Assembly: GCF_947495315.1 (NCBI RefSeq) | Contig: NZ_CANLYD010000006.1 | Location: forward strand, 310,001-374,000 | Length of the DNA: 64,000 nt | From: an uncultured Aquimarina sp. | GTDB taxonomy: Bacteria; Bacteroidota; Bacteroidia; Flavobacteriales; Flavobacteriaceae | Direction of reading: 5' to 3' | In this document: positions 1 to 64,000 of the stretch, piece by piece | Numbering within the stretch: position 1 is the first letter of the stretch | Layout: each line of letters starts with the position of its first letter | Position numbers and translations under genes: made by a program | Notes under the pieces: model-generated | What the model was told of the DNA's origin: nothing | Database searches by the model: none | The model's input: the letters and a program-made list of their open reading frames with translations, nothing else

Positions 1-1
1 A

Positions 2-361
2 GATGTATTTAGTACAAATGATAATAATCTTTTATTTGATCAGATTTCAAAACTAGTTACGGATACAAAATTATATCTCGAACCAGATGTTTCTTTAGTA
101 AAGCTTAGTAAACTGTTAGGAAAAAGCACACAAATTACTTCGTCGGTTATCAATCAATATGCTAAACGAAATTTTAATGATTTTATTAATCATTACCGTG
201 TTCAGGAAGCTAAGAAATTACTTTCTACTATAGAAGGTGATAAATATACTATTTCGGCTATCGCCTTTGATATAGGCTTTAGCAGCCTTTCTTCTTTTAA
301 CAGTGCATTTAAGAAGTTTGAAGGAATGACTCCATCTAAATACAGAAAAGACAAAGCTTAG
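2..361 (+). CDS. AraC-family regulator, C-terminal part (cut by window edge)
   Basis: The reading frame enters from the left edge and stops at 361; about 119 codons are visible. The visible part is an AraC/XylS DNA-binding domain with two helix-turn-helix units: the first around LSKLLGKSTQITSSVIN, the second around ISAIAFDIGFSSLSSFNSAF, ending in the usual GMTPSKYRK tail. The spacing and the conserved P-S-K-Y-R end are typical of the family. The sensory N-terminal part lies outside the window, so the ligand and target genes cannot be named. In Flavobacteriaceae such tails often follow a membrane domain, as in the gene at 13768-14862, but that is not visible here. Confidence 0.85.
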   Translation, partial: DVFSTNDNNLLFDQISKLVTDTKLYLEPDVSLVKLSKLLGKSTQITSSVINQYAKRNFNDFINHYRVQEAKKLLSTIEGDKYTISAIAFDIGFSSLSSFNSAFKKFEGMTPSKYRKDKA

Positions 362-426
362 CTTCAGTGATTTACGCAAATAAGGACAGGTTTTTTATAA
401 TAAATTGAAAATAAGTTAATTAATAT

Positions 427-457
427 GTTGTATATCGAAAAAAAGGGGTCACTTTTG
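427..457 (+). promoter_or_regulatory. Candidate Bacteroidota promoter of the cold-shock gene
   Basis: A TTG at 428-430 is followed after 19 nt by CACTTTTG (450-457), close to the Bacteroidota -7 consensus TAnnTTTG. It lies about 40 nt upstream of the cold-shock start, which leaves a short AT-rich leader. This is a pattern match only; the first base of the -7 box deviates. Confidence 0.4.
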
Positions 458-494
458 CACTTTAAAAACAATATTTTAATTTAATTACATTACA

Positions 495-686
495 ATGAAT
501 AAAGGAACAGTAAAATTCTTCAATGACGCTAAAGGTTTTGGATTTATCACTGAAGAAGGTGCTAACAAAGATCACTTTGTACACATTTCTGGATTAGTAG
601 ACGAAGTTCGTGAAGGCGATACTGTAGAATTTGATCTACAAGAAGGAAACAAAGGATTAAACGCAGTGAACGTAAAAGTTATCTAA
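495..686 (+). CDS. Cold-shock protein, CspA family
   Basis: A 63-residue single-domain OB-fold nucleic-acid chaperone. It opens with NKGTVKFFN, carries the RNP1 motif KGFGFI (residues 13-18) and an RNP2-type FVHIS (28-32), and has the acidic composition usual for CspA. The length is slightly short of the classic 66-70 residues, as is common in Bacteroidota. In the cell it binds single-stranded RNA and DNA and melts RNA structure, typically during cold or stationary phase. It stands alone between its own promoter candidate and a strong terminator, so it is probably monocistronic. Confidence 0.95.
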   Translation: MNKGTVKFFNDAKGFGFITEEGANKDHFVHISGLVDEVREGDTVEFDLQEGNKGLNAVNVKVI

Positions 687-713
687 TACATACATATACT
701 TTCAAGTTTAATG

Positions 714-744
714 AAAAGCCCATCAATATTGATGGGCTTTTTTT
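714..744 (+). terminator. Rho-independent terminator after the cold-shock gene
   Basis: A perfect inverted repeat (AAAGCCCATCA/TGATGGGCTTT around a 4-nt AATA/TATT centre) is followed directly by a T run. It lies 28 nt after the cold-shock stop codon and is the clearest intrinsic terminator in the first 10 kb. Confidence 0.9.
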
Positions 745-750
745 ATGATC

Positions 751-816
751 TTATTCCTTCAATTGTAATTCCTTTAATTTTAGGAAAATATCAATAGCTT
801 CTTTTTGTTGCGCCGT
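751..816 (-). pseudogene. 3' remnant of the CxxCH-protein gene (copy of 8187-8253)
   Basis: On the minus strand this stretch translates to TAQQKEAIDIFLKLKELQLKE followed by a stop codon. That is one residue different from the C-terminus of the intact protein at 8187-8600. DNA identity over 745-810 versus 8181-8246 is about 92 percent (5 differences in 66 by eye), then it drops abruptly. No start or upstream coding part is present. It is therefore a duplicated 3' end, sitting directly behind the cold-shock terminator. Confidence 0.85.
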
Positions 817-1039
817 ATGAGGTCATTACGATCGACTTTTATCCATGAGACCCCAAAAATTAAAAGTTTTGATAGGACGCCCCAAGATTGGCTTCATACA
901 AAAATTGACAAAATGCTACGGAAGCTAGAAAATCAATAGCATGTATTTACAAATATTTGTCAATCGTACAACTCCAAAAAAAAAAGCATTAATGATAATC
1001 CTAAGCTTAAAATCAACCTAGCTTACCTGATATATGTCA
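817..1039. other. Intergenic stretch with no recognisable gene
   Basis: AT-rich sequence between the gene remnant and the next promoter. I see no open frame with family resemblance, no hairpin with a T run and no repeat of other parts of the window. Confidence 0.5.
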
Positions 1040-1070
1040 TTGACTCATAATTAGATAGATAGTAGCTTTG
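1040..1070 (+). promoter_or_regulatory. Bacteroidota-type promoter upstream of the barrel pseudogene
   Basis: TTG at 1040-1042, a 20-nt spacer, then TAGCTTTG at 1063-1070, an exact match to TAnnTTTG. The start codon follows 27 nt later. This is one of the best promoter matches in the window even though the gene it serves is interrupted. Confidence 0.6.
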
Positions 1071-1097
1071 ATCTTCGAACTATTGATCTAATTAATT

Positions 1098-1706
1098 ATG
1101 AAAAATAAAGTAATTGTCTTAGGTATATTCACTTTCTGCATTTTTTTATCGGCTAAAGTTTTTGCCCAGACCGAACAAACCGAAAAGCAAAAAGTTGATC
1201 GCCCACATACCATAGGAAGTATTCTGAGGGTTATTGCCAATGCTTTAGACGATCCTGATCATTTCTACAATCTAAGTTATGGGTGCCAATTCACAGAAAA
1301 AGACAACATAATAGTGGATTTATCAACTTGGACTTATGACGAACCTTTAGGTGAATATGGGGCTGCGGATGAATTCTATCCAGGTGATGTAAAGGCATTC
1401 GGTATTGGATTTGGGTATCAACGATTCCTCTGGAAGAAATCATTTGCAACAATACATGCGACCAACTTTCTGCAGAAATTCCGTGATGCAGAAGGTGAAA
1501 AAATCCAAACTGGGTATCAGTTATATCTTCAACTTATTGTAGGCTACCATTTTGAATTCTTTAAAAAACGTTGGTATGTAGAACCTGCTTATTCGTTTAG
1601 ATATTAGCCTATTAATACTAATTTTCCCGAAGCTTTTGCGGCAATTGAAAGAGGAAAAAATAATTATATAATAGAGCCTAGTCTAAATTTTGGCCTTAGA
1701 TTTTGA
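1098..1706 (+). pseudogene. Outer-membrane beta-barrel protein, interrupted by an in-frame stop
   Basis: The frame opens with a signal peptide ending in KVFAQ (about residue 24) and continues with alternating aromatic strands typical of a small outer-membrane barrel. It is stopped by TAG at 1605-1607, right after YVEPAYSFRY. The same frame stays open after that stop for 32 more codons and ends in EPSLNFGLRF before TGA at 1704. A terminal aromatic residue on a final beta strand is the usual end of such barrels. A single nonsense change (for example CAG or TGG to TAG) therefore explains the break. The product would be a roughly 200-residue surface protein of unknown role. A sequencing error is an alternative explanation. 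Confidence 0.8.
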
Positions 1707-1750
1707 TAACCAAATTACGTACTGAATAATTAAAGCAAAATACAATTATT

Positions 1751-2222
1751 ATGAAAAAATCATTTTTAACAAGCTTGATTCTTCTTGCAACTATCTTTAG
1801 TATATCGGCACAAAACGAATCAGGTAATACACAACCTAGGTTTGAAGTTAAAGTAATTACCAGTGTAGAATCTATAGTTCCCCTTGGATTAGGTCGCTCG
1901 CGCCTTATTTCTTCAAATGTAGCTCGTGATTATAAGGAATTCTCATCTGAACAAACGGAAGAAGATAACACCCGAAACAAATCGAAACGATATCCGTGTT
2001 AAGGATTTTGAAGAAACAAAACTATTGAACTTCTATAACATAGCAGGTATACGTTTTCAAAATATTGCTGCCAATGACGCCGTAATATCCTCAAAGTTAA
2101 CAGCTATGTTAGTAGGTGGATGGGATTTGATATTTGTCACCAGTGCCGTAGAAACTGATGCTGGAGAAAAAGATGGACAAGGTATATTTATAACACGCTA
2201 TATTTTTAAAAGGCGGCTATAA
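1751..2222 (+). pseudogene. Conserved exported flavobacterial protein, frameshifted
   Basis: Two overlapping frames make up one protein. The first (1751-2002) gives a signal peptide ending in SISAQ and the segment ESIVPLGLGRSRLISS. The second (to 2222) gives KLLNFYNIAGIRFQNIAAND and the end GIFITRYIFKRRL. I recall small exported flavobacterial proteins with exactly this order (VESIVPxGxGRSR, then KLLNFxxxxGINFxNIAxNDAxI, then a Gly-Trp-Glu-Leu-type strand and ITRYIF end), so one indel near 1960-1985 has split the gene. The function of the family is unknown. It lies 45 nt behind the barrel pseudogene, so two neighbouring genes are broken. Confidence 0.78.
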
Positions 2223-2291
2223 TAACATTCTGAAATATGGGAATTGAAAACTTTAAATCATCAATCCTCTATTCAACGAAAAGGAATTAAC

Positions 2292-2912
2292 ATGAATTTT
2301 TTTCTCTCTAACATATCGTCAAGAAAAGCTGCAATAGTTGTAGGGATTGCATTTATTACCTCTGTTTTTATCGTAACCTTAGTTGATGATTTTCTCTTGG
2401 CAAATTTTGTTGTGCCTGGAGATACTGAAGCTTTGGCCAGAGATATAGAGGCTAATAAGAAGCTGTTTGGTTTTGCGGTTATTGGCTATCTACTTGTACT
2501 TGTCTTAGATTCTATTATTGGTCTCGCACTTTATGTAGTTCTTAAGCCAGCCAATAAAAACCTAGCATCGGTTACCGGAGCGCTTAGGCTGCTATATGCT
2601 TTTTCATTGATAATTGGACTATTTGCTTTGGTTTTTCAAATTATTGATGTTTATAGCTATGAGTCTATAAAACTTTTTGGATACCTGTTTTTTGCGTTGC
2701 ACATCCTTGTGCTTGGTTATTCGGTTTTCAAGTCTGGATATATACCTAAAAGCCTTGGTGTATTATTAATGTTTGCATCGTTCACATACGTTGTTTTTTT
2801 TGTAGAAATAAACCTACCTAAAACAATCAAGGTAAGTATTATGGTGATTATGGCTCTTGCGGAACTTTTACTTAGTATATGGCTTGTAGCGAAAAGAAAG
2901 AAACTACCTTAA
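2292..2912 (+). CDS. DUF4386-like integral membrane protein
   Basis: About 206 residues with six likely membrane helices separated by short loops, in the arrangement of the DUF4386 family. I chose the ATG at 2292 because AAGGAATT lies just upstream and the first 16 residues of the longer frame (start 2244) are polar and unlike the family. The family has no known activity. The next gene, 12 nt downstream, is also DUF4386, so the two are probably cotranscribed and may form a hetero-oligomer, which is inference. Confidence 0.75.
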   Translation: MNFFLSNISSRKAAIVVGIAFITSVFIVTLVDDFLLANFVVPGDTEALARDIEANKKLFGFAVIGYLLVLVLDSIIGLALYVVLKPANKNLASVTGALRLLYAFSLIIGLFALVFQIIDVYSYESIKLFGYLFFALHILVLGYSVFKSGYIPKSLGVLLMFASFTYVVFFVEINLPKTIKVSIMVIMALAELLLSIWLVAKRKKLP

Positions 2913-2924
2913 AAATTAGATATT

Positions 2925-3617
2925 ATGGATTCAAATAAGCGTATAGCCAAAATTGTCGGAATATTATTTATAACTGCTACGGTTGCTTCTTCACTGAGTA
3001 TCTGGCTTACCGAACCCGTTATTGAAGCTACGAATTTGCTTGAGGCATTTTCTAATCAATCAAGTCAAATTTCAGGAGCAGCGATTCTCATGCTCATAGA
3101 TGCTATATCTGTTGTATTTATCGCGATACTATTGTTCCCTATTCTTAAAAAGAAAAGTGAAAGTTTGGCCTTGGGATATGTTGCTATGCGAATCATGGAA
3201 GGTATTCTATTCGCAGCTTATGTTTCAGTATTGTTAGCTGTTTTGTTTATAAGCAAAGAATATTCAGCCAGCAATGTTCAAGACGCAAGTAACTTAAAAC
3301 TTATAGGTCAATCTTTTTTGATTTTAGCAGAATGGACATTCGACATAGGACTCGGAATAGTTTTTACTATTTCAGCCCTTATATTGAATTACATATTATT
3401 CCGATTTGCACTCGTTCCTAGATGGTTGTCCGGTTGGGGTTTTCTTGGTGCACTTATAACAATGATCATAGTGCTATTGAAATTTTATGATATTCAAGTA
3501 GCCGAAGTTCTGGATTTTGTAATAGGAATACAAGAAATGGTTTTTGCAATATGGCTTATTATTAAAGGGTTTAATGAATCTGCAATGATTTCTGAACCTA
3601 TCAAAACAGGTCACTAA
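2925..3617 (+). CDS. DUF4386 family membrane protein
   Basis: A 230-residue protein with six predicted helices. It opens with KRIAKIVGILFITATVAS and contains the LGYVAMRIMEG segment that I associate with DUF4386, followed by the LVPRWLSGWGFLGAL helix entry. It resides in the inner membrane and has no known biochemical role. It follows the related gene at 2292-2912 by 12 nt, which points to one operon. A third, more distant DUF4386 protein lies at 17267-17914. Confidence 0.85.
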   Translation: MDSNKRIAKIVGILFITATVASSLSIWLTEPVIEATNLLEAFSNQSSQISGAAILMLIDAISVVFIAILLFPILKKKSESLALGYVAMRIMEGILFAAYVSVLLAVLFISKEYSASNVQDASNLKLIGQSFLILAEWTFDIGLGIVFTISALILNYILFRFALVPRWLSGWGFLGALITMIIVLLKFYDIQVAEVLDFVIGIQEMVFAIWLIIKGFNESAMISEPIKTGH

Positions 3618-3630
3618 TTCTAAAAAATTG

Positions 3631-3879
3631 ATGATGAAAAAATGTTTCAATTGCGATAAAAATGGTAAAAACATGTATGGCTATGCTATATGTGATTCCT
3701 GCAAGTCCAAATTACGGTTATTTACGAAGGATACCATAAAGAGATATTATTCTGAAAATCCTGAAAGTTTTCCTGAGGAAATTCAAAGAAGATTAGATGT
3801 TTTAGATAAAGATTATATCAAAAAGAGAATGAAACTTCTTCATATTCAAGAACAACTGAAGAATAGTCAAATCTCATAG
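3631..3879 (+). CDS. Small zinc-ribbon-like protein
   Basis: About 82 residues. The N-terminus holds two Cys pairs, CFNCDKNGK and CDSCKSKLR, spaced as in a small zinc ribbon, followed by a charged helical tail rich in Lys, Glu and Arg. ATG codons occur at 3631 and 3634; either could be used. No DNA-binding or enzymatic domain is recognisable. It lies 13 nt after the DUF4386 gene and 28 nt before the hydrolase gene, so it is probably in the same transcript. A metal-binding adaptor role is only a guess. Confidence 0.65.
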   Translation: MMKKCFNCDKNGKNMYGYAICDSCKSKLRLFTKDTIKRYYSENPESFPEEIQRRLDVLDKDYIKKRMKLLHIQEQLKNSQIS

Positions 3880-3907
3880 CAACCATATAGAACAAGATCT
3901 AAATAAA

Positions 3908-4816
3908 ATGAATGCATCTTATCACCCTTTTAAGTCAGAAAAAGCAAAAGAGGAATATCTTGCTTTTTATGATGAACATGCTAAACTGTGGCCTGTTCTA
4001 TCAAAAAACAAATATGTTGAAACTTCTTATGGTCAAACCTTTGTCCGAATAAGTGGTTCAGAGGATAAACCACCTTTAATTCTTTTGCCTGGGGATACTG
4101 AAAATTCACTGTCCTGGATTCCTCAGATAAAGGCGTTTTCAGCACATTATAGAACCTATGCTTTAGACAACATCTTTGATAATGGCCGTAGTATATATTC
4201 ACGTCCTTTGAAAGAACCACAAGATTTTGTTAACTGGTTAGATGAATTGTTTAGCGCACTGTATTTGAAAAATGATATTAATCTCCTGGGATTCTCATAC
4301 GGTGGATGGCAAACAAGTATGTATGCCCTTGCACATCCCGAAAGGCTTCATAAAGTTATACTTATTTCTCCCTCATCAACAGTGATGCAACCAAGAGTTA
4401 GGTACTTGATACTTGCCATAACTACTCATTTCTTCCCAATTTATTTTTTTGCAAAAAGACTAGTGTATTGGGAAAGGAAATGTTTGGTAAAACAAGGAGA
4501 AGCCGGTCGGGCTATTGCGGATCAAATGATTGAGGAGGTTGTATTGGCTGGGAAATGTTTTAAAAAAAGAAAATTTGTCAATTCGACTCTTTTGTCGGAT
4601 GATGATTTGCAAAAACTTAAAATCCCCGTATTGTACCTCATTGGGGATAAAGAAGTGTTATACGCTCCTAGTAAAGTGGTTCAACGTCTTAATAATGTAG
4701 CACCTCAAATAAAAACAATTAGTATTCCTGATGCTAGCCATGATATAACGCATTCGCAAGCAGCGATAGTAAATAAAAAGATTTTCGATTTTTTACAAGA
4801 GGAATACGGTTTATAA
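3908..4816 (+). CDS. Alpha/beta-hydrolase fold protein
   Basis: A 302-residue hydrolase with the oxyanion-loop strand LILLPGDTEN (57-66), nucleophile elbow GFSYGG (Ser130), acid Asp247 in LIGDKE and His278 in DASHD, so the catalytic triad is complete. The substrate is unknown. There is no signal peptide. The damaged paralogue at 7503-8173 matches it from SYHPFKSEKAKEEYL onward but carries an extra hydrophobic N-terminal region of about 60 residues, so this copy may be a 5'-shortened version that became soluble. Confidence 0.85.
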   Translation: MNASYHPFKSEKAKEEYLAFYDEHAKLWPVLSKNKYVETSYGQTFVRISGSEDKPPLILLPGDTENSLSWIPQIKAFSAHYRTYALDNIFDNGRSIYSRPLKEPQDFVNWLDELFSALYLKNDINLLGFSYGGWQTSMYALAHPERLHKVILISPSSTVMQPRVRYLILAITTHFFPIYFFAKRLVYWERKCLVKQGEAGRAIADQMIEEVVLAGKCFKKRKFVNSTLLSDDDLQKLKIPVLYLIGDKEVLYAPSKVVQRLNNVAPQIKTISIPDASHDITHSQAAIVNKKIFDFLQEEYGL

Positions 4817-4917
4817 ACAAGCCAGCCAATATTATTTTTCAAAGGGAAAAGTTCGAATGATAAAAATCATTGTTTAATAAAATTTTCAATTCTAACTTTC
4901 TGAAAAGTATAGAAATC

Positions 4918-5469
4918 ATGAAAAAATTTGTAACAATCTTATTTATTCTGATAATAAACTTTTCTTATTGTCAGACAAAAGATCCATCAACTAACAGCAC
5001 AACTATAGGTTTTGAGCTAGATGCATTACCATATATTACCGGAGGATATTACGGCTCGGTTTGGGTTGGTCATAATCATTTTAGATACAGAGCGGTAATT
5101 GCAAAAGCAGAAACGCCAGACTTTATTTTAGAAGATGGTTTTACCAATAATGAAATTAAAGCTTATGCAGCTATTGTAGATTACTTTTTTAAACCTGACT
5201 TAAAAGGTTGGTGGATAGGAACTGGCTTAGAGTATTGGGATGCCAGTATACAAACGGATGCAGAGATAAATACAGTAGAATACAACAACACAGTATTTAC
5301 TTTAGGTGGAGGTTATGTTTGGAAGTTTTATAAAAATTTCTATTTGAACCCTTGGGTTGCTGGGCATTTAAGAATAGCTGGAGATAAAGACGTCATAGTA
5401 GATCAAAAGACGTTTGAAACCAAACTATTTATCCCTGAAGTATCCTTAAAATTAGGCTGGCATTTCTAA
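4918..5469 (+). CDS. Outer-membrane beta-barrel-like exported protein
   Basis: About 183 residues from the ATG at 4918, which begins a clean signal peptide (MKKFVTILFILIINFSYCQ); the longer frame from 4870 adds a polar extension and is less likely. The mature part alternates aromatic strands (GGYYGSVWVGHNHFRYR, KGWWIGTGLEYWD) and ends in LKLGWHF, a terminal Phe as expected for insertion by the BAM complex. No enzyme motif is visible. It is followed 16 nt later by the Tat-exported nitroreductase-like gene. Confidence 0.72.
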   Translation: MKKFVTILFILIINFSYCQTKDPSTNSTTIGFELDALPYITGGYYGSVWVGHNHFRYRAVIAKAETPDFILEDGFTNNEIKAYAAIVDYFFKPDLKGWWIGTGLEYWDASIQTDAEINTVEYNNTVFTLGGGYVWKFYKNFYLNPWVAGHLRIAGDKDVIVDQKTFETKLFIPEVSLKLGWHF

Positions 5470-5485
5470 TAATAGACGATAAATC

Positions 5486-6583
5486 ATGAAAAGAAGAAAG
5501 TTTATTACTCTTGCGGGAGCAGGAACTATTGTTATTGGTGGATCGGTGTATTTTTTAAACAACAACTATCAGAATAATAAATACGAAGATAGAATTAATG
5601 AGATATGGAGTCATTCAACCAAATTTTCTGGATCGAATAATGAAGTGATGAAAGAATTGGTAAGATATGCCACTTTAGCAGCTAATAGCCATAATACACA
5701 GCCTTGGTTATTCAAAATAGGGAACCGTAGTATCAGTATATCTCCCGATTTTAGTCGCAGATGTCCGGTGGTCGACCCAGACGATCATCATGTATATGCA
5801 AGTCTTGGTTGTGCTACAGAAAACATTGTACACGCAGCTAAAGCCTTTGGATTGAAGGCCAACGTTAGCGTTCAAAATAAGATGATTGAAGTAGATTTTG
5901 AGCCCATATCAATTAAGAAAACCGAATTGTTTCAGGCCATACCCAAAAGACAATGTACAAAAGTTACATATGATGGAAAGAAAGTAGCTGGAAATGAGCT
6001 AAAGATATTGGAAATGTCCGCTCAAGATGAAGGGATATCCACGCAACTATTTACTGATAAAAAGGATATGGAAACCATCCTGGAATATTTAGTTGAAGGA
6101 AACAGTGCTCAAATGAGAGATAAAGCTTTTGTAAAAGAACTCAAAGATTGGATACGATTTAATCCTTCTGAAGCTATAAAATATAGCGATGGATTATATT
6201 CTGCAGTGTCTGGAAATCCTACCTCGCCATCCTGGCTAGGAAATTTCATCTTTAATATGGCTTTTACGGAAAAGTCGGAAAATGATAAATATATGGAACA
6301 AATGAGAAGCTCTGCAGGTGCGATAGCTTTTATTTCAGAACAAGATACTATTGAACACTGGATTAAAGCTGGAAGAAGTTATCAGCGTTTTGCCTTACAA
6401 GCTACAGCTTTAGGGTTAAAGCATGCCTTTATAAATCAACCTGTTGAAGTACCTCAAGTAAGAGCTCAATTTGCAGACTATTTGGGCATTGGAGAGCGCC
6501 GAACAGATTTACTGGTGCGTTTTGGGTATGGCCCTGAAATGCCAAAATCGCTACGTCGTCCTGTAAATGAAGTCATTATCTAA
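5486..6583 (+). CDS. Tat-exported nitroreductase-family protein (Acg-like)
   Basis: A 365-residue protein opening with the twin-arginine signal RRKFITLAGAG and a hydrophobic stretch. Around residues 62-74 it has AANSHNTQPWLF, the Asn-Thr-Gln-Pro-Trp flavin-contact motif of nitroreductases, followed by RRCPVVDPDDHHVYASLGCA, reminiscent of the Acg-type subfamily in which flavin sequestration rather than catalysis has been proposed. It should fold with FMN in the cytoplasm and be exported to the periplasm. It overlaps the next frame by 17 nt, which supports translational coupling. Confidence 0.8.
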   Translation: MKRRKFITLAGAGTIVIGGSVYFLNNNYQNNKYEDRINEIWSHSTKFSGSNNEVMKELVRYATLAANSHNTQPWLFKIGNRSISISPDFSRRCPVVDPDDHHVYASLGCATENIVHAAKAFGLKANVSVQNKMIEVDFEPISIKKTELFQAIPKRQCTKVTYDGKKVAGNELKILEMSAQDEGISTQLFTDKKDMETILEYLVEGNSAQMRDKAFVKELKDWIRFNPSEAIKYSDGLYSAVSGNPTSPSWLGNFIFNMAFTEKSENDKYMEQMRSSAGAIAFISEQDTIEHWIKAGRSYQRFALQATALGLKHAFINQPVEVPQVRAQFADYLGIGERRTDLLVRFGYGPEMPKSLRRPVNEVII

Positions 6584-7502
6584 AATTACAAGTACCAATG
6601 TCGTTATGCGTAGAAAAACTAACATTCTAGGTGTCTTACAAGCTTTTGTGGGATTAGGTGCCATCTCTGCAGGACTTTTTTTGCTTATCGATCCTTCGGG
6701 AGAAAGTTTAGGATATCCCATAGAAATGCTTGAGCATTCACCATTCCGAGATTTCTTTATTCCGGGTCTTGTACTATTTACCGTCAACGGTCTCTTTCAT
6801 ATTCTGGGAGCTTGGGCTTCGTTTACTAAACAATGGTATGCTGGAAAACTCGGTTTAGGTCTTGGACTGTTTCTCGTGGCATGGATAATTATCCAGGTCT
6901 GTTTCATTCGAAGCACTCATTTCTTACATTTTTTGTATTTGGGCATTGGTATTATAGAGATAGTTATTGCTTCTAAAATTGGTTCAAGTCTAAAAAAAAA
7001 AATCAAGGCCCAAAGAAGCAACAGTATCCCAAAAGGATCTCTGATATCACAGAAATTTGATGACTTTCATTATTGCGATTCATTTTCGATAGTTATACAA
7101 AGTGATGATTCTATAGATACTATCACTACTGAAATTTTCAAAACGCCTAAATGGGCAGATTTACTTATGGGTATGAGAAATGCAATGTTTAGTCTTTTTG
7201 GTTTAGACAAAGGTGGTTATAAGGATCGTAGGTACATTGCAGATTATTATCCTGTGGGTTCTAGAGCAGTTTACTTTACTGTTATCGACAGAAACGATAA
7301 TGAAATTGTCACTGCAGAGAATGATAAACATTTAGATTTTAGGATTTCTGTGTTTGAAAATGAAGAAGAACATAATAGAAGAATTCATTTAACGACTTTA
7401 GTAAAATATCATAATACCTTAGGACGCTTCTATTTTTTTATTATAAGAGCGTTTCACAGAAGAATAGTTGTTGGTTTGTTGAAAAGATTAATGAAGAAGT
7501 AA
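6567..7502 (+). CDS. Four-helix membrane domain fused to a DUF2867 domain
   Basis: A 311-residue protein. Residues about 20-135 form four membrane helices (the first around ILGVLQAFVGLGAISAG). The C-terminal half matches DUF2867: FKTPKWADLLMGMRNAMF, then YYPVGSRAVYFTVIDRND, AENDKHLDFR and a final GRFYFFIIRAFHRRIV. DUF2867 is of unknown function and is often found alone or attached to NAD-binding proteins; the membrane fusion would anchor it. ATG at 6606 is an alternative start that would remove the overlap with the preceding gene. The stop at 7502 is directly followed by the next ATG. Confidence 0.75.
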   Translation: MKSLSKITSTNVVMRRKTNILGVLQAFVGLGAISAGLFLLIDPSGESLGYPIEMLEHSPFRDFFIPGLVLFTVNGLFHILGAWASFTKQWYAGKLGLGLGLFLVAWIIIQVCFIRSTHFLHFLYLGIGIIEIVIASKIGSSLKKKIKAQRSNSIPKGSLISQKFDDFHYCDSFSIVIQSDDSIDTITTEIFKTPKWADLLMGMRNAMFSLFGLDKGGYKDRRYIADYYPVGSRAVYFTVIDRNDNEIVTAENDKHLDFRISVFENEEEHNRRIHLTTLVKYHNTLGRFYFFIIRAFHRRIVVGLLKRLMKK

Positions 7503-8173
7503 ATGGTATACAGCGGTATAATCTTTATTATTATTGGTCTTGGATTGAGTCCATTTGTTTTTGTGCATAATTATAAAATGAACGACTCCATTTGGATTAG
7601 CCTCGGTATCATTCTGTCCATCACTATTCCATTCGTTATTGTAGGAGTTCTCTTTATCGTGAGTCATTTTCTTAAGAAAAAAGAATCCTATCACCCTTTT
7701 AAGTCAGAAAAAGCAAAAGAAGAATATCTTGATTTTTATGATGAACATGCTAAAATGTGGCCTGCTCCATCAAAAAATAAATATATTGAAACTTCTTATG
7801 GTCAAACCTTTGTCCGGATAAGTGGTCCAAAAGATAAACCACCTTTAATTCTTTTGCCTGGAGATACTGAAAATTCACTTTCTTGGATACCTTAGACAAA
7901 GGAGTTTTCGGAACATTATAAAACATATGCAATAGACTACATCTTTGATAACCTACTGTTTTAACGGATGATGATTTGCAAAAACTGAAAGCTCCTGTAT
8001 TGTACCTTATTAGGGGTAAAGAAGTTTTGTATTCTCCTGATAAAGTTGTTCAGCGCCTTAATGATGTTGCACCTCAAATAAAAACAATAGTTATTCCTGA
8101 TGCCAGCCATGATATAACTCATTCGCAAGCAGAGATAGTAAATAAAAAGATTCTTGCTTTTTTTAGCTTTTGA
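7503..8173 (+). pseudogene. Degraded paralogue of the alpha/beta hydrolase, with a membrane N-terminus
   Basis: The frame starts directly after the previous stop with two hydrophobic helices (residues about 4-56), then follows the 3908 hydrolase closely from SYHPFKSEKAKEEYL. A TAG replaces the CAG codon of the intact copy at about 7894. Past that, matching sequence continues to about 7955, then about 400 bp present in the other copy (roughly 4183-4583) are missing, including the nucleophile GFSYG. It resumes at QKLKAPVLYLI and runs through DASHDITHSQ to 8173. Nonsense plus deletion means no active enzyme is made; at best a membrane stub. Confidence 0.9.
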
Positions 8174-8186
8174 CTGGTTAATGATC

Positions 8187-8600
8187 TTATTCTTTTAATT
8201 GCAGTTCCTTTAATTTTAGGAAAATATCGATAGCTTCTTTTTGTTGTTCTGTAATAACAGATTTATTTTTTGTACGGCTAGCGATTCCTGAAAGATTCTC
8301 CATAGATAATAATATGTGCCAGTTGGTGGCCATATCCAGATCGAAAATCTTAATAGCTTCAGGTTTATGAGAATCCAGAGAACTTTGGTGACAACTACCA
8401 CAATGGGTAATGAGAACTGCTCTTGTAATTTTGGAATTCTCTTCAAATGTGCTCTTATCAGCGTTAACCGGACGTGGTTTTTCTTCTGAAGAAGTTATGT
8501 CTTTTTTTACATAAGAACTGTTTGTATCCTGAACACAATTGTGAACAGACAGTGCAACAAGGGCAAATACATATATCAATATATTATTGTAGCTAAACAT
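8187..8600 (-). CDS. Small exported protein with a single CxxCH heme-binding motif
   Basis: A 137-residue protein with an N-terminal hydrophobic segment (about 6-20) and a poor lipobox around Cys22. Residues 67-71 are CGSCH, the c-type heme attachment motif, in the context ITHCGSCHQSS, and the C-terminal part is helical and charged. This resembles small periplasmic heme proteins that take part in electron transfer; a Met axial ligand could be that in LSMENLSG, but this is not certain. Its 3' end is duplicated at 751-816. It converges on the upstream pseudogene. Confidence 0.7.
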   Translation of the reverse strand: MFSYNNILIYVFALVALSVHNCVQDTNSSYVKKDITSSEEKPRPVNADKSTFEENSKITRAVLITHCGSCHQSSLDSHKPEAIKIFDLDMATNWHILLSMENLSGIASRTKNKSVITEQQKEAIDIFLKLKELQLKE

Positions 8601-8759
8601 CTCTATTTAAAAGAATTAAGATACAATATTCTATCTTAAACTATTCTTAATTAAGAACCATATTTTTATTAAAATACTGATTACAACAGAACGTTGAACA
8701 ATATAAATGATGTTTCATTCATATTTATGTATGTACCATTTGTTGTTAAAAAGAATAAT

Positions 8760-10091
8760 TCAATTCTTTTTAACACGATATGTAATCTTTCTATTAGTAA
8801 TTACTATGCTACGCAAAAAACCTAATGTGAACCTACTATCATTTTGTATTTCAGCAATAATCTCAAAACTATAGATATTACCTCCCAAATCAATAGGTGT
8901 AGTGTTTATTGGTAATTCATCATTAAAAAAACCATCATTATCGCTATCCACAAGAATCCTAAGTAGGTTTGGGTTAATTGCACCAATACCAGAAAGATCA
9001 AAACGCATTTCTATAGTTCCAACATCTACAGTACCACCCGAAGTGTTTTTTTCACTAACTCTCCAGACTCTATCTAATCTGTTTGTAATTTTACTTGATA
9101 CATCGGTAGTATTATCAAAAAGAAAGTTGCCATTATCATGTCCCCATATCAAAAACTCGTTATCATCTAAGGATGAAGGGTTCAGAATCCTTACTTCTCC
9201 AGTACCTTGAGAGTCTATATGAAGGTTTGATGCATTCACTCTTCCGATTCCCGCTACATCATAGTCATAATTACCGTTCGCAGCAATATCTTGTGTATAA
9301 ATGTCATTCTCAGCACTTGTTAACCCATATTTTGCAGCTAAATAGTTTTCTATTATAATACGTTGTGCAGTATTAATTTTGGCATTAAACACGATAATTT
9401 CGGTTAGATCGCCAACGTAACCATTAGTACCCGATGTATTTCCTCCCAGATTGAAACGAAAAGAAGCATGATTCGTAAAAGATGTTGTATTTGCACGATT
9501 TTGTAGTAAAGTTCCATTCCTATATAATTGTTTACCGGTTGTTGGGCTTGCGTCATAAGACCAAAAGGAATAATTTGTAGTAAGACCACTTAGTCCTCCA
9601 ACTTGTATTCGTGCATTCGTTCCACAACACACTCCAATATCAAAATATACGATGCCACTCCAAGGTATATGATTTGTAAACCTACTTGATCCAATTAATG
9701 GAGAAGTGGTATAGACACAAGATGTTTGGGTAGTATTATCTGCAACATTAACAATAAAAGAGGATGCTTGATTAGTAACAAAATTAGAAGTGGTTAAATT
9801 AAATCCAGTTTCCAATCGGTTAGAACCAGAAAAGCTTATAGCATCAAATCCATTAACGGCTGCTGGAACAATAGTTGGTCTCTGACCTCCGGTTTCACTC
9901 AAATCTAAATCTGAAATACCTGCCTGATTGGTAACAACATCAACCAATGTACCTGTTAAAGATACTCCCACGGAAGCATCGTACCATATTTTTAAAGTAG
10001 ATGTGCCATCATTGGATCCCACTCCTCCAGGACCTGTTTGTGCAAACCCTATTTGGAATATAAAAAAAACAAAAAGCAACTTTTTAATCAC
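8760..10091 (-). CDS. Large secreted surface protein, laminin-G-like, no T9SS tail seen
   Basis: A 443-residue protein with a signal peptide (MIKKLLFVFFIFQIGFAQ). It begins with LKIWYDASVGVS, then a concanavalin-like jelly-roll region with GLTTNYSFWSY and KQLYRNGTLL, the helix ENYLAAKYGL, then WGHDNGNFLF and DRVWRVSEKN. This order is known to me from long flavobacterial surface proteins that usually continue with more repeats and end in a gliding-motility or T9SS sorting domain. Here the protein ends in RKITYRVKKN without one, so it may be a 3'-truncated version. The role is probably adhesion or glycan binding, by family resemblance only. Confidence 0.65.
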   Translation of the reverse strand: MIKKLLFVFFIFQIGFAQTGPGGVGSNDGTSTLKIWYDASVGVSLTGTLVDVVTNQAGISDLDLSETGGQRPTIVPAAVNGFDAISFSGSNRLETGFNLTTSNFVTNQASSFIVNVADNTTQTSCVYTTSPLIGSSRFTNHIPWSGIVYFDIGVCCGTNARIQVGGLSGLTTNYSFWSYDASPTTGKQLYRNGTLLQNRANTTSFTNHASFRFNLGGNTSGTNGYVGDLTEIIVFNAKINTAQRIIIENYLAAKYGLTSAENDIYTQDIAANGNYDYDVAGIGRVNASNLHIDSQGTGEVRILNPSSLDDNEFLIWGHDNGNFLFDNTTDVSSKITNRLDRVWRVSEKNTSGGTVDVGTIEMRFDLSGIGAINPNLLRILVDSDNDGFFNDELPINTTPIDLGGNIYSFEIIAEIQNDSRFTLGFLRSIVITNRKITYRVKKN

Positions 10092-10491
10092 AAGAGAATT
10101 GTTGAAAAATTCCCCACTAATTTAGATATTTATTTTCTTTTAATGAGGTTAAGACATGTATTTTTTAAAAACTGATTAATTAAGCTAATTCAATGTCGGT
10201 AGGCTTATACATTGGATCATAAAAATATAAAAAAAGCACGAAAATATACTAGCAAAAGTGCTAATACTCGCTTACAAATCAAGGTGTTTTTAGTAAGAAA
10301 CTTAATGGGTATTATATTAAATAATTTTACCAGGTTTAAAAAAACAGGTTGATTAACCACTTTAAAAATAACTACATACAATAAATTAAAAAGGTAAGCG
10401 ATATAATGTATACAAAACAGAATGTTTTATTACTTGTAAAAAGAGTTTCTAACATGTTTTTTTAATCTCAAATCATTATACACTAATCATC
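10092..10491. other. Divergent intergenic region, about 400 bp
   Basis: AT-rich spacer between the divergent surface protein and LPMO genes, so it must hold both promoters. I found no exact TTG-N20-TAnnTTTG match, no strong palindrome and no small gene that I would defend. Confidence 0.4.
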
Positions 10492-11421
10492 ATGAAAACA
10501 ACAACTCAAAAAAAGCAAATCTTCAAGAATATGCGGGTCTTGCTATTTAGTGGATTGCTATTAACTTCTACACAATCAATTTCTCCACACGGTACCGTAA
10601 CCAGTCCACCTAGTCGCGTTTGGATTTGCTTTCAGGAGAATCCTGAAAGTCCAGATTCACCGGCATGTATAGATATGGTTGCTTCTCACGGTACACAAGC
10701 TTTATACGACTGGAATGAAGTAGCACGAATGGATGCCAACGGCATGCATCGAGACATCATACCGGATGGTAATTTAGCTAGTGCAGGACGACCGGATAAG
10801 TACGGAGGATTGGATCAAGTAAGAGACGATTGGGTGGCAACACCTGTTTCTCCTGGACCGCTCACAATTACTTGGTCGATTACAGCTCCTCACGCAACAT
10901 TATATTATGAAGTGTATATTACCAAAGAAGGTTGGACTCCTAATCAACCGCTTACTTGGGATAGTTTAGAGCTTCTGGAACGTACTGGAGAGCTACCATT
11001 ATCAGACGAAGATAATATCGAAGTAATCTTACCAGAAAGAACAGGTAAACATGTAATCTATAGTATTTGGCAGCGTTCACTTAGTCCAGAAGCGTTTTAT
11101 TCTACCAGTGATGTAGATTTTGGTAATACGTTATCGATTGATGAGCTAAAAAAGCCTTCAGCCAACTTAGAACAAAATTATCCAAATCCATTTAGCGGAC
11201 AGAGTACTATAAAGTATAGTTTAGAGAGTGAATCTGCAGTAAACATTAAAGTTTATGACATTCTGGGGCAGGAGATTACTACGCTTGTTGACGAAGTTAA
11301 AAATGCCGGAGAACACGAGATTATTTTTAATGCAGATCATATACACGGTAAAGGCGTATATTTTTATGTATTTAAAGCAGGAAACTATACGGAAACAAGA
11401 CGTATGGTTATACAAAATTAG
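10492..11421 (+). CDS. AA10 lytic polysaccharide monooxygenase with T9SS sorting domain
   Basis: A 309-residue secreted copper enzyme. After an N-terminal signal region comes HGTVTSPPSR, whose His33 would be the N-terminal copper ligand of the histidine brace; the second ligand is His134 in TAPHATLYYEVYI. GRPDKYGGLDQVRDDW and YEVYITKEGW are typical AA10 (former CBM33) segments. The domain ends near residue 215. A linker leads to LEQNYPNPF and a C-terminal type A T9SS sorting domain ending in GVYFYVFKAG and RRMVIQN. AA10 enzymes oxidatively cleave chitin or cellulose; which one is not decidable here. The Pro before His33 makes the predicted cleavage site slightly unusual. Confidence 0.9.
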   Translation: MKTTTQKKQIFKNMRVLLFSGLLLTSTQSISPHGTVTSPPSRVWICFQENPESPDSPACIDMVASHGTQALYDWNEVARMDANGMHRDIIPDGNLASAGRPDKYGGLDQVRDDWVATPVSPGPLTITWSITAPHATLYYEVYITKEGWTPNQPLTWDSLELLERTGELPLSDEDNIEVILPERTGKHVIYSIWQRSLSPEAFYSTSDVDFGNTLSIDELKKPSANLEQNYPNPFSGQSTIKYSLESESAVNIKVYDILGQEITTLVDEVKNAGEHEIIFNADHIHGKGVYFYVFKAGNYTETRRMVIQN

Positions 11422-11474
11422 CAGAATATTAAAAATTCAAGAAAACTAGTGGTTTTGATAAAATTCTAGTAATT

Positions 11475-11542
11475 ATTGCCTTTATACAGATACATTATTT
11501 AGGGATTTAGGTCCAAGAATAAAGAATTTGTATAAAGGCAAT
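11475..11542. terminator. Long inverted repeat between convergent genes
   Basis: ATTGCCTTTATACA (11475-11488) and TGTATAAAGGCAAT (11529-11542) are perfect 14-bp inverted repeats around a 40-nt loop, located between the convergent LPMO and S41 genes. It may act as a bidirectional terminator, though no strong T run follows and the loop is long. A recombination or protein-binding site is the alternative. Confidence 0.5.
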
Positions 11543-11566
11543 TTGCTTTGTAAAATATTAAGTTAT

Positions 11567-12970
11567 CTAATTATTAAATAATTCTAGAGCACGATCTATC
11601 CCAGTATCTATTCCTTCTTCAAAATCTAAAGTTGAAAGAAATGGAACTCTATTTTCTTGATTTTCAGGCCCAATCCCTACTGATTCAAAAATGACTCCTT
11701 GTGGATCTTCATATACCTCATTAGATAAACCTATTTCTGCACCATTTGGTAATGTGTGACTAAGAACATTAGAAAAAGCTCCTGCTGTGTTCTCTCCCAC
11801 AATAGTAACATAAGGTAAGTCTTTCATACATAAAGCGAAAAGGTCTGCTGCACTTATGGATGCAGGACTGGTAAGCAATACGATATCTCCGGTAAATTGA
11901 AAATCTCCTTTAGGACCTACAGAAACAGCTCTTTTTTCTGTAAAACTATTACCTAATCTAAATTTTTTGGTATATAAAAATCTTTCTTGATCCATAAAAC
12001 GAGATACAATATCCAAAGCAGCCGTATCATGTCCTCCTCCATTAAAACGTATATCGATAATCAGTTTAGAAACTCCTGATGCAGAAATATCGTTCATAAT
12101 TGTGTCTAATAAATCATTTAATGTTGACAACTCATTACTAAAATCATTTCCATATCCTGCCATCGTTAAAATATTAACGTATCCTATAGTATCATTGACC
12201 AATCCCCATAGTATATTCTCTCTTTCATCTATTTCAAAATCTCCTCCTAAATATTCTGTTACTATTGTTGTGGCTTTTTGACCCAAAAGATCTCCTAAAT
12301 CATCTCCATTTTCTACAATAAAATCTCCACTTAAGTTGCTGTTGAATATTTCTAATAATTTTGGAAACCCGGAATCAATTTGAATACCATTTTCTTCATC
12401 GAAGATACTTACATGACCATCTTCTAATAAAAGAACTAAGTCTTCTAAAATATCATAAAAGTTATCCGTAGTCACTTGATCTCTTAAACTTTCATACTGC
12501 GACCAGTCTACATTTCTGGTTTCAAAAAAAGCATAATAATCATTAAAGATATTCCAGAAATGATCAAAATTCACCTTTGGATCATCAGTATCGGCTATCT
12601 GATCAGGAAGACAAGTTGGGTTTTGATTTGACAATCGAGTAAATTCAAAATCAGATTCATTTAAGTCTGTAGTTAATATCATGTCATTTGCACTTACTAG
12701 ATTTGGAACAAAATCTTCTAGTTCAAAATCATCATCTATAATTGAGCATCCTGCGGTATTTATATTATAAACTGCATCATTTCCGTCTGTAAACTCCAAA
12801 ATGTATCCTAGTTCTTCTGAGAACCAAAAACCATTGATCGAATCTTCTGCGGGAAGAGTTGGATTGTCATCATCCATTTGACAAGAAACAATTAATAATA
12901 ACAGGAAGCATACGCATAGATTTTTAATAATTATAAAATGGATTTCTTTTTTGATAGTATGTAATATCAT
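11567..12970 (-). CDS. S41-family serine peptidase, lipoprotein
   Basis: A 467-residue protein with a lipobox LLIVSC (Cys30), so it is anchored in a membrane facing the periplasm or cell surface. The N-terminal 50-115 region looks like a small lipocalin-type domain. Residues about 135-190 are the tail-specific protease N-domain (HFWNIFNDYYAFFE, LLEDGHVSIF). The catalytic core has KLIIDIRFNGGGHDTAALD (302-320) and LLTSPASISAAD with Ser373 as the likely nucleophile, followed by GENTAGAFSN and the ending PNGAEIGLSNE. It probably degrades peptides or protein tails. No cognate substrate is visible beside it. Confidence 0.85.
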   Translation of the reverse strand: MILHTIKKEIHFIIIKNLCVCFLLLLIVSCQMDDDNPTLPAEDSINGFWFSEELGYILEFTDGNDAVYNINTAGCSIIDDDFELEDFVPNLVSANDMILTTDLNESDFEFTRLSNQNPTCLPDQIADTDDPKVNFDHFWNIFNDYYAFFETRNVDWSQYESLRDQVTTDNFYDILEDLVLLLEDGHVSIFDEENGIQIDSGFPKLLEIFNSNLSGDFIVENGDDLGDLLGQKATTIVTEYLGGDFEIDERENILWGLVNDTIGYVNILTMAGYGNDFSNELSTLNDLLDTIMNDISASGVSKLIIDIRFNGGGHDTAALDIVSRFMDQERFLYTKKFRLGNSFTEKRAVSVGPKGDFQFTGDIVLLTSPASISAADLFALCMKDLPYVTIVGENTAGAFSNVLSHTLPNGAEIGLSNEVYEDPQGVIFESVGIGPENQENRVPFLSTLDFEEGIDTGIDRALELFNN

Positions 12971-13051
12971 AATGCTAATTTTTGATTTTTATTAAAAGTA
13001 AAATGTAAGGAGATTCATAAAAGTTTTATTGTATTAAAACTGAAGAAAACA

Positions 13052-13612
13052 TTAAAAACGATATCCAATTTTGAGGTTGAAATATGGTGTTAAACCAATT
13101 TCTCTTCCAGTGTTGTTCCCAAATCCAAGTCCTCCACCAACTCCAATTTCATAATTAAAATGATTACCAATATTCCTTCTAATTCCCCAGCTTATTGCTG
13201 TAAATGGATGATTTGATAAATTTCTTTGAGTATCTGTATCAACATCGTCATAAAAATAGTAACTACCTCGTAACGAAACATAGTTACCACTGTTACCATC
13301 TATTCTTTTGCCTTGTTTTGCTCGTTTGTTTAGATTATAGTACCACCTAGGTTCTAATGCTACTATAGGTAATGAGTAACCATTACCGACTTGGGTATCA
13401 TTCCCATCTGCCCATAAACCAACAATCGCTATTCCTATTTCACTTCGTAAAGCTATTTGATTAGATAATTTCAATTCATTATGAACCCATACGCCCATAA
13501 CGCCGATTTGAATTCCAAAGATTGATTTTTCTACAGATGCTTCTTCTGCATTTTGTGAAAATCCAGAATAAGAAGTGTAAAGGAATAATAAAACAAAAGC
13601 TACTTTTTTCAT
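13052..13612 (-). CDS. Outer-membrane beta-barrel protein
   Basis: A 186-residue protein with a signal peptide ending in GFSQ (about residue 20) and amphipathic strands such as NYVSLRGSYYFY and HFNYEIGVGGGLGFG, ending in YFNLKIGYRF. The terminal Phe and Gly-rich strand turns fit an eight-stranded barrel of the flavobacterial type. The function is unknown. It precedes the S41 peptidase gene on the same strand by 81 nt, so the two may be cotranscribed. Confidence 0.75.
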   Translation of the reverse strand: MKKVAFVLLFLYTSYSGFSQNAEEASVEKSIFGIQIGVMGVWVHNELKLSNQIALRSEIGIAIVGLWADGNDTQVGNGYSLPIVALEPRWYYNLNKRAKQGKRIDGNSGNYVSLRGSYYFYDDVDTDTQRNLSNHPFTAISWGIRRNIGNHFNYEIGVGGGLGFGNNTGREIGLTPYFNLKIGYRF

Positions 13613-13767
13613 ACTAAATATTAATTTAAAGGATATTATTAATTAAGACTAAGTAGTGTTGATTCATTTATATATTTTTTGATTCCCGATATAAAAGTAT
13701 CAGAATCAAAAAGGAAAGAGAATGATTTTAGTGTTGGAGAAGTACTAAAACAGTAGGATTACACAAA

Positions 13768-14862
13768 TTAGGACGTTTTTTGAAGTTTTCTATAAGCACC
13801 AGGAGACATACTTAAATTAGTTTTAAAAGTACTATAGAAAACACTCTTAGATTTAAAACCAGCTTCTAAGCCTATAGCCTCTATAGAATATTTATTAAAT
13901 ATTGGATTATGTAATAAATTTTTAGCGGCTTCTATTCGATATTCATTTACAAACTGAATAACACTTTTATTAATTTCTTGATTTATAATCTGTGATAAAT
14001 ATCCTTCGCTTGTTTCTAATCGAGTTGCAAGATCTAACCTGCTTAAAAGAGGGTTTTTATATAATTCCTCTTCTTCCATTAATGTATAGAGTTGAGTAAT
14101 AATTTTAGAAACTGTGGTTTCATTTATTTGTTTTTTTATAGGAGTTTTATCGATCTTTCCTGAAACCAAATATCGATGTATTTCTTCTTTTTGAACAATG
14201 ATTTGTAATCTGAATATTCCATAATACAAAACCCACCAGAATAAAAATGAAAGTGATATCCATAAAAAATTGGTAACATATTCTGAATCGTATATATATA
14301 GTTCAATATTAGACAAAAGCCAAACGATAATAATGCATATAATGAAAAGATTTAATCGTAATAACCAACGTCTTTTGTCTTCAGAAATAGTAGTGGCCTT
14401 TTTTATTAATCTCCTTGCCCAAAAGATTAAAAACACATTATAAGCAAAACCTAAAATGTCCTTAATGTCATATATTATAACATCAAAGTCAGAATTATAA
14501 AGATTAAAAAAAGCATGAAAAAAGGTAATAAAAACCTCAATTGCCAAAGAGCAAAAAAAAGGAATATAAAGCAATTTGTACCATCTTTTTTTTAGGTAGC
14601 TATGCTGAATTTGGATTAGAAAATAGGTAAACAAAGTAACGGTAACCAAAAATTCTAACATGATATTGTCTAAAAACTGTAAGACATAACCTTCTATGTC
14701 GTACCAACCTAAGAAGGTCAAACTTGTCAATAAGAATAAAGAAAAGGCTAGATATTTATTTGCACGATTCTTATAAAAAGAAGTCGTCACTAATGAGATA
14801 CTTATAAAATATCCCATAATTCCACTTGCAATTACTATAAAATCTAGTATTGTTGTATCCAA
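13768..14862 (-). CDS. Membrane-bound AraC-family transcriptional regulator
   Basis: A 364-residue protein with about seven N-terminal membrane helices (residues 5-220) followed by a cytoplasmic linker and a C-terminal AraC domain (about 265-364) with SRLDLATRLETSEGYLSQI as the first and SIEAIGLEAGFKSKSVFYS as the second helix-turn-helix. The end NLSMSPGAYRKLQK is typical. This design, a sensor in the membrane and an AraC output, is common in Bacteroidota, and the inducer is unknown. The neighbouring barrel and peptidase are candidate targets, by position only. Confidence 0.9.
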   Translation of the reverse strand: MDTTILDFIVIASGIMGYFISISLVTTSFYKNRANKYLAFSLFLLTSLTFLGWYDIEGYVLQFLDNIMLEFLVTVTLFTYFLIQIQHSYLKKRWYKLLYIPFFCSLAIEVFITFFHAFFNLYNSDFDVIIYDIKDILGFAYNVFLIFWARRLIKKATTISEDKRRWLLRLNLFIICIIIVWLLSNIELYIYDSEYVTNFLWISLSFLFWWVLYYGIFRLQIIVQKEEIHRYLVSGKIDKTPIKKQINETTVSKIITQLYTLMEEEELYKNPLLSRLDLATRLETSEGYLSQIINQEINKSVIQFVNEYRIEAAKNLLHNPIFNKYSIEAIGLEAGFKSKSVFYSTFKTNLSMSPGAYRKLQKTS

Positions 14863-15084
14863 TCTTTAAAGAATTAATGGTATTAAAATTCAATGAGAAA
14901 TATAAATTATTGTAGCACGAATGTTTCAGATACCAAATATTCTATACATCATACCAATAACTGTAAATATTCTGGGATGTTACACGAGTTTTACAATTAA
15001 TTATAAAATCAATTTTTAATATCTACGAGTTCATCTAATTATTCAATTAGTAGGAGAGGAGTATAATTTATGTAAAATAATTAT

Positions 15085-15978
15085 TTATGTGGTAGTATTT
15101 AATTCTTTAATTATTTCATTTAAAGATAACCTTGCTTCTTTCATAATGGGTAGAAATGGCCAAATATGTGGCATGTTTTCACCTTCAATTACTTTAATTT
15201 TCACCTGAGCTGCTTTCAACTTATCGACAACCAATTTTTGATCAGGATAGGTAATGTCGTTTTCTCCTAGAAATAGAATAGTCTCAGGAAATCCTTCGAA
15301 ATTTCCGTATAACGGTGAAATCATCTCGTTTTTTAAATCAACATGTCCAGCACACATTTTTTTAGCACTTAACAATCCAGCTTTTGAGAGCATTGGGTCA
15401 ATTACATCTATTATATCAATTTCTGAATTAGTCATAGATGAATCCATTACTGGCGAAACAAGAATTAGTTTATTGGGTAGTTGTTGCTTATTGGTAATTA
15501 ACCTCTGTATAAGTGCAATAATTAATGTACCTCCTACAGAATCACCTATTAACGAAATTTGATTTGATTTGTAGTTCTTTAAGGCCTCATTATAGATTGA
15601 ATTTACATTTTCGGAGATTTCAGATATTTTATGCTCAGGTGCTTTTGGATAGTTACACATCCATACGTTATAGTCAGTTTGCTTGGTAATAGTTTTGATT
15701 GTATCCCAATGATGTTTTGCTGGACCTGAAATGAATGCGCCTCCATGAATAAATATCAATAATTTATCTGAATCATTTTTTTGCCCTATTTCTGTTACTA
15801 AGGAATTAGATATTTTGAAATCTCTTGTTACATTTTTTTTATAAAAACTACCTTTTGGTTTATAAACATCTTCTTTTCTAAGTTTCTCAAAATCTACAGG
15901 ATCCTTACTAAAAATCTTTTTTAAACCTTTTATTTTGATAACCGATAACGTCAGATAATATGTAAAACTTTGCTTCAT
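15085..15978 (-). CDS. HSL-type (family IV) alpha/beta-hydrolase esterase
   Basis: A 297-residue protein with the oxyanion-hole motif HGGAF (78-82), the nucleophile elbow GDSVGG (Ser147), acid Asp241 in GENDITYPDQ and His271 in MPHIWPFLP. This is the hormone-sensitive-lipase family layout; such enzymes hydrolyse short acyl or acetyl esters of small molecules and are cytoplasmic or membrane-associated. The N-terminus is short, weakly hydrophobic and lacks a clear signal peptide. It stands alone, with about 220 nt upstream of the membrane AraC gene. Confidence 0.88.
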   Translation of the reverse strand: MKQSFTYYLTLSVIKIKGLKKIFSKDPVDFEKLRKEDVYKPKGSFYKKNVTRDFKISNSLVTEIGQKNDSDKLLIFIHGGAFISGPAKHHWDTIKTITKQTDYNVWMCNYPKAPEHKISEISENVNSIYNEALKNYKSNQISLIGDSVGGTLIIALIQRLITNKQQLPNKLILVSPVMDSSMTNSEIDIIDVIDPMLSKAGLLSAKKMCAGHVDLKNEMISPLYGNFEGFPETILFLGENDITYPDQKLVVDKLKAAQVKIKVIEGENMPHIWPFLPIMKEARLSLNEIIKELNTTT

Positions 15979-16103
15979 TATTCTCTTTTTAGTAATTCTT
16001 AATAAACCTCATTCATATGTTCTTATGGGCTTTAGAATGATAATAAGTATATATTCTTAAGTGTACGATTTTTGTTGTTTCTAAATTAGGAGCGTATTTC
16101 ACT

Positions 16104-16610
16104 TTAAAAGTTTGTCATTTCAATAACTTTTGTTTCATTATCTGATAATTTTATATGCTGCATTATCCCTCCGCCTATTTCATCCCAAAGCATAAATGCG
16201 ATAACATAATAATCTCCTGCAGGCAAATCTTTAAATTCGAATTCTCCTTTTTCATTGCACATTATCTTTCTTGTTTTATGGTAACCTTCCGGATCAGGAA
16301 CAAACTTTGGGATTCCATTTTCTATGTATACATAGCCAGAATCATCATTCTTGTAAATATGATTTAATCGTTCTTTGGTATAAGCAGAGTATGGATTTAA
16401 TTCTATTCTAAAATCTTTTCCAAAACGGATATCTCCACTTTTTGACTTGAATTTTGCCACTCCCTTAATAGCAGAAGTTCCTGCATTCTTAAACCAACTA
16501 ACTTCATCTTTATTAAATTCGTTTTCTATCTTTATTGTTGTTTCGTTTCTTGTGGTCTTATCTGCACAACTACAAAAAATAGCAGCTAGAGAAAATAATA
16601 TATATCTCAT
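16104..16610 (-). CDS. Lipoprotein with carboxypeptidase-regulatory-like domain
   Basis: A 168-residue protein with a lipobox around Cys14-Cys15 (AAIFCSCAD), so it is probably acylated. The mature part contains GVAKFKSKSGDI and GEFEFKDLPAGDYYVIAF, the pattern of carboxypeptidase regulatory-like or prealbumin-like beta-sandwich domains that bind other surface components. No enzyme motif is present. The next gene upstream in the same direction starts 20 nt away, so it is likely cotranscribed with the flavodoxin-fold reductase, with unknown functional connection. Confidence 0.6.
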   Translation of the reverse strand: MRYILFSLAAIFCSCADKTTRNETTIKIENEFNKDEVSWFKNAGTSAIKGVAKFKSKSGDIRFGKDFRIELNPYSAYTKERLNHIYKNDDSGYVYIENGIPKFVPDPEGYHKTRKIMCNEKGEFEFKDLPAGDYYVIAFMLWDEIGGGIMQHIKLSDNETKVIEMTNF

Positions 16611-16630
16611 TGGTTTTAAGTGTCTAATGG

Positions 16631-17236
16631 TTAATCGAAATTCTTTTTTATACTTTTTATTGTAGAATTAATTCTTTCTGCGTGTATTAATCTCACTTTT
16701 TCTTTATATAATGTTCCACCTAGAATAATCATTTCTTTCTTATTAAATCTTTTTCCAAGTCTATCATCAAGCATTACATTTCTCATGCTTCTCGCTATTC
16801 CAATCTCTTCCAAAAACTTATTCGGATGACCAGCTGTACAAATTACAATACCCTGAGGTACTCGTTTCATCATCTGAGTATTATCCTTTTCTTTATTTTC
16901 TCCATATGCATATCCAACAGCATAGACTCTATCAAACCAACCTTTTAACTTTGCCGGGCAATCGCTCCACCAGACTGGATATAAAAATATAATACAATCC
17001 GCTCCAGCAATTTTTTGATGTTCTTTTTTCACATCATTTGCTATTGGTAAATCAAGATTAGCAAAACCTTCTCGCCGATATTCTTCTTCACTCATATCAG
17101 TTTTAAAGTTCATTGCATATAAATCAGAAACCTGAAACTCAATTCTTTCTTTTTTTAGGTGTAATTCCAATTGCTGTAAAATCTCATAAGTATATGATTT
17201 TTTACTTGGGTGGCAATATATAATAAGAACTTTCAT
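16631..17236 (-). CDS. NAD(P)H-dependent quinone oxidoreductase (flavodoxin-like fold)
   Basis: A 201-residue protein of the NQO1/MdaB/YwrO type. The N-terminus KVLIIYCHPSKKSYTYEIL is the FMN/FAD phosphate loop, and CIIFLYPVWWSDCPAKLKGW with FDRVYAVGYAYG is the signature of this family. It would reduce quinones or related electrophiles in two-electron steps in the cytoplasm. It sits between the lipoprotein gene and a DUF4386 gene on the same strand with gaps of 20 and 30 nt, so the three probably form an operon, divergent from a Crp/Fnr regulator that may control them. Confidence 0.88.
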   Translation of the reverse strand: MKVLIIYCHPSKKSYTYEILQQLELHLKKERIEFQVSDLYAMNFKTDMSEEEYRREGFANLDLPIANDVKKEHQKIAGADCIIFLYPVWWSDCPAKLKGWFDRVYAVGYAYGENKEKDNTQMMKRVPQGIVICTAGHPNKFLEEIGIARSMRNVMLDDRLGKRFNKKEMIILGGTLYKEKVRLIHAERINSTIKSIKKNFD

Positions 17237-17266
17237 GTCTTTCTAGAATTAATTTTCCTTTGTAAT

Positions 17267-17914
17267 TTATGGTTTACGAATCATAGCTATTCCTATCCAT
17301 AAAAACCAAATTATTTGACTAACTCCAAAGATTTCTGTAAAAATATCTAATGGATAAATTGTTAGTATACCTGCAATCCCGACGAATATTCCTAATAAAG
17401 CCAAAGCTCTAGAAAATGCCTTATTATATAAGGTTATAATACTAATGAGTAATACCCAAATTCCACCAACAATCTCATTTCCACCACCAAGTCCTTCAGA
17501 AACAATACTTACACTAGACCATATTTGCATGGCATTTTCTGGTGATGTTATTCCAATTTCAATTATAGAATTGAGTCCAATATTTGTTATCATTCCGCAG
17601 GCAATTACCAATCCGACCCAAATAACACCAAAGATAAAAGCTAATTTAGATAGGTTTGGTGAATCCTTTTTTAGACGTTCATGAATTGCTAGTACTAATA
17701 CCGCTAATAATATCCCAAATAATATATAGCTAGTGAAGTTTAAAATCGATAAGGTTATGTAATTCTCAGACAGAAAAATTAATTCTTCATTAGCACTTGC
17801 ATTTTTATCAGGATATATTAAAACACCTCCATATATAATGAAAGCCATAATATAAATAATGGCTTCAAAAATTGAACATACTCCGCCTAACTTTTGTATA
17901 TTTTTTATTTCCAT
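17267..17914 (-). CDS. DUF4386 family membrane protein
   Basis: A 215-residue protein with six likely membrane helices, opening with NIQKLGGVCSIFEAIIYIMAF. The positions of the helices and the Gly-rich IVSEGLGGGNEIVGGIWVLL segment agree with DUF4386. No activity is known for the family. It is the first gene of the minus-strand operon with the quinone reductase and faces a Crp/Fnr gene across 184 nt, an arrangement in which the regulator commonly controls the divergent operon. Confidence 0.75.
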   Translation of the reverse strand: MEIKNIQKLGGVCSIFEAIIYIMAFIIYGGVLIYPDKNASANEELIFLSENYITLSILNFTSYILFGILLAVLVLAIHERLKKDSPNLSKLAFIFGVIWVGLVIACGMITNIGLNSIIEIGITSPENAMQIWSSVSIVSEGLGGGNEIVGGIWVLLISIITLYNKAFSRALALLGIFVGIAGILTIYPLDIFTEIFGVSQIIWFLWIGIAMIRKP

Positions 17915-18098
17915 TTTTTGTGTTTAGGTTATAACTTCAAAGATTATAATTTAGAAAACGAAAAGAATTGATATTTATCAAATAATGTATATGATTAGGT
18001 TTTAACCCATTATTTATTGTAAAATAAACATATCGTGGTAACAAAAATTATAGTTAATAGTCTATTCTATAACATATAAATACTATATAGACTAAAAA

Positions 18099-18662
18099 AT
18101 GCAAAACTTAATAGAGACATTTAGGGAAATTGGAAATCTCTCTAAGGAAAATGAGAAAGCATTATTTAATGCGATAGAACGTATAGAATTCCCTTCAAAA
18201 ACGATGCTTCATGAAACAGGTAAAGTATGTGATAGTATTTATTTTATTGAAAAAGGAATTGCCAGAACATTTTATTATAAAAAAGGAAAAGACATTACCT
18301 ATTGGATTGCTCCAGAAAATGAATTTGTAGGGGCAATGGCAAGTTTCTTTTCTAGAGAACCTAGTAACAAAATGGTTGAAACTATAGAATCTTGTATTCT
18401 ATGGAAATTTGAACACCATAAACTAGAACAATTATTTTCTACTAATCGTGAATTAGAGAAGGCTGCAAGATTATTTGCTAATCATGGAATTTCACTCTTA
18501 GAAAAACGATTTGATACGCTACATTTTAATACTGCAAAAGAACGTTATGACTTGTTAGTAAATCAGCAATCTGACATTTTGCAAAGAGTTCCTTTAGGAA
18601 TGATTGCTTCATATCTAGGAATTACTCAAGAAACTTTAAGTCGAATACGGCATCAAAAATAG
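18099..18662 (+). CDS. Crp/Fnr-family regulator
   Basis: A 187-residue protein with an N-terminal cyclic-nucleotide-binding beta-roll (about 10-120; IYFIEKGIARTFYYKKGKD, then IAPENEFVGAMASFF) and a C-terminal winged helix around VPLGMIASYLGITQETLSRIR. It lacks Cys clusters for an iron-sulfur centre and an obvious cAMP-phosphate Arg-Ser motif, so the ligand is unknown. In Bacteroidota such orphan Crp-like proteins often control the gene divergent to them, here the DUF4386 and quinone reductase operon. Confidence 0.9.
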   Translation: MQNLIETFREIGNLSKENEKALFNAIERIEFPSKTMLHETGKVCDSIYFIEKGIARTFYYKKGKDITYWIAPENEFVGAMASFFSREPSNKMVETIESCILWKFEHHKLEQLFSTNRELEKAARLFANHGISLLEKRFDTLHFNTAKERYDLLVNQQSDILQRVPLGMIASYLGITQETLSRIRHQK

Positions 18663-18672
18663 TTTTGGATGA

Positions 18673-18858
18673 AAATTAGAAACAAAATTATTCCCAGAAA
18701 ACGATAGGATTGGACTTTTTAATAATCAAATATCAATAAGAAACGAAATTAAAATTATTCACAAAAAACAAATTCCCTATGGTTCAGAATGGATTGAAAA
18801 TCTGGAAAATGATTTTAATTTAATGGTAGATTTTCAAAAAAATGAAATCATAAAATAA
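18673..18858 (+). pseudogene. Possible 3' remnant of an unknown gene
   Basis: After the Crp/Fnr stop, one frame stays open for 61 codons without an early ATG, with coding-like composition (for example LFNNQISIRNEIKII and IPYGSEWIENLENDFNLMV), and ends at TAA 18856-18858. It reads like the C-terminal part of a helical or beta-rich protein whose front is missing. I recognise no family. It may be only chance sequence. Confidence 0.35.
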
Positions 18859-18984
18859 GATTTAGTAGAACGGAATAAAAATCATAAGTAGATTCTGTTC
18901 TAATAAAACTGACCTAAATTTAATAACAAAAGGAAGAATTTAAGAAGTAGAATTATAACTAAATTTAGCTATTATTTACATTAA

Positions 18985-19016
18985 AAAACCTCGCATACTA
19001 AGATACGAGGCTTTTA
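18985..19016. terminator. Hairpin terminator between convergent genes
   Basis: CCTCG(C)AT at 18989-18996 pairs with AT(A)CGAGG at 19003-19010, one mismatch, flanked by AAAAA on the left and CTTTTATT on the right, so it could terminate both the Crp side and the ThuA-protein gene. Confidence 0.55.
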
Positions 19017-19109
19017 TTGAGATACTAGTTCTTCAATCTAATTTTCTGTTTTCATTATCGAAAACACGTGTAATACTTAAATAATAATTTTGATTGGCTT
19101 AACTCACTT

Positions 19110-22100
19110 TTATTCTTTTATTATCTTAAGTATTGTACTAGTCCTTTTTCCGCTTACTTTTCCATAATAAATACCTGTACTAAATTCACTTATATCTATA
19201 ATTTCATTATCGCTAGAAATTGATTTAGTAAGTACTTTACTTCCCTTGATATCATAAATTGTTATGATTGAATTTGAAGCATTTTGAATAGTAGCCGTTG
19301 TCTTTACAGGGTTTGGATATATAATTATATCGGATGTAATTTTAATAGTATCAATATCACTATTATTACTTCTCAAACTTGTATTGAATTCGATCCAGTT
19401 AACATTGAATAAATAACCACTTCCACCTGTAAATACTAAGTATACATCCTGTGTTCCACTAACATTACTAATGCCTGTGTTTACCGTAGTCCAATTCTGA
19501 AATCCACCGGTGTTACTTACATTAACAGACCCTATTAATGTTCCTGTAAGACTTCCTGTACGAACCTCTATAGTTCCTCCGGCATTTCTTGTCGCTATAC
19601 GTGCATCCATATTAGAAATACCTGAAAGATTAATATTATCAAAGCGGAGCCAATCTCCATTATTTATCCACCCCACATTTTCTCCACTTTCTGTGCTGTT
19701 TTCTGTTTGAATGCCTGACATATCATTATAATCTTCTGCTTCTAAACGAATATCTACGGTAGCTATGGGAGTTATATACCATTGTAAATTCTGACTAGAA
19801 GAACTTGAGTTCCATAGATTAACATCTCTGCCTTCTACACCTCCTGATCCGCCATTGATTGCGTATCCAGTTGCATTCCTTTTAATCAGCTTATAACCAC
19901 CATCAGCCAGAGCTATTTTTTGCCATTGTTGATTTTGATTGGTATCATTTGTTTCCCACAAGTATACGGTTTGATTATTCGCACCTCCGTCATCTCCATC
20001 AAGACTGTAATTGGTTCCATATTTCTGATAAGAATAATATCCATTTCCACGATCTATTTCGACCCAAAGTTGACCTTCATCAGAGGTGTCGGCAGAGGAG
20101 AGGGTTACATTTTGTCCATTCGTTCCGCCAGTACCTCCATCAATAGCAAATCCTGTAGCATTACGTTTGGTAATATGAACTAAAGTTTCATTTGTAGGGG
20201 AATTATCCAATATTTCGTAGTCAAAGGTTTCCCAAGTTCCATCAGCATTTCCTAAAGGAAAAAGAGTGCTGTTATCCACGTTCCAATTTGCTTGAACCCA
20301 TCCATTATTGAATAGACTTTTCAGTGCTATTTGATTAGCACCCTTTTGTTCCCATCCAAAATTCTCCCAGGTTCCTGGAGCATTACCATTTGCACGAATT
20401 GCTGCATTTGTATTCGCGCCAACTACTTGAACGTATTTATCTGTAGCTACTGATCTAAGAGCGATGCATCCGTTAGTATGCTGTTCTACATAAAACAATG
20501 CTCTATCGGCTTCTTCTCCATTGGCAATAAGATTAGAATTGGAGCTATCAATAGTAATCCACTTTTGATCACCTCCAGATTTTCTAAATGCAATTATTTC
20601 TCCTATTGGTGCATCAGTATTACAGGTTGGAGTAGAAGGATTATCACCCCATCCTAATGTTTCTAAATCCTCGGTGGGAAATTCCGTCTCAGATTTTATT
20701 CTGATATTACGATAGTATAATTCTGCACCTTCAGATTGTATTTGTATTTGACCACTAGTAACTGCATTTCCATTCCAAGTAGCATCTTGCAGTGCATTTA
20801 CCATAACACCATTTACATAATGAATCGCTCTATCACCGATTACAATAACCTCTAATAAATTCCATTGTCCATTAGGTAATTCCGGGTTTGATCCTGCTCT
20901 TATTAATGTTCCGGTATTTAGCGGAGCCATAGGTGTGAATGTCAATCCACCGTTATTCTCTGAAGGTATTAAGCCCCGAGTACCTGCTAAACCGATATAA
21001 TCTCCCAAGTCACCTTCTTGTACCTGAAACTCCAAAGAAGATTTCCAAACATCCCAAAACGATCCATGTTCTCCGTTACAGTGATAAAGAATACCACTGT
21101 CTCTTAACTGGTTTAATCTAGGTTCCCATTTTAATTCTCCCCATTTAAACTCCATACTAAGATGGTAATTCTCATATTCATTTAAAGTGGTAAGACCACC
21201 ATATACTTCTCCTGTGATATATAATTGTTTTTCTCCTTCAACTTCTATAACGGAATATACATTTCTAGGGTCATTTTCTAATCCCAGAGGAGTCCCTGAA
21301 CCATTGGTTACATTATTACTGCTACCAGGTAAACCGGTAGTAGTATGTGGTACTCCCATCCATATTTCCCAACATTCTAAATCATTTTCCAGTAAGTCTG
21401 TCCATTGATTAGTTAATGTCGCGCCACAATCATTTATAATATCTGTATCCAGTCTGTTAGCAGTCCAAAGCACCGCCTTTTCAATCATTTGCCTAAATGT
21501 TTGATTATTCTCATAAGTACTTCCATTATGACCTAGTGCAGTATAAAATGACCTTCCACCATCGAACTCTTTTAACCAAGTTATTGGACGAGTGGCATCG
21601 TAACTTTGATTACCTGTAGCTTGGACTTCTAACAGGTTTTGATTTGTGTTACTTAATTGACCTCCATTAAGCTCCCAGTAGTACCATTCTTCTTCATGTG
21701 ACCAAGTATCTCCAGCATTCCCAATGTGATCGGTAACAGGATGATTGACCAACAGATTCATAACTCCTGGTAAATTATTAGAAGTATGATTAGGACTTGT
21801 TTGAACAATTGCGCCAACTAACTCATTATACCATGGCCAAGTCGACGCAGCATTCGTACCTCTATAGGTATCGGTTGCAGAATGAAAACCAACAAAACCA
21901 CCTCCATTTTGTACAAAGGATTCCATGGCGGCTTGTTGACTATCGTTTAGAAGATCACCACCAGTTGTATTAGAAAAAACTATAACTTCATAATTGGCTA
22001 AATTTTCCGTTGTAAAAACAGATGCATCTCTTGTGGAATCTACAGACCAGGTATCATGACCGACATTAGATCCCAATTCTTCCAACATTGTGATACTGGC

Positions 22101-22247
22101 ATTTATCGCACCCGTATGTCTAAATCCATTAGTTTCATGAAAAACTAAAATATTAAAATCTTGGCCATATGTAAACTGAATCAACAAGGAAAAAAAACAG
22201 ACAGCTAACAGGAGCACTTTATTTTTAAATTGAGATATCTTTTTCAT
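19110..22247 (-). CDS. Multidomain T9SS-secreted protein: ThuA, DUF1080, lectin-like, CBM6
   Basis: A 1045-residue protein with a signal peptide to about residue 28. Residues 31-265 form a ThuA-like domain (class I amidotransferase fold; NILVFHETNGFRHTG, NGGGFVGFHSATDTY). About 285-520 is a DUF1080/3-keto-disaccharide-hydrolase-type jelly roll (SGILYHCNGEHGSFWDVW). About 548-690 looks like a fascin-type beta-trefoil, 690-835 is a ricin-like QxW module, 838-960 a CBM6 (EAEDYNDMSG), and the last 70 residues a T9SS type A sorting domain starting at IIIYPNPV. It is likely a secreted glycan-modifying enzyme with several binding modules. It follows the beta-helix gene by 19 nt in an operon. Confidence 0.88.
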   Translation of the reverse strand: MKKISQFKNKVLLLAVCFFSLLIQFTYGQDFNILVFHETNGFRHTGAINASITMLEELGSNVGHDTWSVDSTRDASVFTTENLANYEVIVFSNTTGGDLLNDSQQAAMESFVQNGGGFVGFHSATDTYRGTNAASTWPWYNELVGAIVQTSPNHTSNNLPGVMNLLVNHPVTDHIGNAGDTWSHEEEWYYWELNGGQLSNTNQNLLEVQATGNQSYDATRPITWLKEFDGGRSFYTALGHNGSTYENNQTFRQMIEKAVLWTANRLDTDIINDCGATLTNQWTDLLENDLECWEIWMGVPHTTTGLPGSSNNVTNGSGTPLGLENDPRNVYSVIEVEGEKQLYITGEVYGGLTTLNEYENYHLSMEFKWGELKWEPRLNQLRDSGILYHCNGEHGSFWDVWKSSLEFQVQEGDLGDYIGLAGTRGLIPSENNGGLTFTPMAPLNTGTLIRAGSNPELPNGQWNLLEVIVIGDRAIHYVNGVMVNALQDATWNGNAVTSGQIQIQSEGAELYYRNIRIKSETEFPTEDLETLGWGDNPSTPTCNTDAPIGEIIAFRKSGGDQKWITIDSSNSNLIANGEEADRALFYVEQHTNGCIALRSVATDKYVQVVGANTNAAIRANGNAPGTWENFGWEQKGANQIALKSLFNNGWVQANWNVDNSTLFPLGNADGTWETFDYEILDNSPTNETLVHITKRNATGFAIDGGTGGTNGQNVTLSSADTSDEGQLWVEIDRGNGYYSYQKYGTNYSLDGDDGGANNQTVYLWETNDTNQNQQWQKIALADGGYKLIKRNATGYAINGGSGGVEGRDVNLWNSSSSSQNLQWYITPIATVDIRLEAEDYNDMSGIQTENSTESGENVGWINNGDWLRFDNINLSGISNMDARIATRNAGGTIEVRTGSLTGTLIGSVNVSNTGGFQNWTTVNTGISNVSGTQDVYLVFTGGSGYLFNVNWIEFNTSLRSNNSDIDTIKITSDIIIYPNPVKTTATIQNASNSIITIYDIKGSKVLTKSISSDNEIIDISEFSTGIYYGKVSGKRTSTILKIIKE

Positions 22248-22266
22248 AATTTTTACTTTAACTAAT

Positions 22267-24984
22267 TTACTTCTTTATAATTTTTAAGATCGTTTTATCC
22301 TTTTGTGATAACACCTTAGCATAATATAAACCAGTTGGTAAATTGCTTAAATCTATAGTTTCAGTGTTATTAGCGATCGTTGCACTATATACTTTTTTAC
22401 CATTTACATCATAAATACTAATAACAGAATCTGCTGCTCTCTCAATAGTGATAGTATTTACTACTGGGTTTGGATATAACATTACTGCTTCATCTGCAGA
22501 AAGTTCTGGAGCTTTTGTATCATCAATGGATGTAATAATCCAATGTAAATTTTGTGATGTACTTGATGAATTATACAATTGTACATTTTGGCCATTCGTG
22601 CCATTAGAACCTCCATCAAGGGCATAACCAGAAGCATTACGCTTGATAAGCTTATAGGCTCCTCCGCCTACAGCTACTTTTTGCCACTGTTGGTTTTGGT
22701 TATTTTCTCCACAAGTCCATAAATATACGTTCTGTCTATCGGCTCCTCCGCCATTACCATCAATACAATAATTGGTGCCTTGCTTTTGGTAGGAGTAATA
22801 GCCATTACCACGATCAATCTCAATCCACTTTTGGTTGACATTGTTTTGATTGGCCTCCCATAGATATATATTCTGTCCATCAGCACCGCCACCCATACCA
22901 TCAATAGCAAAGTCTGGTGCGTTACGCTTGGTAATATGTACAATATTCGTTGTATTCACCTCAGTAATGGTGAAAGACTCCCAAGAACCATCTGAACTGG
23001 TACTCATAAAACGAACTAAACCTTCTCTGTTGACCTGCAAACGTTGACGTCCGGCAGGACCATCTGGCAAGGTTAAGAAATGAGTGTCTGAACTGGCTCC
23101 TTGCGTAAAATTATAATACGTGAAAGAGCCGGAATTAGCAGTTGCTTGCATGTCAGCAAACTCAGTGTTATCAGTCCTAAGCCTAGGGAGAGAACCTCCT
23201 GCTGCTCGTTGTATATGCCATGATCCATTTCCTTTAGCAATAAACTTCCATTCTACATCGTCTCCCGTAGTATCCGTTGAGGTGGTGTACGGTTCTTCAC
23301 TTGATCCATTAGCAGCTAATCGTAAATTATGTATAGGCACATCAATGTAATAAGTTTTATTTGGGTCTGGATCGAAAGAAGAATCATTACAAGCTGTAAC
23401 ATTAGTTCCAAGTGAAGCACATTCACACGGTTCTTGATTAAGGCTCGATACATTAATCACTGTATTGGATCCATTGCTAGAATCAATTACATTTCCAATG
23501 GAATAAATCGTTGAATTTGTAACATTACTAGATAATGTAATTGACTGCTTAGTCATATTACAAAGTAAAAGTCCAGAAGTAGCTTGATTACCTACCTTTA
23601 TAACCAAGTCTTCATCAAGAGCTTGCCCATCACGTTTCCATAAACGAAGTTTATGATCACTACCACTAATAAGCGCAAGTGCTGTTGACCCTTGAGGACG
23701 CATATAACCATTATCTGGATCAAGTATTTCCATATCTGCTGTAACCTCTTTACGAGCACCAGCGAGTTCCAAAACCGTGGAGTATGCTGCATCAGCTTGT
23801 ATATTCTTAACAACAGCATAAGAAGGAATATCCAAAGCACTAGCATCACCCTCACCTCCGTTACTACTATTCCAAGCACCATTACAAGCAGGAACACCAT
23901 GTCCTGCAGTACCCTTAATTGTCATACCATCAATTTCAAGGCCTTTACTTGCAATACCAAGTGCAACGCCACTGCGAGCTCCTATCACATAAGCATTACG
24001 AATTATAAGGTTTTCAATAAGATCTTGATTATATCCACGAAAAGCATCTTCAGTTAAACTAAATTGATAATTGTTACGAATAGGAGATGCCTGAAATCCA
24101 CTATCTAAACTTTGGCATTGATCTAGGTTATCAGTGTCAAAATAATCAAAGAAGACATTGTTATCTGAAGTTCCTGTTAAAACCGTTCCGTTATAGTTTA
24201 GTCCAAAAGGCACACCATTCCTATCGATTCCGTCAATACCATTTGCTCTAAGATCATTAGTTGATCTAGATTCTGCAATAACAGTAGCATTTTCTATGAC
24301 AACATTGTTAATTGGTCCATCAAAGAATAAAGTATGACCAAATGCACTATGATCAACTAAAACATTATTGAAAGTACTGTTAGTTAATTTTTTTAAGACA
24401 ACACCACTCTTTTTGCCAAGACGTGACCCTGGTAGCATACCAGTACTACTTCCTGTTTTTCCATAGAGAGATCCAAAACCATAAGGGTGAGAGTAACGAG
24501 CTTTTAAGGTAAGGTTTTCAAAATGATGTTCACTACCTGTAATTTCCAATACAACTCCTCCGGAAACATGAATATATACACCATAAGTATCGTTGTTTCC
24601 TGGTAACTCCTGTAAATTAAAACCAAGCCAGGTATTATTTGTACCTCCAAGTCTTACAAGAGTTCCATGTGCCAAATTTGGCATTTCATTTATTATTGTT
24701 GAGTCAAACGTAAATGTTACTCCAGTTAAGTCGAATATGTTATTGTTTCCTGTAAAGTCGAAAAGTCCTGGCCAAGAACCCCGTGTGCGAACAATCCAAT
24801 TTCCACCCTCGAACAATGTTTTTGTTGAAGAAGAAATGTGGTATGTGCCAGGAGCCATTTTAATATTTTGATTACTAGCATCCTGAAGTTCAATAAACTC
24901 TTCAAGACTCGAAATGGTTCTCTGGGCAAGAATGACTTGCGAAACGATTAGGCTAAATAAAAAGAATAATACTGTTTTTTTCAT
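22267..24984 (-). CDS. Secreted right-handed beta-helix protein with ricin-like module and T9SS tail
   Basis: A 905-residue protein with a signal peptide ending in ILAQ. Residues about 22-520 are a right-handed parallel beta-helix with many Asn-rich rungs (NNIFDLTGVTF, HHFENLTLKARYSHPYGFG), as in polysaccharide lyases and related enzymes, though I cannot assign a PL family. A beta-trefoil-like region follows (about 530-680), then a QxW ricin-like module nearly identical in design to that of the next gene, and a T9SS sorting domain (MLYPNPVVNTITIERAADS). It starts a two-gene operon. Its substrate is probably a polysaccharide, by fold and neighbours only. Confidence 0.82.
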   Translation of the reverse strand: MKKTVLFFLFSLIVSQVILAQRTISSLEEFIELQDASNQNIKMAPGTYHISSSTKTLFEGGNWIVRTRGSWPGLFDFTGNNNIFDLTGVTFTFDSTIINEMPNLAHGTLVRLGGTNNTWLGFNLQELPGNNDTYGVYIHVSGGVVLEITGSEHHFENLTLKARYSHPYGFGSLYGKTGSSTGMLPGSRLGKKSGVVLKKLTNSTFNNVLVDHSAFGHTLFFDGPINNVVIENATVIAESRSTNDLRANGIDGIDRNGVPFGLNYNGTVLTGTSDNNVFFDYFDTDNLDQCQSLDSGFQASPIRNNYQFSLTEDAFRGYNQDLIENLIIRNAYVIGARSGVALGIASKGLEIDGMTIKGTAGHGVPACNGAWNSSNGGEGDASALDIPSYAVVKNIQADAAYSTVLELAGARKEVTADMEILDPDNGYMRPQGSTALALISGSDHKLRLWKRDGQALDEDLVIKVGNQATSGLLLCNMTKQSITLSSNVTNSTIYSIGNVIDSSNGSNTVINVSSLNQEPCECASLGTNVTACNDSSFDPDPNKTYYIDVPIHNLRLAANGSSEEPYTTSTDTTGDDVEWKFIAKGNGSWHIQRAAGGSLPRLRTDNTEFADMQATANSGSFTYYNFTQGASSDTHFLTLPDGPAGRQRLQVNREGLVRFMSTSSDGSWESFTITEVNTTNIVHITKRNAPDFAIDGMGGGADGQNIYLWEANQNNVNQKWIEIDRGNGYYSYQKQGTNYCIDGNGGGADRQNVYLWTCGENNQNQQWQKVAVGGGAYKLIKRNASGYALDGGSNGTNGQNVQLYNSSSTSQNLHWIITSIDDTKAPELSADEAVMLYPNPVVNTITIERAADSVISIYDVNGKKVYSATIANNTETIDLSNLPTGLYYAKVLSQKDKTILKIIKK

Positions 24985-25013
24985 AATTTGTGTATGTTAG
25001 TAAGATCATGTAC

Positions 25014-25045
25014 TTTCTATTGTTTCAATTTTTTTACAATAGAAA
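25014..25045. promoter_or_regulatory. Inverted repeat upstream of the beta-helix operon
   Basis: TTTCTATTGT (25014-25023) and ACAATAGAAA (25036-25045) are perfect 10-bp arms around 12 nt, 30-61 nt upstream of the start at 24984. It could be a leader hairpin or an operator. A similar repeat (TTCATATTGT/ACAATATGAA) lies upstream of the gene at 60550-63801. Confidence 0.45.
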
Positions 25046-25069
25046 CATTTTGCGCCCCCTTTAATTTTA

Positions 25070-25363
25070 TCATAGTAAATACGTCATATCGATAGTATTA
25101 CCAGATCCTATACAATTAATAACTCTTGAAGTACTTGGTAAATACTCTAGATAATGGGTAACCGATTCCAAAATAATCTCTTGATTATTGTTTAGAAATG
25201 GTCTTTGAAATTCTTTTAATGAATTGACAACGGTTGTTTGTGCATGTTTAGAATAAACAGGATACGACGAAACCATTAGAATAATCAGTATTGTATAATG
25301 GTAATCTTGTTTTAGTTTTTTGTAGCTTATTTTCAATAGGCAATGAGGGCGTATAGCTTTCAT
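25070..25363 (-). pseudogene. 5' fragment of the beta-helix gene at 25739-27820
   Basis: From the ATG at 25363 the frame encodes about 97 residues that match the N-terminus of the 25739-27820 protein: a leader with KLKQDYHYTILIILM, then AQTTVVNSLKEFQ, NNNQEIILE and INCIGSGNTIDMT, after which the match ends and a stop follows. The homologous DNA runs from about 25084 to 25571 and includes the promoter region. The product would be an exported stub without the helix domain. I regard it as the residue of a duplication rather than a working gene. Confidence 0.85.
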
Positions 25364-25406
25364 TAGGTAGTTTTGGTTAATAGGCTTTAGGAGATTAACC
25401 AAATAA

Positions 25407-25422
25407 AATTGGTCAACCAATT
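25407..25422. promoter_or_regulatory. Palindrome AATTGGT-CA-ACCAATT (copy 1)
   Basis: Seven-bp arms around CA, about 45 nt upstream of the start of the fragment gene. The same 16 bp occur at 27864-27879. The TGGTnnACCA core resembles operators of FadR-type GntR regulators, an analogy only. In this copy a second repeat, TTTGGTTAAT/ATTAACCAAA (about 25371-25403), lies beside it. Confidence 0.6.
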
Positions 25423-25738
25423 ATCTAATATATATAACTATTTAGTATTGCAGAACTGTTTTTTAGAATTCGTAAGCAATCTTTTAGAATATGATGGTAA
25501 TGCAATGAAATCAAAGACTTAAATCATTCCAATTCGAATATTTTACCTGTATTGATCTTACTTATGAAATTTTAGTAAGAAATAAACGTATCGAAATCAA
25601 ACTACCTTTTGTATAATTCTCTATAATTTCTAAATAATCATACCAATCTATTTTATAGCTTAGTTTTCAGATTATCAAATTGTTGCCAAAACGAATAAGT
25701 AGAGTAGTATAATGTAGTTTATCGTTTGTTTAGTTTGC
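25421..25738. other. Intergenic region, mostly a duplicated promoter segment
   Basis: Most of 25421-25571 is a diverged copy of 27880-28029, including the shared TTTTAGAATTCGTA and the ATTGATCTTACTTATGAAAT segments. The rest, 25572-25738, shows no gene and no strong hairpin. Confidence 0.7.
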
Positions 25739-27820
25739 TTATTTTTTTACAATTTTGAATACTGTTTTTGTATTGTCACCATTCACTTTGGCATAATAAA
25801 CTCCTGTAGTCAACTTCCCTAAATCTAAGTATTCTTTTTCACTAATAATAGTTTGTGTGAACACAGTTCTACCATTTACATCATAAATACTAATAATAGA
25901 ATCTGCTGCTCTCTCAATAGTGACAGTATTTGCCACTGGATTTGGATATAAACTAGGTGTAAGAAGTTTATTATCATCTACTGAAAGCAAAGTGTCCTCT
26001 GAGAAGCTAAAAGAATCGATATCTAACAAATATCCCGAACCTCCAGAAAATACGAAGTAAATGTCTTGTACTCCAGTTACCAAAGAAATATTTGTTGAAA
26101 CCGTTTCCCAGCTAGTCCATGATCCTGTATTCTGAACTTCTAAAGTTCCAAGCAAATTACCCGTAACACTTGTTTGTCTTACTTCGATAGTTCCACCTGA
26201 ATTTCCACTAGACACCAATGCAGATATTGATGTTGCTCCTGAGCTAAAATCTATTGCTTCAAACTTTATCCAATCACCATTTTGTATATAACCCACTGCA
26301 TCACCAGTAATTTGTACTCCTAACATATCGCAAAAATCTTCTGCTTCAATTTGTGTAAATGCATCGTGACTGTCACATGGTTGAACAATATCGTTACAAT
26401 CATCAGCATATGTAATATCATTGTTAGCACCATTATCAGTTACTGGCCCACAGCTAATTATTGTATTTCCACTGGCAGATGATTCTAGAATAATACGGTA
26501 TTCTGTTTCGTTTACAATGGTAGAGTTATCGCCTGTGACTACAATGGCACGTGTTTCGTCGGTATCCAATGGACCTGGCGTTCTATGAAAGATAATGTTA
26601 TGGTCATTTCCTAGAATATCAGCTATGTTATGAGGACCAATAGCATTCGGAGAAGGTATAATGGTCATTTCGATATTTTGACGAGAGCGACTTAAACGAA
26701 AGTCACTTAAGGGAGCATACGTAAAATTACCACTTGATCCAGTTATTGTTCCACCTGCAGGCATATTGTAGTTAGTCCCCCCAGAACCACAGTCTATAGC
26801 TTGACTATTTGTAACTATTGCACTAGAAGCTAAGTAAAGACGAATACCGCCTCGCATTTGTTTTACTGTACAGTTTTCAACAGTTACGCTTCCAGTATTA
26901 TTATATGAGCGAATTCCATCTTCAGAAAGAGGATATACATGATTATAAGGAATATCATAGGATTCTTCAAAAGGAAGTCTCCAAGAACCGTCACCTGTTG
27001 GAAACTTGTAGTCTGTTAGATAAGGTAGATCATAGGTTTCTGTATCATTGTACATATCGTCACTCAAGCGCATTCTACCTTCTATATAACAATTTCTAAT
27101 TGTTGTTTCTGTAGCTCCACTTTGCATAAAAATACCATGTCCAAATGCATAGTGATACATTGTAATACCATCTAGGGTATTTCCAATTCCTCCTCCATCA
27201 CTTCCTGTAATTAAAATTCCACAACGCTTGCTCAAACCAAAGGTGTTTTGGGAGCCAATACCATACTGACTTCCGTAACCATAGGGAAAGGACCCTTTTA
27301 CAATCATTTCAAGACCTTTTACTAAATTCTGATTTCCCGTAATTGACATAATAGGATCACCTCTTAATCCATACGCCAGATTATCTCTATCATTATTATA
27401 AGCACTAAAATCAGTCACTTCCTCCAAACCATTTCTATAGAAATCTTCAATAGCACCATTTCGTAGAACATTGTTATCACCTGAAATAATAAAATAGACC
27501 TCCCTAATAGAGCCCACCAAGGTATTAATATGTGCCCCAGTCATATCTATAGTATTACCAGATCCTGTACAATTAATAACCCTTGAATTACTTGGTAGAT
27601 CCTCTAGATAGTAATTACCTGCTTCCAAAACGATCTCCTGATTGTTGTTTTGAACCGCTATTCGAAATTCTTCTAATGAATTAACAACGGTTGTTTGTGC
27701 ATTTGTAGAATAAGTAGGATACAATGACGCCATTAAAATAAGGAGTATTGTATAATGGTACTTTTGTTTTAGTTTTGTGTTATATATTTTCAATAGGATG
27801 TGAGGACATATAGTTTTCAT
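25739..27820 (-). CDS. Secreted beta-helix protein with CBM6 and T9SS sorting domain
   Basis: A 693-residue protein. A long N-terminus contains a hydrophobic export segment ending in TNAQ (about 42). Residues about 45-470 form a right-handed beta-helix (NTLDGITMYHYAFGHGIFM, SVTVENCTVKQMRGGIRLY); about 495-615 is a CBM6 (QIEAEDFCDMLG, GYIQNGDWIKFEAIDF), and the end is a T9SS sorting domain starting at SLYPNPVANTVTIERAADS. The fold suggests polysaccharide lyase, hydrolase or epimerase activity on a polymer bound by the CBM6. Sorting domain DNA is nearly the same as in the 22267 gene, evidence of recent duplication or conversion. Confidence 0.85.
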   Translation of the reverse strand: MKTICPHILLKIYNTKLKQKYHYTILLILMASLYPTYSTNAQTTVVNSLEEFRIAVQNNNQEIVLEAGNYYLEDLPSNSRVINCTGSGNTIDMTGAHINTLVGSIREVYFIISGDNNVLRNGAIEDFYRNGLEEVTDFSAYNNDRDNLAYGLRGDPIMSITGNQNLVKGLEMIVKGSFPYGYGSQYGIGSQNTFGLSKRCGILITGSDGGGIGNTLDGITMYHYAFGHGIFMQSGATETTIRNCYIEGRMRLSDDMYNDTETYDLPYLTDYKFPTGDGSWRLPFEESYDIPYNHVYPLSEDGIRSYNNTGSVTVENCTVKQMRGGIRLYLASSAIVTNSQAIDCGSGGTNYNMPAGGTITGSSGNFTYAPLSDFRLSRSRQNIEMTIIPSPNAIGPHNIADILGNDHNIIFHRTPGPLDTDETRAIVVTGDNSTIVNETEYRIILESSASGNTIISCGPVTDNGANNDITYADDCNDIVQPCDSHDAFTQIEAEDFCDMLGVQITGDAVGYIQNGDWIKFEAIDFSSGATSISALVSSGNSGGTIEVRQTSVTGNLLGTLEVQNTGSWTSWETVSTNISLVTGVQDIYFVFSGGSGYLLDIDSFSFSEDTLLSVDDNKLLTPSLYPNPVANTVTIERAADSIISIYDVNGRTVFTQTIISEKEYLDLGKLTTGVYYAKVNGDNTKTVFKIVKK

Positions 27821-27863
27821 TGTATAGTTGGTTAATAGGTTTTATTGGATTAACTAAATTAAA

Positions 27864-27879
27864 AATTGGTCAACCAATT
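27864..27879. promoter_or_regulatory. Palindrome AATTGGT-CA-ACCAATT (copy 2)
   Basis: Identical to the repeat at 25407-25422 and 44 nt upstream of the beta-helix start at 27820. It is conserved while surrounding bases differ, which fits an operator. Confidence 0.6.
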
Positions 27880-28112
27880 ACCTAATGTATCTAACAATTT
27901 AGTATGGATACATGCTTTTTTAGAATTCGTAGGTAATTTTTTAGAATATGGAGATGATGTAATGAAATCAAAAACTTAAATTATCCAGATCCGAATATTT
28001 TACCCGAATTGATCTTACTTATGAAATTAATAGTTGACTTTATTCTAATAACTTGTTTAACGATATAAAACATTAACCTTGTTGTTATAGCTATAATTAT
28101 AATAGGGTTATC

Positions 28113-28328
28113 TTATAAATTTCTTCTTTTAGTAGCAGGTTTATTAAAAACTTTTGTCCAAAAAGGAATTAAAATATAAACCATAGACGGTACTAAAATA
28201 AGAGTAAGAATTAGTGTTCTTAAAAGAGTTGGTAATTCATTCAGCATATCACCAAACAACAGCATTATTGTGGTAATTGCCGGATAAATCGCTATCCAAA
28301 TAATCAACATGCTTTTTAGCTTTTTCAT
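28113..28328 (-). CDS. Small two-helix membrane protein, ABM-tail-like
   Basis: A 71-residue protein with two membrane helices. The order WIAIYPAITTIMLLFG, LPTLLRTLILTLILVP and MVYILIPFWTKVF resembles the C-terminal membrane part of transmembrane antibiotic-biosynthesis-monooxygenase proteins, here without the enzymatic ferredoxin-like domain. It begins 1 nt after the stop of the alpha/beta hydrolase gene and is the last gene of the minus-strand cluster. Function unknown. Confidence 0.6.
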   Translation of the reverse strand: MKKLKSMLIIWIAIYPAITTIMLLFGDMLNELPTLLRTLILTLILVPSMVYILIPFWTKVFNKPATKRRNL

Positions 28329-28329
28329 T

Positions 28330-29202
28330 TTAATCTTGTTTTATAAAACCCAATACATCCGTATTAAATCTTTTTGACTCTTCTACCATTGGCGAGTGAC
28401 CACTTTCCTCATAAATAATAGTCTTATTGTTAGGTATCAATGTTTCAAGAATCTTGATAGTTTTCATAGGAACTACAGCATCGTGTTTTCCGTGAATAAT
28501 TAAAGTTGGAACGTCTATTTTGTGTAAATCATCTCTCAACAAATCTTTTTTGGCAATTAATGATTTTATGATTTGATAGACAGTGTAGCCATCATTCCAA
28601 CTCAGCTTCTTTGTGAGCATAGTTTTTAGATTATCATCACTTAATAATTTTGAATTTTGGAAGTAAATCTTTTTTACATATCTCTTCATATCCGCTAATG
28701 TCGAGGGATTTGCAAAAGCGTAAATCGTTTCTGCATTAGCATCTTCAGGTAATCCAAGAAGAAATGCCGGATTTACTAAAATGAGTTTTTTAACCTTTTC
28801 GGGATGTGTTTTTACAAATAGTGCCGAAATCCATCCACCCATAGAATTTCCAATGAGGGTTGCCTTTTTAATCTTCTTTTCTATCATAAATTGATTAAGA
28901 AATTCTACTAAAGTCGCTCCTCGATATGACATCATAGGTTTATCCGAATTCCCAAAGCCTATTAGGTCTAAAGCGATTACGTTATATGATTTTGACAATG
29001 AATCTATGTTATATATCCAACGTTCGTAATTACTACCTAAACCGTGCAATAATATTAAGGTTTCTCCTTTACCTTTTTCAATATATTTAAGTGTTTGCCC
29101 AAAGACTTCTACACTATCTAATCGTCTTATCTTTTCTTCTTGGGCATAAATGGATACTGTAGTAAATAGTAGTAATAATGATGTGATTTTTATAGTTTTC
29201 AT
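28330..29202 (-). CDS. Exported alpha/beta hydrolase
   Basis: A 290-residue protein with a signal peptide (MKTIKITSLLLLFTTVSIYAQ). It has the oxyanion strand LLHGLGSNYERW (51-62), nucleophile elbow GNSMGG (Ser120), acid Asp241 in HGKHDAVVP and His269 in EESGHSPMVEE, so the triad is complete. The family includes meta-cleavage-product hydrolases, esterases and haloperoxidase-like enzymes, so the substrate cannot be named. Its start overlaps the preceding stop by ATGA (29199-29202), which indicates translational coupling with the propeller-isomerase fusion. Confidence 0.88.
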   Translation of the reverse strand: MKTIKITSLLLLFTTVSIYAQEEKIRRLDSVEVFGQTLKYIEKGKGETLILLHGLGSNYERWIYNIDSLSKSYNVIALDLIGFGNSDKPMMSYRGATLVEFLNQFMIEKKIKKATLIGNSMGGWISALFVKTHPEKVKKLILVNPAFLLGLPEDANAETIYAFANPSTLADMKRYVKKIYFQNSKLLSDDNLKTMLTKKLSWNDGYTVYQIIKSLIAKKDLLRDDLHKIDVPTLIIHGKHDAVVPMKTIKILETLIPNNKTIIYEESGHSPMVEESKRFNTDVLGFIKQD

Positions 29203-31136
29203 AGCTTGTCATTTATGTTTTTATAAATCTCTAATATCATTTGCTCTCCTTCTTTTCCAGAAACGCTGTTTACGTGCTCCATATCGATAAAGCCTTTATA
29301 ACCTTTGTCATAAATATATTTTAGAATATTCTGGTAGTTCATTTCGCCAGTTCCAGGTTCACTTCTTCCTGGGTTATCTGCCATATGCATATAGGTGATT
29401 TCATCCCAAGTTTTGTTCAAATTGTTAATAATGTTACCGTTTTCAATTTGTACGTGGTACATATCAAAGGTTAGTTTAATTGATGGACTGTTTACAGCTT
29501 TAACAATTTCGTAGGCATCTGTTACTTTTGTAATGAAAGTACCTGGAAATTCTCTGTCATTAATAGCTTCAAGACCTAATATGATTCCTGCTTTTTCTGC
29601 TTCAGAAGCTATAACTCTTAAATTCTCAATAAAATTTGCTTTCTGATATTGCCTCTCTAGTGTGGGGTTGCTTTTACCAGATAGCAAAGTCAAATATTTG
29701 CCTTCGACACGTTTTGCCACTTCTATAGTTTCCTTAATCTCTTTTAGTATTATTTCTTGCACCTTTGATGGTTCTGAAACTAATGTTGAGTCTTGCCAAG
29801 TTGTAGTATTATGCACAAAAGAACCTAGTTGCATTCCTTGCCTTTTTAATTCTTCTGCAATAGCAATTTGTTGTTCGACAGGTCTTATCTTCATGAAATT
29901 ATCTTCTATCCCCTTAAAACCTTGAGATGCGATAAATTGAATCTGGGCAATTGGGTCTTTACCAGCGTGATTGACAAACATCCCATCTTCAGTACTAGTT
30001 AATCCAATGTGTGGTGTAAATTTTAATTTGAATTCAGTCTTATTGGTATGTGATGTTTTGTAAACTTTGAAGTTCCCCTTTTGTAAATCAATACCATCAT
30101 TTAAACTTGGAAGTCTATGGAATTGTGCTGTGGTGAAATATATGTTTCCATCTTTATCAAAATCGATACTATCTGGCCAAGAAATTTCTGAACCGCTTAC
30201 AACCGTTGAAAGCTGTTTTGTCACTAAATTATATTTTGAAATAGCATTGCGTTCTAAGTCTGTAAGGTAAATGTTGCCATCCTTAAATTTTATACCATCT
30301 GCGATAACGGTGTTGTTTACAAGTTCAACCTTATTGTTCAGCTCTTTTGAGTCAAGTGAAAAATCATTTAATAATTTAGCGTCAATACGCATTAAAACTG
30401 AACTTCCTGAAAATGGTCTATATTGATAATAGATAAAATCATTTTCAGAATCATAAGCTATACCGTCAGTAGCATAAAAATTTGAAACTTTGTTCAGAAC
30501 GATCCCTTCAACGACAGGTGTTTTTTGATTATCGTTTTTTGAATGGGTTGGTTTATCTAAAACTTTTCTTTGGTTCCCTGTATTCAAATCAACTGTTATA
30601 ATACCACCATCTATACTATCAGTAATGTAGGCAAAGGATTGGTTTTTGTTTATTCGTACATCATTCAAATAACTCATTTTAGTAAGAATGGAATTATCAA
30701 TAACAACAATATGTTTTACCGTGTTACTTTTTAAATCTACTTGAATTAATTTAGCGCCATCTTTGATAACGCCTTTTCGCTTTGGTGAGCCGGTGTCCAA
30801 AATCCATAAATCATTTTTAGCATCAATGGTTAAGCTTTGAACATTGATAAAGTGATTATTGCTTTTTTCGAAAACAAGGCTTTTCTCATTCCAAGTGGCA
30901 TTTGGAAAAGGTTGCTGTGTACCATCTTCAAAAATTTCTAATACCGAATTGGTATGAGAATTTGATGAGTAACTTGAATAAGGAAGGTTTGTAAAAATAC
31001 GTCCTTCTTTTGATACTGCGACTGCTGTTGGTCTATTCTCTTTAAATGAAGCAACCTCTTTTAATTGAAATTGTTCTTGGGCGTTTAAGCCGATGATTCC
31101 TATCAGCATTAAAAATATAGTTATATACGTCTTCAT
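29199..31136 (-). CDS. Royal-jelly/yellow-type beta-propeller fused to a sugar-isomerase-like TIM barrel
   Basis: A 645-residue exported protein (signal peptide to about 19). Residues about 25-365 match the major-royal-jelly/yellow or SMP-30-like propeller (NRPTAVAVSKEGRIFTNLPY, LWILDTGSPKRKG, SYLNDVRINKN, AYITDSIDGGIITVD). From about 369 a xylose-isomerase-like AP-endonuclease-2 barrel begins, with likely metal ligands Glu523 (LGLEAIN), Asp558 (TFDMYH), His584 (MHMADN) and Glu620 (DMEH). The barrel resembles hydroxypyruvate isomerase and sugar epimerases. Both halves seem complete, and the fusion with an export signal is unusual. It sits 4 nt after the VOC gene and overlaps the hydrolase gene. 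Confidence 0.85.
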   Translation of the reverse strand: MKTYITIFLMLIGIIGLNAQEQFQLKEVASFKENRPTAVAVSKEGRIFTNLPYSSYSSNSHTNSVLEIFEDGTQQPFPNATWNEKSLVFEKSNNHFINVQSLTIDAKNDLWILDTGSPKRKGVIKDGAKLIQVDLKSNTVKHIVVIDNSILTKMSYLNDVRINKNQSFAYITDSIDGGIITVDLNTGNQRKVLDKPTHSKNDNQKTPVVEGIVLNKVSNFYATDGIAYDSENDFIYYQYRPFSGSSVLMRIDAKLLNDFSLDSKELNNKVELVNNTVIADGIKFKDGNIYLTDLERNAISKYNLVTKQLSTVVSGSEISWPDSIDFDKDGNIYFTTAQFHRLPSLNDGIDLQKGNFKVYKTSHTNKTEFKLKFTPHIGLTSTEDGMFVNHAGKDPIAQIQFIASQGFKGIEDNFMKIRPVEQQIAIAEELKRQGMQLGSFVHNTTTWQDSTLVSEPSKVQEIILKEIKETIEVAKRVEGKYLTLLSGKSNPTLERQYQKANFIENLRVIASEAEKAGIILGLEAINDREFPGTFITKVTDAYEIVKAVNSPSIKLTFDMYHVQIENGNIINNLNKTWDEITYMHMADNPGRSEPGTGEMNYQNILKYIYDKGYKGFIDMEHVNSVSGKEGEQMILEIYKNINDKL

Positions 31137-31140
31137 TGTT

Positions 31141-31680
31141 TTATTTTTTATTAATTCTAGTATCTTTTATAGGCCCTGCAAATTCAATGACATTACCATT
31201 TAAGTCTTTTATAAAAGCAACACGCCTTTTGTAAAAATTAAGTGGATAGGTTTCTGCTTTTACAAAGGTTTCAATCCCTTTTTTATTAAGTTGATGCATT
31301 GCTAAATCAATATCATCTACCTGAAAGCAAATGTGTGCAAATCCTTGGTGCGAAAGGTGTTCGCCAAAATCTCTAACTTGCTTGTTGTTTTGAGTACTGC
31401 TTTTATCTCCTATAATTTCTATTCTAAAATCTCCATTGCTTAGGTAGGCCAAGTCTAGATTGTCCAATCCTTTTACTTTCCATTGAACCTCGACATCAAA
31501 ACCTAATATATCTTGATACCAATCTATAGTCTCTTCAAAATTACTTACTCCTAAAAGCAGGTGGTCAGCTTTAAGTGTTGATAATCCTTTATCTGATTGC
31601 TTTTGGTTATTTACATTGAAACTATAGATTCCAAATGCAGCTATTATTAATAAGATTGCCATTATTACTCTTTTCATCAT
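31141..31680 (-). CDS. Exported VOC-superfamily (glyoxalase-like) protein
   Basis: A 179-residue protein with an N-terminal hydrophobic helix (MMKRVIMAILLIIAAFGIYS) that serves as signal or anchor. The rest is one VOC module: LLLGVSNFEETIDWYQDILGF, then LAYLSNGDFRIEIIG, GFAHICFQVDDIDLAMHQL and IKDLNGNVIEFAG. The pattern His, Glu, His, Glu for a metal site is plausible (His in the first strand, His in GFAHICF, Glu in VIEFAG). Dioxygenases, glyoxalases and epimerases share it. The export is unusual for this family but matches its neighbours. It is 30 nt behind the aldo/keto reductase gene. Confidence 0.85.
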   Translation of the reverse strand: MMKRVIMAILLIIAAFGIYSFNVNNQKQSDKGLSTLKADHLLLGVSNFEETIDWYQDILGFDVEVQWKVKGLDNLDLAYLSNGDFRIEIIGDKSSTQNNKQVRDFGEHLSHQGFAHICFQVDDIDLAMHQLNKKGIETFVKAETYPLNFYKRRVAFIKDLNGNVIEFAGPIKDTRINKK

Positions 31681-31710
31681 TTCTAATTTTTAAATTCTTG
31701 TTTATTTATT

Positions 31711-32517
31711 TTAAAATTCGATTCTTATAGCATAAGAAGCCAAATTCTCCATCAGATGTTTTTCTGAAGATGTTCCAGGAATGGAAATCACATTGGGCGC
31801 ATAGTTCAATAACCACGATAAGGAAAGTTGATTTGTTGAGATGTTTTCTTTTTGCGCTTTTACTAAAGCATTGTCATCCCAACTATTTTTTGCTACAGGT
31901 GTATGGGCTATAAAGGGAATACAATCTTTTGTGGTTTTATTCACAACCGCTTCGTAACGTCTATCTTTAAAACTGAAAGCGTTTTGAACCGCCTCAATCT
32001 TGGCAACAGTTTGTGCCTTTTCTAATTGCTCTAGTGTCACATTAGAAATGCCGATATGTTTGATTTTGCCCTCTTTTTGAAATTGAGACAGTGCGCCCAC
32101 TGATTCTTCAATAGGAATATTTGGGTCTACACGATGTAAAAAATACAGGCCAATAATCTCCGATTGAAGCCTCTTTAAACTTCCTTCAATGGCAGTTCGC
32201 AAATAATAAGGATGTCCATTAGATAAGATAGCTCCAGGTTTGTATTTTACTGCTCCACCTTTTGTAGCAACCATTACTTGGTCCTTAAAAGGTCTTACTG
32301 CTTCTTCAACTAAAAGCTCTGAAGTGTATGGTCCATAAGCATCTGCGGTATCAATAAAATTAACCCCGTTTTCAATGGCAGTTCTAATGACCTTAATAGC
32401 ATTTTCTTTATTAAGTGTATCTCCCCAAATACCTGCTCCTGTAGAAACTCTCATTGTACCAAAACCAATCCTGTTGATTTCGAAATCGCCTAATTTAAAT
32501 GTTGTATCCGTTTTCAT
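31711..32517 (-). CDS. Aldo/keto reductase
   Basis: A 268-residue protein from the ATG at 32517 (preferred to 32556 because KTDTTFKLGDFEINRIGFGTM begins the domain). The catalytic tetrad is Asp56, Tyr61, Lys86 and His128, in NFIDTADAYG, MVATKGG and LYFLHRVD. It would reduce aldehydes or ketones, or oxidise alcohols, with NADPH in the cytoplasm. The C-terminal half, WLLNYAPNVISIPGTSSEKHLMENL, is the typical cofactor-binding end. First gene of the minus-strand cluster, just downstream of the AraC regulator, which is its probable controller. Confidence 0.92.
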   Translation of the reverse strand: MKTDTTFKLGDFEINRIGFGTMRVSTGAGIWGDTLNKENAIKVIRTAIENGVNFIDTADAYGPYTSELLVEEAVRPFKDQVMVATKGGAVKYKPGAILSNGHPYYLRTAIEGSLKRLQSEIIGLYFLHRVDPNIPIEESVGALSQFQKEGKIKHIGISNVTLEQLEKAQTVAKIEAVQNAFSFKDRRYEAVVNKTTKDCIPFIAHTPVAKNSWDDNALVKAQKENISTNQLSLSWLLNYAPNVISIPGTSSEKHLMENLASYAIRIEF

Positions 32518-32625
32518 TTTATACTGTGTTTTAATTACAGTACAAATGTCGTTCAAGAGTAGGGTAGTGCTATGGTGAGAAAATAAGAGATGCTGGTGAA
32601 AATCCCAGTTTATAGTATTATATAT

Positions 32626-33531
32626 CTATTTTAATCGATAATTTACAGGCGAAACACCAGTTTTGGATTTGAAAAACTTTGTAAAGTTAGAAGCGTCCTG
32701 AAATTTTAGGAAGTACGCAATTTCATTAATCGCCATATCAGTATTGTAAAGTAGTGATTTTGCTTCCAGAGCAATTCTATCTGAAAGAATTTCTTTTGGC
32801 GTTTTTCCAGTTGTTTTTTTAAGAACTTCACCTAAATAAGTTGCATTAATATTTATTTGCTTAGCAATTTCAGAGATAGTCAATAGTCTTTCTACCTTAT
32901 TTTGAGTAATATCATAAAGATGTTGTTCCGTAATTCTTTCGAATTCCTTTACGATATGATGCTGTTTTGATTCTTTTTGTGAATTATATCTTTTTTGGTA
33001 ATGCTCTTGGGATTGAAGAATTAATAATTCCAGTAGCGATTTAGCTTTTTGAAATTTTAATGTACTTTCCGAATAACTTACGTCATATAGTAATTGTAGA
33101 ATTCTCTCCGTTTCTAAAAGAGCTTCATTTTCCAATGGAACAACCACTTTTGAAGTAATCTTAAAACCGTCAAAATTGGTAATTAGATTTTTTAGATATA
33201 CATCATCTTCAAAAAAAGATTCCATAAAAACCAAAACATAACCATCCCATTCAGATAAGCGGTTGTAGTACCTTAAATGCTGTGGTGCTTGAAAATACAA
33301 ACTACCATCGCCAATTTCATAATCGGTTAAACCAATTTTATATTTAGCTTTTCCTTTAGTTAGTAAAATAATCGAATACGTATCGCTTCTAAAAATGCTT
33401 GTTTCTTTAACCCAAGTATCTGGTGTATCTTTAAATTGATGTATATGAAAGTCGTTACTAATTGGTCTTACAGTCTTAAGGCCATCGAGTAAGGTTTTAA
33501 TATCCTTATAATATGACGTTATATGTTTCAT
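32626..33531 (-). CDS. AraC-family regulator with cupin-like N-terminus
   Basis: A 301-residue protein. The N-terminal half (about 20-170) looks like an AraC arm/cupin (SIILLTKGKAKYKIGLTDYEIGDGSLYF), and residues about 200-301 are the AraC domain with TISEIAKQININATYLGEVL and MAINEIAYFLKFQDASNFTKFFKSKTG. It ends in GVSPVNYRLK. The conserved NFTKFFK shows a complete second helix-turn-helix. It lies 108 nt upstream of the aldo/keto reductase start and is a good candidate activator of the cluster, perhaps responding to a carbonyl substrate; this is inference. Confidence 0.92.
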   Translation of the reverse strand: MKHITSYYKDIKTLLDGLKTVRPISNDFHIHQFKDTPDTWVKETSIFRSDTYSIILLTKGKAKYKIGLTDYEIGDGSLYFQAPQHLRYYNRLSEWDGYVLVFMESFFEDDVYLKNLITNFDGFKITSKVVVPLENEALLETERILQLLYDVSYSESTLKFQKAKSLLELLILQSQEHYQKRYNSQKESKQHHIVKEFERITEQHLYDITQNKVERLLTISEIAKQININATYLGEVLKKTTGKTPKEILSDRIALEAKSLLYNTDMAINEIAYFLKFQDASNFTKFFKSKTGVSPVNYRLK

Positions 33532-33751
33532 TGTTTAAATATACTGAATTGTGTTGTTCAGTGTACGACCTCATAAAATTTTGCCTAAACACGAGATATA
33601 ATAGCATTCTTCTTATTCGAAACAGCTTGATCTCTAAATTATTATACTGAGTTTATTGAAGTTTCAAAGTGTTTTCAAATGGGTAGGAGTTAATCATAAT
33701 GTATGTGAAATGGAAACAATGGAAAACATCTTATTAACATAAACAGAATTT

Positions 33752-34096
33752 CTATGCGGTTTTAGTTGGATAATTCTCAACTACAAAATCTCCCCAATCC
33801 GCAATAGATTGTAGTATTGGAATGAGTGTTTTACCTAAATCTGTTAAAGAATACTCAACCTTAAGAGGTGGCTTAGAAGTGTAAACTTTTCTATTAATAA
33901 TACCATCTTCTTCTAATTTTTTAAGTTGTAGACTCAAGGTTCGTTCTGTTACCGTCGGCATAATTTTTCGTAATTCATTATAGCGTAGTGTTCCATCTAT
34001 AAGGTGAAATAGAATTACTGTTTTCCATTTTCCGCCTATAATCCCCATAGTTAAACTCGCGCAACAAGGGTATTCTTTACCTTTAAATGTATGCAT
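33752..34096 (-). CDS. HxlR-family winged-helix regulator
   Basis: A 114-residue protein with CCASLTMGIIGGKWKTVIL, then LRYNELRKIMPTVTERTLSLQLKKLEEDG and VEYSLTDLGKTLIPIL, all diagnostic of the HxlR/YodB/HypR family. Two neighbouring Cys residues in the N-terminal segment (CCAS) lie where redox-sensing Cys occurs in YodB-type members. It is divergent from the DUF1330-LLM-SDR-nitroreductase operon, with a promoter and palindrome in between, so it probably represses that operon until electrophile or quinone stress. Confidence 0.93.
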   Translation of the reverse strand: MHTFKGKEYPCCASLTMGIIGGKWKTVILFHLIDGTLRYNELRKIMPTVTERTLSLQLKKLEEDGIINRKVYTSKPPLKVEYSLTDLGKTLIPILQSIADWGDFVVENYPTKTA

Positions 34097-34144
34097 CTCA
34101 TTAGATTTTAGTTATATTTTTTATACTATCCTTTTTGACCGTTA

Positions 34145-34175
34145 TTGTACAGTCACAAAACTATACTTAATTTTG
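34145..34175 (+). promoter_or_regulatory. Bacteroidota-type promoter of the redox operon
   Basis: TTG at 34145-34147, 20 nt, then TAATTTTG at 34168-34175, an exact TAnnTTTG match, about 50 nt upstream of the DUF1330 start. Confidence 0.65.
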
Positions 34176-34177
34176 TA

Positions 34178-34194
34178 ACTATAAAAATTATAGT
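34178..34194. promoter_or_regulatory. Palindromic operator candidate for the HxlR regulator
   Basis: ACTATAA-AAA-TTATAGT, 7-bp perfect arms, starting 3 nt downstream of the -7 box, so it would cover the transcription start. Position and divergent HxlR gene suggest a repressor site. A second repeat ACAAAA/TTTTGT (34155-34176) overlaps the promoter. Confidence 0.6.
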
Positions 34195-34224
34195 AAAATT
34201 ATTTGGACATTAAAACTAAAAACC

Positions 34225-34527
34225 ATGAATCATTATTCAGTATTAGACGTAACACCAACAAACACTGATTGGGTTGAAGAGTATGTTGCTGTATCCGGGA
34301 AAATTGCTGCTAAACATGGAGGGAAGTATTTAGCAAGAACAGCTAATCATGAGCAAATAGAAGGCGATAACCAACCCGCAGCACTACGTATTATTTTAGA
34401 ATGGCCATCTAAAGCAGCAGCAGAAAATTTTATGAAAGACCCTGAATACCTGCCGCATTTAGAAGCACGAACAAAAGGTTCTGTAAGTCATCATTACTTA
34501 ATTGAAAAGAAAGACGATTTAGCTTAA
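34225..34527 (+). CDS. DUF1330 family protein
   Basis: A 100-residue protein with the DUF1330 alpha-beta dimeric ferredoxin-like fold: YSVLDVTPTNTDWVEEYV, AAKHGGKYLARTA and ILEWPSKAAAENFMKDPEY. Such proteins are small dimers without an established reaction, found in redox and detoxification operons. First gene of a four-gene operon; its TAA at 34525-34527 is followed directly by the ATG of the LLM gene, an arrangement that suggests coupled translation. Confidence 0.88.
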   Translation: MNHYSVLDVTPTNTDWVEEYVAVSGKIAAKHGGKYLARTANHEQIEGDNQPAALRIILEWPSKAAAENFMKDPEYLPHLEARTKGSVSHHYLIEKKDDLA

Positions 34528-35496
34528 ATGTATTTCGAACAAATAAATAAAGCTTTTAACAGTACATTTCAACCCAATACGTTGAGCATTGGTGTGGTTA
34601 TTCCTATAGAAAATTACGCTAATATTCCAATCCCAACATTAGAAAACCACTTAGAACGTGTGAAGCTTATTGAGGAACTTGGTTTTAAAGCACTTTGGGT
34701 ACGTGATGTTCCGTTTCACGTACCATCCTTTGGTGATGCTGGACAAACGTATGATCCATTTACATATTTAGGATATTTAGCAGGACAAACTTCTAAAATT
34801 ACATTAGGAGTTGCAAGTATTGCGTTGCCATTGCATCATCCAGTTCATGTGGTAAAATCAGCTGTCACTATTGACCAATTATCTGACGGAAGATTAATTC
34901 TTGGAGTAGCTTCTGGTGATAGATATGATGAATATCCAGCAATGAATGTCGATTATCAAAAACGTGGTAAACTGTTCAAAGAAGCCTTTGAATATATAAG
35001 AAAGTCACAAGATAATTTTCCTGTTTTAGATGATAATTCCTTTGGAAGTTTACAAGGGAAAATTGATGTATTGCCAAAAGCGACTTCACATAAAATTCCA
35101 ATGTTGATTACTGGCTACAGTCAACAATCTTTAGAATGGAATGCAGAAAATGGAGATGGCTGGATGTATTATCCAAGAAATCCGTTACAACATCAATATA
35201 CTATTGCACAATGGCGTGAGCTAATTCCACAAGAAAACAGCAAACCTTTTATGCAGCCATTATATATAGATTTGCAAAAAAATAATGATTTTAAACCACA
35301 ACCTATTCATTTAGGATTTAAAACAGGTGCTAATTATTTAATTGACTATTTTCAAAACTTACAAGACATTGGAGTCAATCATATTGCTTTGAATTTGCGA
35401 TTTAACACAAATAATATTGAAGATACTTTAGAACAGTTGTCAAAAAAAGTATTACCACATTTTCATCGAGAGGTAAACGAAGAAATCAAATTATGA
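34528..35496 (+). CDS. LLM-class (luciferase-like) flavin-dependent oxidoreductase
   Basis: A 322-residue TIM-barrel protein of the bacterial luciferase superfamily: ALWVRDVPFHVPSFGDAG near the N-terminus, then KITLGVASIALPLHHPVHV, ATTIDQLSDG-type TIDQLSDGRLILGVASGDR, and LITGYSQQSLEWNAENGDGW. These enzymes use reduced FMN or F420 to monooxygenate or reduce organic substrates; in Bacteroidota FMN is expected. It starts directly after the DUF1330 stop and overlaps the SDR gene by ATGA (35493-35496). The nitroreductase at the end of the operon could supply reduced flavin. Confidence 0.9.
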   Translation: MYFEQINKAFNSTFQPNTLSIGVVIPIENYANIPIPTLENHLERVKLIEELGFKALWVRDVPFHVPSFGDAGQTYDPFTYLGYLAGQTSKITLGVASIALPLHHPVHVVKSAVTIDQLSDGRLILGVASGDRYDEYPAMNVDYQKRGKLFKEAFEYIRKSQDNFPVLDDNSFGSLQGKIDVLPKATSHKIPMLITGYSQQSLEWNAENGDGWMYYPRNPLQHQYTIAQWRELIPQENSKPFMQPLYIDLQKNNDFKPQPIHLGFKTGANYLIDYFQNLQDIGVNHIALNLRFNTNNIEDTLEQLSKKVLPHFHREVNEEIKL

Positions 35497-36305
35497 AAAC
35501 TATATTAATTACTGGAAGTACAGATGGTATAGGAAAACTAACAGCTATCAAACTCGCTAAAGATGGACACCAGATCTATCTTCACGGAAGAAGTCTAGAA
35601 AAATTAGCAAATGTGATTTCAGAAATAAAACAAGAATCTAATAATCCAAATATTGAAGGTTTTGTCGCTGATTTTTCAAATTTAGAAGCCGTTAAATCAA
35701 TGGTTGATGAAATTAAAGCTAAACTCTCAAAAATAGATGTGCTTATCAATAACGCTGGAATTTTTAAAAGTTCTATCGACCATACTAAATATGGTGATAT
35801 TCGTATTGTAGTAAATTACCTTGCTCCATATATAGTAACCAAATCTTTAATGCCTTTATTAGAAATGGGTAATGAATCACGAATTGTAAATTTAAGTTCT
35901 GCTGCACAATCACCCGTTTCTTTAGATGCTATTACAGGAGTGAAGATTTCTAATGTAAATTCAGCGTATGCCCAAAGTAAATTGGCATTAACAATGTGGA
36001 GTTTCTATTTAGCAAGTCAGCAAGATAAAGTTACAGTAATTGCTGTAAATCCAGGTTCATTATTAAATACACGAATGGTTGCCGAAGCTTATGGACAACA
36101 TTGGTCTCCAGCAACTAAAGGTTCTGATATATTATATGATTTAGCTGTTTCTGATGAATATAAAGATGAAACAGGAAAATATTTTGATAATGATAAAGGG
36201 AGTTCTAAAGGAGTATTTGGTCCAGCACATCAAGATGCCTATAATCAAGATAAAATATTAGCATTGATTCATAAAACAGAAGAAATAATAAACTTAATCA
36301 TATAA
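35493..36305 (+). CDS. Short-chain dehydrogenase/reductase
   Basis: A 270-residue Rossmann protein. The cofactor loop is TGSTDGIG (7-14), NNAG sits at 86-89, the catalytic Ser is in NLSSAAQ (135-136) and the YAQSK motif gives Tyr159 and Lys163. The lack of an acidic residue after the second strand (LHGRSLEKL) suggests NADP preference. The protein is likely cytoplasmic and acts on an alcohol or ketone. ATGA overlap with the LLM gene, and the nitroreductase gene starts 1 nt after its stop, so the four genes should be cotranslated. Confidence 0.92.
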   Translation: MKTILITGSTDGIGKLTAIKLAKDGHQIYLHGRSLEKLANVISEIKQESNNPNIEGFVADFSNLEAVKSMVDEIKAKLSKIDVLINNAGIFKSSIDHTKYGDIRIVVNYLAPYIVTKSLMPLLEMGNESRIVNLSSAAQSPVSLDAITGVKISNVNSAYAQSKLALTMWSFYLASQQDKVTVIAVNPGSLLNTRMVAEAYGQHWSPATKGSDILYDLAVSDEYKDETGKYFDNDKGSSKGVFGPAHQDAYNQDKILALIHKTEEIINLII

Positions 36306-36306
36306 A

Positions 36307-36960
36307 ATGAATTTAACAGAAGTATTAAACTGGCGTTACACAACAAAAGAGTTTGACCCAACTAAAAAAATTTCGGAAGAAGATTTTGAACAATTAAAAA
36401 CGTTACTTCAAATGAGTCCTTCGAGTACTAATTTACAGCCTTGGCATTTCATTATTGCAAAAACAGAAGAAGGAAAAAAACGTTTTACTAAAGGTACACA
36501 AGGTTTTTATATTTTTAATGAACCAAAAGTACTAAACGCATCGCACGTTGTAGCATTTTGCTCTCGTACTTCAGTAGATGAAACTTATATGCGTCATTTA
36601 GCGGATAAAGAAGATGAAGATGGTCGTTACCATAAGCCAGAGTTTAAGGAGCAAACATATGGAGCAAGAAATATTTTTGCAGATATTCATCGCTATGATA
36701 CCAAAGATTTTCAACATTGGATGGAAAAACAAGTCTATCTAAATATTGGTGGTTTCTTATTGGGTGCTGCAACTTTAGGCATTGACGCAACACCAATGGA
36801 AGGTTTTGATTTAAAGGCTTTTGATGAAGAATTCGACTTGCGTAAGAAAGGATTTACAGCAGTAACTATCGTTTCATTGGGGTACCGTAAAGATTCTGAT
36901 TTTAATGCAAAATTACCAAAATCGCGCTTGTCACAAGATGAAATTTTGACGATTGTATAA
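36307..36960 (+). CDS. NfsB-like oxygen-insensitive nitroreductase
   Basis: A 217-residue FMN enzyme. LNWRYTTKEFDPTKKI opens the family fold, QMSPSSTNLQPWHFI is the FMN-binding segment, and the end VTIVSLGYRKDSDFNAKLPKSRL is the NfsB/NfnB type (dihydropteridine reductase-like). It uses NAD(P)H to reduce nitroaromatics or quinones. It closes the HxlR-regulated operon, where it could detoxify the inducer or supply reduced flavin to the LLM enzyme, which is inference. Confidence 0.93.
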   Translation: MNLTEVLNWRYTTKEFDPTKKISEEDFEQLKTLLQMSPSSTNLQPWHFIIAKTEEGKKRFTKGTQGFYIFNEPKVLNASHVVAFCSRTSVDETYMRHLADKEDEDGRYHKPEFKEQTYGARNIFADIHRYDTKDFQHWMEKQVYLNIGGFLLGAATLGIDATPMEGFDLKAFDEEFDLRKKGFTAVTIVSLGYRKDSDFNAKLPKSRLSQDEILTIV

Positions 36961-36999
36961 AGTTTTTGAGCCCCCAGAAAACTTTGATTAAACTAGGAC

Positions 37000-37042
37000 A
37001 TAGCGTTAAGAATTAGTTTAGTAATTAAGAATTGAACGCTAT
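37000..37042. terminator. Weak hairpin between convergent genes
   Basis: ATAGCGTT (37000-37007) and AACGCTAT (37035-37042) are 8-bp inverted repeats around 27 nt, ending at the stop codon of the LytTR gene and followed by CAATTTTT. It may be a terminator for the nitroreductase operon. The loop is long. Confidence 0.35.
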
Positions 37043-37749
37043 CAATTTTTAATTAACTTAATAATTTCTTTATATGAGGCACCAATTGGAATTTCCATAC
37101 CGCCTAGTAAGACAACGTCCTTTGAGGATAAAGCAGCAATTTTCTTGGTATTAATAATATAAGAACGATGTACCCTCAAAAAAGAAGAAGGTAGCCTTAG
37201 CACAAAAGCACTTATTTTATCTTTTGTAATTATGATGTCGTTTGCAGTATGTATTCTTATATAGTCCTTAATACTATCAATAAACAGAATGTTGTTAAAC
37301 TCTATTCTAATCATCCTTTTGTTTGAATTAACAAAGATGTGATCTAATGTGTTATCCATTTCTAATAATGTCCGAGAGATGGGTTGGGTTGCTGCTTTTA
37401 ATGCCTTGTATTTATTGATAGATTTATAAAATCGAATAAAGGATATTGGCTTCAATAAATAATCAATGATATCTAATTCATAACCTTCCAAAGCATATTC
37501 TCTGTAGGCTGTTGTTAATATGATTTTTGGTTCTATAATCGTATTTTTTATAAAATCGATACCTGTAACTTCAGGCATTTGGATATCTAAAAACAATAAG
37601 TCAATACTAGAATTTTGAAGAAAATGTCCCGCAGATATGGGATCATCAAATGTTGATACAAGTTGAAGATCTGGTACTTTCATTATGTACTTTTCAAGTA
37701 CTTTAATGGCTAGTGGCTCATCATCTACGACCATACATTTTATTTCCAT
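37042..37749 (-). CDS. LytTR-family response regulator
   Basis: A 235-residue regulator. Residues 1-120 are a receiver domain with acidic VVDDE, phospho-acceptor Asp55 in LLFLDIQMPE and Lys in LLKPISF; about 135-235 is a LytTR DNA-binding domain (HIFVNSNKRMIRIEFNNILF, IRIHTANDIIITKDK, FLRVHRSYIINTKKI). LytTR domains bind direct repeats near promoters. The sensor gene is just upstream with a 1-nt gap, so they are one unit. The divergent gene at 39053 begins 154 nt from the sensor start and could be a target. Confidence 0.93.
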   Translation of the reverse strand: MEIKCMVVDDEPLAIKVLEKYIMKVPDLQLVSTFDDPISAGHFLQNSSIDLLFLDIQMPEVTGIDFIKNTIIEPKIILTTAYREYALEGYELDIIDYLLKPISFIRFYKSINKYKALKAATQPISRTLLEMDNTLDHIFVNSNKRMIRIEFNNILFIDSIKDYIRIHTANDIIITKDKISAFVLRLPSSFLRVHRSYIINTKKIAALSSKDVVLLGGMEIPIGASYKEIIKLIKN

Positions 37750-37750
37750 A

Positions 37751-38899
37751 TTACTTTAAATTTATATTTAATACTACCTGAAAATCATTGTCTGTTTTGG
37801 TGCTTTTCAGGTCATACTTATTTTTATAGTTTAACTCCAATTGTCTTTGCGAATTGGAAAATCCAATTCCAGAATGTGATTCATTTTCTGTATCGCCTTC
37901 TTTTTTCGCAGGCAGCGTATTAAAAACTTTAAAGCAAAGTTGATCTTGGTTTGTAGATAATTCAATTTGAATTGTCGATTTCTTGCGATTATTACTTGCA
38001 CCGTGTTTAAAAGCGTTTTCTACAAAGGATATCAGTATTAAGGGAGCTATCATTATGTTGGGGTTATGAAGATGATGTGTAAAGTTCAATGTTAACTTAT
38101 TGCCATAACGTAGCGATTCTAAATCTATGTAATCCTGTATTAAGACAATTTCATTTTTTAATGGAACTTCAGGATCTTTGCACTGATAGAGCATATAATC
38201 TAGCATGCCTGACAGTTTTAAAACAACTTCGGGTGCTTTTTCAGATTGTTCTAATGTTAATGAATACAAATTATTTAGCGTATTGAACAAAAAATGGGGA
38301 TTTGTTTGTGCTTTTAAAAACTTAAGTTCAGTATTCGCTTTTTCTTTTTGTAAAACTTCAAATTGATGACGTTCTTCAAAACGGTCCTTAAATGCCTTGG
38401 TCATAAGCATTAAAAAAACGAATACATAAACTGATGGAAAATAAACGACAGCCAAATGAAATGGGTCTGTTACTATTTCTGTCAAACTTTTATACTCGAA
38501 GTATTTAGGAACAAAAAGTTTGGTCAAGTGCATACTTAAAAGCTTTGAGAAAACTAAAAACACATATACAGATATCAAAAAAGAGAACCCAAATTTGAAG
38601 TATTTCTTTTTAAATAAAAGTTTTGGAACCTGATAATAGACTAAAAAATAACTTGCTAATAATTGGGCAGGTAAAAAACTTAAACCACTGATTACAGTCT
38701 TTTTAACACTACCTTCATTTAATGCAGCCAATATGGGTAAACTTATAAACAATAAAAACCAAAATATGAGGTGCGAAACGACTCTGTTCTGAATGATCCA
38801 ATCGATCAAGTTTTTTCTTTTGACCATAGTCCATAAATATATAAAATATGAACCTAGCATCTCTTTAAAAAAGACGAATCTTGATAATCTATTGCCCAA
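37751..38899 (-). CDS. LytS-type sensor histidine kinase
   Basis: A 382-residue protein with four membrane helices in the first half (WFLLFISLPILAAL, FLPAQLLASYFLVYY, FSFLISVYVFLVFS, AVVYFPSVYVFVFLML), a coiled linker, the His box QTNPHFLFNTLNNLYSL and an ATPase-type end with SFVENAFKHGASNN (N box) and SGIGFSNSQRQLELNY (G box). The whole catalytic part is present, unlike the fused gene at 51497. It phosphorylates the downstream LytTR regulator. The ligand is unknown. Confidence 0.92.
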   Translation of the reverse strand: MGNRLSRFVFFKEMLGSYFIYLWTMVKRKNLIDWIIQNRVVSHLIFWFLLFISLPILAALNEGSVKKTVISGLSFLPAQLLASYFLVYYQVPKLLFKKKYFKFGFSFLISVYVFLVFSKLLSMHLTKLFVPKYFEYKSLTEIVTDPFHLAVVYFPSVYVFVFLMLMTKAFKDRFEERHQFEVLQKEKANTELKFLKAQTNPHFLFNTLNNLYSLTLEQSEKAPEVVLKLSGMLDYMLYQCKDPEVPLKNEIVLIQDYIDLESLRYGNKLTLNFTHHLHNPNIMIAPLILISFVENAFKHGASNNRKKSTIQIELSTNQDQLCFKVFNTLPAKKEGDTENESHSGIGFSNSQRQLELNYKNKYDLKSTKTDNDFQVVLNINLK

Positions 38900-39052
38900 A
38901 TCCCACTTTCTACGGATTAAGGATATTTTCTGTTACTAATAGGTTTATATCTGCTATAAAATATCGTTCATCTATTTTACAATTTTTTATGTATTCTATT
39001 CGATACGTTTGTGTAGGATATTAAATCAATTACTATGTTAAAATAAGAATAT

Positions 39053-39949
39053 ATGAAATACATAAAAGCTATATGCTTTTTTTTCACTTTCTTTTTTGTC
39101 CAGATTACTTCTTGTCAGAAAAGTGAAAAATCTGAATTAACATCCTATACAATTGGGTATTCCTCAAAAGAATCAGGTGATGGAGAAATTTATCTAACTG
39201 ATATTGAAGCTACATCAAAAATTAGAGTCACCAACCGTCCAGGGAACGATGGCTATATAGCTTGGTCTCCTGATGGAGAACGTATCGCTTCTTATGCGTA
39301 TCATGATGGAAGAAAAACTTGGTCTATTCATACCATGAATATTGATGGTACAAATAGGAAGCGGTTAACCCACGCAAAAAACAAATGGGATAGTTCACCT
39401 ACATGGTCTCGTGATGGAAAAAAAATTGCTTTTGCTAGAGGTTATAAAGGCACTGAAGGAGTATGGCAGGAAGAAATTTGGATAATGAATTCAGACGGTA
39501 GTGAACAGGCTCAAGTAAAACCGCTGAATGGAGGAGGACCTTATTTTACTGTAAATGGAAGAATACTCTTTCACTCCAAAACGAACTCAAGTGAAATTTG
39601 CTTAGCAAATATTGATGGCAGTAATATTATTCAATTAACAAATAATAATGCCGAGGACTGGCATCCTGAGGTGTCTCCAGATGGCAAGCAAATAGCTTTT
39701 ATGTCTAATAGAGATGGAAATCACGAAATTTATGTGATGAGTATAGATGGATCCAATCAAAAACGATTAACTTTTAATGATGTTCGTGACTCTATACCAA
39801 CATGGTCACCAGATGGCTTTCAAATAATGTACACATCGCATGACGTGGATGGGAATGCCCATATTTATATTATGAATAAAGATGGTTCTTCAGTAAAAAA
39901 AATCATAAATAATGCCTCAGGCGCTGTATGGTTAAAAATACGTAAATAA
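39053..39949 (+). CDS. TolB/PD40-type beta-propeller protein, exported
   Basis: A 298-residue protein with a hydrophobic N-terminus ending in SCQKSE, so it may be a lipoprotein. It contains repeated PD40 blades such as AWSPDGERIASYAYHDG, TWSRDGKKIAFARG, VSPDGKQIAFMSNRDG and TWSPDGFQIMYTSHDV, each with the SPDG and IxxMNxDGS strand motifs of TolB-like propellers. No enzyme motif; the propeller is likely a binding or scaffolding domain. A close paralogue lies at 56274. It starts the cassette with the serine hydrolase 57 nt later. Confidence 0.82.
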   Translation: MKYIKAICFFFTFFFVQITSCQKSEKSELTSYTIGYSSKESGDGEIYLTDIEATSKIRVTNRPGNDGYIAWSPDGERIASYAYHDGRKTWSIHTMNIDGTNRKRLTHAKNKWDSSPTWSRDGKKIAFARGYKGTEGVWQEEIWIMNSDGSEQAQVKPLNGGGPYFTVNGRILFHSKTNSSEICLANIDGSNIIQLTNNNAEDWHPEVSPDGKQIAFMSNRDGNHEIYVMSIDGSNQKRLTFNDVRDSIPTWSPDGFQIMYTSHDVDGNAHIYIMNKDGSSVKKIINNASGAVWLKIRK

Positions 39950-40005
39950 GAGTGGTTGAGTAAGGTTATATGATGTAAGGTTTTAAAAACAAAAGTAAAA
40001 ACACT

Positions 40006-41148
40006 ATGAAAAACAAAACAGAACTACTAGTTTTAATGCTGATTATAATAACAAATAGTAGCTTTGCCCAACAAAGTGATAGCCTCGCACCGGAGGCTAC
40101 AGCCGCAGAAGCCACACTTTCATTCAGGGATATTCCTGATCTCGAAGAAGCCTTTATCGATACAGCGCCAACTGATAGAAAAGATGGTATATCGGTTGGC
40201 AATTTGGTAGTTAATGGCAGCAATCGAAATTCAATCATTCAATTCTCTCGGGATATTTTTGGTGATAAGCATGGTAATTACGACGGCTTGCTTATTTCGC
40301 ACAAAAACAAACTGGTTTTTGAATCCTATTACAGAAAAGGACGTATCAATCTTCCCCATTTTCAAGCCTCAGTGACCAAGGCTTACATATCTTTAGCCAT
40401 CGGGCGAGCAATTCAATTGGGATATCTCAAAATGGATGATTTAAACAAACCCATCACTAATTTCTTAAAGGATGTAGCAATTAAAAAACTGCAGGTTGGA
40501 ATAGAAAACATCACGCTTCATCATTTAATGAGTATGCGTTCAGGGGTTCGTGTGAATGCTGACACGCTTGAATCAATAGTAGCAAATGGTTCTAATACCG
40601 CTCAGAAATTTTTGCAACATAGTGCAGTTATTTCATCCGAGACACAAACATTTAAATATCAAGGAATAGATCCAAGAATTACATGGCTGGTTCTTGATAG
40701 TGTTGTACCTCGATCTGCCGAAGATTTTATTAAGAATGAGGTCCTAGCAAAAATTGGGATCACTGTTTACGGCTGGAAGAATAATGTCGAGGGCTCAAGC
40801 ATGACTTCACGCGATATGCTCAAGTTGGGAACGCTGGTCATCAATAAAGGAAAATGGAATGATGAGCAACTTATTTCGGCAGAATTTTTAGCTAATGCCA
40901 CCAGTAAAATCACTAAACCTACTGAAGATTGGATACCTGATAGCTTTTCTTATGGCTATTTTTGGTATCAAACTGATATGACAGTTGGAGATAAAAGCTA
41001 TAATGTCAAATTTGCTTGGGGTGGTGGTGGACAATATATTATCACCGTTGATGAACTTGACTTAATTGTTGTAATCACGGGGCATGATCGTGAAGATAAA
41101 ATAATAACTCAGATTTCAAAAAACATCCTACCTGAGTTTGTTAAATAA
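40006..41148 (+). CDS. Beta-lactamase-fold serine hydrolase (class C-like), exported
   Basis: A 380-residue protein with a signal peptide ending in SFAQ. The nucleophile motif SxxK is SVTK (Ser122-Lys125) in NLPHFQASVTKAYISLAI, followed by LHHLMSMRSGVRVNA and the second motif region FKYQGIDPRI. The Gly-rich FAWGGGGQYI stands where the KTG triad is found in true beta-lactamases. Such esterase or peptidase-like proteins are widespread in Bacteroidota; the substrate is unknown. A paralogue at 57278 has lost the SxxK. It lies 9 nt before the lipoprotein gene. Confidence 0.88.
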   Translation: MKNKTELLVLMLIIITNSSFAQQSDSLAPEATAAEATLSFRDIPDLEEAFIDTAPTDRKDGISVGNLVVNGSNRNSIIQFSRDIFGDKHGNYDGLLISHKNKLVFESYYRKGRINLPHFQASVTKAYISLAIGRAIQLGYLKMDDLNKPITNFLKDVAIKKLQVGIENITLHHLMSMRSGVRVNADTLESIVANGSNTAQKFLQHSAVISSETQTFKYQGIDPRITWLVLDSVVPRSAEDFIKNEVLAKIGITVYGWKNNVEGSSMTSRDMLKLGTLVINKGKWNDEQLISAEFLANATSKITKPTEDWIPDSFSYGYFWYQTDMTVGDKSYNVKFAWGGGGQYIITVDELDLIVVITGHDREDKIITQISKNILPEFVK

Positions 41149-41157
41149 GGAACAACT

Positions 41158-42072
41158 ATGAAAAAAACATGTTTTATTTTAATACTCGTATGGGTACTAT
41201 TATTACAAGCCTGTAATACTAAAAAACAAAACCAAAGGGATAGTCATTCATCAACTATAGAGAGTTCCTATCTTGGTCAAAAACCACCTGGTTTAACGCC
41301 TGAACCATTTGCTCCCGGAATTGTTACTACAGAGCATTGGCAATATGGCGGTGTATTCACACCAGACCTAAAAGAATTTTATTTTATCAGAGAAGTTGGA
41401 GAGGTTGAGAAAGATAAAAAAATGGAATTTGTTGTTATTCAAAATAAAAATAATCAATGGCAGGAGTCAGTGATATCGCCTAGAGTGGGACAACCCTTTA
41501 TCGCTCCTGATGGTAAGACCATGCATTTGGGCAGAAGATATAAAAAACGCACAGAGACTGGAGACTGGTCAGAAATAAAAAAACTAGGTTCTCCTTTTGA
41601 GGAGATAAAGATCATGCGTCTTACGGTCTCATTAAAAGGGACCTATGCTTTTGATGAGATAGGTATGCCAGACGGAGATGGTGTTATTCGCTATTCGCGA
41701 TTAATAGACGGAAAACGTGAAGAACCGAGGCCATTTGGCAAAGAGATCAACACTGGAAGAATGAATGCTCACCCTTTTATCGCTCCTGATGAATCCTATT
41801 TGATATGGGATGGTAGAAGAGACAGTGGATATGGTAATTCTGATCTCTACATTAGTTTTAAACAGCCAGATGGTTCATGGGGTGAAGCTATTAACTTGGG
41901 AGACAAAGTAAATACTGAAGCTTGGGAAGCAGGCGCCAGCGTAACACCAGATGGTAAATATATTTTCTTTAATAGGAATATGGGTAAGCATACGGAATCA
42001 GACAAATATGACGATGTAGATATCTTCTGGGTAGATGCCCGGATTATTGAAACACTAAGGCCAAAAAAATAA
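41158..42072 (+). CDS. PD40 propeller lipoprotein of the cassette
   Basis: A 304-residue lipoprotein (lipobox LLLQAC, Cys19). The mature part has [17 protein letters not shown], then [46 protein letters not shown] and GGTFTPD-like blade starts, and it ends in [17 protein letters not shown]. Its paralogues at 55270 and 58498 share the whole architecture, and 60396 is a fragment of a fourth copy. Function unknown; a surface sensor or binding role is possible. Third gene of the TolB, hydrolase, lipoprotein cassette. Confidence 0.8.
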
Positions 42073-42744
42073 TCCACCGTATCAACTCGATCAATAATTA
42101 TAAAGATTCTTAATTTTTAATATCTATATAACATATTGGATTTGCACGATGCGTCCTCTAAGCTGTCACATTGATCATCTTCACACCGTGAGCTGTCCAA
42201 ATATATAACTGATAGATAGAAAAGTAAGAATGTGGAATGGGATAGATTCGAAAGTTAATCTCTTTCACAAAGTAATCCATTAATATATTTACAATAGAAA
42301 GAATTTATCCATATTATATTACTCAAAACAAGTCTTCTCTTCAATTTTTGATTGATTAATTTTTCTTATATTTAAGTACTCCAATCGTCGTTGTAAAATC
42401 CCCAAAGTTGCGAAATTTATTAAGGTATACTGGTGATAGTAAATCACATAATACTTTATGCATATTTAAAATACAAATATTATAAGATTTTATGAGCAAT
42501 AGGGAGATAAAGCAGCTGACTTCGTGGAAAAAAGTAGCAGATTTACATCGAACTCTTCTCCGTAATGAAAAAGTCTATATTATCAAATCATAAAAACTGT
42601 GATGATTTTACCCTTTAAAGGGTATGTTTCCGTGTTGTTTTTTTGGTTTTATTGGACAATCTTAAAGGATAAAAGATTAAGACTTACTTTGTTGTTAAGT
42701 ACTATGATATTAAACGAGTTAAATAATAATTTAATTATTGTAAA
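42073..42744. other. 672-bp region with repeat remnants and one short ORF
   Basis: The region separates the first cassette from the trypsin-like gene. At about 42152-42200 it carries degenerate matches to the CTGAG/TCGAA-type repeat (CTGTCACATTGA, GTGAGCTGTCC). A 33-codon ORF is at 42492-42593. I see no other gene and no exact promoter match. Confidence 0.5.
42492..42593 (+). CDS. Very short ORF of uncertain status
   Basis: An ATG-initiated 33-residue frame with positively charged composition and WKKVADLHRTLLRNEKVYII. It has no recognised homologue and could be chance or a gene remnant. Confidence 0.2.
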   Translation: MSNREIKQLTSWKKVADLHRTLLRNEKVYIIKS

Positions 42745-43863
42745 ATGTATTTAAGCCAATTTATCGATACTATTCAACCTAGAAATGTAGTAATCCCAAC
42801 ATTTTCTATGCTCAGTACAAAAACGAGCCATCGTTTTCAAAACTTTTTTAATAATGAATCGAGAACAGCTTCTAATCTAGCTACTGTATTATGGCATATT
42901 ATTAGTTATTGCCCAAAATACACATCAATACTAGTAAACTCCAGAAATTATAAAAGAAATCCATTTCCTAAAAAAGAACAATATATCATTAATAATAAAG
43001 GCAAGTACAACCTTTTGGTGTTTGACAGTAAATTTAAACAAGAAACACCGCTACTTATTCCTGTAGAATTGACTAGAAATGAAGCGAAACAAGGTTATAT
43101 CAAATGGAAAAAAGCCACACAAAAAATAGTAAAGAGTACAAATTTAAAAACAAGAAGTACTTCAGAAATTTATGGACGACTTGCTAACCAGGTTGATGAG
43201 AACTTTGCTTATGATATGCTTAAAAACTATCCCTTGGATATTATTATTGCATCCAAAGAAAGTCAGCTAAATCTAACTGCTGGATATACGTCATCCAGTC
43301 CAATGGGAATAAGCTTAACTGCTAACGGAAAGCAAACGTCTACAGCTGGAGCCATAGCCACAGATGTTAATGGCGATTTGGGAGTAACGGTTAGTTATCA
43401 CAGTATTGAAGACAGTCAAGGTCAAATCCCCATTGGTAAAAACATATGGGTGGATGGGAAAAAAGCGACTATTACTTCGGTAGATATTATTAGTGATAGT
43501 TGTTTCGCTACCTACAATAATCAAAACATACAAATTCCTAATGTGATTATTGGATTAAAAGGCCCTTTATCTGGTCAATCCCCAAGACAATATGATTCAG
43601 TAGATTTTTATGGATTGAAATCGGGGTCTAAAAATAGTATAGTTCAGGGTTGGTCCATGGAAATTCCATTTGTACAACCTTATACTCAATTAAAAGTAAT
43701 AACAGACCCGGATACCAATCCTGGAGATTCAGGAGCAGCTCTTATTGATAGTGATGATCATATCATAGGGTTTGCTTTTTATCGTACAGGCGTAGGTGCA
43801 CGAGTACGATACTCTACCTGGATATGGGCTGATTCTGTTTTTAAGGCACACAATATTATCTAA
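42745..43863 (+). CDS. Trypsin-fold serine protease without export signal, large N-terminal region
   Basis: A 372-residue protein. The C-terminal half (about 195-372) shows a chymotrypsin-type protease: a His219 in GVTVSYHSI, Asp251 in IISDSCFATYN and the nucleophile Ser329 in NPGDSGAALIDSDDHIIGF. The first 190 residues are unlike known domains; they include ELTRNEAKQGYIKWKK and a helical patch around RLANQVDENFAYDML. There is no signal peptide or lipobox, so the protein is probably cytoplasmic, which is unusual for a trypsin. Its stop is 19 nt before the ATG of the next gene at 43883, so the two form a unit. Confidence 0.7.
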   Translation: MYLSQFIDTIQPRNVVIPTFSMLSTKTSHRFQNFFNNESRTASNLATVLWHIISYCPKYTSILVNSRNYKRNPFPKKEQYIINNKGKYNLLVFDSKFKQETPLLIPVELTRNEAKQGYIKWKKATQKIVKSTNLKTRSTSEIYGRLANQVDENFAYDMLKNYPLDIIIASKESQLNLTAGYTSSSPMGISLTANGKQTSTAGAIATDVNGDLGVTVSYHSIEDSQGQIPIGKNIWVDGKKATITSVDIISDSCFATYNNQNIQIPNVIIGLKGPLSGQSPRQYDSVDFYGLKSGSKNSIVQGWSMEIPFVQPYTQLKVITDPDTNPGDSGAALIDSDDHIIGFAFYRTGVGARVRYSTWIWADSVFKAHNII

Positions 43864-43882
43864 TTTAAAAATAGTACTAATT

Positions 43883-44872
43883 ATGAGTTTTTGGAACAAT
43901 TTGTTTAAAAAGAGAGCGGAAGATTGGTTTTATTGCCACGTTCCCCCTGATCAAACCCCAAATGACATTACTATTAAAGAGTTACAACCTGATGTAGACT
44001 ATCTCAATGTTTTTCTTAAAAAGATGCGAGTCGTAAGCGTAAGAAAAGGACTTTCTAAGTTTTATGGAGCTGTACATTCGTATTGTAACCTATACCATCC
44101 AAGTGGTGTCAATGCTGAATTTAATGTAGTGACTACAGCAAGTAAACTTATGGAATTGGATGCCAAAAACATTGATAGAGTAGTATCGATGGATCAACGT
44201 ATGGTAGGGCCAACAGCGTACAAAGGAGGAGATTTTGATATGGAAATAGGATTGTTTTCTATCAAATCAGCGGATTTAGCTAAACCATACTTAGGATTGT
44301 TACAAGAAGCTTCAACTATGGCTGGTGTATCTTTTATTGGAACAGCTTTACCCTATGCAGGTATTATTAAAAAAGGAGTAGACTTAATTACAGGTAGTCA
44401 GGCTGATACAATATTAGAAATTGGACTTTCAAAAACCTTTGCTACGATCAAAACAGGATATTATGTTGTTATGCGTATCGATAAGGATAAAGTAAATCAA
44501 AAAGATATATTTATTGATAAAGATTCGAGGTTGGTCGATAGGAATGGAAAGGCAATAAAGGATTATCCATATATAGTAATTCAGATATCAGGAACAAATG
44601 AAAAAGATGACTGGGCCAGAATACCAGAATTACAAGAAGCTTATAAAAAGCTAATGGATGACGTGCGAAAATTAGATTTCACCTCTTCAGAAGACTCTTT
44701 AACTGTCTTTAGACGGACAGTTTTGACTTCTAATGATTTAAATTTTAACGATGCTAAGCGTATCGTTAAGCAGGTACAGGATAAGGTGAAAGAAATTTTG
44801 GATACAACTCAGGTTGCGCATAATACTTCTGCAGAGCTACCTTCTTTAGAGAGTTATAATATATATGCATAA
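43883..44872 (+). CDS. Unknown cytoplasmic protein paired with the trypsin-like protein
   Basis: A 329-residue protein from the ATG at 43883; the longer frame to 43796 overlaps the protease and is not preferred. No signal peptide. A short hydrophobic patch around ASTMAGVSFIGTALPYAGII may be a buried helix or a membrane insertion. The C-terminal part contains GYYVVMRIDKDKV and YIVIQISGTNEKDDWARI, with the helical end LNFNDAKRIVKQVQDKVKEIL. No family recognised. About 245 bp of its 3' part are copied at 49800-50040. Candidate substrate or partner of the protease. Confidence 0.65.
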   Translation: MSFWNNLFKKRAEDWFYCHVPPDQTPNDITIKELQPDVDYLNVFLKKMRVVSVRKGLSKFYGAVHSYCNLYHPSGVNAEFNVVTTASKLMELDAKNIDRVVSMDQRMVGPTAYKGGDFDMEIGLFSIKSADLAKPYLGLLQEASTMAGVSFIGTALPYAGIIKKGVDLITGSQADTILEIGLSKTFATIKTGYYVVMRIDKDKVNQKDIFIDKDSRLVDRNGKAIKDYPYIVIQISGTNEKDDWARIPELQEAYKKLMDDVRKLDFTSSEDSLTVFRRTVLTSNDLNFNDAKRIVKQVQDKVKEILDTTQVAHNTSAELPSLESYNIYA

Positions 44873-45032
44873 ATATATGAAATGTTATTATATCTGACAT
44901 TATATTAATACGCCTTTACATCCAATTTACCTATGTCAGTACTCCAGCTAGTCCGATAGTAAATAGCACAAGACATTAACTATTTGTCACGTTTACTGTA
45001 ATAAACTATAAAGAATAATAGTTAAAATATAT

Positions 45033-45072
45033 AATCAATAACTCTCAAAGCAAGAGTAGAGAGTTATTGATT
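45033..45072 (-). terminator. Strong hairpin downstream of the TPR lipoprotein gene
   Basis: AATCAATAACTCTC (45033-45046) and GAGAGTTATTGATT (45059-45072) are perfect 14-bp arms around 12 nt. On the minus strand it follows the stop codon of the TPR gene by 7 nt and is followed by an A/T-rich ATATATTTTAAC stretch, fitting a terminator. Confidence 0.7.
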
Positions 45073-45079
45073 GATTACT

Positions 45080-45946
45080 TCATATTTTTAATAATTGAAT
45101 TGAATCTAATTTTGCTTTAGCAGCTTCATACGTTTTTTTCAAGCTTTCACTGTTTTCAAAGTACTTCCCATAGGTCTTTGCCTTTTCAATAGACTCCATT
45201 GTTTTTTCGTAAAGACCATTTTTGTAATAAGCTATGTGCTCGTATTCTGCAAAATAAATATCATTTTTAGTTTTTGCGCCATGTTTTTTGGCCAATTCTA
45301 GATATGCTAATGCCTTTTTATATTGTTTCTTTTGATAATACATAACCGATATAAATTCATATCCTTTTGGTAAATTAGGAATTAATTCTGTACTCTTTTG
45401 GTAACATTCTAAAGCTTTATCATATTCATCATTATAATAATATGCCATCCCTAAAGACCAAATAGCAGCCGCGCTATCAGGATACATATCTACTACTTTT
45501 TGAAAATATTTTTGAGCTTTTAGGTAATCTTCTTCTACCAAAAGTGAATACTCTGCTTGTATAAGATCTCGTTCAGATTTTAATGTAGATTTTTTAGAAA
45601 GATTGTAGGCTTTAGTAACCAGTTTTTTATATTCTTCTGGATCCTGTACATAAAAACCGCTCATTAAAACACCACTTGGGTAGTTAGGATCTAATTCAAT
45701 AATTCTAGTTGATTTTTTTTGATACTCTTGTTTATTACCATAAAAATAAAAGTTTAATTCTAGGTCATTTAAGAGTTGATGTACTTCTGGAACTTTAGAA
45801 TCTACTGCTAATGTAAATCCATAGGTATTTAAATCTGAAGGAGCATATTTTTTCACGAATTCATCTTCTATTTCACGTTCTGTTTTTTGTGCTTGACAAG
45901 AGCATAGGCTAATGACTAATAATATCGTGCTTAATTGTTTTAACAT
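45080..45946 (-). CDS. TPR-repeat lipoprotein
   Basis: A 288-residue protein with a lipobox (LCSCQAQ, Cys17). It has about five TPR-like helix pairs: EYKKLVTKAYNLSKKSTL, YLKAQKYFQKVVDMYP, AAIWSLGMAYYYNDEYDKALECY, YEFISVMYYQKKQYKKALAYL and YYKNGLYEKTMESIEKAK. It should be a scaffold facing the periplasm. The LytTR system follows on the same strand 121 nt upstream, so it may belong to that regulon, by position only. Confidence 0.85.
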   Translation of the reverse strand: MLKQLSTILLVISLCSCQAQKTEREIEDEFVKKYAPSDLNTYGFTLAVDSKVPEVHQLLNDLELNFYFYGNKQEYQKKSTRIIELDPNYPSGVLMSGFYVQDPEEYKKLVTKAYNLSKKSTLKSERDLIQAEYSLLVEEDYLKAQKYFQKVVDMYPDSAAAIWSLGMAYYYNDEYDKALECYQKSTELIPNLPKGYEFISVMYYQKKQYKKALAYLELAKKHGAKTKNDIYFAEYEHIAYYKNGLYEKTMESIEKAKTYGKYFENSESLKKTYEAAKAKLDSIQLLKI

Positions 45947-46067
45947 AATTATTTTTTTAATTAATTTATGTCAAAAATAGATGCATCATACATAGCATTT
46001 TTAAAAAATAGAGAATGGTGGATTAAGTAATGATAAAAACGGAAAAAGGGTATAGCAATTGCTTAGA

Positions 46068-46769
46068 TTAAGACATTTTTAGTACTGAAGAGACCTTCTT
46101 AATATAACTTGATCCTACTGGGATCTCTAAGTCTTCTATTTCTACATCTTTTTGAGTATAAGCAGTTACTTTGTTTATAGCTATAATATAAGAACGATGT
46201 GTGCGAATAAATAGATGTGAAGGAAGCTGTTTTTCTACTTTGCCAATATTACCTTTTACTACGATTCTTTGATCTTTGGTATGAATCCTAACATAATCTT
46301 TCAAGCTTTCAATATATAGAACATCATCAAATACAATTTTAATATGTTTCTTATTTACATTAACATAGAAAAATGTGCTACTTTCTTTTTGGTACTTTAC
46401 TGATTGGTTTGCTACTTGAGTTCTTTCATAATAGCGATCAACAGCTTTTACAAATCGATCAAAAGAAATAGGCTTTAATATATAATCTACAATGTCTAAA
46501 TCATATCCCTCTATAGCATATTCTCTATAAGCCGTTGTAATAATTACTTTTGGAGGGTTTTGGAGGGTTTTTAGAAAATCTAATCCTTTTAAAACGGGCA
46601 TTTCGATATCTAAAAAGAGTAAATCTATTTCCTCTTTTTTTAGTACTTCGAAAGCTTCAACAGCACTGTAACAACTAGCTATAACATCTAAATCATTAAG
46701 CGATTTTATATGATTTTTCAGTAAATCTATTGCAGGAGATTCATCATCAACTAATAAGCATCGTACCAT
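46068..46769 (-). CDS. LytTR-family response regulator
   Basis: A 233-residue regulator with receiver domain (LLVDDE, phospho-acceptor Asp54 in LLFLDIEMPVL, Lys in ILKPISF) and LytTR domain (about 130-230; FFYVNVNKKHIKIVFDDVLY, FIRTHRSYIIAINKV, and the end IPVGSSYIKKVSSV). It shares a 1-nt spacing with the kinase gene at 46771. The protein closely resembles the 37042 regulator, so the two systems are paralogues. Confidence 0.93.
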   Translation of the reverse strand: MVRCLLVDDESPAIDLLKNHIKSLNDLDVIASCYSAVEAFEVLKKEEIDLLFLDIEMPVLKGLDFLKTLQNPPKVIITTAYREYAIEGYDLDIVDYILKPISFDRFVKAVDRYYERTQVANQSVKYQKESSTFFYVNVNKKHIKIVFDDVLYIESLKDYVRIHTKDQRIVVKGNIGKVEKQLPSHLFIRTHRSYIIAINKVTAYTQKDVEIEDLEIPVGSSYIKKVSSVLKMS

Positions 46770-46770
46770 A

Positions 46771-47799
46771 TTAATGTATGTTTAAAGTTAGTTTTAAACT
46801 AAAAGACATATCAGATTCTTCAATTTTAAAGGTATGTTGCTTGGGGTATATTAAATCTAATTGTCGTTGAATATTGGTAAGACCAATTCCGTTTTTATAA
46901 GTTTCTGTCTGATTACTGAATTTAGTATTTGATTTTGTATTCCAAACACTAAATTCTATATGAGTGTCTAACTGCAATAACTCTATTTTTATTTTTGGTT
47001 TTTCTACACTATCCCTAACGCCATGTTTAAAAGCATTTTCTACTATAGATAACAGCAATAATGGTGTGATTGATAATGCATTTTTAGAAAGCTTTTTTTC
47101 AAATTTCACTTGTAATCGTTTACCATATTTAATTTGCTCTAAAGCTATATAATTATCTATAGTATGTACCTCTTCTGTTAAAAGAACTGATTGATGTTGA
47201 CTTTTGTATAGAATATAATCTAATATTTCAGATAGTTGTAATACCATATCTGGTGCTTTAGGAGATTTGGCTATCACATAAGAATATAAATTATTTAATG
47301 TATTAAATAAAAAATGTGGGTTTAGCTGTGCCTTTAGATATTTAAGTTCGGTAGCTATTTTTTCTTTTTCTAACTGAAGTATTTTCTCCCTTTCTAATTC
47401 TTGCTCTTTATTAGTTTTTAAAAAAAACATAATCAACGCCGGAAAATGAAACGAAAACATATAAAAAGGAAAATCTACAAAGCTAATTAATGGGTAAGGG
47501 CCTTCAGAACAATACTTATCCAAATGATAATATCCTATTAACCGAAATAAAAATACGGATAGTATGATCATAAAAACCATAGACCCTCCAAAGGCAAGAT
47601 ATTTTTTTTTCTTTAGATAATACGGAACCTGCCAATTATTAAAAGCGTAAGCAGCCAAGATTAATAAAGGGAACTTAAATAATGTTGTTTCTAAAGATTG
47701 TTCGAACAACTCAGAACTACTAGAGGCAAAGACATAAAAGAGAAAAATTATAATCCAAAAAACGATGTGCATTTGGATAATTTTTTTATTAAAATTCAT
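46771..47799 (-). CDS. LytS-type sensor histidine kinase
   Basis: A 342-residue kinase with four membrane helices (VFWIIIFLFYVFASSS, PLLILAAYAFNN, FGGSMVFMIILSVFLF, FPFYMFSFHFPALIMFFL), His box QLNPHFLFNTLNNLYSYV and ATPase part with SIVENAFKHGVRDS and NGIGLTNIQRQLDLIY. It is complete and forms a pair with the downstream regulator. The ligand is not known. Confidence 0.92.
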   Translation of the reverse strand: MNFNKKIIQMHIVFWIIIFLFYVFASSSSELFEQSLETTLFKFPLLILAAYAFNNWQVPYYLKKKKYLAFGGSMVFMIILSVFLFRLIGYYHLDKYCSEGPYPLISFVDFPFYMFSFHFPALIMFFLKTNKEQELEREKILQLEKEKIATELKYLKAQLNPHFLFNTLNNLYSYVIAKSPKAPDMVLQLSEILDYILYKSQHQSVLLTEEVHTIDNYIALEQIKYGKRLQVKFEKKLSKNALSITPLLLLSIVENAFKHGVRDSVEKPKIKIELLQLDTHIEFSVWNTKSNTKFSNQTETYKNGIGLTNIQRQLDLIYPKQHTFKIEESDMSFSLKLTLNIH

Positions 47800-48008
47800 A
47801 TTTTGAAATATAGATAAATTATAATTTTAATACTTATAAAGTATATGTTTATTTACCCTAAGTCTACGAAGAGTAGATAACTGTATAAAAACACAAAAAT
47901 AAGAAGGTATTCACTATACTTAGTCAGTTATTACCATTTCGTCTATTTCATGAAATAAGGCAACTGTTGTTTTTTATATTGGCAATTCTTATAAAAATTA
48001 AACCTACT

Positions 48009-48755
48009 ATGTTAAGATTAAAAATAATAATTGCAACGATGTTTATTGCTGGAATATTGTCTAGTTGTTCATCTATAAAAAGATTAAACGACACACCAAT
48101 TGGCTTAATAAATAACGTCTCTTACAAAGACTCATCATTTGATAATCCAAACGCATCTAATGGATTTTTGGTAGAATATGAAAATCGCACCTATGGAGTT
48201 ACCGCTAAACATATTCTCATCATGGCAAAAACAGACAAGATGAAGTTTGTTGATTTTGAAGGAGAATTAAAACAATGGCGAATGCATCCTAAAAATGACA
48301 GTAAGAACTATGTTATTTTAGATAAACTCTTAAGTACAAATAAAAAAGATTCACTTACCTGGAGTTATTTGGATACCAATTGGGACACTTTTAATGATTG
48401 GTTAGTATTTTCAGTTAAAGAAAATAAAACAAAGTATAAGCCTTTGAAATTTAGAAAAGAGCCACTTAAAAAAGACGAAAATGTGTATGTAATTGGCTGG
48501 TCATATAAAGACAGTATTGGCCCACAGCGTGTATATACCTATAAGTTTAATGAGATAGCGGGTAATTACTATAATTTAAAGCAGATAGAAGGGCCTAAAA
48601 GTTTAGGAGGATTAAGTGGTTCGCCTGTAGTAGATAAAAAAGGAAGAGTAGTGGCTTTAGTAAGTTCTGGTTGGGAAGATGAAAAAACTAAAGAGGTTTT
48701 TATACAAGCTACCAGTATGAAAAATACCTTTGAATTTATTTCTCAATTAGATTGA
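48009..48755 (+). CDS. Trypsin-like serine protease lipoprotein
   Basis: A 248-residue lipoprotein from the ATG at 48009 (lipobox ILSSC, Cys20). A chymotrypsin-like domain follows with His68 in GVTAKHIL, Asp130 in FNDWLVFSV and Ser203 in LGGLSGSPVVDKKGR. It would be anchored in a membrane facing the periplasm or outside, and its targets are unknown. It is the second trypsin-fold protein of this region, but it is exported and not closely related to the 42745 protein. Confidence 0.82.
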   Translation: MLRLKIIIATMFIAGILSSCSSIKRLNDTPIGLINNVSYKDSSFDNPNASNGFLVEYENRTYGVTAKHILIMAKTDKMKFVDFEGELKQWRMHPKNDSKNYVILDKLLSTNKKDSLTWSYLDTNWDTFNDWLVFSVKENKTKYKPLKFRKEPLKKDENVYVIGWSYKDSIGPQRVYTYKFNEIAGNYYNLKQIEGPKSLGGLSGSPVVDKKGRVVALVSSGWEDEKTKEVFIQATSMKNTFEFISQLD

Positions 48756-48797
48756 TCATAAACCTTCAATAACGACAAATCTATATCAAAAAGATTA

Positions 48798-49511
48798 ATG
48801 AAAAGAATATTGGTTATTATAATCATACAAGTTTTGTTTTCAAATTTAGCAATTGGGCAATCAGAGATGACTATTAATTTAGATAAAGGTCAAGTACTTG
48901 ATGTGCTACTCAGAATCAATGCTGATAATGTTTCTGAGAAAACGGAAAATAGGTTTTTTGAAAAACTCGTGCCAAGAGCTTTTGAATTAGGTTATCATGG
49001 GATTCCTTATGAAATACATATTGACTATCCAGCTTTACAAGGAAATCATACACCAGATCACATATTGTTTGGGCGTTGGGATTCGTTAAAAAACAGAGAA
49101 GAGGCTATGGAAAAGTTAGTAAAGGAATTTCCAGATTTTCATGAGTTAAGAAGGGAAATCTGGACTAGTTTATATGCTGTATTTTTTAAAGTGCCAAGAG
49201 ATCTGTCCTTCTCATTTCAAAAAGGAAAATATTATGTCATTACATTTTATTGGAGCGATGAAAAGAAAACGTTTAAGAAATTCGAGAATAATTGGCTAGG
49301 CCTCATACAGAAATATAAAGGCAAAACAATATTGGACTTATATGATGGCATATCGCCAATAACCAATTACTATTCGCCAGATTATATGAATATATCACAA
49401 TGGAATAATGAAGAAAAGTATAGAGAATTTTATCGAGAGAGTCTTAAAGTGAACAATCCCGGAATTAAAAATGTACATCAGTTTGGGTTATTACCAAAGT
49501 TCAAAAAATGA
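48798..49511 (+). CDS. Unknown exported protein, possibly two ferredoxin-like modules
   Basis: A 237-residue protein with a signal peptide ending in LAIGQ. I do not recognise a family with confidence. Segments ILFGRWDSLKNREEAMEKL and ISQWNNEEKYREFYRES, each following a strand, recall the dimeric alpha-beta barrel fold (DUF1330/ABM type), possibly in tandem. It is 42 nt behind the trypsin-like lipoprotein gene and may be cotranscribed. It is not similar to the DUF1330 protein at 34225 by eye. Confidence 0.5.
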   Translation: MKRILVIIIIQVLFSNLAIGQSEMTINLDKGQVLDVLLRINADNVSEKTENRFFEKLVPRAFELGYHGIPYEIHIDYPALQGNHTPDHILFGRWDSLKNREEAMEKLVKEFPDFHELRREIWTSLYAVFFKVPRDLSFSFQKGKYYVITFYWSDEKKTFKKFENNWLGLIQKYKGKTILDLYDGISPITNYYSPDYMNISQWNNEEKYREFYRESLKVNNPGIKNVHQFGLLPKFKK

Positions 49512-49642
49512 ATATGTGACTTTCTGGATATTGTCACATGTACTATAATCCTCCTTCATTTCATTTCGGCGGACACGTGTACTTGCCAGCCAGCCAGTCT
49601 TGAGGCTTAATCCTGAGTCTATCGAAGTGTCCAAGTATTGCC

Positions 49643-49806
49643 AAAGGTATAGGAGGGAAACATAATGTGTATGTAATGGGAAAGCAACTAAATATTCCTT
49701 CTAATCAAGTGTTTCATAACCAATCTTAATTCAAAATTTTATTCTTGAAGATTAGATCAAAGCCACTTTGCTTTTAGATCTTTGTACTTGGTTCTTCCGA
49801 TAGGGA
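49643..49806 (-). pseudogene. 3' fragment of the LytTR regulator gene at 52729-53427
   Basis: About 164 bp match 52614-52778 closely, covering the spacer behind the regulator and the last 16 or so codons (stop codon equivalent at 49757-49759). It ends at GATAGGGATGG, where the next fragment starts. It is not translated as part of a gene. Confidence 0.85.
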
Positions 49807-50046
49807 TGGAAAGGTAATAAAGGATTATCCATATATAGTAATTCAGATATCAGGAACAAATGAAAAAGATAATTGGGCCAGAAGACTAGAATTACAAGAA
49901 ACTTATAAAAAGCTAATGGATGAGATGCGAAAATTAGATTTCACCTCTTCAGAAGACTCTCTAACTGTCTTTAGGCGGACAGTGTTGACTTCTAATAATT
50001 TAAATTTTAACGATGCCAAGCGTATCGTTAAGCAGGTACCAGGATG
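49797..50046 (+). pseudogene. Internal fragment of the unknown gene at 43883-44872
   Basis: About 245 bp are nearly identical to 44530-44778, with scattered changes such as GATGAC to GATAAT. The matching part encodes KDYPYIVIQISGTNEKDNWAR and TSSEDSLTVFRRTVLTS. It joins the LytTR fragment at the shared CGATAGG/GGATGG sequence, and ends next to a repeat copy. It has no start codon. Confidence 0.88.
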
Positions 50047-50218
50047 CCTGTCCTGAACTGTCACACTGAGTTTATCGAATTGCAGAATGGTTTAGAGTGT
50101 AAATACAGTTCGTCGATTATTTAATACAGTCTACCTATTATTGTTATACACACGGCTATTAATTTTGAGTCTTAATTCCTTTTATAATTATTTTACTCAA
50201 AATTTAAATCGAATAATA

Positions 50219-51469
50219 ATGAGAATTAACTATATGCTATTTTTATTTATATGTTTAAGCTTTTCTTGTGATGCTCAAAAAAATGGAGTTAATAATTCTA
50301 AAAATCTAGTTATACAGTTCATCAACGGTAATTGGTTTAATGGACAGACTTTTGAAAAGAAAACCGTTTGGCTAAAAAAAAGCTTAATCAATTATACAAA
50401 CAAAGAAGAAGTAGATACAATTATTGATTTATCAGCTAAATATGTAATATCTCCATTTGCCGAAGCTCATAACCATAATCTTGAAAGTGATTACAAATTA
50501 GATGAAAGAATCAATTCATATTTAGACAATGGTATTTTTTATGTAAAACTTTTATCGTCAATTAAAAAAAGAATTACTCCTTTAATGCATCATTATAACA
50601 AATTCGATGGTTTAGACATTAGTATGGCACATGCACCTTTAACAGCTACAGATGGACATCCAATTGCCCTTCGAAAAAAGTTTCTTGAATATGGTCGTTT
50701 TGAAGGGCTCTTTAATTCTATTGAAGAAATTGAATATCACGGATATGTTATTATAGATGATTTAGAGGACTTAAATAAAAAATGGGATAAAATTTTATCT
50801 TTTTCCCCTAATTTTATAAAAATAAATTTATTGTATTCGGAAGAGTATGAGAAGCGAAAAAACGACACTACTTTTTTTGGTAAAAAAGGATTGAATCCAA
50901 AATTAATTCCAAAAATAGTTAAAAAAGCACACGCATCTAATTTAAGGGTTAGTGCCCATGTGGCTACAGCATATGATTTTCATGTAGCTGTTAATTCAAA
51001 TGTTGACGAGATTGCACACTTGCCTGAAATTCATAATGGAAAACTTATTGATATCGAAGATGCTATTTTAGCTAAAAAAAACGATATTACTGTAGTAACG
51101 ACCGTATCGCTTGTTAAAAAAAATAAGGAAAAAGAAAACTATAAAGAATTGTTAGAGAATGTATGCTCCAATTTGAAATTATTAAAAAGAGTAGGTGTGA
51201 AATTAGCTATAGGTTCTGATATATATAATGATAATTCAACTCAAGAGTTTAATTTCTTATATCAATTAAACATTTTTTCTAATCAAGAGTTGCTAAAAAT
51301 GTGGACAGAAAATGCAGCCAATACGATTTTCCCAAATCGTAAAATCGGAAAGCTTGAAGAAGGCTTTGAAGGCAGTTTTTTAGTATTAGACAAAAACCCT
51401 TTAATCGATATTTTAGATATTAATAAAAGTATAGTTCTTAAAGTTAAAGACGGTTTCATCTTAGAGTAA
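50219..51469 (+). CDS. Amidohydrolase-superfamily lipoprotein
   Basis: A 416-residue protein from the ATG at 50219 (lipobox LSFSC, Cys17), preferred to 50141. The metal motif HxH is HNH (84-86) in PFAEAHNHNLES; further ligand candidates are His in LRVSAHVATAYD, His in IAHLPEIHNG and Asp in LAIGSDIYND. The end SFLVLDKNPLIDI is typical of imidazolonepropionase-like amidohydrolases. The Lys that is often carboxylated may be that in FIKINLLYSE. The substrate is unknown. It precedes the fused LytS-LytTR gene by 27 nt, so the two may be cotranscribed. Confidence 0.82.
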   Translation: MRINYMLFLFICLSFSCDAQKNGVNNSKNLVIQFINGNWFNGQTFEKKTVWLKKSLINYTNKEEVDTIIDLSAKYVISPFAEAHNHNLESDYKLDERINSYLDNGIFYVKLLSSIKKRITPLMHHYNKFDGLDISMAHAPLTATDGHPIALRKKFLEYGRFEGLFNSIEEIEYHGYVIIDDLEDLNKKWDKILSFSPNFIKINLLYSEEYEKRKNDTTFFGKKGLNPKLIPKIVKKAHASNLRVSAHVATAYDFHVAVNSNVDEIAHLPEIHNGKLIDIEDAILAKKNDITVVTTVSLVKKNKEKENYKELLENVCSNLKLLKRVGVKLAIGSDIYNDNSTQEFNFLYQLNIFSNQELLKMWTENAANTIFPNRKIGKLEEGFEGSFLVLDKNPLIDILDINKSIVLKVKDGFILE

Positions 51470-51496
51470 GATTACTTTTATTCTTATCTTAATCAA

Positions 51497-52381
51497 ATGA
51501 ATTTTAATTTCAGTAAAATTTCCAAACATATAATATTTTGGGTGTTATATCTTCTTTTATGGAGCGTACACGACCTTAACTATAATATTAATATATTGGA
51601 AAATTTAAAGACAAATGCCATACCTTTTTTGTCTTATGGAGCTTTAGTATATATCAATCTATATATTTTAATTCCGATATTTTTGTTAAAAAAAAGAATT
51701 GCAAGTTATATTCTGTTATTGATTTTAAGTATAGTCGGTATTACTTTAATTACGTCATATTATCTTTCTTTTTACTTTGAAAACATTAGTATATCAACAT
51801 CAGATTTTTTTGTATCCATAAGAGGAAAAATAGCAATTATTACTGAAGTAATTATATCATTATGCTTATCTATGGTTTTATTTTTGATTGACGAATGGTA
51901 TAAAAAAGAGCAGTTAATCAAAGACTTAGAACAAAGGCAGTTTGCATCAGAACTAAGCCTTACAAATAATCAAATAAATCCACACTTGCTTTTCAACTCC
52001 CTCAACAGTATTTATGTAATGTTAGATGAAAAAGTTAATATAGAAAATGGTCAAAGCCATATTTTCATAAAGTCGGATGGAATGGTGATCAAAGTCTTTA
52101 TAGATGATATAACTTTTATAGAAACTGCTAACGATTATATTTATATCAACACAACCAATAAAGATAGATATTTAACTTTAGTTTCATTAAAGAACATAGA
52201 AAATGAGTTACCGAAGGAAAAATTCATGAGAGTACATCGATATTATCTAATTGGTATACATCATGTTAATAAACTAGAAGGTAATTTAATACACATAGGG
52301 AAAACCAAAATTAAAATTAGTAGAACGCTACGCAATCAAGTATATAAATCTATTATTGGCACTAAACTTATAGAACGTTAA
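51497..52381 (+). CDS. Fusion of LytS kinase front with a LytTR DNA-binding domain
   Basis: A 294-residue protein. Residues 1-135 form four membrane helices as in the LytS-type kinases here (WVLYLLLWSVHDLNY, YINLYILIPIFLL). The dimerisation stretch contains NNQINPHLLFNSLNSIYVML with His163, but the kinase catalytic part is absent. After about residue 180 a LytTR domain begins: HIFIKSDGMVIKVFIDDITFIE, FMRVHRYYLIGIHHV and ISRTLRNQVYKSI. The receiver domain is missing too. The result is a predicted membrane-bound transcription factor. A one-step in-frame deletion between adjacent sensor and regulator genes explains it. Confidence 0.85.
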   Translation: MNFNFSKISKHIIFWVLYLLLWSVHDLNYNINILENLKTNAIPFLSYGALVYINLYILIPIFLLKKRIASYILLLILSIVGITLITSYYLSFYFENISISTSDFFVSIRGKIAIITEVIISLCLSMVLFLIDEWYKKEQLIKDLEQRQFASELSLTNNQINPHLLFNSLNSIYVMLDEKVNIENGQSHIFIKSDGMVIKVFIDDITFIETANDYIYINTTNKDRYLTLVSLKNIENELPKEKFMRVHRYYLIGIHHVNKLEGNLIHIGKTKIKISRTLRNQVYKSIIGTKLIER

Positions 52382-52728
52382 AAGAAGTATTTAGGAATCA
52401 GTAATTATATAAAATATGCGGTATCCGCCGTTTTACTATATAAACATATTTGTATTATCGTGTACTTGTGTTATAAGTTGTCCTGAGCGTGTAGAAGGAT
52501 CAATTTACTTTAGTTAAAAGCGAAAGTTGTTGTTACAGATTCTTGAAAAAATTTATTCTACAACTGTAATCGAATACACTTTGCCCGAAACTAACATGTC
52601 CTGAAACCTGTTGAAAGGAATAGGAGAGAAGTGGGAGTGTTTATGGAAAGGGAAAGCAACTAAATATTCCTTCTAATCAAGTGTTTCATAACTAATTTTA
52701 ATTCAAAATTTTATTCTTGAAGATTAGA
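52382..52728. other. 347-bp region with two repeat copies
   Basis: It carries repeat copies at about 52478-52500 (TTGTCCTGAGCGTGTAGAAGGAT-type) and 52596-52619 (ATGTCCTGAAACCTGTTGAAAGGA-type), then the spacer that is duplicated at 49643. No gene is visible. Confidence 0.6.
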
Positions 52729-53427
52729 TCAAAACCACTTTGCTTTTAGATCTTTGTACTTGGTTCTTCCGATAGGGATACGTTCTCCATTTTTAAGCTC
52801 AGCTATATATTTGCTTCCAGATTCTACAATAATTTCCTTTACCTCAGACATCTTCAGCAAATATGATTTGTGAATGCGTTCAAAAGAAAACGCTAACAAC
52901 TGTTCTAATTTTTCAAGAGATTTATCATGTAACTCTTTTTTTCCATCTTTTAGAAAGAGCTCTGTATAGACTCCTGCACCTTTAATATAAAGTACATCTT
53001 CAATGGGTATTAACTGAATTCTGTGCCTTTTTTTTATGGCCAAAAATTTGGTTTCATTTGCAACTATTTTTTCATTTGTTAAGGTCTTATGTAAAGCTTT
53101 CTCCAACCGATCTCTATTAAAGGGTTTAGGTACAAAATCTAATACTCCATATTCAAAAGCAGTAATTGCTTGATCCTTGTTGGCAGAAATAATTATTGTA
53201 TGAAACGATTCGGAAACTGCTGTCGTAAGCAAGTCAAAACCACTATCACCGTTAAGGTTTAAATCCAGTAACATAAGGTCCAATGAACTATTCTCAATAA
53301 ATCGTAATGCCTCCGGAAGCGTGTTAATATGTTTTAGCGATTGTAATGTATTGCCAAAAATTTCTCGAGTCATTCGTTCAATTCTTTTGGCGATCCTTGA
53401 TTCGTCTTCAACGATTAAAATGTTCAT
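52729..53427 (-). CDS. LytTR-family response regulator (third system)
   Basis: A 232-residue regulator. The receiver has VEDESRI, Asp55 in LMLLDLNLNGDSGFD and Lys in FVPKPFNRD; the LytTR part (about 130-232) has KFLAIKKRHRIQLIPIEDVL, FERIHKSYLLKMSEV and the end ERIPIGRTKYKDLKAKWF. It is more distant from the other two regulators. The kinase gene lies 4 nt upstream. Its 3' end is copied at 49643-49806. Confidence 0.92.
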   Translation of the reverse strand: MNILIVEDESRIAKRIERMTREIFGNTLQSLKHINTLPEALRFIENSSLDLMLLDLNLNGDSGFDLLTTAVSESFHTIIISANKDQAITAFEYGVLDFVPKPFNRDRLEKALHKTLTNEKIVANETKFLAIKKRHRIQLIPIEDVLYIKGAGVYTELFLKDGKKELHDKSLEKLEQLLAFSFERIHKSYLLKMSEVKEIIVESGSKYIAELKNGERIPIGRTKYKDLKAKWF

Positions 53428-53431
53428 CTCT

Positions 53432-55114
53432 TTAGGAGTATATTTTTATAGTATTTTTCCAACCGTGACTTGTAGGTTCAGAAGTAAAATCCCATTGTTT
53501 TTGATAACTTTCTGTTAGTCGAGCTTTGATATATTTAAATCCAGTGCCATCATCTTTATCATTCTTTGTTTCTGTTAGTACATTAGCAAAAGTTAAAAAT
53601 GTATAATATTTATAATCGGTATTCGATTCAAAAATCAACTTGAACTTAATACTGTTATCTTCTTGAGGCAAACTGTGTGTAATTCCGTTTTCCAATAATG
53701 TATGAAGAATTCCAGGAGGCACTTTTTCCTTAAGGTTTATACCTTCGTCTTGCCAAGAATAATTGATTTCTTTCCGGTATTCCATAATCTTAAGATGTGA
53801 ACGGCAAAGCGCTATTTCTTGTGAAATAGGAATCAATGTTTTATTTTCAATTTGATTAAAAAGATCAAATTCTTTAGCTAAAGCTTCTATAAACAAAACA
53901 CCTTTCTTAGGCGATTCTTCTATCCAATCTATCAATGAAGTTAAGGTATTCATTAGAAAATGAGGTTGGATATTTTTTTTGAGTAACGCTAGTCGCAAAC
54001 GTGTGGATTGCACCAAAGAAGTTTCATAAGCAAGTCGTTGTTCTTTGATTCTGAGAGAAAGCAAATAAAACATTCCCAAAAGAATAAGGCTAAAACCTAC
54101 AAAAAGACTTATGTTAAAAGGAGTGACAAAATTTATAAGTAAGGATAGGAGTAATGTCATTAATACGAGGTTAGCTCCTTTAATTTTTTTATAAGCCCCA
54201 AAGACCACAATACCAAAAGAAAACACCCACATACTTAAAGCCATGTTACGGGTTGTGAAATCAATAAAATTATGTTTGATAAAGAAAATAAACAATTGAA
54301 CTCCAGCATAAATAAGTAAGAAAATTTTTCGTTTAGGAAAAGGAAATTGCATAGAGAAATAGAGCGGAATTAAAAAAGAGATTCCAAACATCAAGACACC
54401 TATGGTTTCTAAACGAATATGGTGATATGCATAATGGATAGAGGCATAGGTTGTAATAAATTCTGCCAGATTTAAGATAAAAAAGAGAAAGCAACTAATA
54501 CTAAAAATAAGCATAGGATACTCTTTTTTATTTCCTAGAAATAGAAAAAGGAAATAGATAGAGGCTATTAGAAATGCACCAGCAAAAATGTGCATATAGG
54601 AAGTTTCTATAAGTCGATTGGTTAAGAGATCATCATAATTAGCTATATCTACTCGCATACCAGAATGATCTGGAAAATAATAAAGACTCGATCGTATGGC
54701 CAAAAGATGTTCACCTTCTTCAGTCAAATGAGAAGGAATGATAAAAGTAGCCAACATTTTACCTTCAGGACCAAACATTGCTTCCTGTCCAGGATTCCCA
54801 TTTTTTCCAATCAAAACCCCATCCCAAAAGACTTCATACTCTCCATAAACATAGGGTCTAATAGCATATGGGTGCAAGGGTTCTGGTGCTTTTAAAATAT
54901 CAATTGGAGTTCTGGACCAGTATACCCGACCAGATTCCACTATAGGTTTCCTTTGACTCCAGTCTTCATCGTTCCAGTCTTTAACAGCCCACTCCTCTTG
55001 ATCACCTATTTTGGCTACTGTATTATATTCCTTGAAAACAGGAGATTCAGAACAAGCAGTCATCAATAACAGAGTAGATACAAATAGAAAATAGGTGTAC
55101 GGTCTTACATTCAT
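53432..55114 (-). CDS. Sensor histidine kinase with periplasmic N-domain and 7TM-type membrane part
   Basis: A roughly 560-residue protein from the ATG at 55114 (lipobox-like LLMTAC), preferred to 55174. An extracytoplasmic galactose-binding-like domain (VYGEYEVFWDGVLIGKNGN, EGEHLLAIRSSLYYF) precedes seven or eight membrane helices of the 7TMR-DISM type, then the His box LKKNIQPHFLMNTLTSLIDW and an ATPase end with LLENGITHS and GTGFKYIKARL. Asn-Gly-Ile-Thr-His replaces the usual N box, but the fold seems complete. It signals to the 52729 regulator and would sense an outside ligand, perhaps a carbohydrate. Confidence 0.85.
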   Translation of the reverse strand: MNVRPYTYFLFVSTLLLMTACSESPVFKEYNTVAKIGDQEEWAVKDWNDEDWSQRKPIVESGRVYWSRTPIDILKAPEPLHPYAIRPYVYGEYEVFWDGVLIGKNGNPGQEAMFGPEGKMLATFIIPSHLTEEGEHLLAIRSSLYYFPDHSGMRVDIANYDDLLTNRLIETSYMHIFAGAFLIASIYFLFLFLGNKKEYPMLIFSISCFLFFILNLAEFITTYASIHYAYHHIRLETIGVLMFGISFLIPLYFSMQFPFPKRKIFLLIYAGVQLFIFFIKHNFIDFTTRNMALSMWVFSFGIVVFGAYKKIKGANLVLMTLLLSLLINFVTPFNISLFVGFSLILLGMFYLLSLRIKEQRLAYETSLVQSTRLRLALLKKNIQPHFLMNTLTSLIDWIEESPKKGVLFIEALAKEFDLFNQIENKTLIPISQEIALCRSHLKIMEYRKEINYSWQDEGINLKEKVPPGILHTLLENGITHSLPQEDNSIKFKLIFESNTDYKYYTFLTFANVLTETKNDKDDGTGFKYIKARLTESYQKQWDFTSEPTSHGWKNTIKIYS

Positions 55115-55269
55115 TTTGATGAAGTTTATTAATGTAAAGTAACTATAATAAAATATCTTCTTAGAGTTGTTCATTAATACATAGAGCAGTTGAGATAATA
55201 TGGATTGGATTCATAAGAGAAAAATACATCCTTTACAATATAAAAAACTATGAAAACAAATTTAAAAAA

Positions 55270-56172
55270 ATGAAAAGGATATATTTTATTTTAGTTCTTG
55301 TAGTAACGCTGTTTTTAAATGCTTGCAGTACTAAAAATCAGAAGTCAAAAGACACTAATTCACCCACTATAGAAACTGCCTATTTTGGAGAAAAACCACC
55401 CAGCTTAATTCCAGTAGCCTTTGCTCCTGAAATTGTTTCTCCAGAAGGGCTTTTTGAAGGTGGTACGTTTTCGCCAGATATGAAGGAATACTATTTCTCT
55501 AGGAAAAATGGAAAATATGAAAAACGCACATTTTTTGTTATTCGATATGAAAATAATCGTTGGGGAAACGAATCTGAGACTGATATAAAATGGCCGAAAT
55601 TCTCTGATGATGGTAAAATGATATACGGAGGAAAGGAGTATAGAGAACGAACCGATATAGGTTGGTCGGAACCCAAAAATCAAGGAGAATTCTTAAAAGA
55701 CCAGGCACATGGTATCTCGCTTTCATCTAAAGGAACCTATTATTTTGGTTTTAATGAAAAGGAAGGCAGGGGATATGGCTCTATCCGTTATTCACGCCTC
55801 ATAGACGGCAAACGTGAAAATCCAGTAAAAATGAGCAAGGAGATTAACACAGGAAGATGGATTGCCCACCCCTTCATTGCTCCAGATGAATCTTATTTGA
55901 TGTGGGATGCTGAAAGAGATGGGGGACATGGTGATAGCGATTGTTATATTAGTTTCAGGCAGAAAGATGGTTCATGGGGAGCAGCAATTAACATGGGAAA
56001 GATGATAAATACATCATCAAGTGAAAGTAGCCCAAGAGTGACACACGATGGAAAATATCTATTTTTTTCGAGGGGAGAGTGGAAGGTTAGAGAAGATGAA
56101 AGTACGTATTGGGTAGGAACTTCATATTGGGTAGATGCTCAGATTATTGAAACCCTTAGACCTCAAGAATAA
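55270..56172 (+). CDS. PD40 propeller lipoprotein, cassette copy B
   Basis: A 300-residue lipoprotein (lipobox LFLNAC, Cys19), paralogous to those at 41158 and 58498: [68 protein letters not shown] and PDESYLMWDAERDGG, ending in YWVDAQIIETLRPQE. It is divergent from the third LytTR system, whose sensor gene ends upstream at 55114, so LytTR control is possible. It precedes the TolB-like copy by about 100 nt. Confidence 0.82.
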   Translation: MKRIYFILVLVVTLFLNACSTKNQKSKDTNSPTIETAYFGEKPPSLIPVAFAPEIVSPEGLFEGGTFSPDMKEYYFSRKNGKYEKRTFFVIRYENNRWGNESETDIKWPKFSDDGKMIYGGKEYRERTDIGWSEPKNQGEFLKDQAHGISLSSKGTYYFGFNEKEGRGYGSIRYSRLIDGKRENPVKMSKEINTGRWIAHPFIAPDESYLMWDAERDGGHGDSDCYISFRQKDGSWGAAINMGKMINTSSSESSPRVTHDGKYLFFSRGEWKVREDESTYWVGTSYWVDAQIIETLRPQE

Positions 56173-56273
56173 CCATATAACAAGCGTATCAATACAGATA
56201 AGTTATCTGGTTCCTACTTCTCATTACTATAAAAATAATACAGTTTTTTTTAAAAAACTTCGAAGTCTAGAAT

Positions 56274-57170
56274 ATGAAATATGTAAAAATTTTATCTGTT
56301 TTTTTAACTTTACTATCTGTCAATGTTTATTGCCAGAATAGTGAAAAATCTAAATCACCTTCCTATACAATTGCTTATTCTTCAAATGAATCAGGCAATC
56401 CAGAAATTTATCTAACCAATACTGAAGGTAAATCAAAAATTAAAATTACAAATCATGCAGGTGGTAATGGCTATTCAGCTTGGTCTCCTGATGGAAAACA
56501 GATCGCTTTTTATGCAAAGTATAATGAAAAGAAGACATGGTCCATACATACTATGAATAGTGATGGGGCGAATAGAAAGAGATTAACCCAAGCAAAAGAT
56601 AAATGGGATAGTGCACCTGCATGGTCTCCTGATGGGAGCAAAATTGCTTTTGCGAGACAATATAAAAATACAGATAAAATTACACAGACAGAAATTTGGA
56701 TTATGAATTCGGATGGTAGCGAACAGACTCAAATAAAATCAATAAGTGGTGGCGGTCCTTGTTTTACATCGGATGGTAGACTAGTTTTTCACTCGGAATT
56801 CAAAGATAAAAAAAGTGAGATAAGCATCTCAGATGTTGATGGAACCAACATCATTCAATTGACACATACTGAAGCTGAAGAATGGCACCCTGAAGTTTCA
56901 CCAGATGGAAAGCGAATAGCTTTTATGTCTAATAGAGATGGAAATTATGAAATTTATGTGATGGATATAGATGGCTCTAATCAAAAACGATTAACATTTA
57001 ATAATGTTCGTGATTCAACACCATCGTGGTCTCCCGACGGTTCTCAACTAATTTTTTATTCAAAAACGGATAATGGTGGTGACATCTATATTATGAATAG
57101 TGATGGCTCTTCAGTAAAAAAAAATATATCTAATGGGGGACAAGCTGCTTGGTTAAAAACGACTAAATAA
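56274..57170 (+). CDS. TolB/PD40-type propeller protein, cassette copy
   Basis: A 298-residue protein strongly similar to the one at 39053. It has a signal peptide (NVYCQNSE) and repeated blades AWSPDGKQIAFYAKYNEK, AWSPDGSKIAFARQYK, VSPDGKRIAFMSNRDG and SWSPDGSQLIFYSKTDNG. Its function is unknown; scaffold or ligand-binding propeller. Gap to the serine hydrolase gene is 107 nt. Confidence 0.82.
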   Translation: MKYVKILSVFLTLLSVNVYCQNSEKSKSPSYTIAYSSNESGNPEIYLTNTEGKSKIKITNHAGGNGYSAWSPDGKQIAFYAKYNEKKTWSIHTMNSDGANRKRLTQAKDKWDSAPAWSPDGSKIAFARQYKNTDKITQTEIWIMNSDGSEQTQIKSISGGGPCFTSDGRLVFHSEFKDKKSEISISDVDGTNIIQLTHTEAEEWHPEVSPDGKRIAFMSNRDGNYEIYVMDIDGSNQKRLTFNNVRDSTPSWSPDGSQLIFYSKTDNGGDIYIMNSDGSSVKKNISNGGQAAWLKTTK

Positions 57171-57277
57171 ACAGCAACAAAGAGCAGATAAAACATTAAG
57201 AATTATTCATCAAAGCAAATGGAGTACATTCTTACTTTATCAAAATTGTTACCAAACATTTATAAATAATAAAAACT

Positions 57278-58471
57278 ATGAAAAACAAAACTGGACTACT
57301 GCTTTTAATTCTTTTTATACTATCACATAGTAGTTTCACCCAACAAAGTAATAAACTCGCTCCAGAAGTTACAGCCGTCGAAGCCAAACTCGCATTTAGG
57401 GATATTCCTTATCTAAAAGAAGTCTTTATCGATGCAGCACCAATTGATAGAAAAGATGGTATCCCGGTTGGTAAATTAGGCATCGATGGCGGCAATAAAG
57501 ACATGATTCTTACCCTGGCTCAGGAAGTTTCCGATAAAAAACACAGTCCATACGACAGCTTTCTTATTGTCCACAAGGACACACTCTTATTTGAGTCATA
57601 CTATAGACGTGGCCGTGTTAATCTTCCTCATTATAATTCATCTAAAGCTTACCTAAGTATGGCAATTGGTCGAGCTATTCAGCTGGGTTATTTGACTATG
57701 GCTGATTTAGACAAACCAGTAATAAGCTTTCTTAAGAAACTCGATCCAACAAAATTTGTTAAAGGGGTAGAAAAGATTACGCTACATCAAGCCTTGACTC
57801 TGCAATCAGGTTTACGTATCGATAGTGAAAAAATAAAGGAGTGGAATAAAAACCCTGAACAAATGAAAGGTCAAAAACAAGTTCAGAAATATTTGGAGCA
57901 TAGCTCACCTATTACTGCAGATTCTCAGAGTTTTAAATACCAGACTCCTGATACGCAACTGATGATGCAAGTACTTGATGCAATTGTTCCTGGCACTGCA
58001 AAAGGCTTTATTAAAAATGAGCTTCTAACAAAAATAGATATCACTAACTATCGTTGGGATGATGATGTTAGTGGTTTGCCCAAAGTCATGTATGGTGTAT
58101 ATATAACATCTAGAGATATGCTCAAATGGGGAATGCTAGTGAAGAATAAAGGCAGGTGGAAAGGCGAGCAACTCATTCCGGAAGCATATATTGCTAAAGC
58201 AACAAATCGAATAGTCTATATAAAAGACGAATCTGAAGATTCCTTTGCCAGCAAAAATGGTACAAATACTGGTTACGGTTATTTTTGGTGGCAAATTGAT
58301 ATGAAAGTTGGTAACAAAAATTACTTCTGTACATCAGCTACTGGAGGAGGTGGGCCGTATATTATGTTTATCGAAGAACTTGATCTTATTGTTGTAGCTA
58401 CTGGTCATGGTGGAGATGTAAAACCGTATCAATTAACGGCAGAAAGAATATTACCAGCTTTTATTAACTAA
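57278..58471 (+). CDS. Beta-lactamase-fold protein with altered SxxK motif
   Basis: A 397-residue exported paralogue of the 40006 hydrolase. Where that protein has NLPHFQASVTKAY, this one has NLPHYNSSKAY, two residues shorter. Asn120 occupies the position of the catalytic Ser relative to Lys123, with Ser121 and Ser122 in between. The neighbourhood, LTLQSGLRIDS, FKYQTPDTQLM and ATGGGGPYI, is kept. The fold seems complete but the canonical nucleophile is missing, so it may be inactive, use Ser121/Ser122 differently, or act as a binding protein. It lies 26 nt before the third lipoprotein copy. Confidence 0.82.
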   Translation: MKNKTGLLLLILFILSHSSFTQQSNKLAPEVTAVEAKLAFRDIPYLKEVFIDAAPIDRKDGIPVGKLGIDGGNKDMILTLAQEVSDKKHSPYDSFLIVHKDTLLFESYYRRGRVNLPHYNSSKAYLSMAIGRAIQLGYLTMADLDKPVISFLKKLDPTKFVKGVEKITLHQALTLQSGLRIDSEKIKEWNKNPEQMKGQKQVQKYLEHSSPITADSQSFKYQTPDTQLMMQVLDAIVPGTAKGFIKNELLTKIDITNYRWDDDVSGLPKVMYGVYITSRDMLKWGMLVKNKGRWKGEQLIPEAYIAKATNRIVYIKDESEDSFASKNGTNTGYGYFWWQIDMKVGNKNYFCTSATGGGGPYIMFIEELDLIVVATGHGGDVKPYQLTAERILPAFIN

Positions 58472-58497
58472 TCACAAATAGCATTAAAATTTAAGCA

Positions 58498-59376
58498 ATG
58501 AGAAAAACATATTTTATTTTTATGCTTGTAGGGGTACTATTTCTATCTGCATGCAGTTCTAAAAAACATGACGCAAAAACTAGTGATTTATCAACTATGA
58601 CTATTGAAATACCCTATCTCGGCCAGAAACCACCGGGCTTAACGCCTGAAGTTTTTGCTCCCGGTATGGTTTCGACAAAGCATCGCGATCTTAGTGCTTT
58701 CTTGACACCCGACATGAAAGAATTTTATTTTACTAGAAAAGATACCGAAACGGGAAAGTGGTTCTTAATTGTTTATAAATTAGAAAACAATCAATGGCAA
58801 AAATCTGTGGTTGGTCCAAGAGTAGGTCGTCCAATCATTGCTCCGAACGGTAAGATCATGCATCTAGGCAGTAAATATATGGAGCGTACGCAGTCTGGAT
58901 GGTCAGACATAAAAAGTCTTGGTGCTCCTTTCGAGGAGATACGGATCATGCGCCTTACAGCTTCCACTGAGGGAACCTATGTTTTTGATGAGATAGGCAT
59001 TCCAGATGGAGATGGCGTTATTCGCTATTCGCGATTAATAGACGGGAAACGTGAAGAACCAAAGCCATTTACTAAAGAGATTAATATGGGAAAATGGAAC
59101 GCTCATCCTTTTATTTCACCAGATGAATCCTACATAATCTGGGATGGTGAAAGAGATAGTGGATATGGCGATTCCGATTTGTATATCAGTTTTCGAAATC
59201 AAGATGATTCATGGGGAACTGCCATTAATATGGGGGACAAAATAAATAGTAGTTCTTGGGAATCTGGAGGATACGTAAGTCCAGATGGTAAGTATTTTTT
59301 CTTTAACAAGGGACATGGAGATGGGGATATATTTTGGGTGGATGCACAAGTTATTGAGAATCTCAGACCCAAATAA
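58498..59376 (+). CDS. PD40 propeller lipoprotein, cassette copy C
   Basis: A 292-residue lipoprotein (lipobox LFLSAC, Cys19). It resembles the copy at 41158 more closely than that at 55270, sharing [45 protein letters not shown] and [15 protein letters not shown], and it ends in [15 protein letters not shown]. The cassette order TolB, hydrolase, lipoprotein is the same in both loci, with an extra lipoprotein copy in front in this one. Confidence 0.82.
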
Positions 59377-59487
59377 TAATCGATATATAGAAATATGAAT
59401 ACAAAAAGAACATATGAATTATTACTTTAAGTAAATATCTTTAATTATTTAAAATAAAGGATATTGTAAAACAAAAAAATATAGAAT

Positions 59488-60390
59488 ATGAGAGTCACCA
59501 AGTTATTATTGATATATGTTATATCATTTAACACTGTTTTTGCTCAAGAAAATATTGAAAACAATGATTCATATACTGCCGAAAAGTCCTATTTAGAATT
59601 ACCTAAGATAGAGGTGATCCCAATAAAGGAAACTAAGACTAATAGGCAATATGAGCTTTATATAAAACTGCCTGAAGGATATTCAGAAAATAACGACATT
59701 CAGTATCCAGTGATTTACTATACTGATGCGATGTGGCATGTCGAAACAGTATCAGGTGCTACAGAATATATAATGGAAAATACAATTTTGGTTGGAATTT
59801 CTTGGCAGAAGGATATACTAGAAGATTTAAAGAAAGAGAGGGGAGCTCATGTGAGTAGGTTCCGAGATTACTCAGTTAAAAAATCAACTAACGCAGAACG
59901 TCAAGCTAAATATCAATTTGGGCAGGCTAGTAATCATCTAGATTTTATTCGCAACGATGTAATAAAATATATAGAAAACAATTACCGAACTAATCCTGAT
60001 AATCGTACTTATTTCGGTTATTCATTAGGTGGCGAATTTGGCGCATACATACTCCTTTCACAACCAGACACCTTCAAAAACTATATTCTTGGTAGTCCGT
60101 CGTTTGGAGGGGATATTCCTTATTTTTCTGAACTTGGATCTAACACATTACTAAAACGTAGTGGTTTGAATGCCAATGTTTTTATTACTTATGGCAGATT
60201 AGAGAAAGAGTTAGGTGAACATGTAGAGGAATTTATTACGATACTAAAAAATAGAAACGATAAGAGTTTATCCTTACTACCAGTAGTGATTGAGGGTAGC
60301 CATCAGACAGCATTTCCTATGACCGGAGTACGCGGTGTTACTTGGTTAGCTAGTCTGATTAAAGATGGTGTTGAAAACAATAAGAACTAA
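59488..60390 (+). CDS. Exported esterase, Fes/IroE-like alpha/beta hydrolase
   Basis: A 300-residue protein with a signal peptide ending in VFAQ. The nucleophile elbow is GYSLGG (Ser179), and the fold signs are LPEGYSENNDIQYPVIYYTD, NHLDFIRNDVIKYIENNYR and the late His in EGSHQTAFPMT. The family covers putative feruloyl or enterobactin esterases and acyl hydrolases of the outer envelope. The substrate cannot be named. It follows cassette copy C by 111 nt and precedes the lipoprotein remnant by 5 nt. Confidence 0.85.
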   Translation: MRVTKLLLIYVISFNTVFAQENIENNDSYTAEKSYLELPKIEVIPIKETKTNRQYELYIKLPEGYSENNDIQYPVIYYTDAMWHVETVSGATEYIMENTILVGISWQKDILEDLKKERGAHVSRFRDYSVKKSTNAERQAKYQFGQASNHLDFIRNDVIKYIENNYRTNPDNRTYFGYSLGGEFGAYILLSQPDTFKNYILGSPSFGGDIPYFSELGSNTLLKRSGLNANVFITYGRLEKELGEHVEEFITILKNRNDKSLSLLPVVIEGSHQTAFPMTGVRGVTWLASLIKDGVENNKN

Positions 60391-60395
60391 AAACC

Positions 60396-60467
60396 ATGAA
60401 ACAAGCTTATTTTATTACAATACTTGTATTATGTCTAATTTTAAATGCTTGTAATACTAAAAAATAA
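60396..60467 (+). pseudogene. Remnant of a fourth cassette lipoprotein
   Basis: Just the signal peptide remains: 23 codons ending LILNACNTKK and then TAA, matching the lipobox and next residues of the 41158 copy ([10 protein letters not shown]). Everything after that is gone. A cut lipopeptide could still be made, but I think it is a decayed gene start. Confidence 0.8.
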
Positions 60468-60491
60468 GCAGGCAACAGCTCTAAATAAAAT

Positions 60492-60525
60492 AAATAATCC
60501 TAGGGATCTACCTCTAGGATTATTT
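60492..60525. terminator. Bidirectional hairpin terminator
   Basis: AAATAATCCTAG (60492-60503) and CTAGGATTATTT (60514-60525) are perfect 12-bp arms with a 10-nt loop between convergent genes. T-rich sequence follows on the plus strand (TGTGCTTTTTT at 60534). Confidence 0.75.
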
Positions 60526-60549
60526 ACTTAATTATGTGCTTTTTTCAGT

Positions 60550-63500
60550 TTAGTCATCAATATATGGAGCTCCAGAAGCTTTCAACATGGCTTCTAATTT
60601 GCCCATGGAGTTTTGAATTGTTTTTAAATTATTTTCCGCTTTAGTAAGCATGGTATTGATAATTTGCATTTGCGCTTTGTTAGTTTCTGTTGGGCCATAG
60701 GTAGATCGCTCTAGACTTAAATAAATTGTGAACATCTTATCATTAACTGAAGGCGGATTCTTTTCTCCTATTTCTGCTTTGGCCTGATTACCGTAGTAAT
60801 CTGATTTTAAAGTATTGATTTGATCTCTTATACTCTCTAATTGTTTTAAACCAGTTTCTGGGTTGGCCGTACTATGCATTAGTGCTTTGTGCAATGCTTT
60901 AATCTTTTTCTCAGCTTTAGCTATAGACTTATCAATGGCACTTGCAGTTATCGAAGCGGCTTCATAACCACGCCAAAAAGCAGATGTGACTTCTGGTGTT
61001 GCTCCCGGTAGCGTATTTTTATAGAGCGGTTTTACATCGAAATTTACTGGACCATCGAGTTTTTTTATAGTTCCGTTATGTGACAAGTACAAGGTTACAC
61101 TATAAGTGCCTGGCGCAGCTAATAAACCTCTTGATTCATCCTCATTAGAACTCTTCAGGTCGTTTAGACCTATAGGATTATAATTAGGATATCTCAAATC
61201 CCAAGCTATTCTGTTAATTCCAGACTTTGCTTCTTTAAAGATGTTACGTATCACTTCACCAGCCTGATTCTTTATTACAAAGACAAGTTGAGGCTTTTGT
61301 TCTAACTTTTCGTCTTCTAAGACCTTCCATCCCGGAAAAGGAATGTTCTGATTTTTAATATTCTTTTCTTTTGTTTTACGTTGCTCTTTTTGCAATACGG
61401 GGGCTTCTTTAAGGTAATAGGTGAGTAGTGCACCAAAGTCCGGATTAGGTGCTACAAAATGCGAATCACCTTGACTTCCCTTATTAGCTCCAAAACTGAG
61501 TTGAGAACGCTGTATATACCACCAAGCATCACGAACTGGAAATAACTTGGCTTCCGCATTTAAATCTGTTTGGGTGATGCTTCTTAAGGCCGAATAATCA
61601 TCTAGAATATAAAATCCACGACCAAAAGACGCTGCAACCAAATCATTTTCACGTTTTTGTATAGCTAAATCTCTAAACGAAATTGTTGGGACATTACCTT
61701 TTAAAGCGGTCCATTGCTTTCCTCCATCAACTGAAAAGAATAAGCCGAATTCGGTGCCTATAAATAAGAGATTAGGCGTCACATGATCTTGCACTAATCG
61801 CCACACCAAATGATTATCCGGAATGGTTTTAGTTAAAGATTCCCAAGTTTGTCCTTTGTTAGTGCTTTTATATAAATAAGGTTTAAAATCTCCATATTTA
61901 TGATTATCTAAAGCTACATAAACAGTATTAGCATCATGTAAATCAGCTTTGATATCATTAACAAAAGCAGTTGATGGTACGCCAGGTAATTGATTTACTT
62001 TTATTTGTCTCCAATTTGCACCTCCATTTTCAGTAATATTAATCAATCCATCATCAGTACCTGCATAGAGAAGACCTTCTTGTTTAGGAGATTCAGCAAG
62101 TGACGTAACTGTATTGTAATTAGACATGGCATACACATCCCAAGCATTGTCCCAAGATTGCTGTCTACCCATAATTGGTAAGGTAATACGCTCTTCATCT
62201 TTTGTTAAATCTTCAGATATAGCGGTCCAAGAATCGCCTCGATTTTCTGATTTCCAAACACGTTGGGATGCAAAATAGATAGTAGACGGTTTGTGCGGGC
62301 TCACAAGTATAGGAGCATCCCAATTAAAACGTTGAATTGCATCACCTTCGGCAGGTTGTGGCTGTATGTCCACGGCTTCACCAGTTTTCATATCTAAACG
62401 CGAAAGCGTCCCTTCTTGACGTTCAGCATATACAATATTTGGATTTCCCGGTTCAGTAGCTGGTTGATGCCCATCCCAATTAAGAATCACGCGCCAATCA
62501 CTATTTTGTATGCCATGAAGATTATCCGTACGTGATGGACCTCCTTCGGTACTATTATCTTGAGTGCCTCCATAGATATTATAAAAAGGTTCGGCATCAT
62601 CTACTGCCAGTTTATAAAACTGAGTTACGGGTAAGTTCTCTATGTATTTCCAAGATTTGGTTAAGTCAAAGGATTCATATAAACCACCATCGGTACCAAC
62701 AAGCAGGTAATTAGGGTCATTTTTCTTAAACGCTATGGCATGATTATCACCATGTTTGTTTTTTCTATTCATTCTGTAAAAGGTTTTTCCACCATCTTCA
62801 GAAATTTGCATGGTATTATCCATGAGATATAAACGATCTTTTTGATGTGGCGAAGCATATAATTCTTGATAATAATGCGGACCCGTTCCACCACTAATAG
62901 TATTTGATTGTTTAGACCAAGAGCTTCCACCGTCTTCGGAGCGATATAGAGCACCTGTTCTCCGGTCTAACTCAATCGCTGCATACAACACATTTGGATT
63001 ATGTGGAGAAATCGCCAAACCTGTTTTACCCATGGACGTTTTTGGCAAACCATTGGTTAATTGCTCCCAAGTATCACCACCATCACTACTTCTGTATAAT
63101 GCTGTACCAGGACCATTACCAATATAGGCAGCAACGGTTCTGTGACGTTGCCAGGTCGCCGCATACATACGGTCTGGATTTCTAGGGTCATATACTAATT
63201 CCGTAACACCTGTCCATGTGTCATCACCAAGTGTTTTTGTCCAGGTCTTGCCTCGATCTTTACTTTTGTACAAGCCACGCTGACCACCTTCACTCCAAAG
63301 AGGTCCTTGTGCCGTCACCCAAACAATATTACTGTTATCAGGATGAACTTTTACACGAGAAATATGTTGCGTTTCTTTAAGCCCCATATTTGTCCATGTT
63401 TGCCCACCATCATCACTGCGATAAACACCATCTCCAAAACCGACATGGCGTCCACCAACATCTTCGCCTGTACCCACCCAAATGGTTTCTGGATGGTTAG

Positions 63501-63801
63501 GATCTATTGTAACAGTTCCGATAGAGTAGGAGGTCTCCTTATCAAATATAGGTGTCCAAGTAGTCCCAGAATTAATGGTTTTCCATACACCACCAGAGCC
63601 TACGGCAACATACCAAATGTTTTCATTATTTGGATGAATAGCGATATCCGCGATTCGTCCGCTCATAAACGCTGGACCAATGCTTCTTAATTTAAGCCCA
63701 TCAAAAGGATTTTCTGTAAAGACTTTCTCTTGTGCTGAAGTCGAAAATACCATTAAAAAGGTAAGCATGAGTGTGCAAAAAATGTGTGAAAGTGTCTTCA
63801 T
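60550..63801 (-). CDS. Exported BNR/sortilin-type propeller protein
   Basis: A 1083-residue protein with a signal peptide (MKTLSHIFCTLMLTFLMVFSTSAQ). Residues about 30-750 hold many BNR/Asp-box repeats, for example WYVAVGSGGVWKTINSGTTW, YRSDDGGQTWTN, YKSKDRGKTWTK and RSEDGGSSWSK, forming one or two ten-bladed propellers of the VPS10/sortilin type. About 800-960 is a beta-sandwich-like region (RIAWDLRYPNYNPIG), and the end is helical. It is frequently annotated as a glycosyl hydrolase, but the propeller gives no direct proof. Likely periplasmic or surface; no T9SS tail. Confidence 0.8.
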   Translation of the reverse strand: MKTLSHIFCTLMLTFLMVFSTSAQEKVFTENPFDGLKLRSIGPAFMSGRIADIAIHPNNENIWYVAVGSGGVWKTINSGTTWTPIFDKETSYSIGTVTIDPNHPETIWVGTGEDVGGRHVGFGDGVYRSDDGGQTWTNMGLKETQHISRVKVHPDNSNIVWVTAQGPLWSEGGQRGLYKSKDRGKTWTKTLGDDTWTGVTELVYDPRNPDRMYAATWQRHRTVAAYIGNGPGTALYRSSDGGDTWEQLTNGLPKTSMGKTGLAISPHNPNVLYAAIELDRRTGALYRSEDGGSSWSKQSNTISGGTGPHYYQELYASPHQKDRLYLMDNTMQISEDGGKTFYRMNRKNKHGDNHAIAFKKNDPNYLLVGTDGGLYESFDLTKSWKYIENLPVTQFYKLAVDDAEPFYNIYGGTQDNSTEGGPSRTDNLHGIQNSDWRVILNWDGHQPATEPGNPNIVYAERQEGTLSRLDMKTGEAVDIQPQPAEGDAIQRFNWDAPILVSPHKPSTIYFASQRVWKSENRGDSWTAISEDLTKDEERITLPIMGRQQSWDNAWDVYAMSNYNTVTSLAESPKQEGLLYAGTDDGLINITENGGANWRQIKVNQLPGVPSTAFVNDIKADLHDANTVYVALDNHKYGDFKPYLYKSTNKGQTWESLTKTIPDNHLVWRLVQDHVTPNLLFIGTEFGLFFSVDGGKQWTALKGNVPTISFRDLAIQKRENDLVAASFGRGFYILDDYSALRSITQTDLNAEAKLFPVRDAWWYIQRSQLSFGANKGSQGDSHFVAPNPDFGALLTYYLKEAPVLQKEQRKTKEKNIKNQNIPFPGWKVLEDEKLEQKPQLVFVIKNQAGEVIRNIFKEAKSGINRIAWDLRYPNYNPIGLNDLKSSNEDESRGLLAAPGTYSVTLYLSHNGTIKKLDGPVNFDVKPLYKNTLPGATPEVTSAFWRGYEAASITASAIDKSIAKAEKKIKALHKALMHSTANPETGLKQLESIRDQINTLKSDYYGNQAKAEIGEKNPPSVNDKMFTIYLSLERSTYGPTETNKAQMQIINTMLTKAENNLKTIQNSMGKLEAMLKASGAPYIDD

Positions 63802-63845
63802 TCTTTAAAGTAGTTCGTTAGATTATAAATTTAAAGAAAATCTGA

Positions 63846-63875
63846 TTCATATTGTTTCCTTAAAGACAATATGAA
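63846..63875. promoter_or_regulatory. Inverted repeat upstream of the BNR gene
   Basis: TTCATATTGT (63846-63855) and ACAATATGAA (63866-63875), perfect 10-bp arms around 10 nt, 45-74 nt upstream of the start. It resembles the repeat at 25014-25045 in the core ATTGT/ACAAT. Confidence 0.4.
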
Positions 63876-64000
63876 CACTATTACAACAAAAGTTTAACGA
63901 TCTAGGTTCTGAGTATTTTAAGCAGAGAAATGTTTCTTGGATATTTTAAAAAGCTGCGGTTCGTGTATTTGTGAATACATGATTTCATAAAATTTTACTC

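Follow-up and report, generated by a model that had tools for sequence, protein, structure and literature searches.

A membrane-bound LytTR protein of Aquimarina, probably a one-component regulator derived from a kinase–regulator pair

In the window analysed here, the whole stretch of 64,000 nucleotides from an uncultured Aquimarina sp., one gene (51497..52381, + strand) encodes a membrane sensor part, a kinase His box and a LytTR DNA-binding domain in a single protein of 294 residues. We consider it quite probable that this fusion regulates transcription of its own operon as a membrane-bound one-component protein, that it arose from a PF06580 kinase / LytTR regulator pair by in-frame deletion and that it acts without phosphotransfer. 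The deletion, of about 0.85 kb in one type of join (type A) or 0.79 kb in another (type B), would have deprived the kinase of its ATPase half and the regulator of its receiver half. Comparison of related genomes carries our account of the anatomy of the protein, its ancestry, the two different joins, the selection on the gene and the conservation of a repeat array upstream.

Anatomy of the fusion protein

The gene is one open reading frame with an ATG start and no internal stops. Pfam matched PF06580, the kinase family, at residues 152–179 only, which correspond to positions 2–29 of the 81 in the profile (31.2 bits; cut-off 25.2), and LytTR (PF04397) at residues 197–282, positions 3–93 of 98 (59.2 bits; cut-off 22.6). 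Neither a HATPase nor a receiver domain (PF00072) scored above cut-off in the 294 residues. The protein has neither the complete His-kinase domain with ATPase nor the receiver with LytTR that characterize a PF06580/LytTR two-component system, and it is not a hybrid two-component protein, whose single chain would contain a kinase, a receiver and a DNA-binding domain. With membrane segments and a DNA-binding domain in one chain, it falls among the transmembrane transcription regulators. LytS proper has a membrane sensor domain of its own, 5TM-5TMR_LYT. Neither this domain nor MHYT gave a Pfam match in the fusion at E≤1, so the protein is neither LytS proper nor CoxC-like, and no sensor domain was matched by Pfam. 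The label "LytS" used in the earlier note is thus apt for the kinase family, PF06580, and not for the sensor.

The predicted structure consists of helices at residues 5–29, 33–63, 68–94 and 108–158, a separate His-box helix at 162–183 and a LytTR fold from residue 188. The model was built from 7 rows only and has a mean pLDDT of 72.8 and a pTM of 0.38; by block, the pLDDT is 76–91 for residues 191–290 (LytTR) and low, 48–63, for about 151–190. All 13 PDB matches of the model at E≤0.001 are LytTR domains (3d6w, ComE, AgrA). The hydropathy plot showed three peaks above 1.3, starting at residues 46, 68 and 113, and the first helix stays below that threshold. Four membrane helices are placed by the model, three of them also by hydropathy, at residues 5–158 (51509..51970), with the fourth continuing as one long helix. 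The remnant His box NQINPHLLFNSLNSIYVML (residues 158–176, 51968..52024), identified by Pfam, is relaxed in the fusions. It is followed by the join of the kinase-derived and regulator-derived parts (residues 177–187, 52025..52057), which was located by alignment with two-gene orthologues, and by the LytTR domain (residues 188–291, 52058..52369), with a Pfam match and a fold match to the LytTR domains of AgrA and ComE; all of these lie on the + strand. Because the model has four membrane helices and a KKR loop that connects helices 2 and 3, the two ends of the protein should be cytoplasmic. Reading frame, Pfam and model together bear out the description in the earlier note of a single frame with membrane helices, a kinase His box and a complete LytTR domain, and with no ATPase or receiver. 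The change-over that it placed near residue 180 lies at residues of about 177–187.

Across the whole genome, 43 LytTR matches and 31 PF06580 matches were obtained at E≤0.001, and the fusion is the sole frame in both lists. Its PF06580 match is also the only one to end at position 29 of the profile; the remaining 30 extend to at least 76. Two matches elsewhere in the genome that spanned the join (C1:246867 and C4:393393) were considered as further His-box/LytTR fusions and are ordinary gene pairs.

Fused and two-gene forms of the operon

Among 66 genomes of the genus, the same full-length fusion was found in the window's genome and in G054, G056 and G037, whose proteins are 89%, 76% and 74% identical to that of the window. 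These four and G322, from another genus, share the type A join. The different type B join is found in two genomes, G040 (Aquimarina) and G214 (another genus). G322 and G214 came from a family sample of 397 genomes; the genus, family and order samples overlap. A search at the order level (395 genomes, E≤1e-28) matched the window's own genome alone, and a search of 296 relatives of G214 gave three matches, every one already in the set. The frame is open in all seven fused genomes, and only two join lengths occur. The search of related genomes suggested in the earlier note thus recovered the type A join in four others, and the fusion is not unique to one assembly. Chance or misassembly as its source is ruled out by the identical join in these four further genomes.

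Separate kinase and regulator orthologues are present in 11 related genomes, within the genus in G020, G027, G112, G110, G044 and the distant G048, and outside it in G202, G404, G208, G487 and G399. Pfam analysis of one pair (G027) confirmed the PF06580/LytTR two-component type. A second orthologous kinase or regulator was absent at E≤1e-18 in five fused genomes, in which paralogues persist, and none was found in G322 and G214 at E≤1e-28. The other kinase and regulator matches in the window's genome (E≤1e-18) are all paralogues of 34–40% identity. The two-gene form of G399 (L083:7253-7960) has a kinase frame of 235 residues that is missing most of the membrane part, and no amidohydrolase gene is adjacent to it.

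Within the genus, five genomes have the orthologous pair beside the same amidohydrolase gene as the fusion, with 57–69% identity to the fusion; the G048 pair, with no such amidohydrolase alongside, is 39–44% identical. The earlier note took the adjacent pairs at 37 and 46 kb of the window to show the ancestral arrangement. These paralogues align with the fusion at 25–31% identity, against 57–69% for the orthologous pairs, and are too distant to be its parents. Judged by these identities, the parent is an orthologous PF06580 kinase / LytTR response-regulator operon. Alignment with the two-gene orthologues also supports the in-frame loss of ATPase and receiver from a kinase–regulator pair that had been proposed.

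The joins were compared by the distance from NSLN in the kinase to IFIK in the regulator. For the two-gene form, this was taken in the six genus genomes alone and is 913 nt in five of them and 886 nt in G048. In the window, G054 and G037, the measured type A distance is 66 nt. The same 22 codons are seen by alignment in G056, for which a distance entry of 15 is a mis-hit of the motif, and by translation in G322. The type B distance is 126 nt in G040 and 42 codons, by translation, in G214, a join longer than type A by 20 residues. An in-frame deletion across two overlapping genes, of 847 nt (type A) or 787 nt (type B), would explain each join. The product combines a kinase-derived receptor with the DNA-binding domain of its operon partner, where relatives have two genes, and is in this respect a collapse like that of Rsp. 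A short repeat, GATAAAA (7–8 nt), occurs in frame in both the kinase and the regulator genes of G027, G020 and G112, and a deletion between its copies would produce the 66-nt distance of type A exactly. The corresponding match is only 5 nt in G110 and 3 nt in G044, and 2–6% of other offsets are equally good. The best type B match is 6 nt (G020), a length reached by 11–21% of offsets. These matches are no more than suggestive of a deletion via short repeats.

Fused and unfused forms occupy matching genomic places. The same M23-peptidase gene (59% identity) lies downstream of the G040 fusion and of the G110 pair. A LysR-type gene lies downstream of the G056 fusion and, after one other gene, downstream of the G027 and G020 pairs; the G056 and G027 copies are 77% identical.

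Trees were calculated from 16 rows, 7 fusions and 9 two-gene forms. The distant G048 and G399, with its incomplete kinase frame, were excluded from these trees and from the identity comparison below. The 5 rows of type A and the 2 of type B never formed one clade in the five best trees. In AU tests, one clade of A and B was narrowly rejected with the amidohydrolase (p-AU 0.042) and with all parts joined (0.039), and was not rejected with the membrane part (0.313), LytTR (0.189) or both together (0.269); in the amidohydrolase tree the type B clade is itself weak (67/42). With a smaller first set of sequences, the rejection of one origin was stronger (amidohydrolase 0.0026, all parts joined 0.0157). 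The five fusions of that set grouped weakly by membrane part (85/80; 82/79 without G048) and by membrane part plus LytTR (61/64; 70/67 without G048). A single origin would also call for a further loss of 60 nt in type A. Two origins appear likely from these trees, though they are not proven. We lean towards the view that the same operon went from two components to one twice independently, each time keeping the sensor, the LytTR domain and the upstream repeats and losing the kinase and receiver, and that the phospho-accepting His was later lost in type B.

The rpoB tree, used as a species tree (11 genomes, G322 and G214 left out), disagrees with the locus tree. The window's genome is nearest to G037 by rpoB and nearest to G054 at the locus (loci L059-L069 and L046-L057, respectively). 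AU tests on rpoB had mixed outcomes, with 0.009 (protein) and 0.187 (DNA) for the five fused genomes as a clade, and 0.139 and 0.049 for the four of type A. The conflict suggests transfer of the locus, and it is possible that the operon has moved between species.

Direct repeats of 142 bp (96% identical) at 49666–49807 and 52638–52779 flank the amidohydrolase–fusion segment, and the right copy takes in the end of a regulator gene (52729–53427). The segment looks like an insertion by recombination. A 242-bp piece (44536–44777) of the gene at 43796–44872 is duplicated at 49798–50039 with 94% identity, directly upstream of the amidohydrolase promoter region. The earlier note had tied the deletion to the rearrangement of the window. 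The join is, however, common to five genomes in two genera, and it is older than the local rearrangement because the proteins of these five genomes have diverged far more than the 142-bp repeats. The origin of the fusion is older, and elsewhere, than first supposed; the core interpretation of the note is likely right.

Putative operator, selection and proposed mode of action

The amidohydrolase gene (PF01979; 50219..51469, + strand) is the probable co-transcribed target. We took its start as the ATG at 50219 (the mechanical reading frame opens at a TTG at 50141), and its end is 27 nt from the fusion gene in the window. It precedes the fusion in 7 of 7 fused genomes. Among the 11 two-gene genomes it precedes the pair in 9, the exceptions being G048 and G399. 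Upstream of it lie three direct repeats on the + strand with a 21-bp period, GTCGATTA (50112..50119), ACCTATTA (50133..50140) and GGCTATTA (50154..50161), the third of which runs into a T-rich stretch. Three such repeats near the consensus ATCTATTA are present in all 16 genomes that have the amidohydrolase there, fused or not, although individual repeats are imperfect, and poor in G037, G322, G202, G404 and G487, for example. At a lag of 21, neighbouring repeats have mean identities of 0.62 and 0.72; for the remaining lags between 12 and 31, the value does not exceed 0.38. In 2000 column permutations the observed value was never reached, whether for all 16 genomes, the 7 fusions, the 5 of type A or the 9 two-gene forms; the anchor of the repeats was first spotted by eye, and the permutation test retains that anchor. 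Repeats 1 and 2, written as a degenerate pattern fitted to the site, match the 6.5-Mb genome once, at the site itself; the reversed control of that pattern also has one match.

The described LytTR sites are 9-bp repeats 10–13 bp apart, and in the available account CoxC and RcoM1 use three repeats (PMC11347149). The 21-bp spacing seen here fits such sites, and the array is a probable operator. The T-rich stretch after repeat 3, which is conserved and is followed by a conserved CTTTA, may be the promoter. Since species with either form of the operon have the array, the fusion has most likely inherited the operator of its parent, and the amidohydrolase is the likely target because the conserved array lies upstream of its gene.

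The fused gene is under purifying selection. Between the window and G054, dN/dS is 0.063 for the whole gene (dS 0.91), 0.093 for the membrane part and 0.030 for LytTR, with 0.109 for the amidohydrolase; between G040 and G214, it is 0.114 for the whole gene (dS 1.15). Substitutions between the window and G322 are saturated. The missing catalytic halves and the rearranged surroundings in the window might suggest a gene in decay, left over from a broken two-component system, or dominant-negative debris of such a system. This is highly improbable: strong purifying selection across a dS of about 0.9–1.1 contradicts it, as do two fixed join lengths with a frame open in all seven genomes and the retention of the upstream repeats.

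Mean pairwise identity was compared between the 7 fusions and the 9 two-gene rows. It is about equal for LytTR (0.72 against 0.771) and for the amidohydrolase (0.666 against 0.695). The first membrane helix, which bears the motif HDLNY, is also about equally conserved (0.786 and 0.768); the second (0.631 and 0.726), third (0.549 and 0.608) and fourth (0.779 and 0.843) are slightly less so in the fusions (ratios 0.87–0.92). The drop is far larger in the helix preceding the His box (0.527 against 0.807) and in the His box itself (0.647 against 0.965). The divergence of that helix, which lies between TM4 and the His box, and the slight divergence of helices 2–4 could mean that the old signal path is gone and that the membrane part is a mere tether, anchoring a LytTR domain that binds its operator constitutively, with sensing lost along with the kinase. 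We regard this as rather unlikely, as a tether would have no need of a conserved TM1 with HDLNY and the membrane part has the low dN/dS given above.

Relaxation of the His box in the fusions is what loss of phosphotransfer predicts. All 11 two-gene kinases have the exact motif NPHFLFN, against 2 of 7 fusions (Fisher p 0.0025, a value that ignores shared ancestry). Variants are NPHLLFN (window and G322), NTHVLFN (G054, with Thr for the Pro preceding the His) and, in type B, SPEVLYN and SPEVLFN. The phospho-accepting His is kept in all five type A proteins and is Glu in both of type B (L051:7678-8622 and L078:7362-8306). For the closest pair, window and G054, the stretch from His box to join has a dN/dS of 0.039, against 0.067 for the remainder, and it is therefore still constrained and does something; the retained role is perhaps structural. 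Phosphorylation might still be relevant if a different PF06580 kinase, paired with the fusion in a mixed dimer, phosphorylated the type A His in trans and so shifted the placement of LytTR. The retained His, the low dN/dS of this stretch and the 30 other PF06580 matches in the genome would agree with such a role, which is nonetheless quite unlikely given the lost Pro beside the His in G054, the Glu in both type B proteins and the absence of a receiver to take the phosphate.

A membrane-anchored one-component regulator, as proposed in the earlier note, is the best reading because purifying selection acts on the gene, LytTR and the upstream repeats are kept and the His box is relaxed. Against it we count the His in five of five type A proteins, the somewhat lower conservation of helices 2–4 and the constrained stretch from His box to join. 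In such a regulator, the long fourth helix, followed by the helix of the former His box, would relay the state of the four-helix sensor to the LytTR domain. This domain would bind the three direct repeats upstream of the amidohydrolase and, once bound, control the amidohydrolase–regulator operon with no phosphotransfer. Dimerisation, signal sensing, DNA binding and autoregulation are steps that we infer. We have a slight preference for activation of the operon over its repression.

Comparison with known systems

The orthologous operons form a natural before-and-after set, with two proteins or one, two joins, the same repeats and the same neighbouring gene. It thereby becomes testable what a kinase and receiver contribute beyond sensor and DNA-binding domain, and how readily a system can do without phosphotransfer. 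If true, the twofold collapse is a case of parallel evolution opposite to the usual story of one component becoming two.

BtsS/BtsR is an example of the PF06580/LytTR two-component systems, the parent kind; the fusion differs in having neither ATPase nor receiver. Transmembrane transcription regulators, for which an origin from two-component systems has been suggested (PMC10269533), and the hybrid regulators of Bacteroides are, like the fusion, single proteins with membrane segments and a DNA-binding domain. The Bacteroides hybrids, as described, retain kinase or receiver domains, both of which are lost here.

Nine of the 43 LytTR frames of the window's own genome, longer ones, were inspected. 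In eight, membrane segments are predicted and Pfam finds no receiver or His-kinase domain; the ninth is a response regulator. The eight (L085-L092) resemble the fusion in having membrane segments followed by LytTR and no receiver, and differ in their membrane parts and in having no PF06580 remnant. As membrane LytTR proteins are common, the end product is an ordinary architecture, and the documented route to it is the unusual part. Much less certainly, some of the many membrane LytTR proteins in these bacteria could have come from such a collapse. A PF06580–LytTR fusion was not named in the titles and abstract beginnings covered by our literature search, and may be in print elsewhere.

CoxC of Afipia carboxidovorans is a membrane-bound single-component MHYT–LytTR regulator that binds three direct repeats (PMC11347149). 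Like it, the fusion is a membrane LytTR protein in one chain with three direct repeats upstream of a neighbouring gene. Unlike the fusion, CoxC has an MHYT sensor and is described as a repressor, and the available text on it mentions no kinase remnant and claims no origin from a pair (PMC11347149). The precedent that we found for a change from two components to one at a single locus is Rsp of Neisseria gonorrhoeae, a fusion of nps/npa, a PilS/PilR-like pair (PMC10269533, PMC6528607). The accounts available differ over its role, with repression of pilA in one and apparently no action on pilE transcription in the other (PMC10269533, PMC6528607). In both Rsp and the fusion described here, the membrane receptor of a kinase is fused with the partner's DNA-binding part, where relatives have two genes. 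The protein families differ, PilS/PilR-like in Rsp and PF06580/LytTR here, and for the present fusion two joins, selection on the gene and a kept repeat array are seen.
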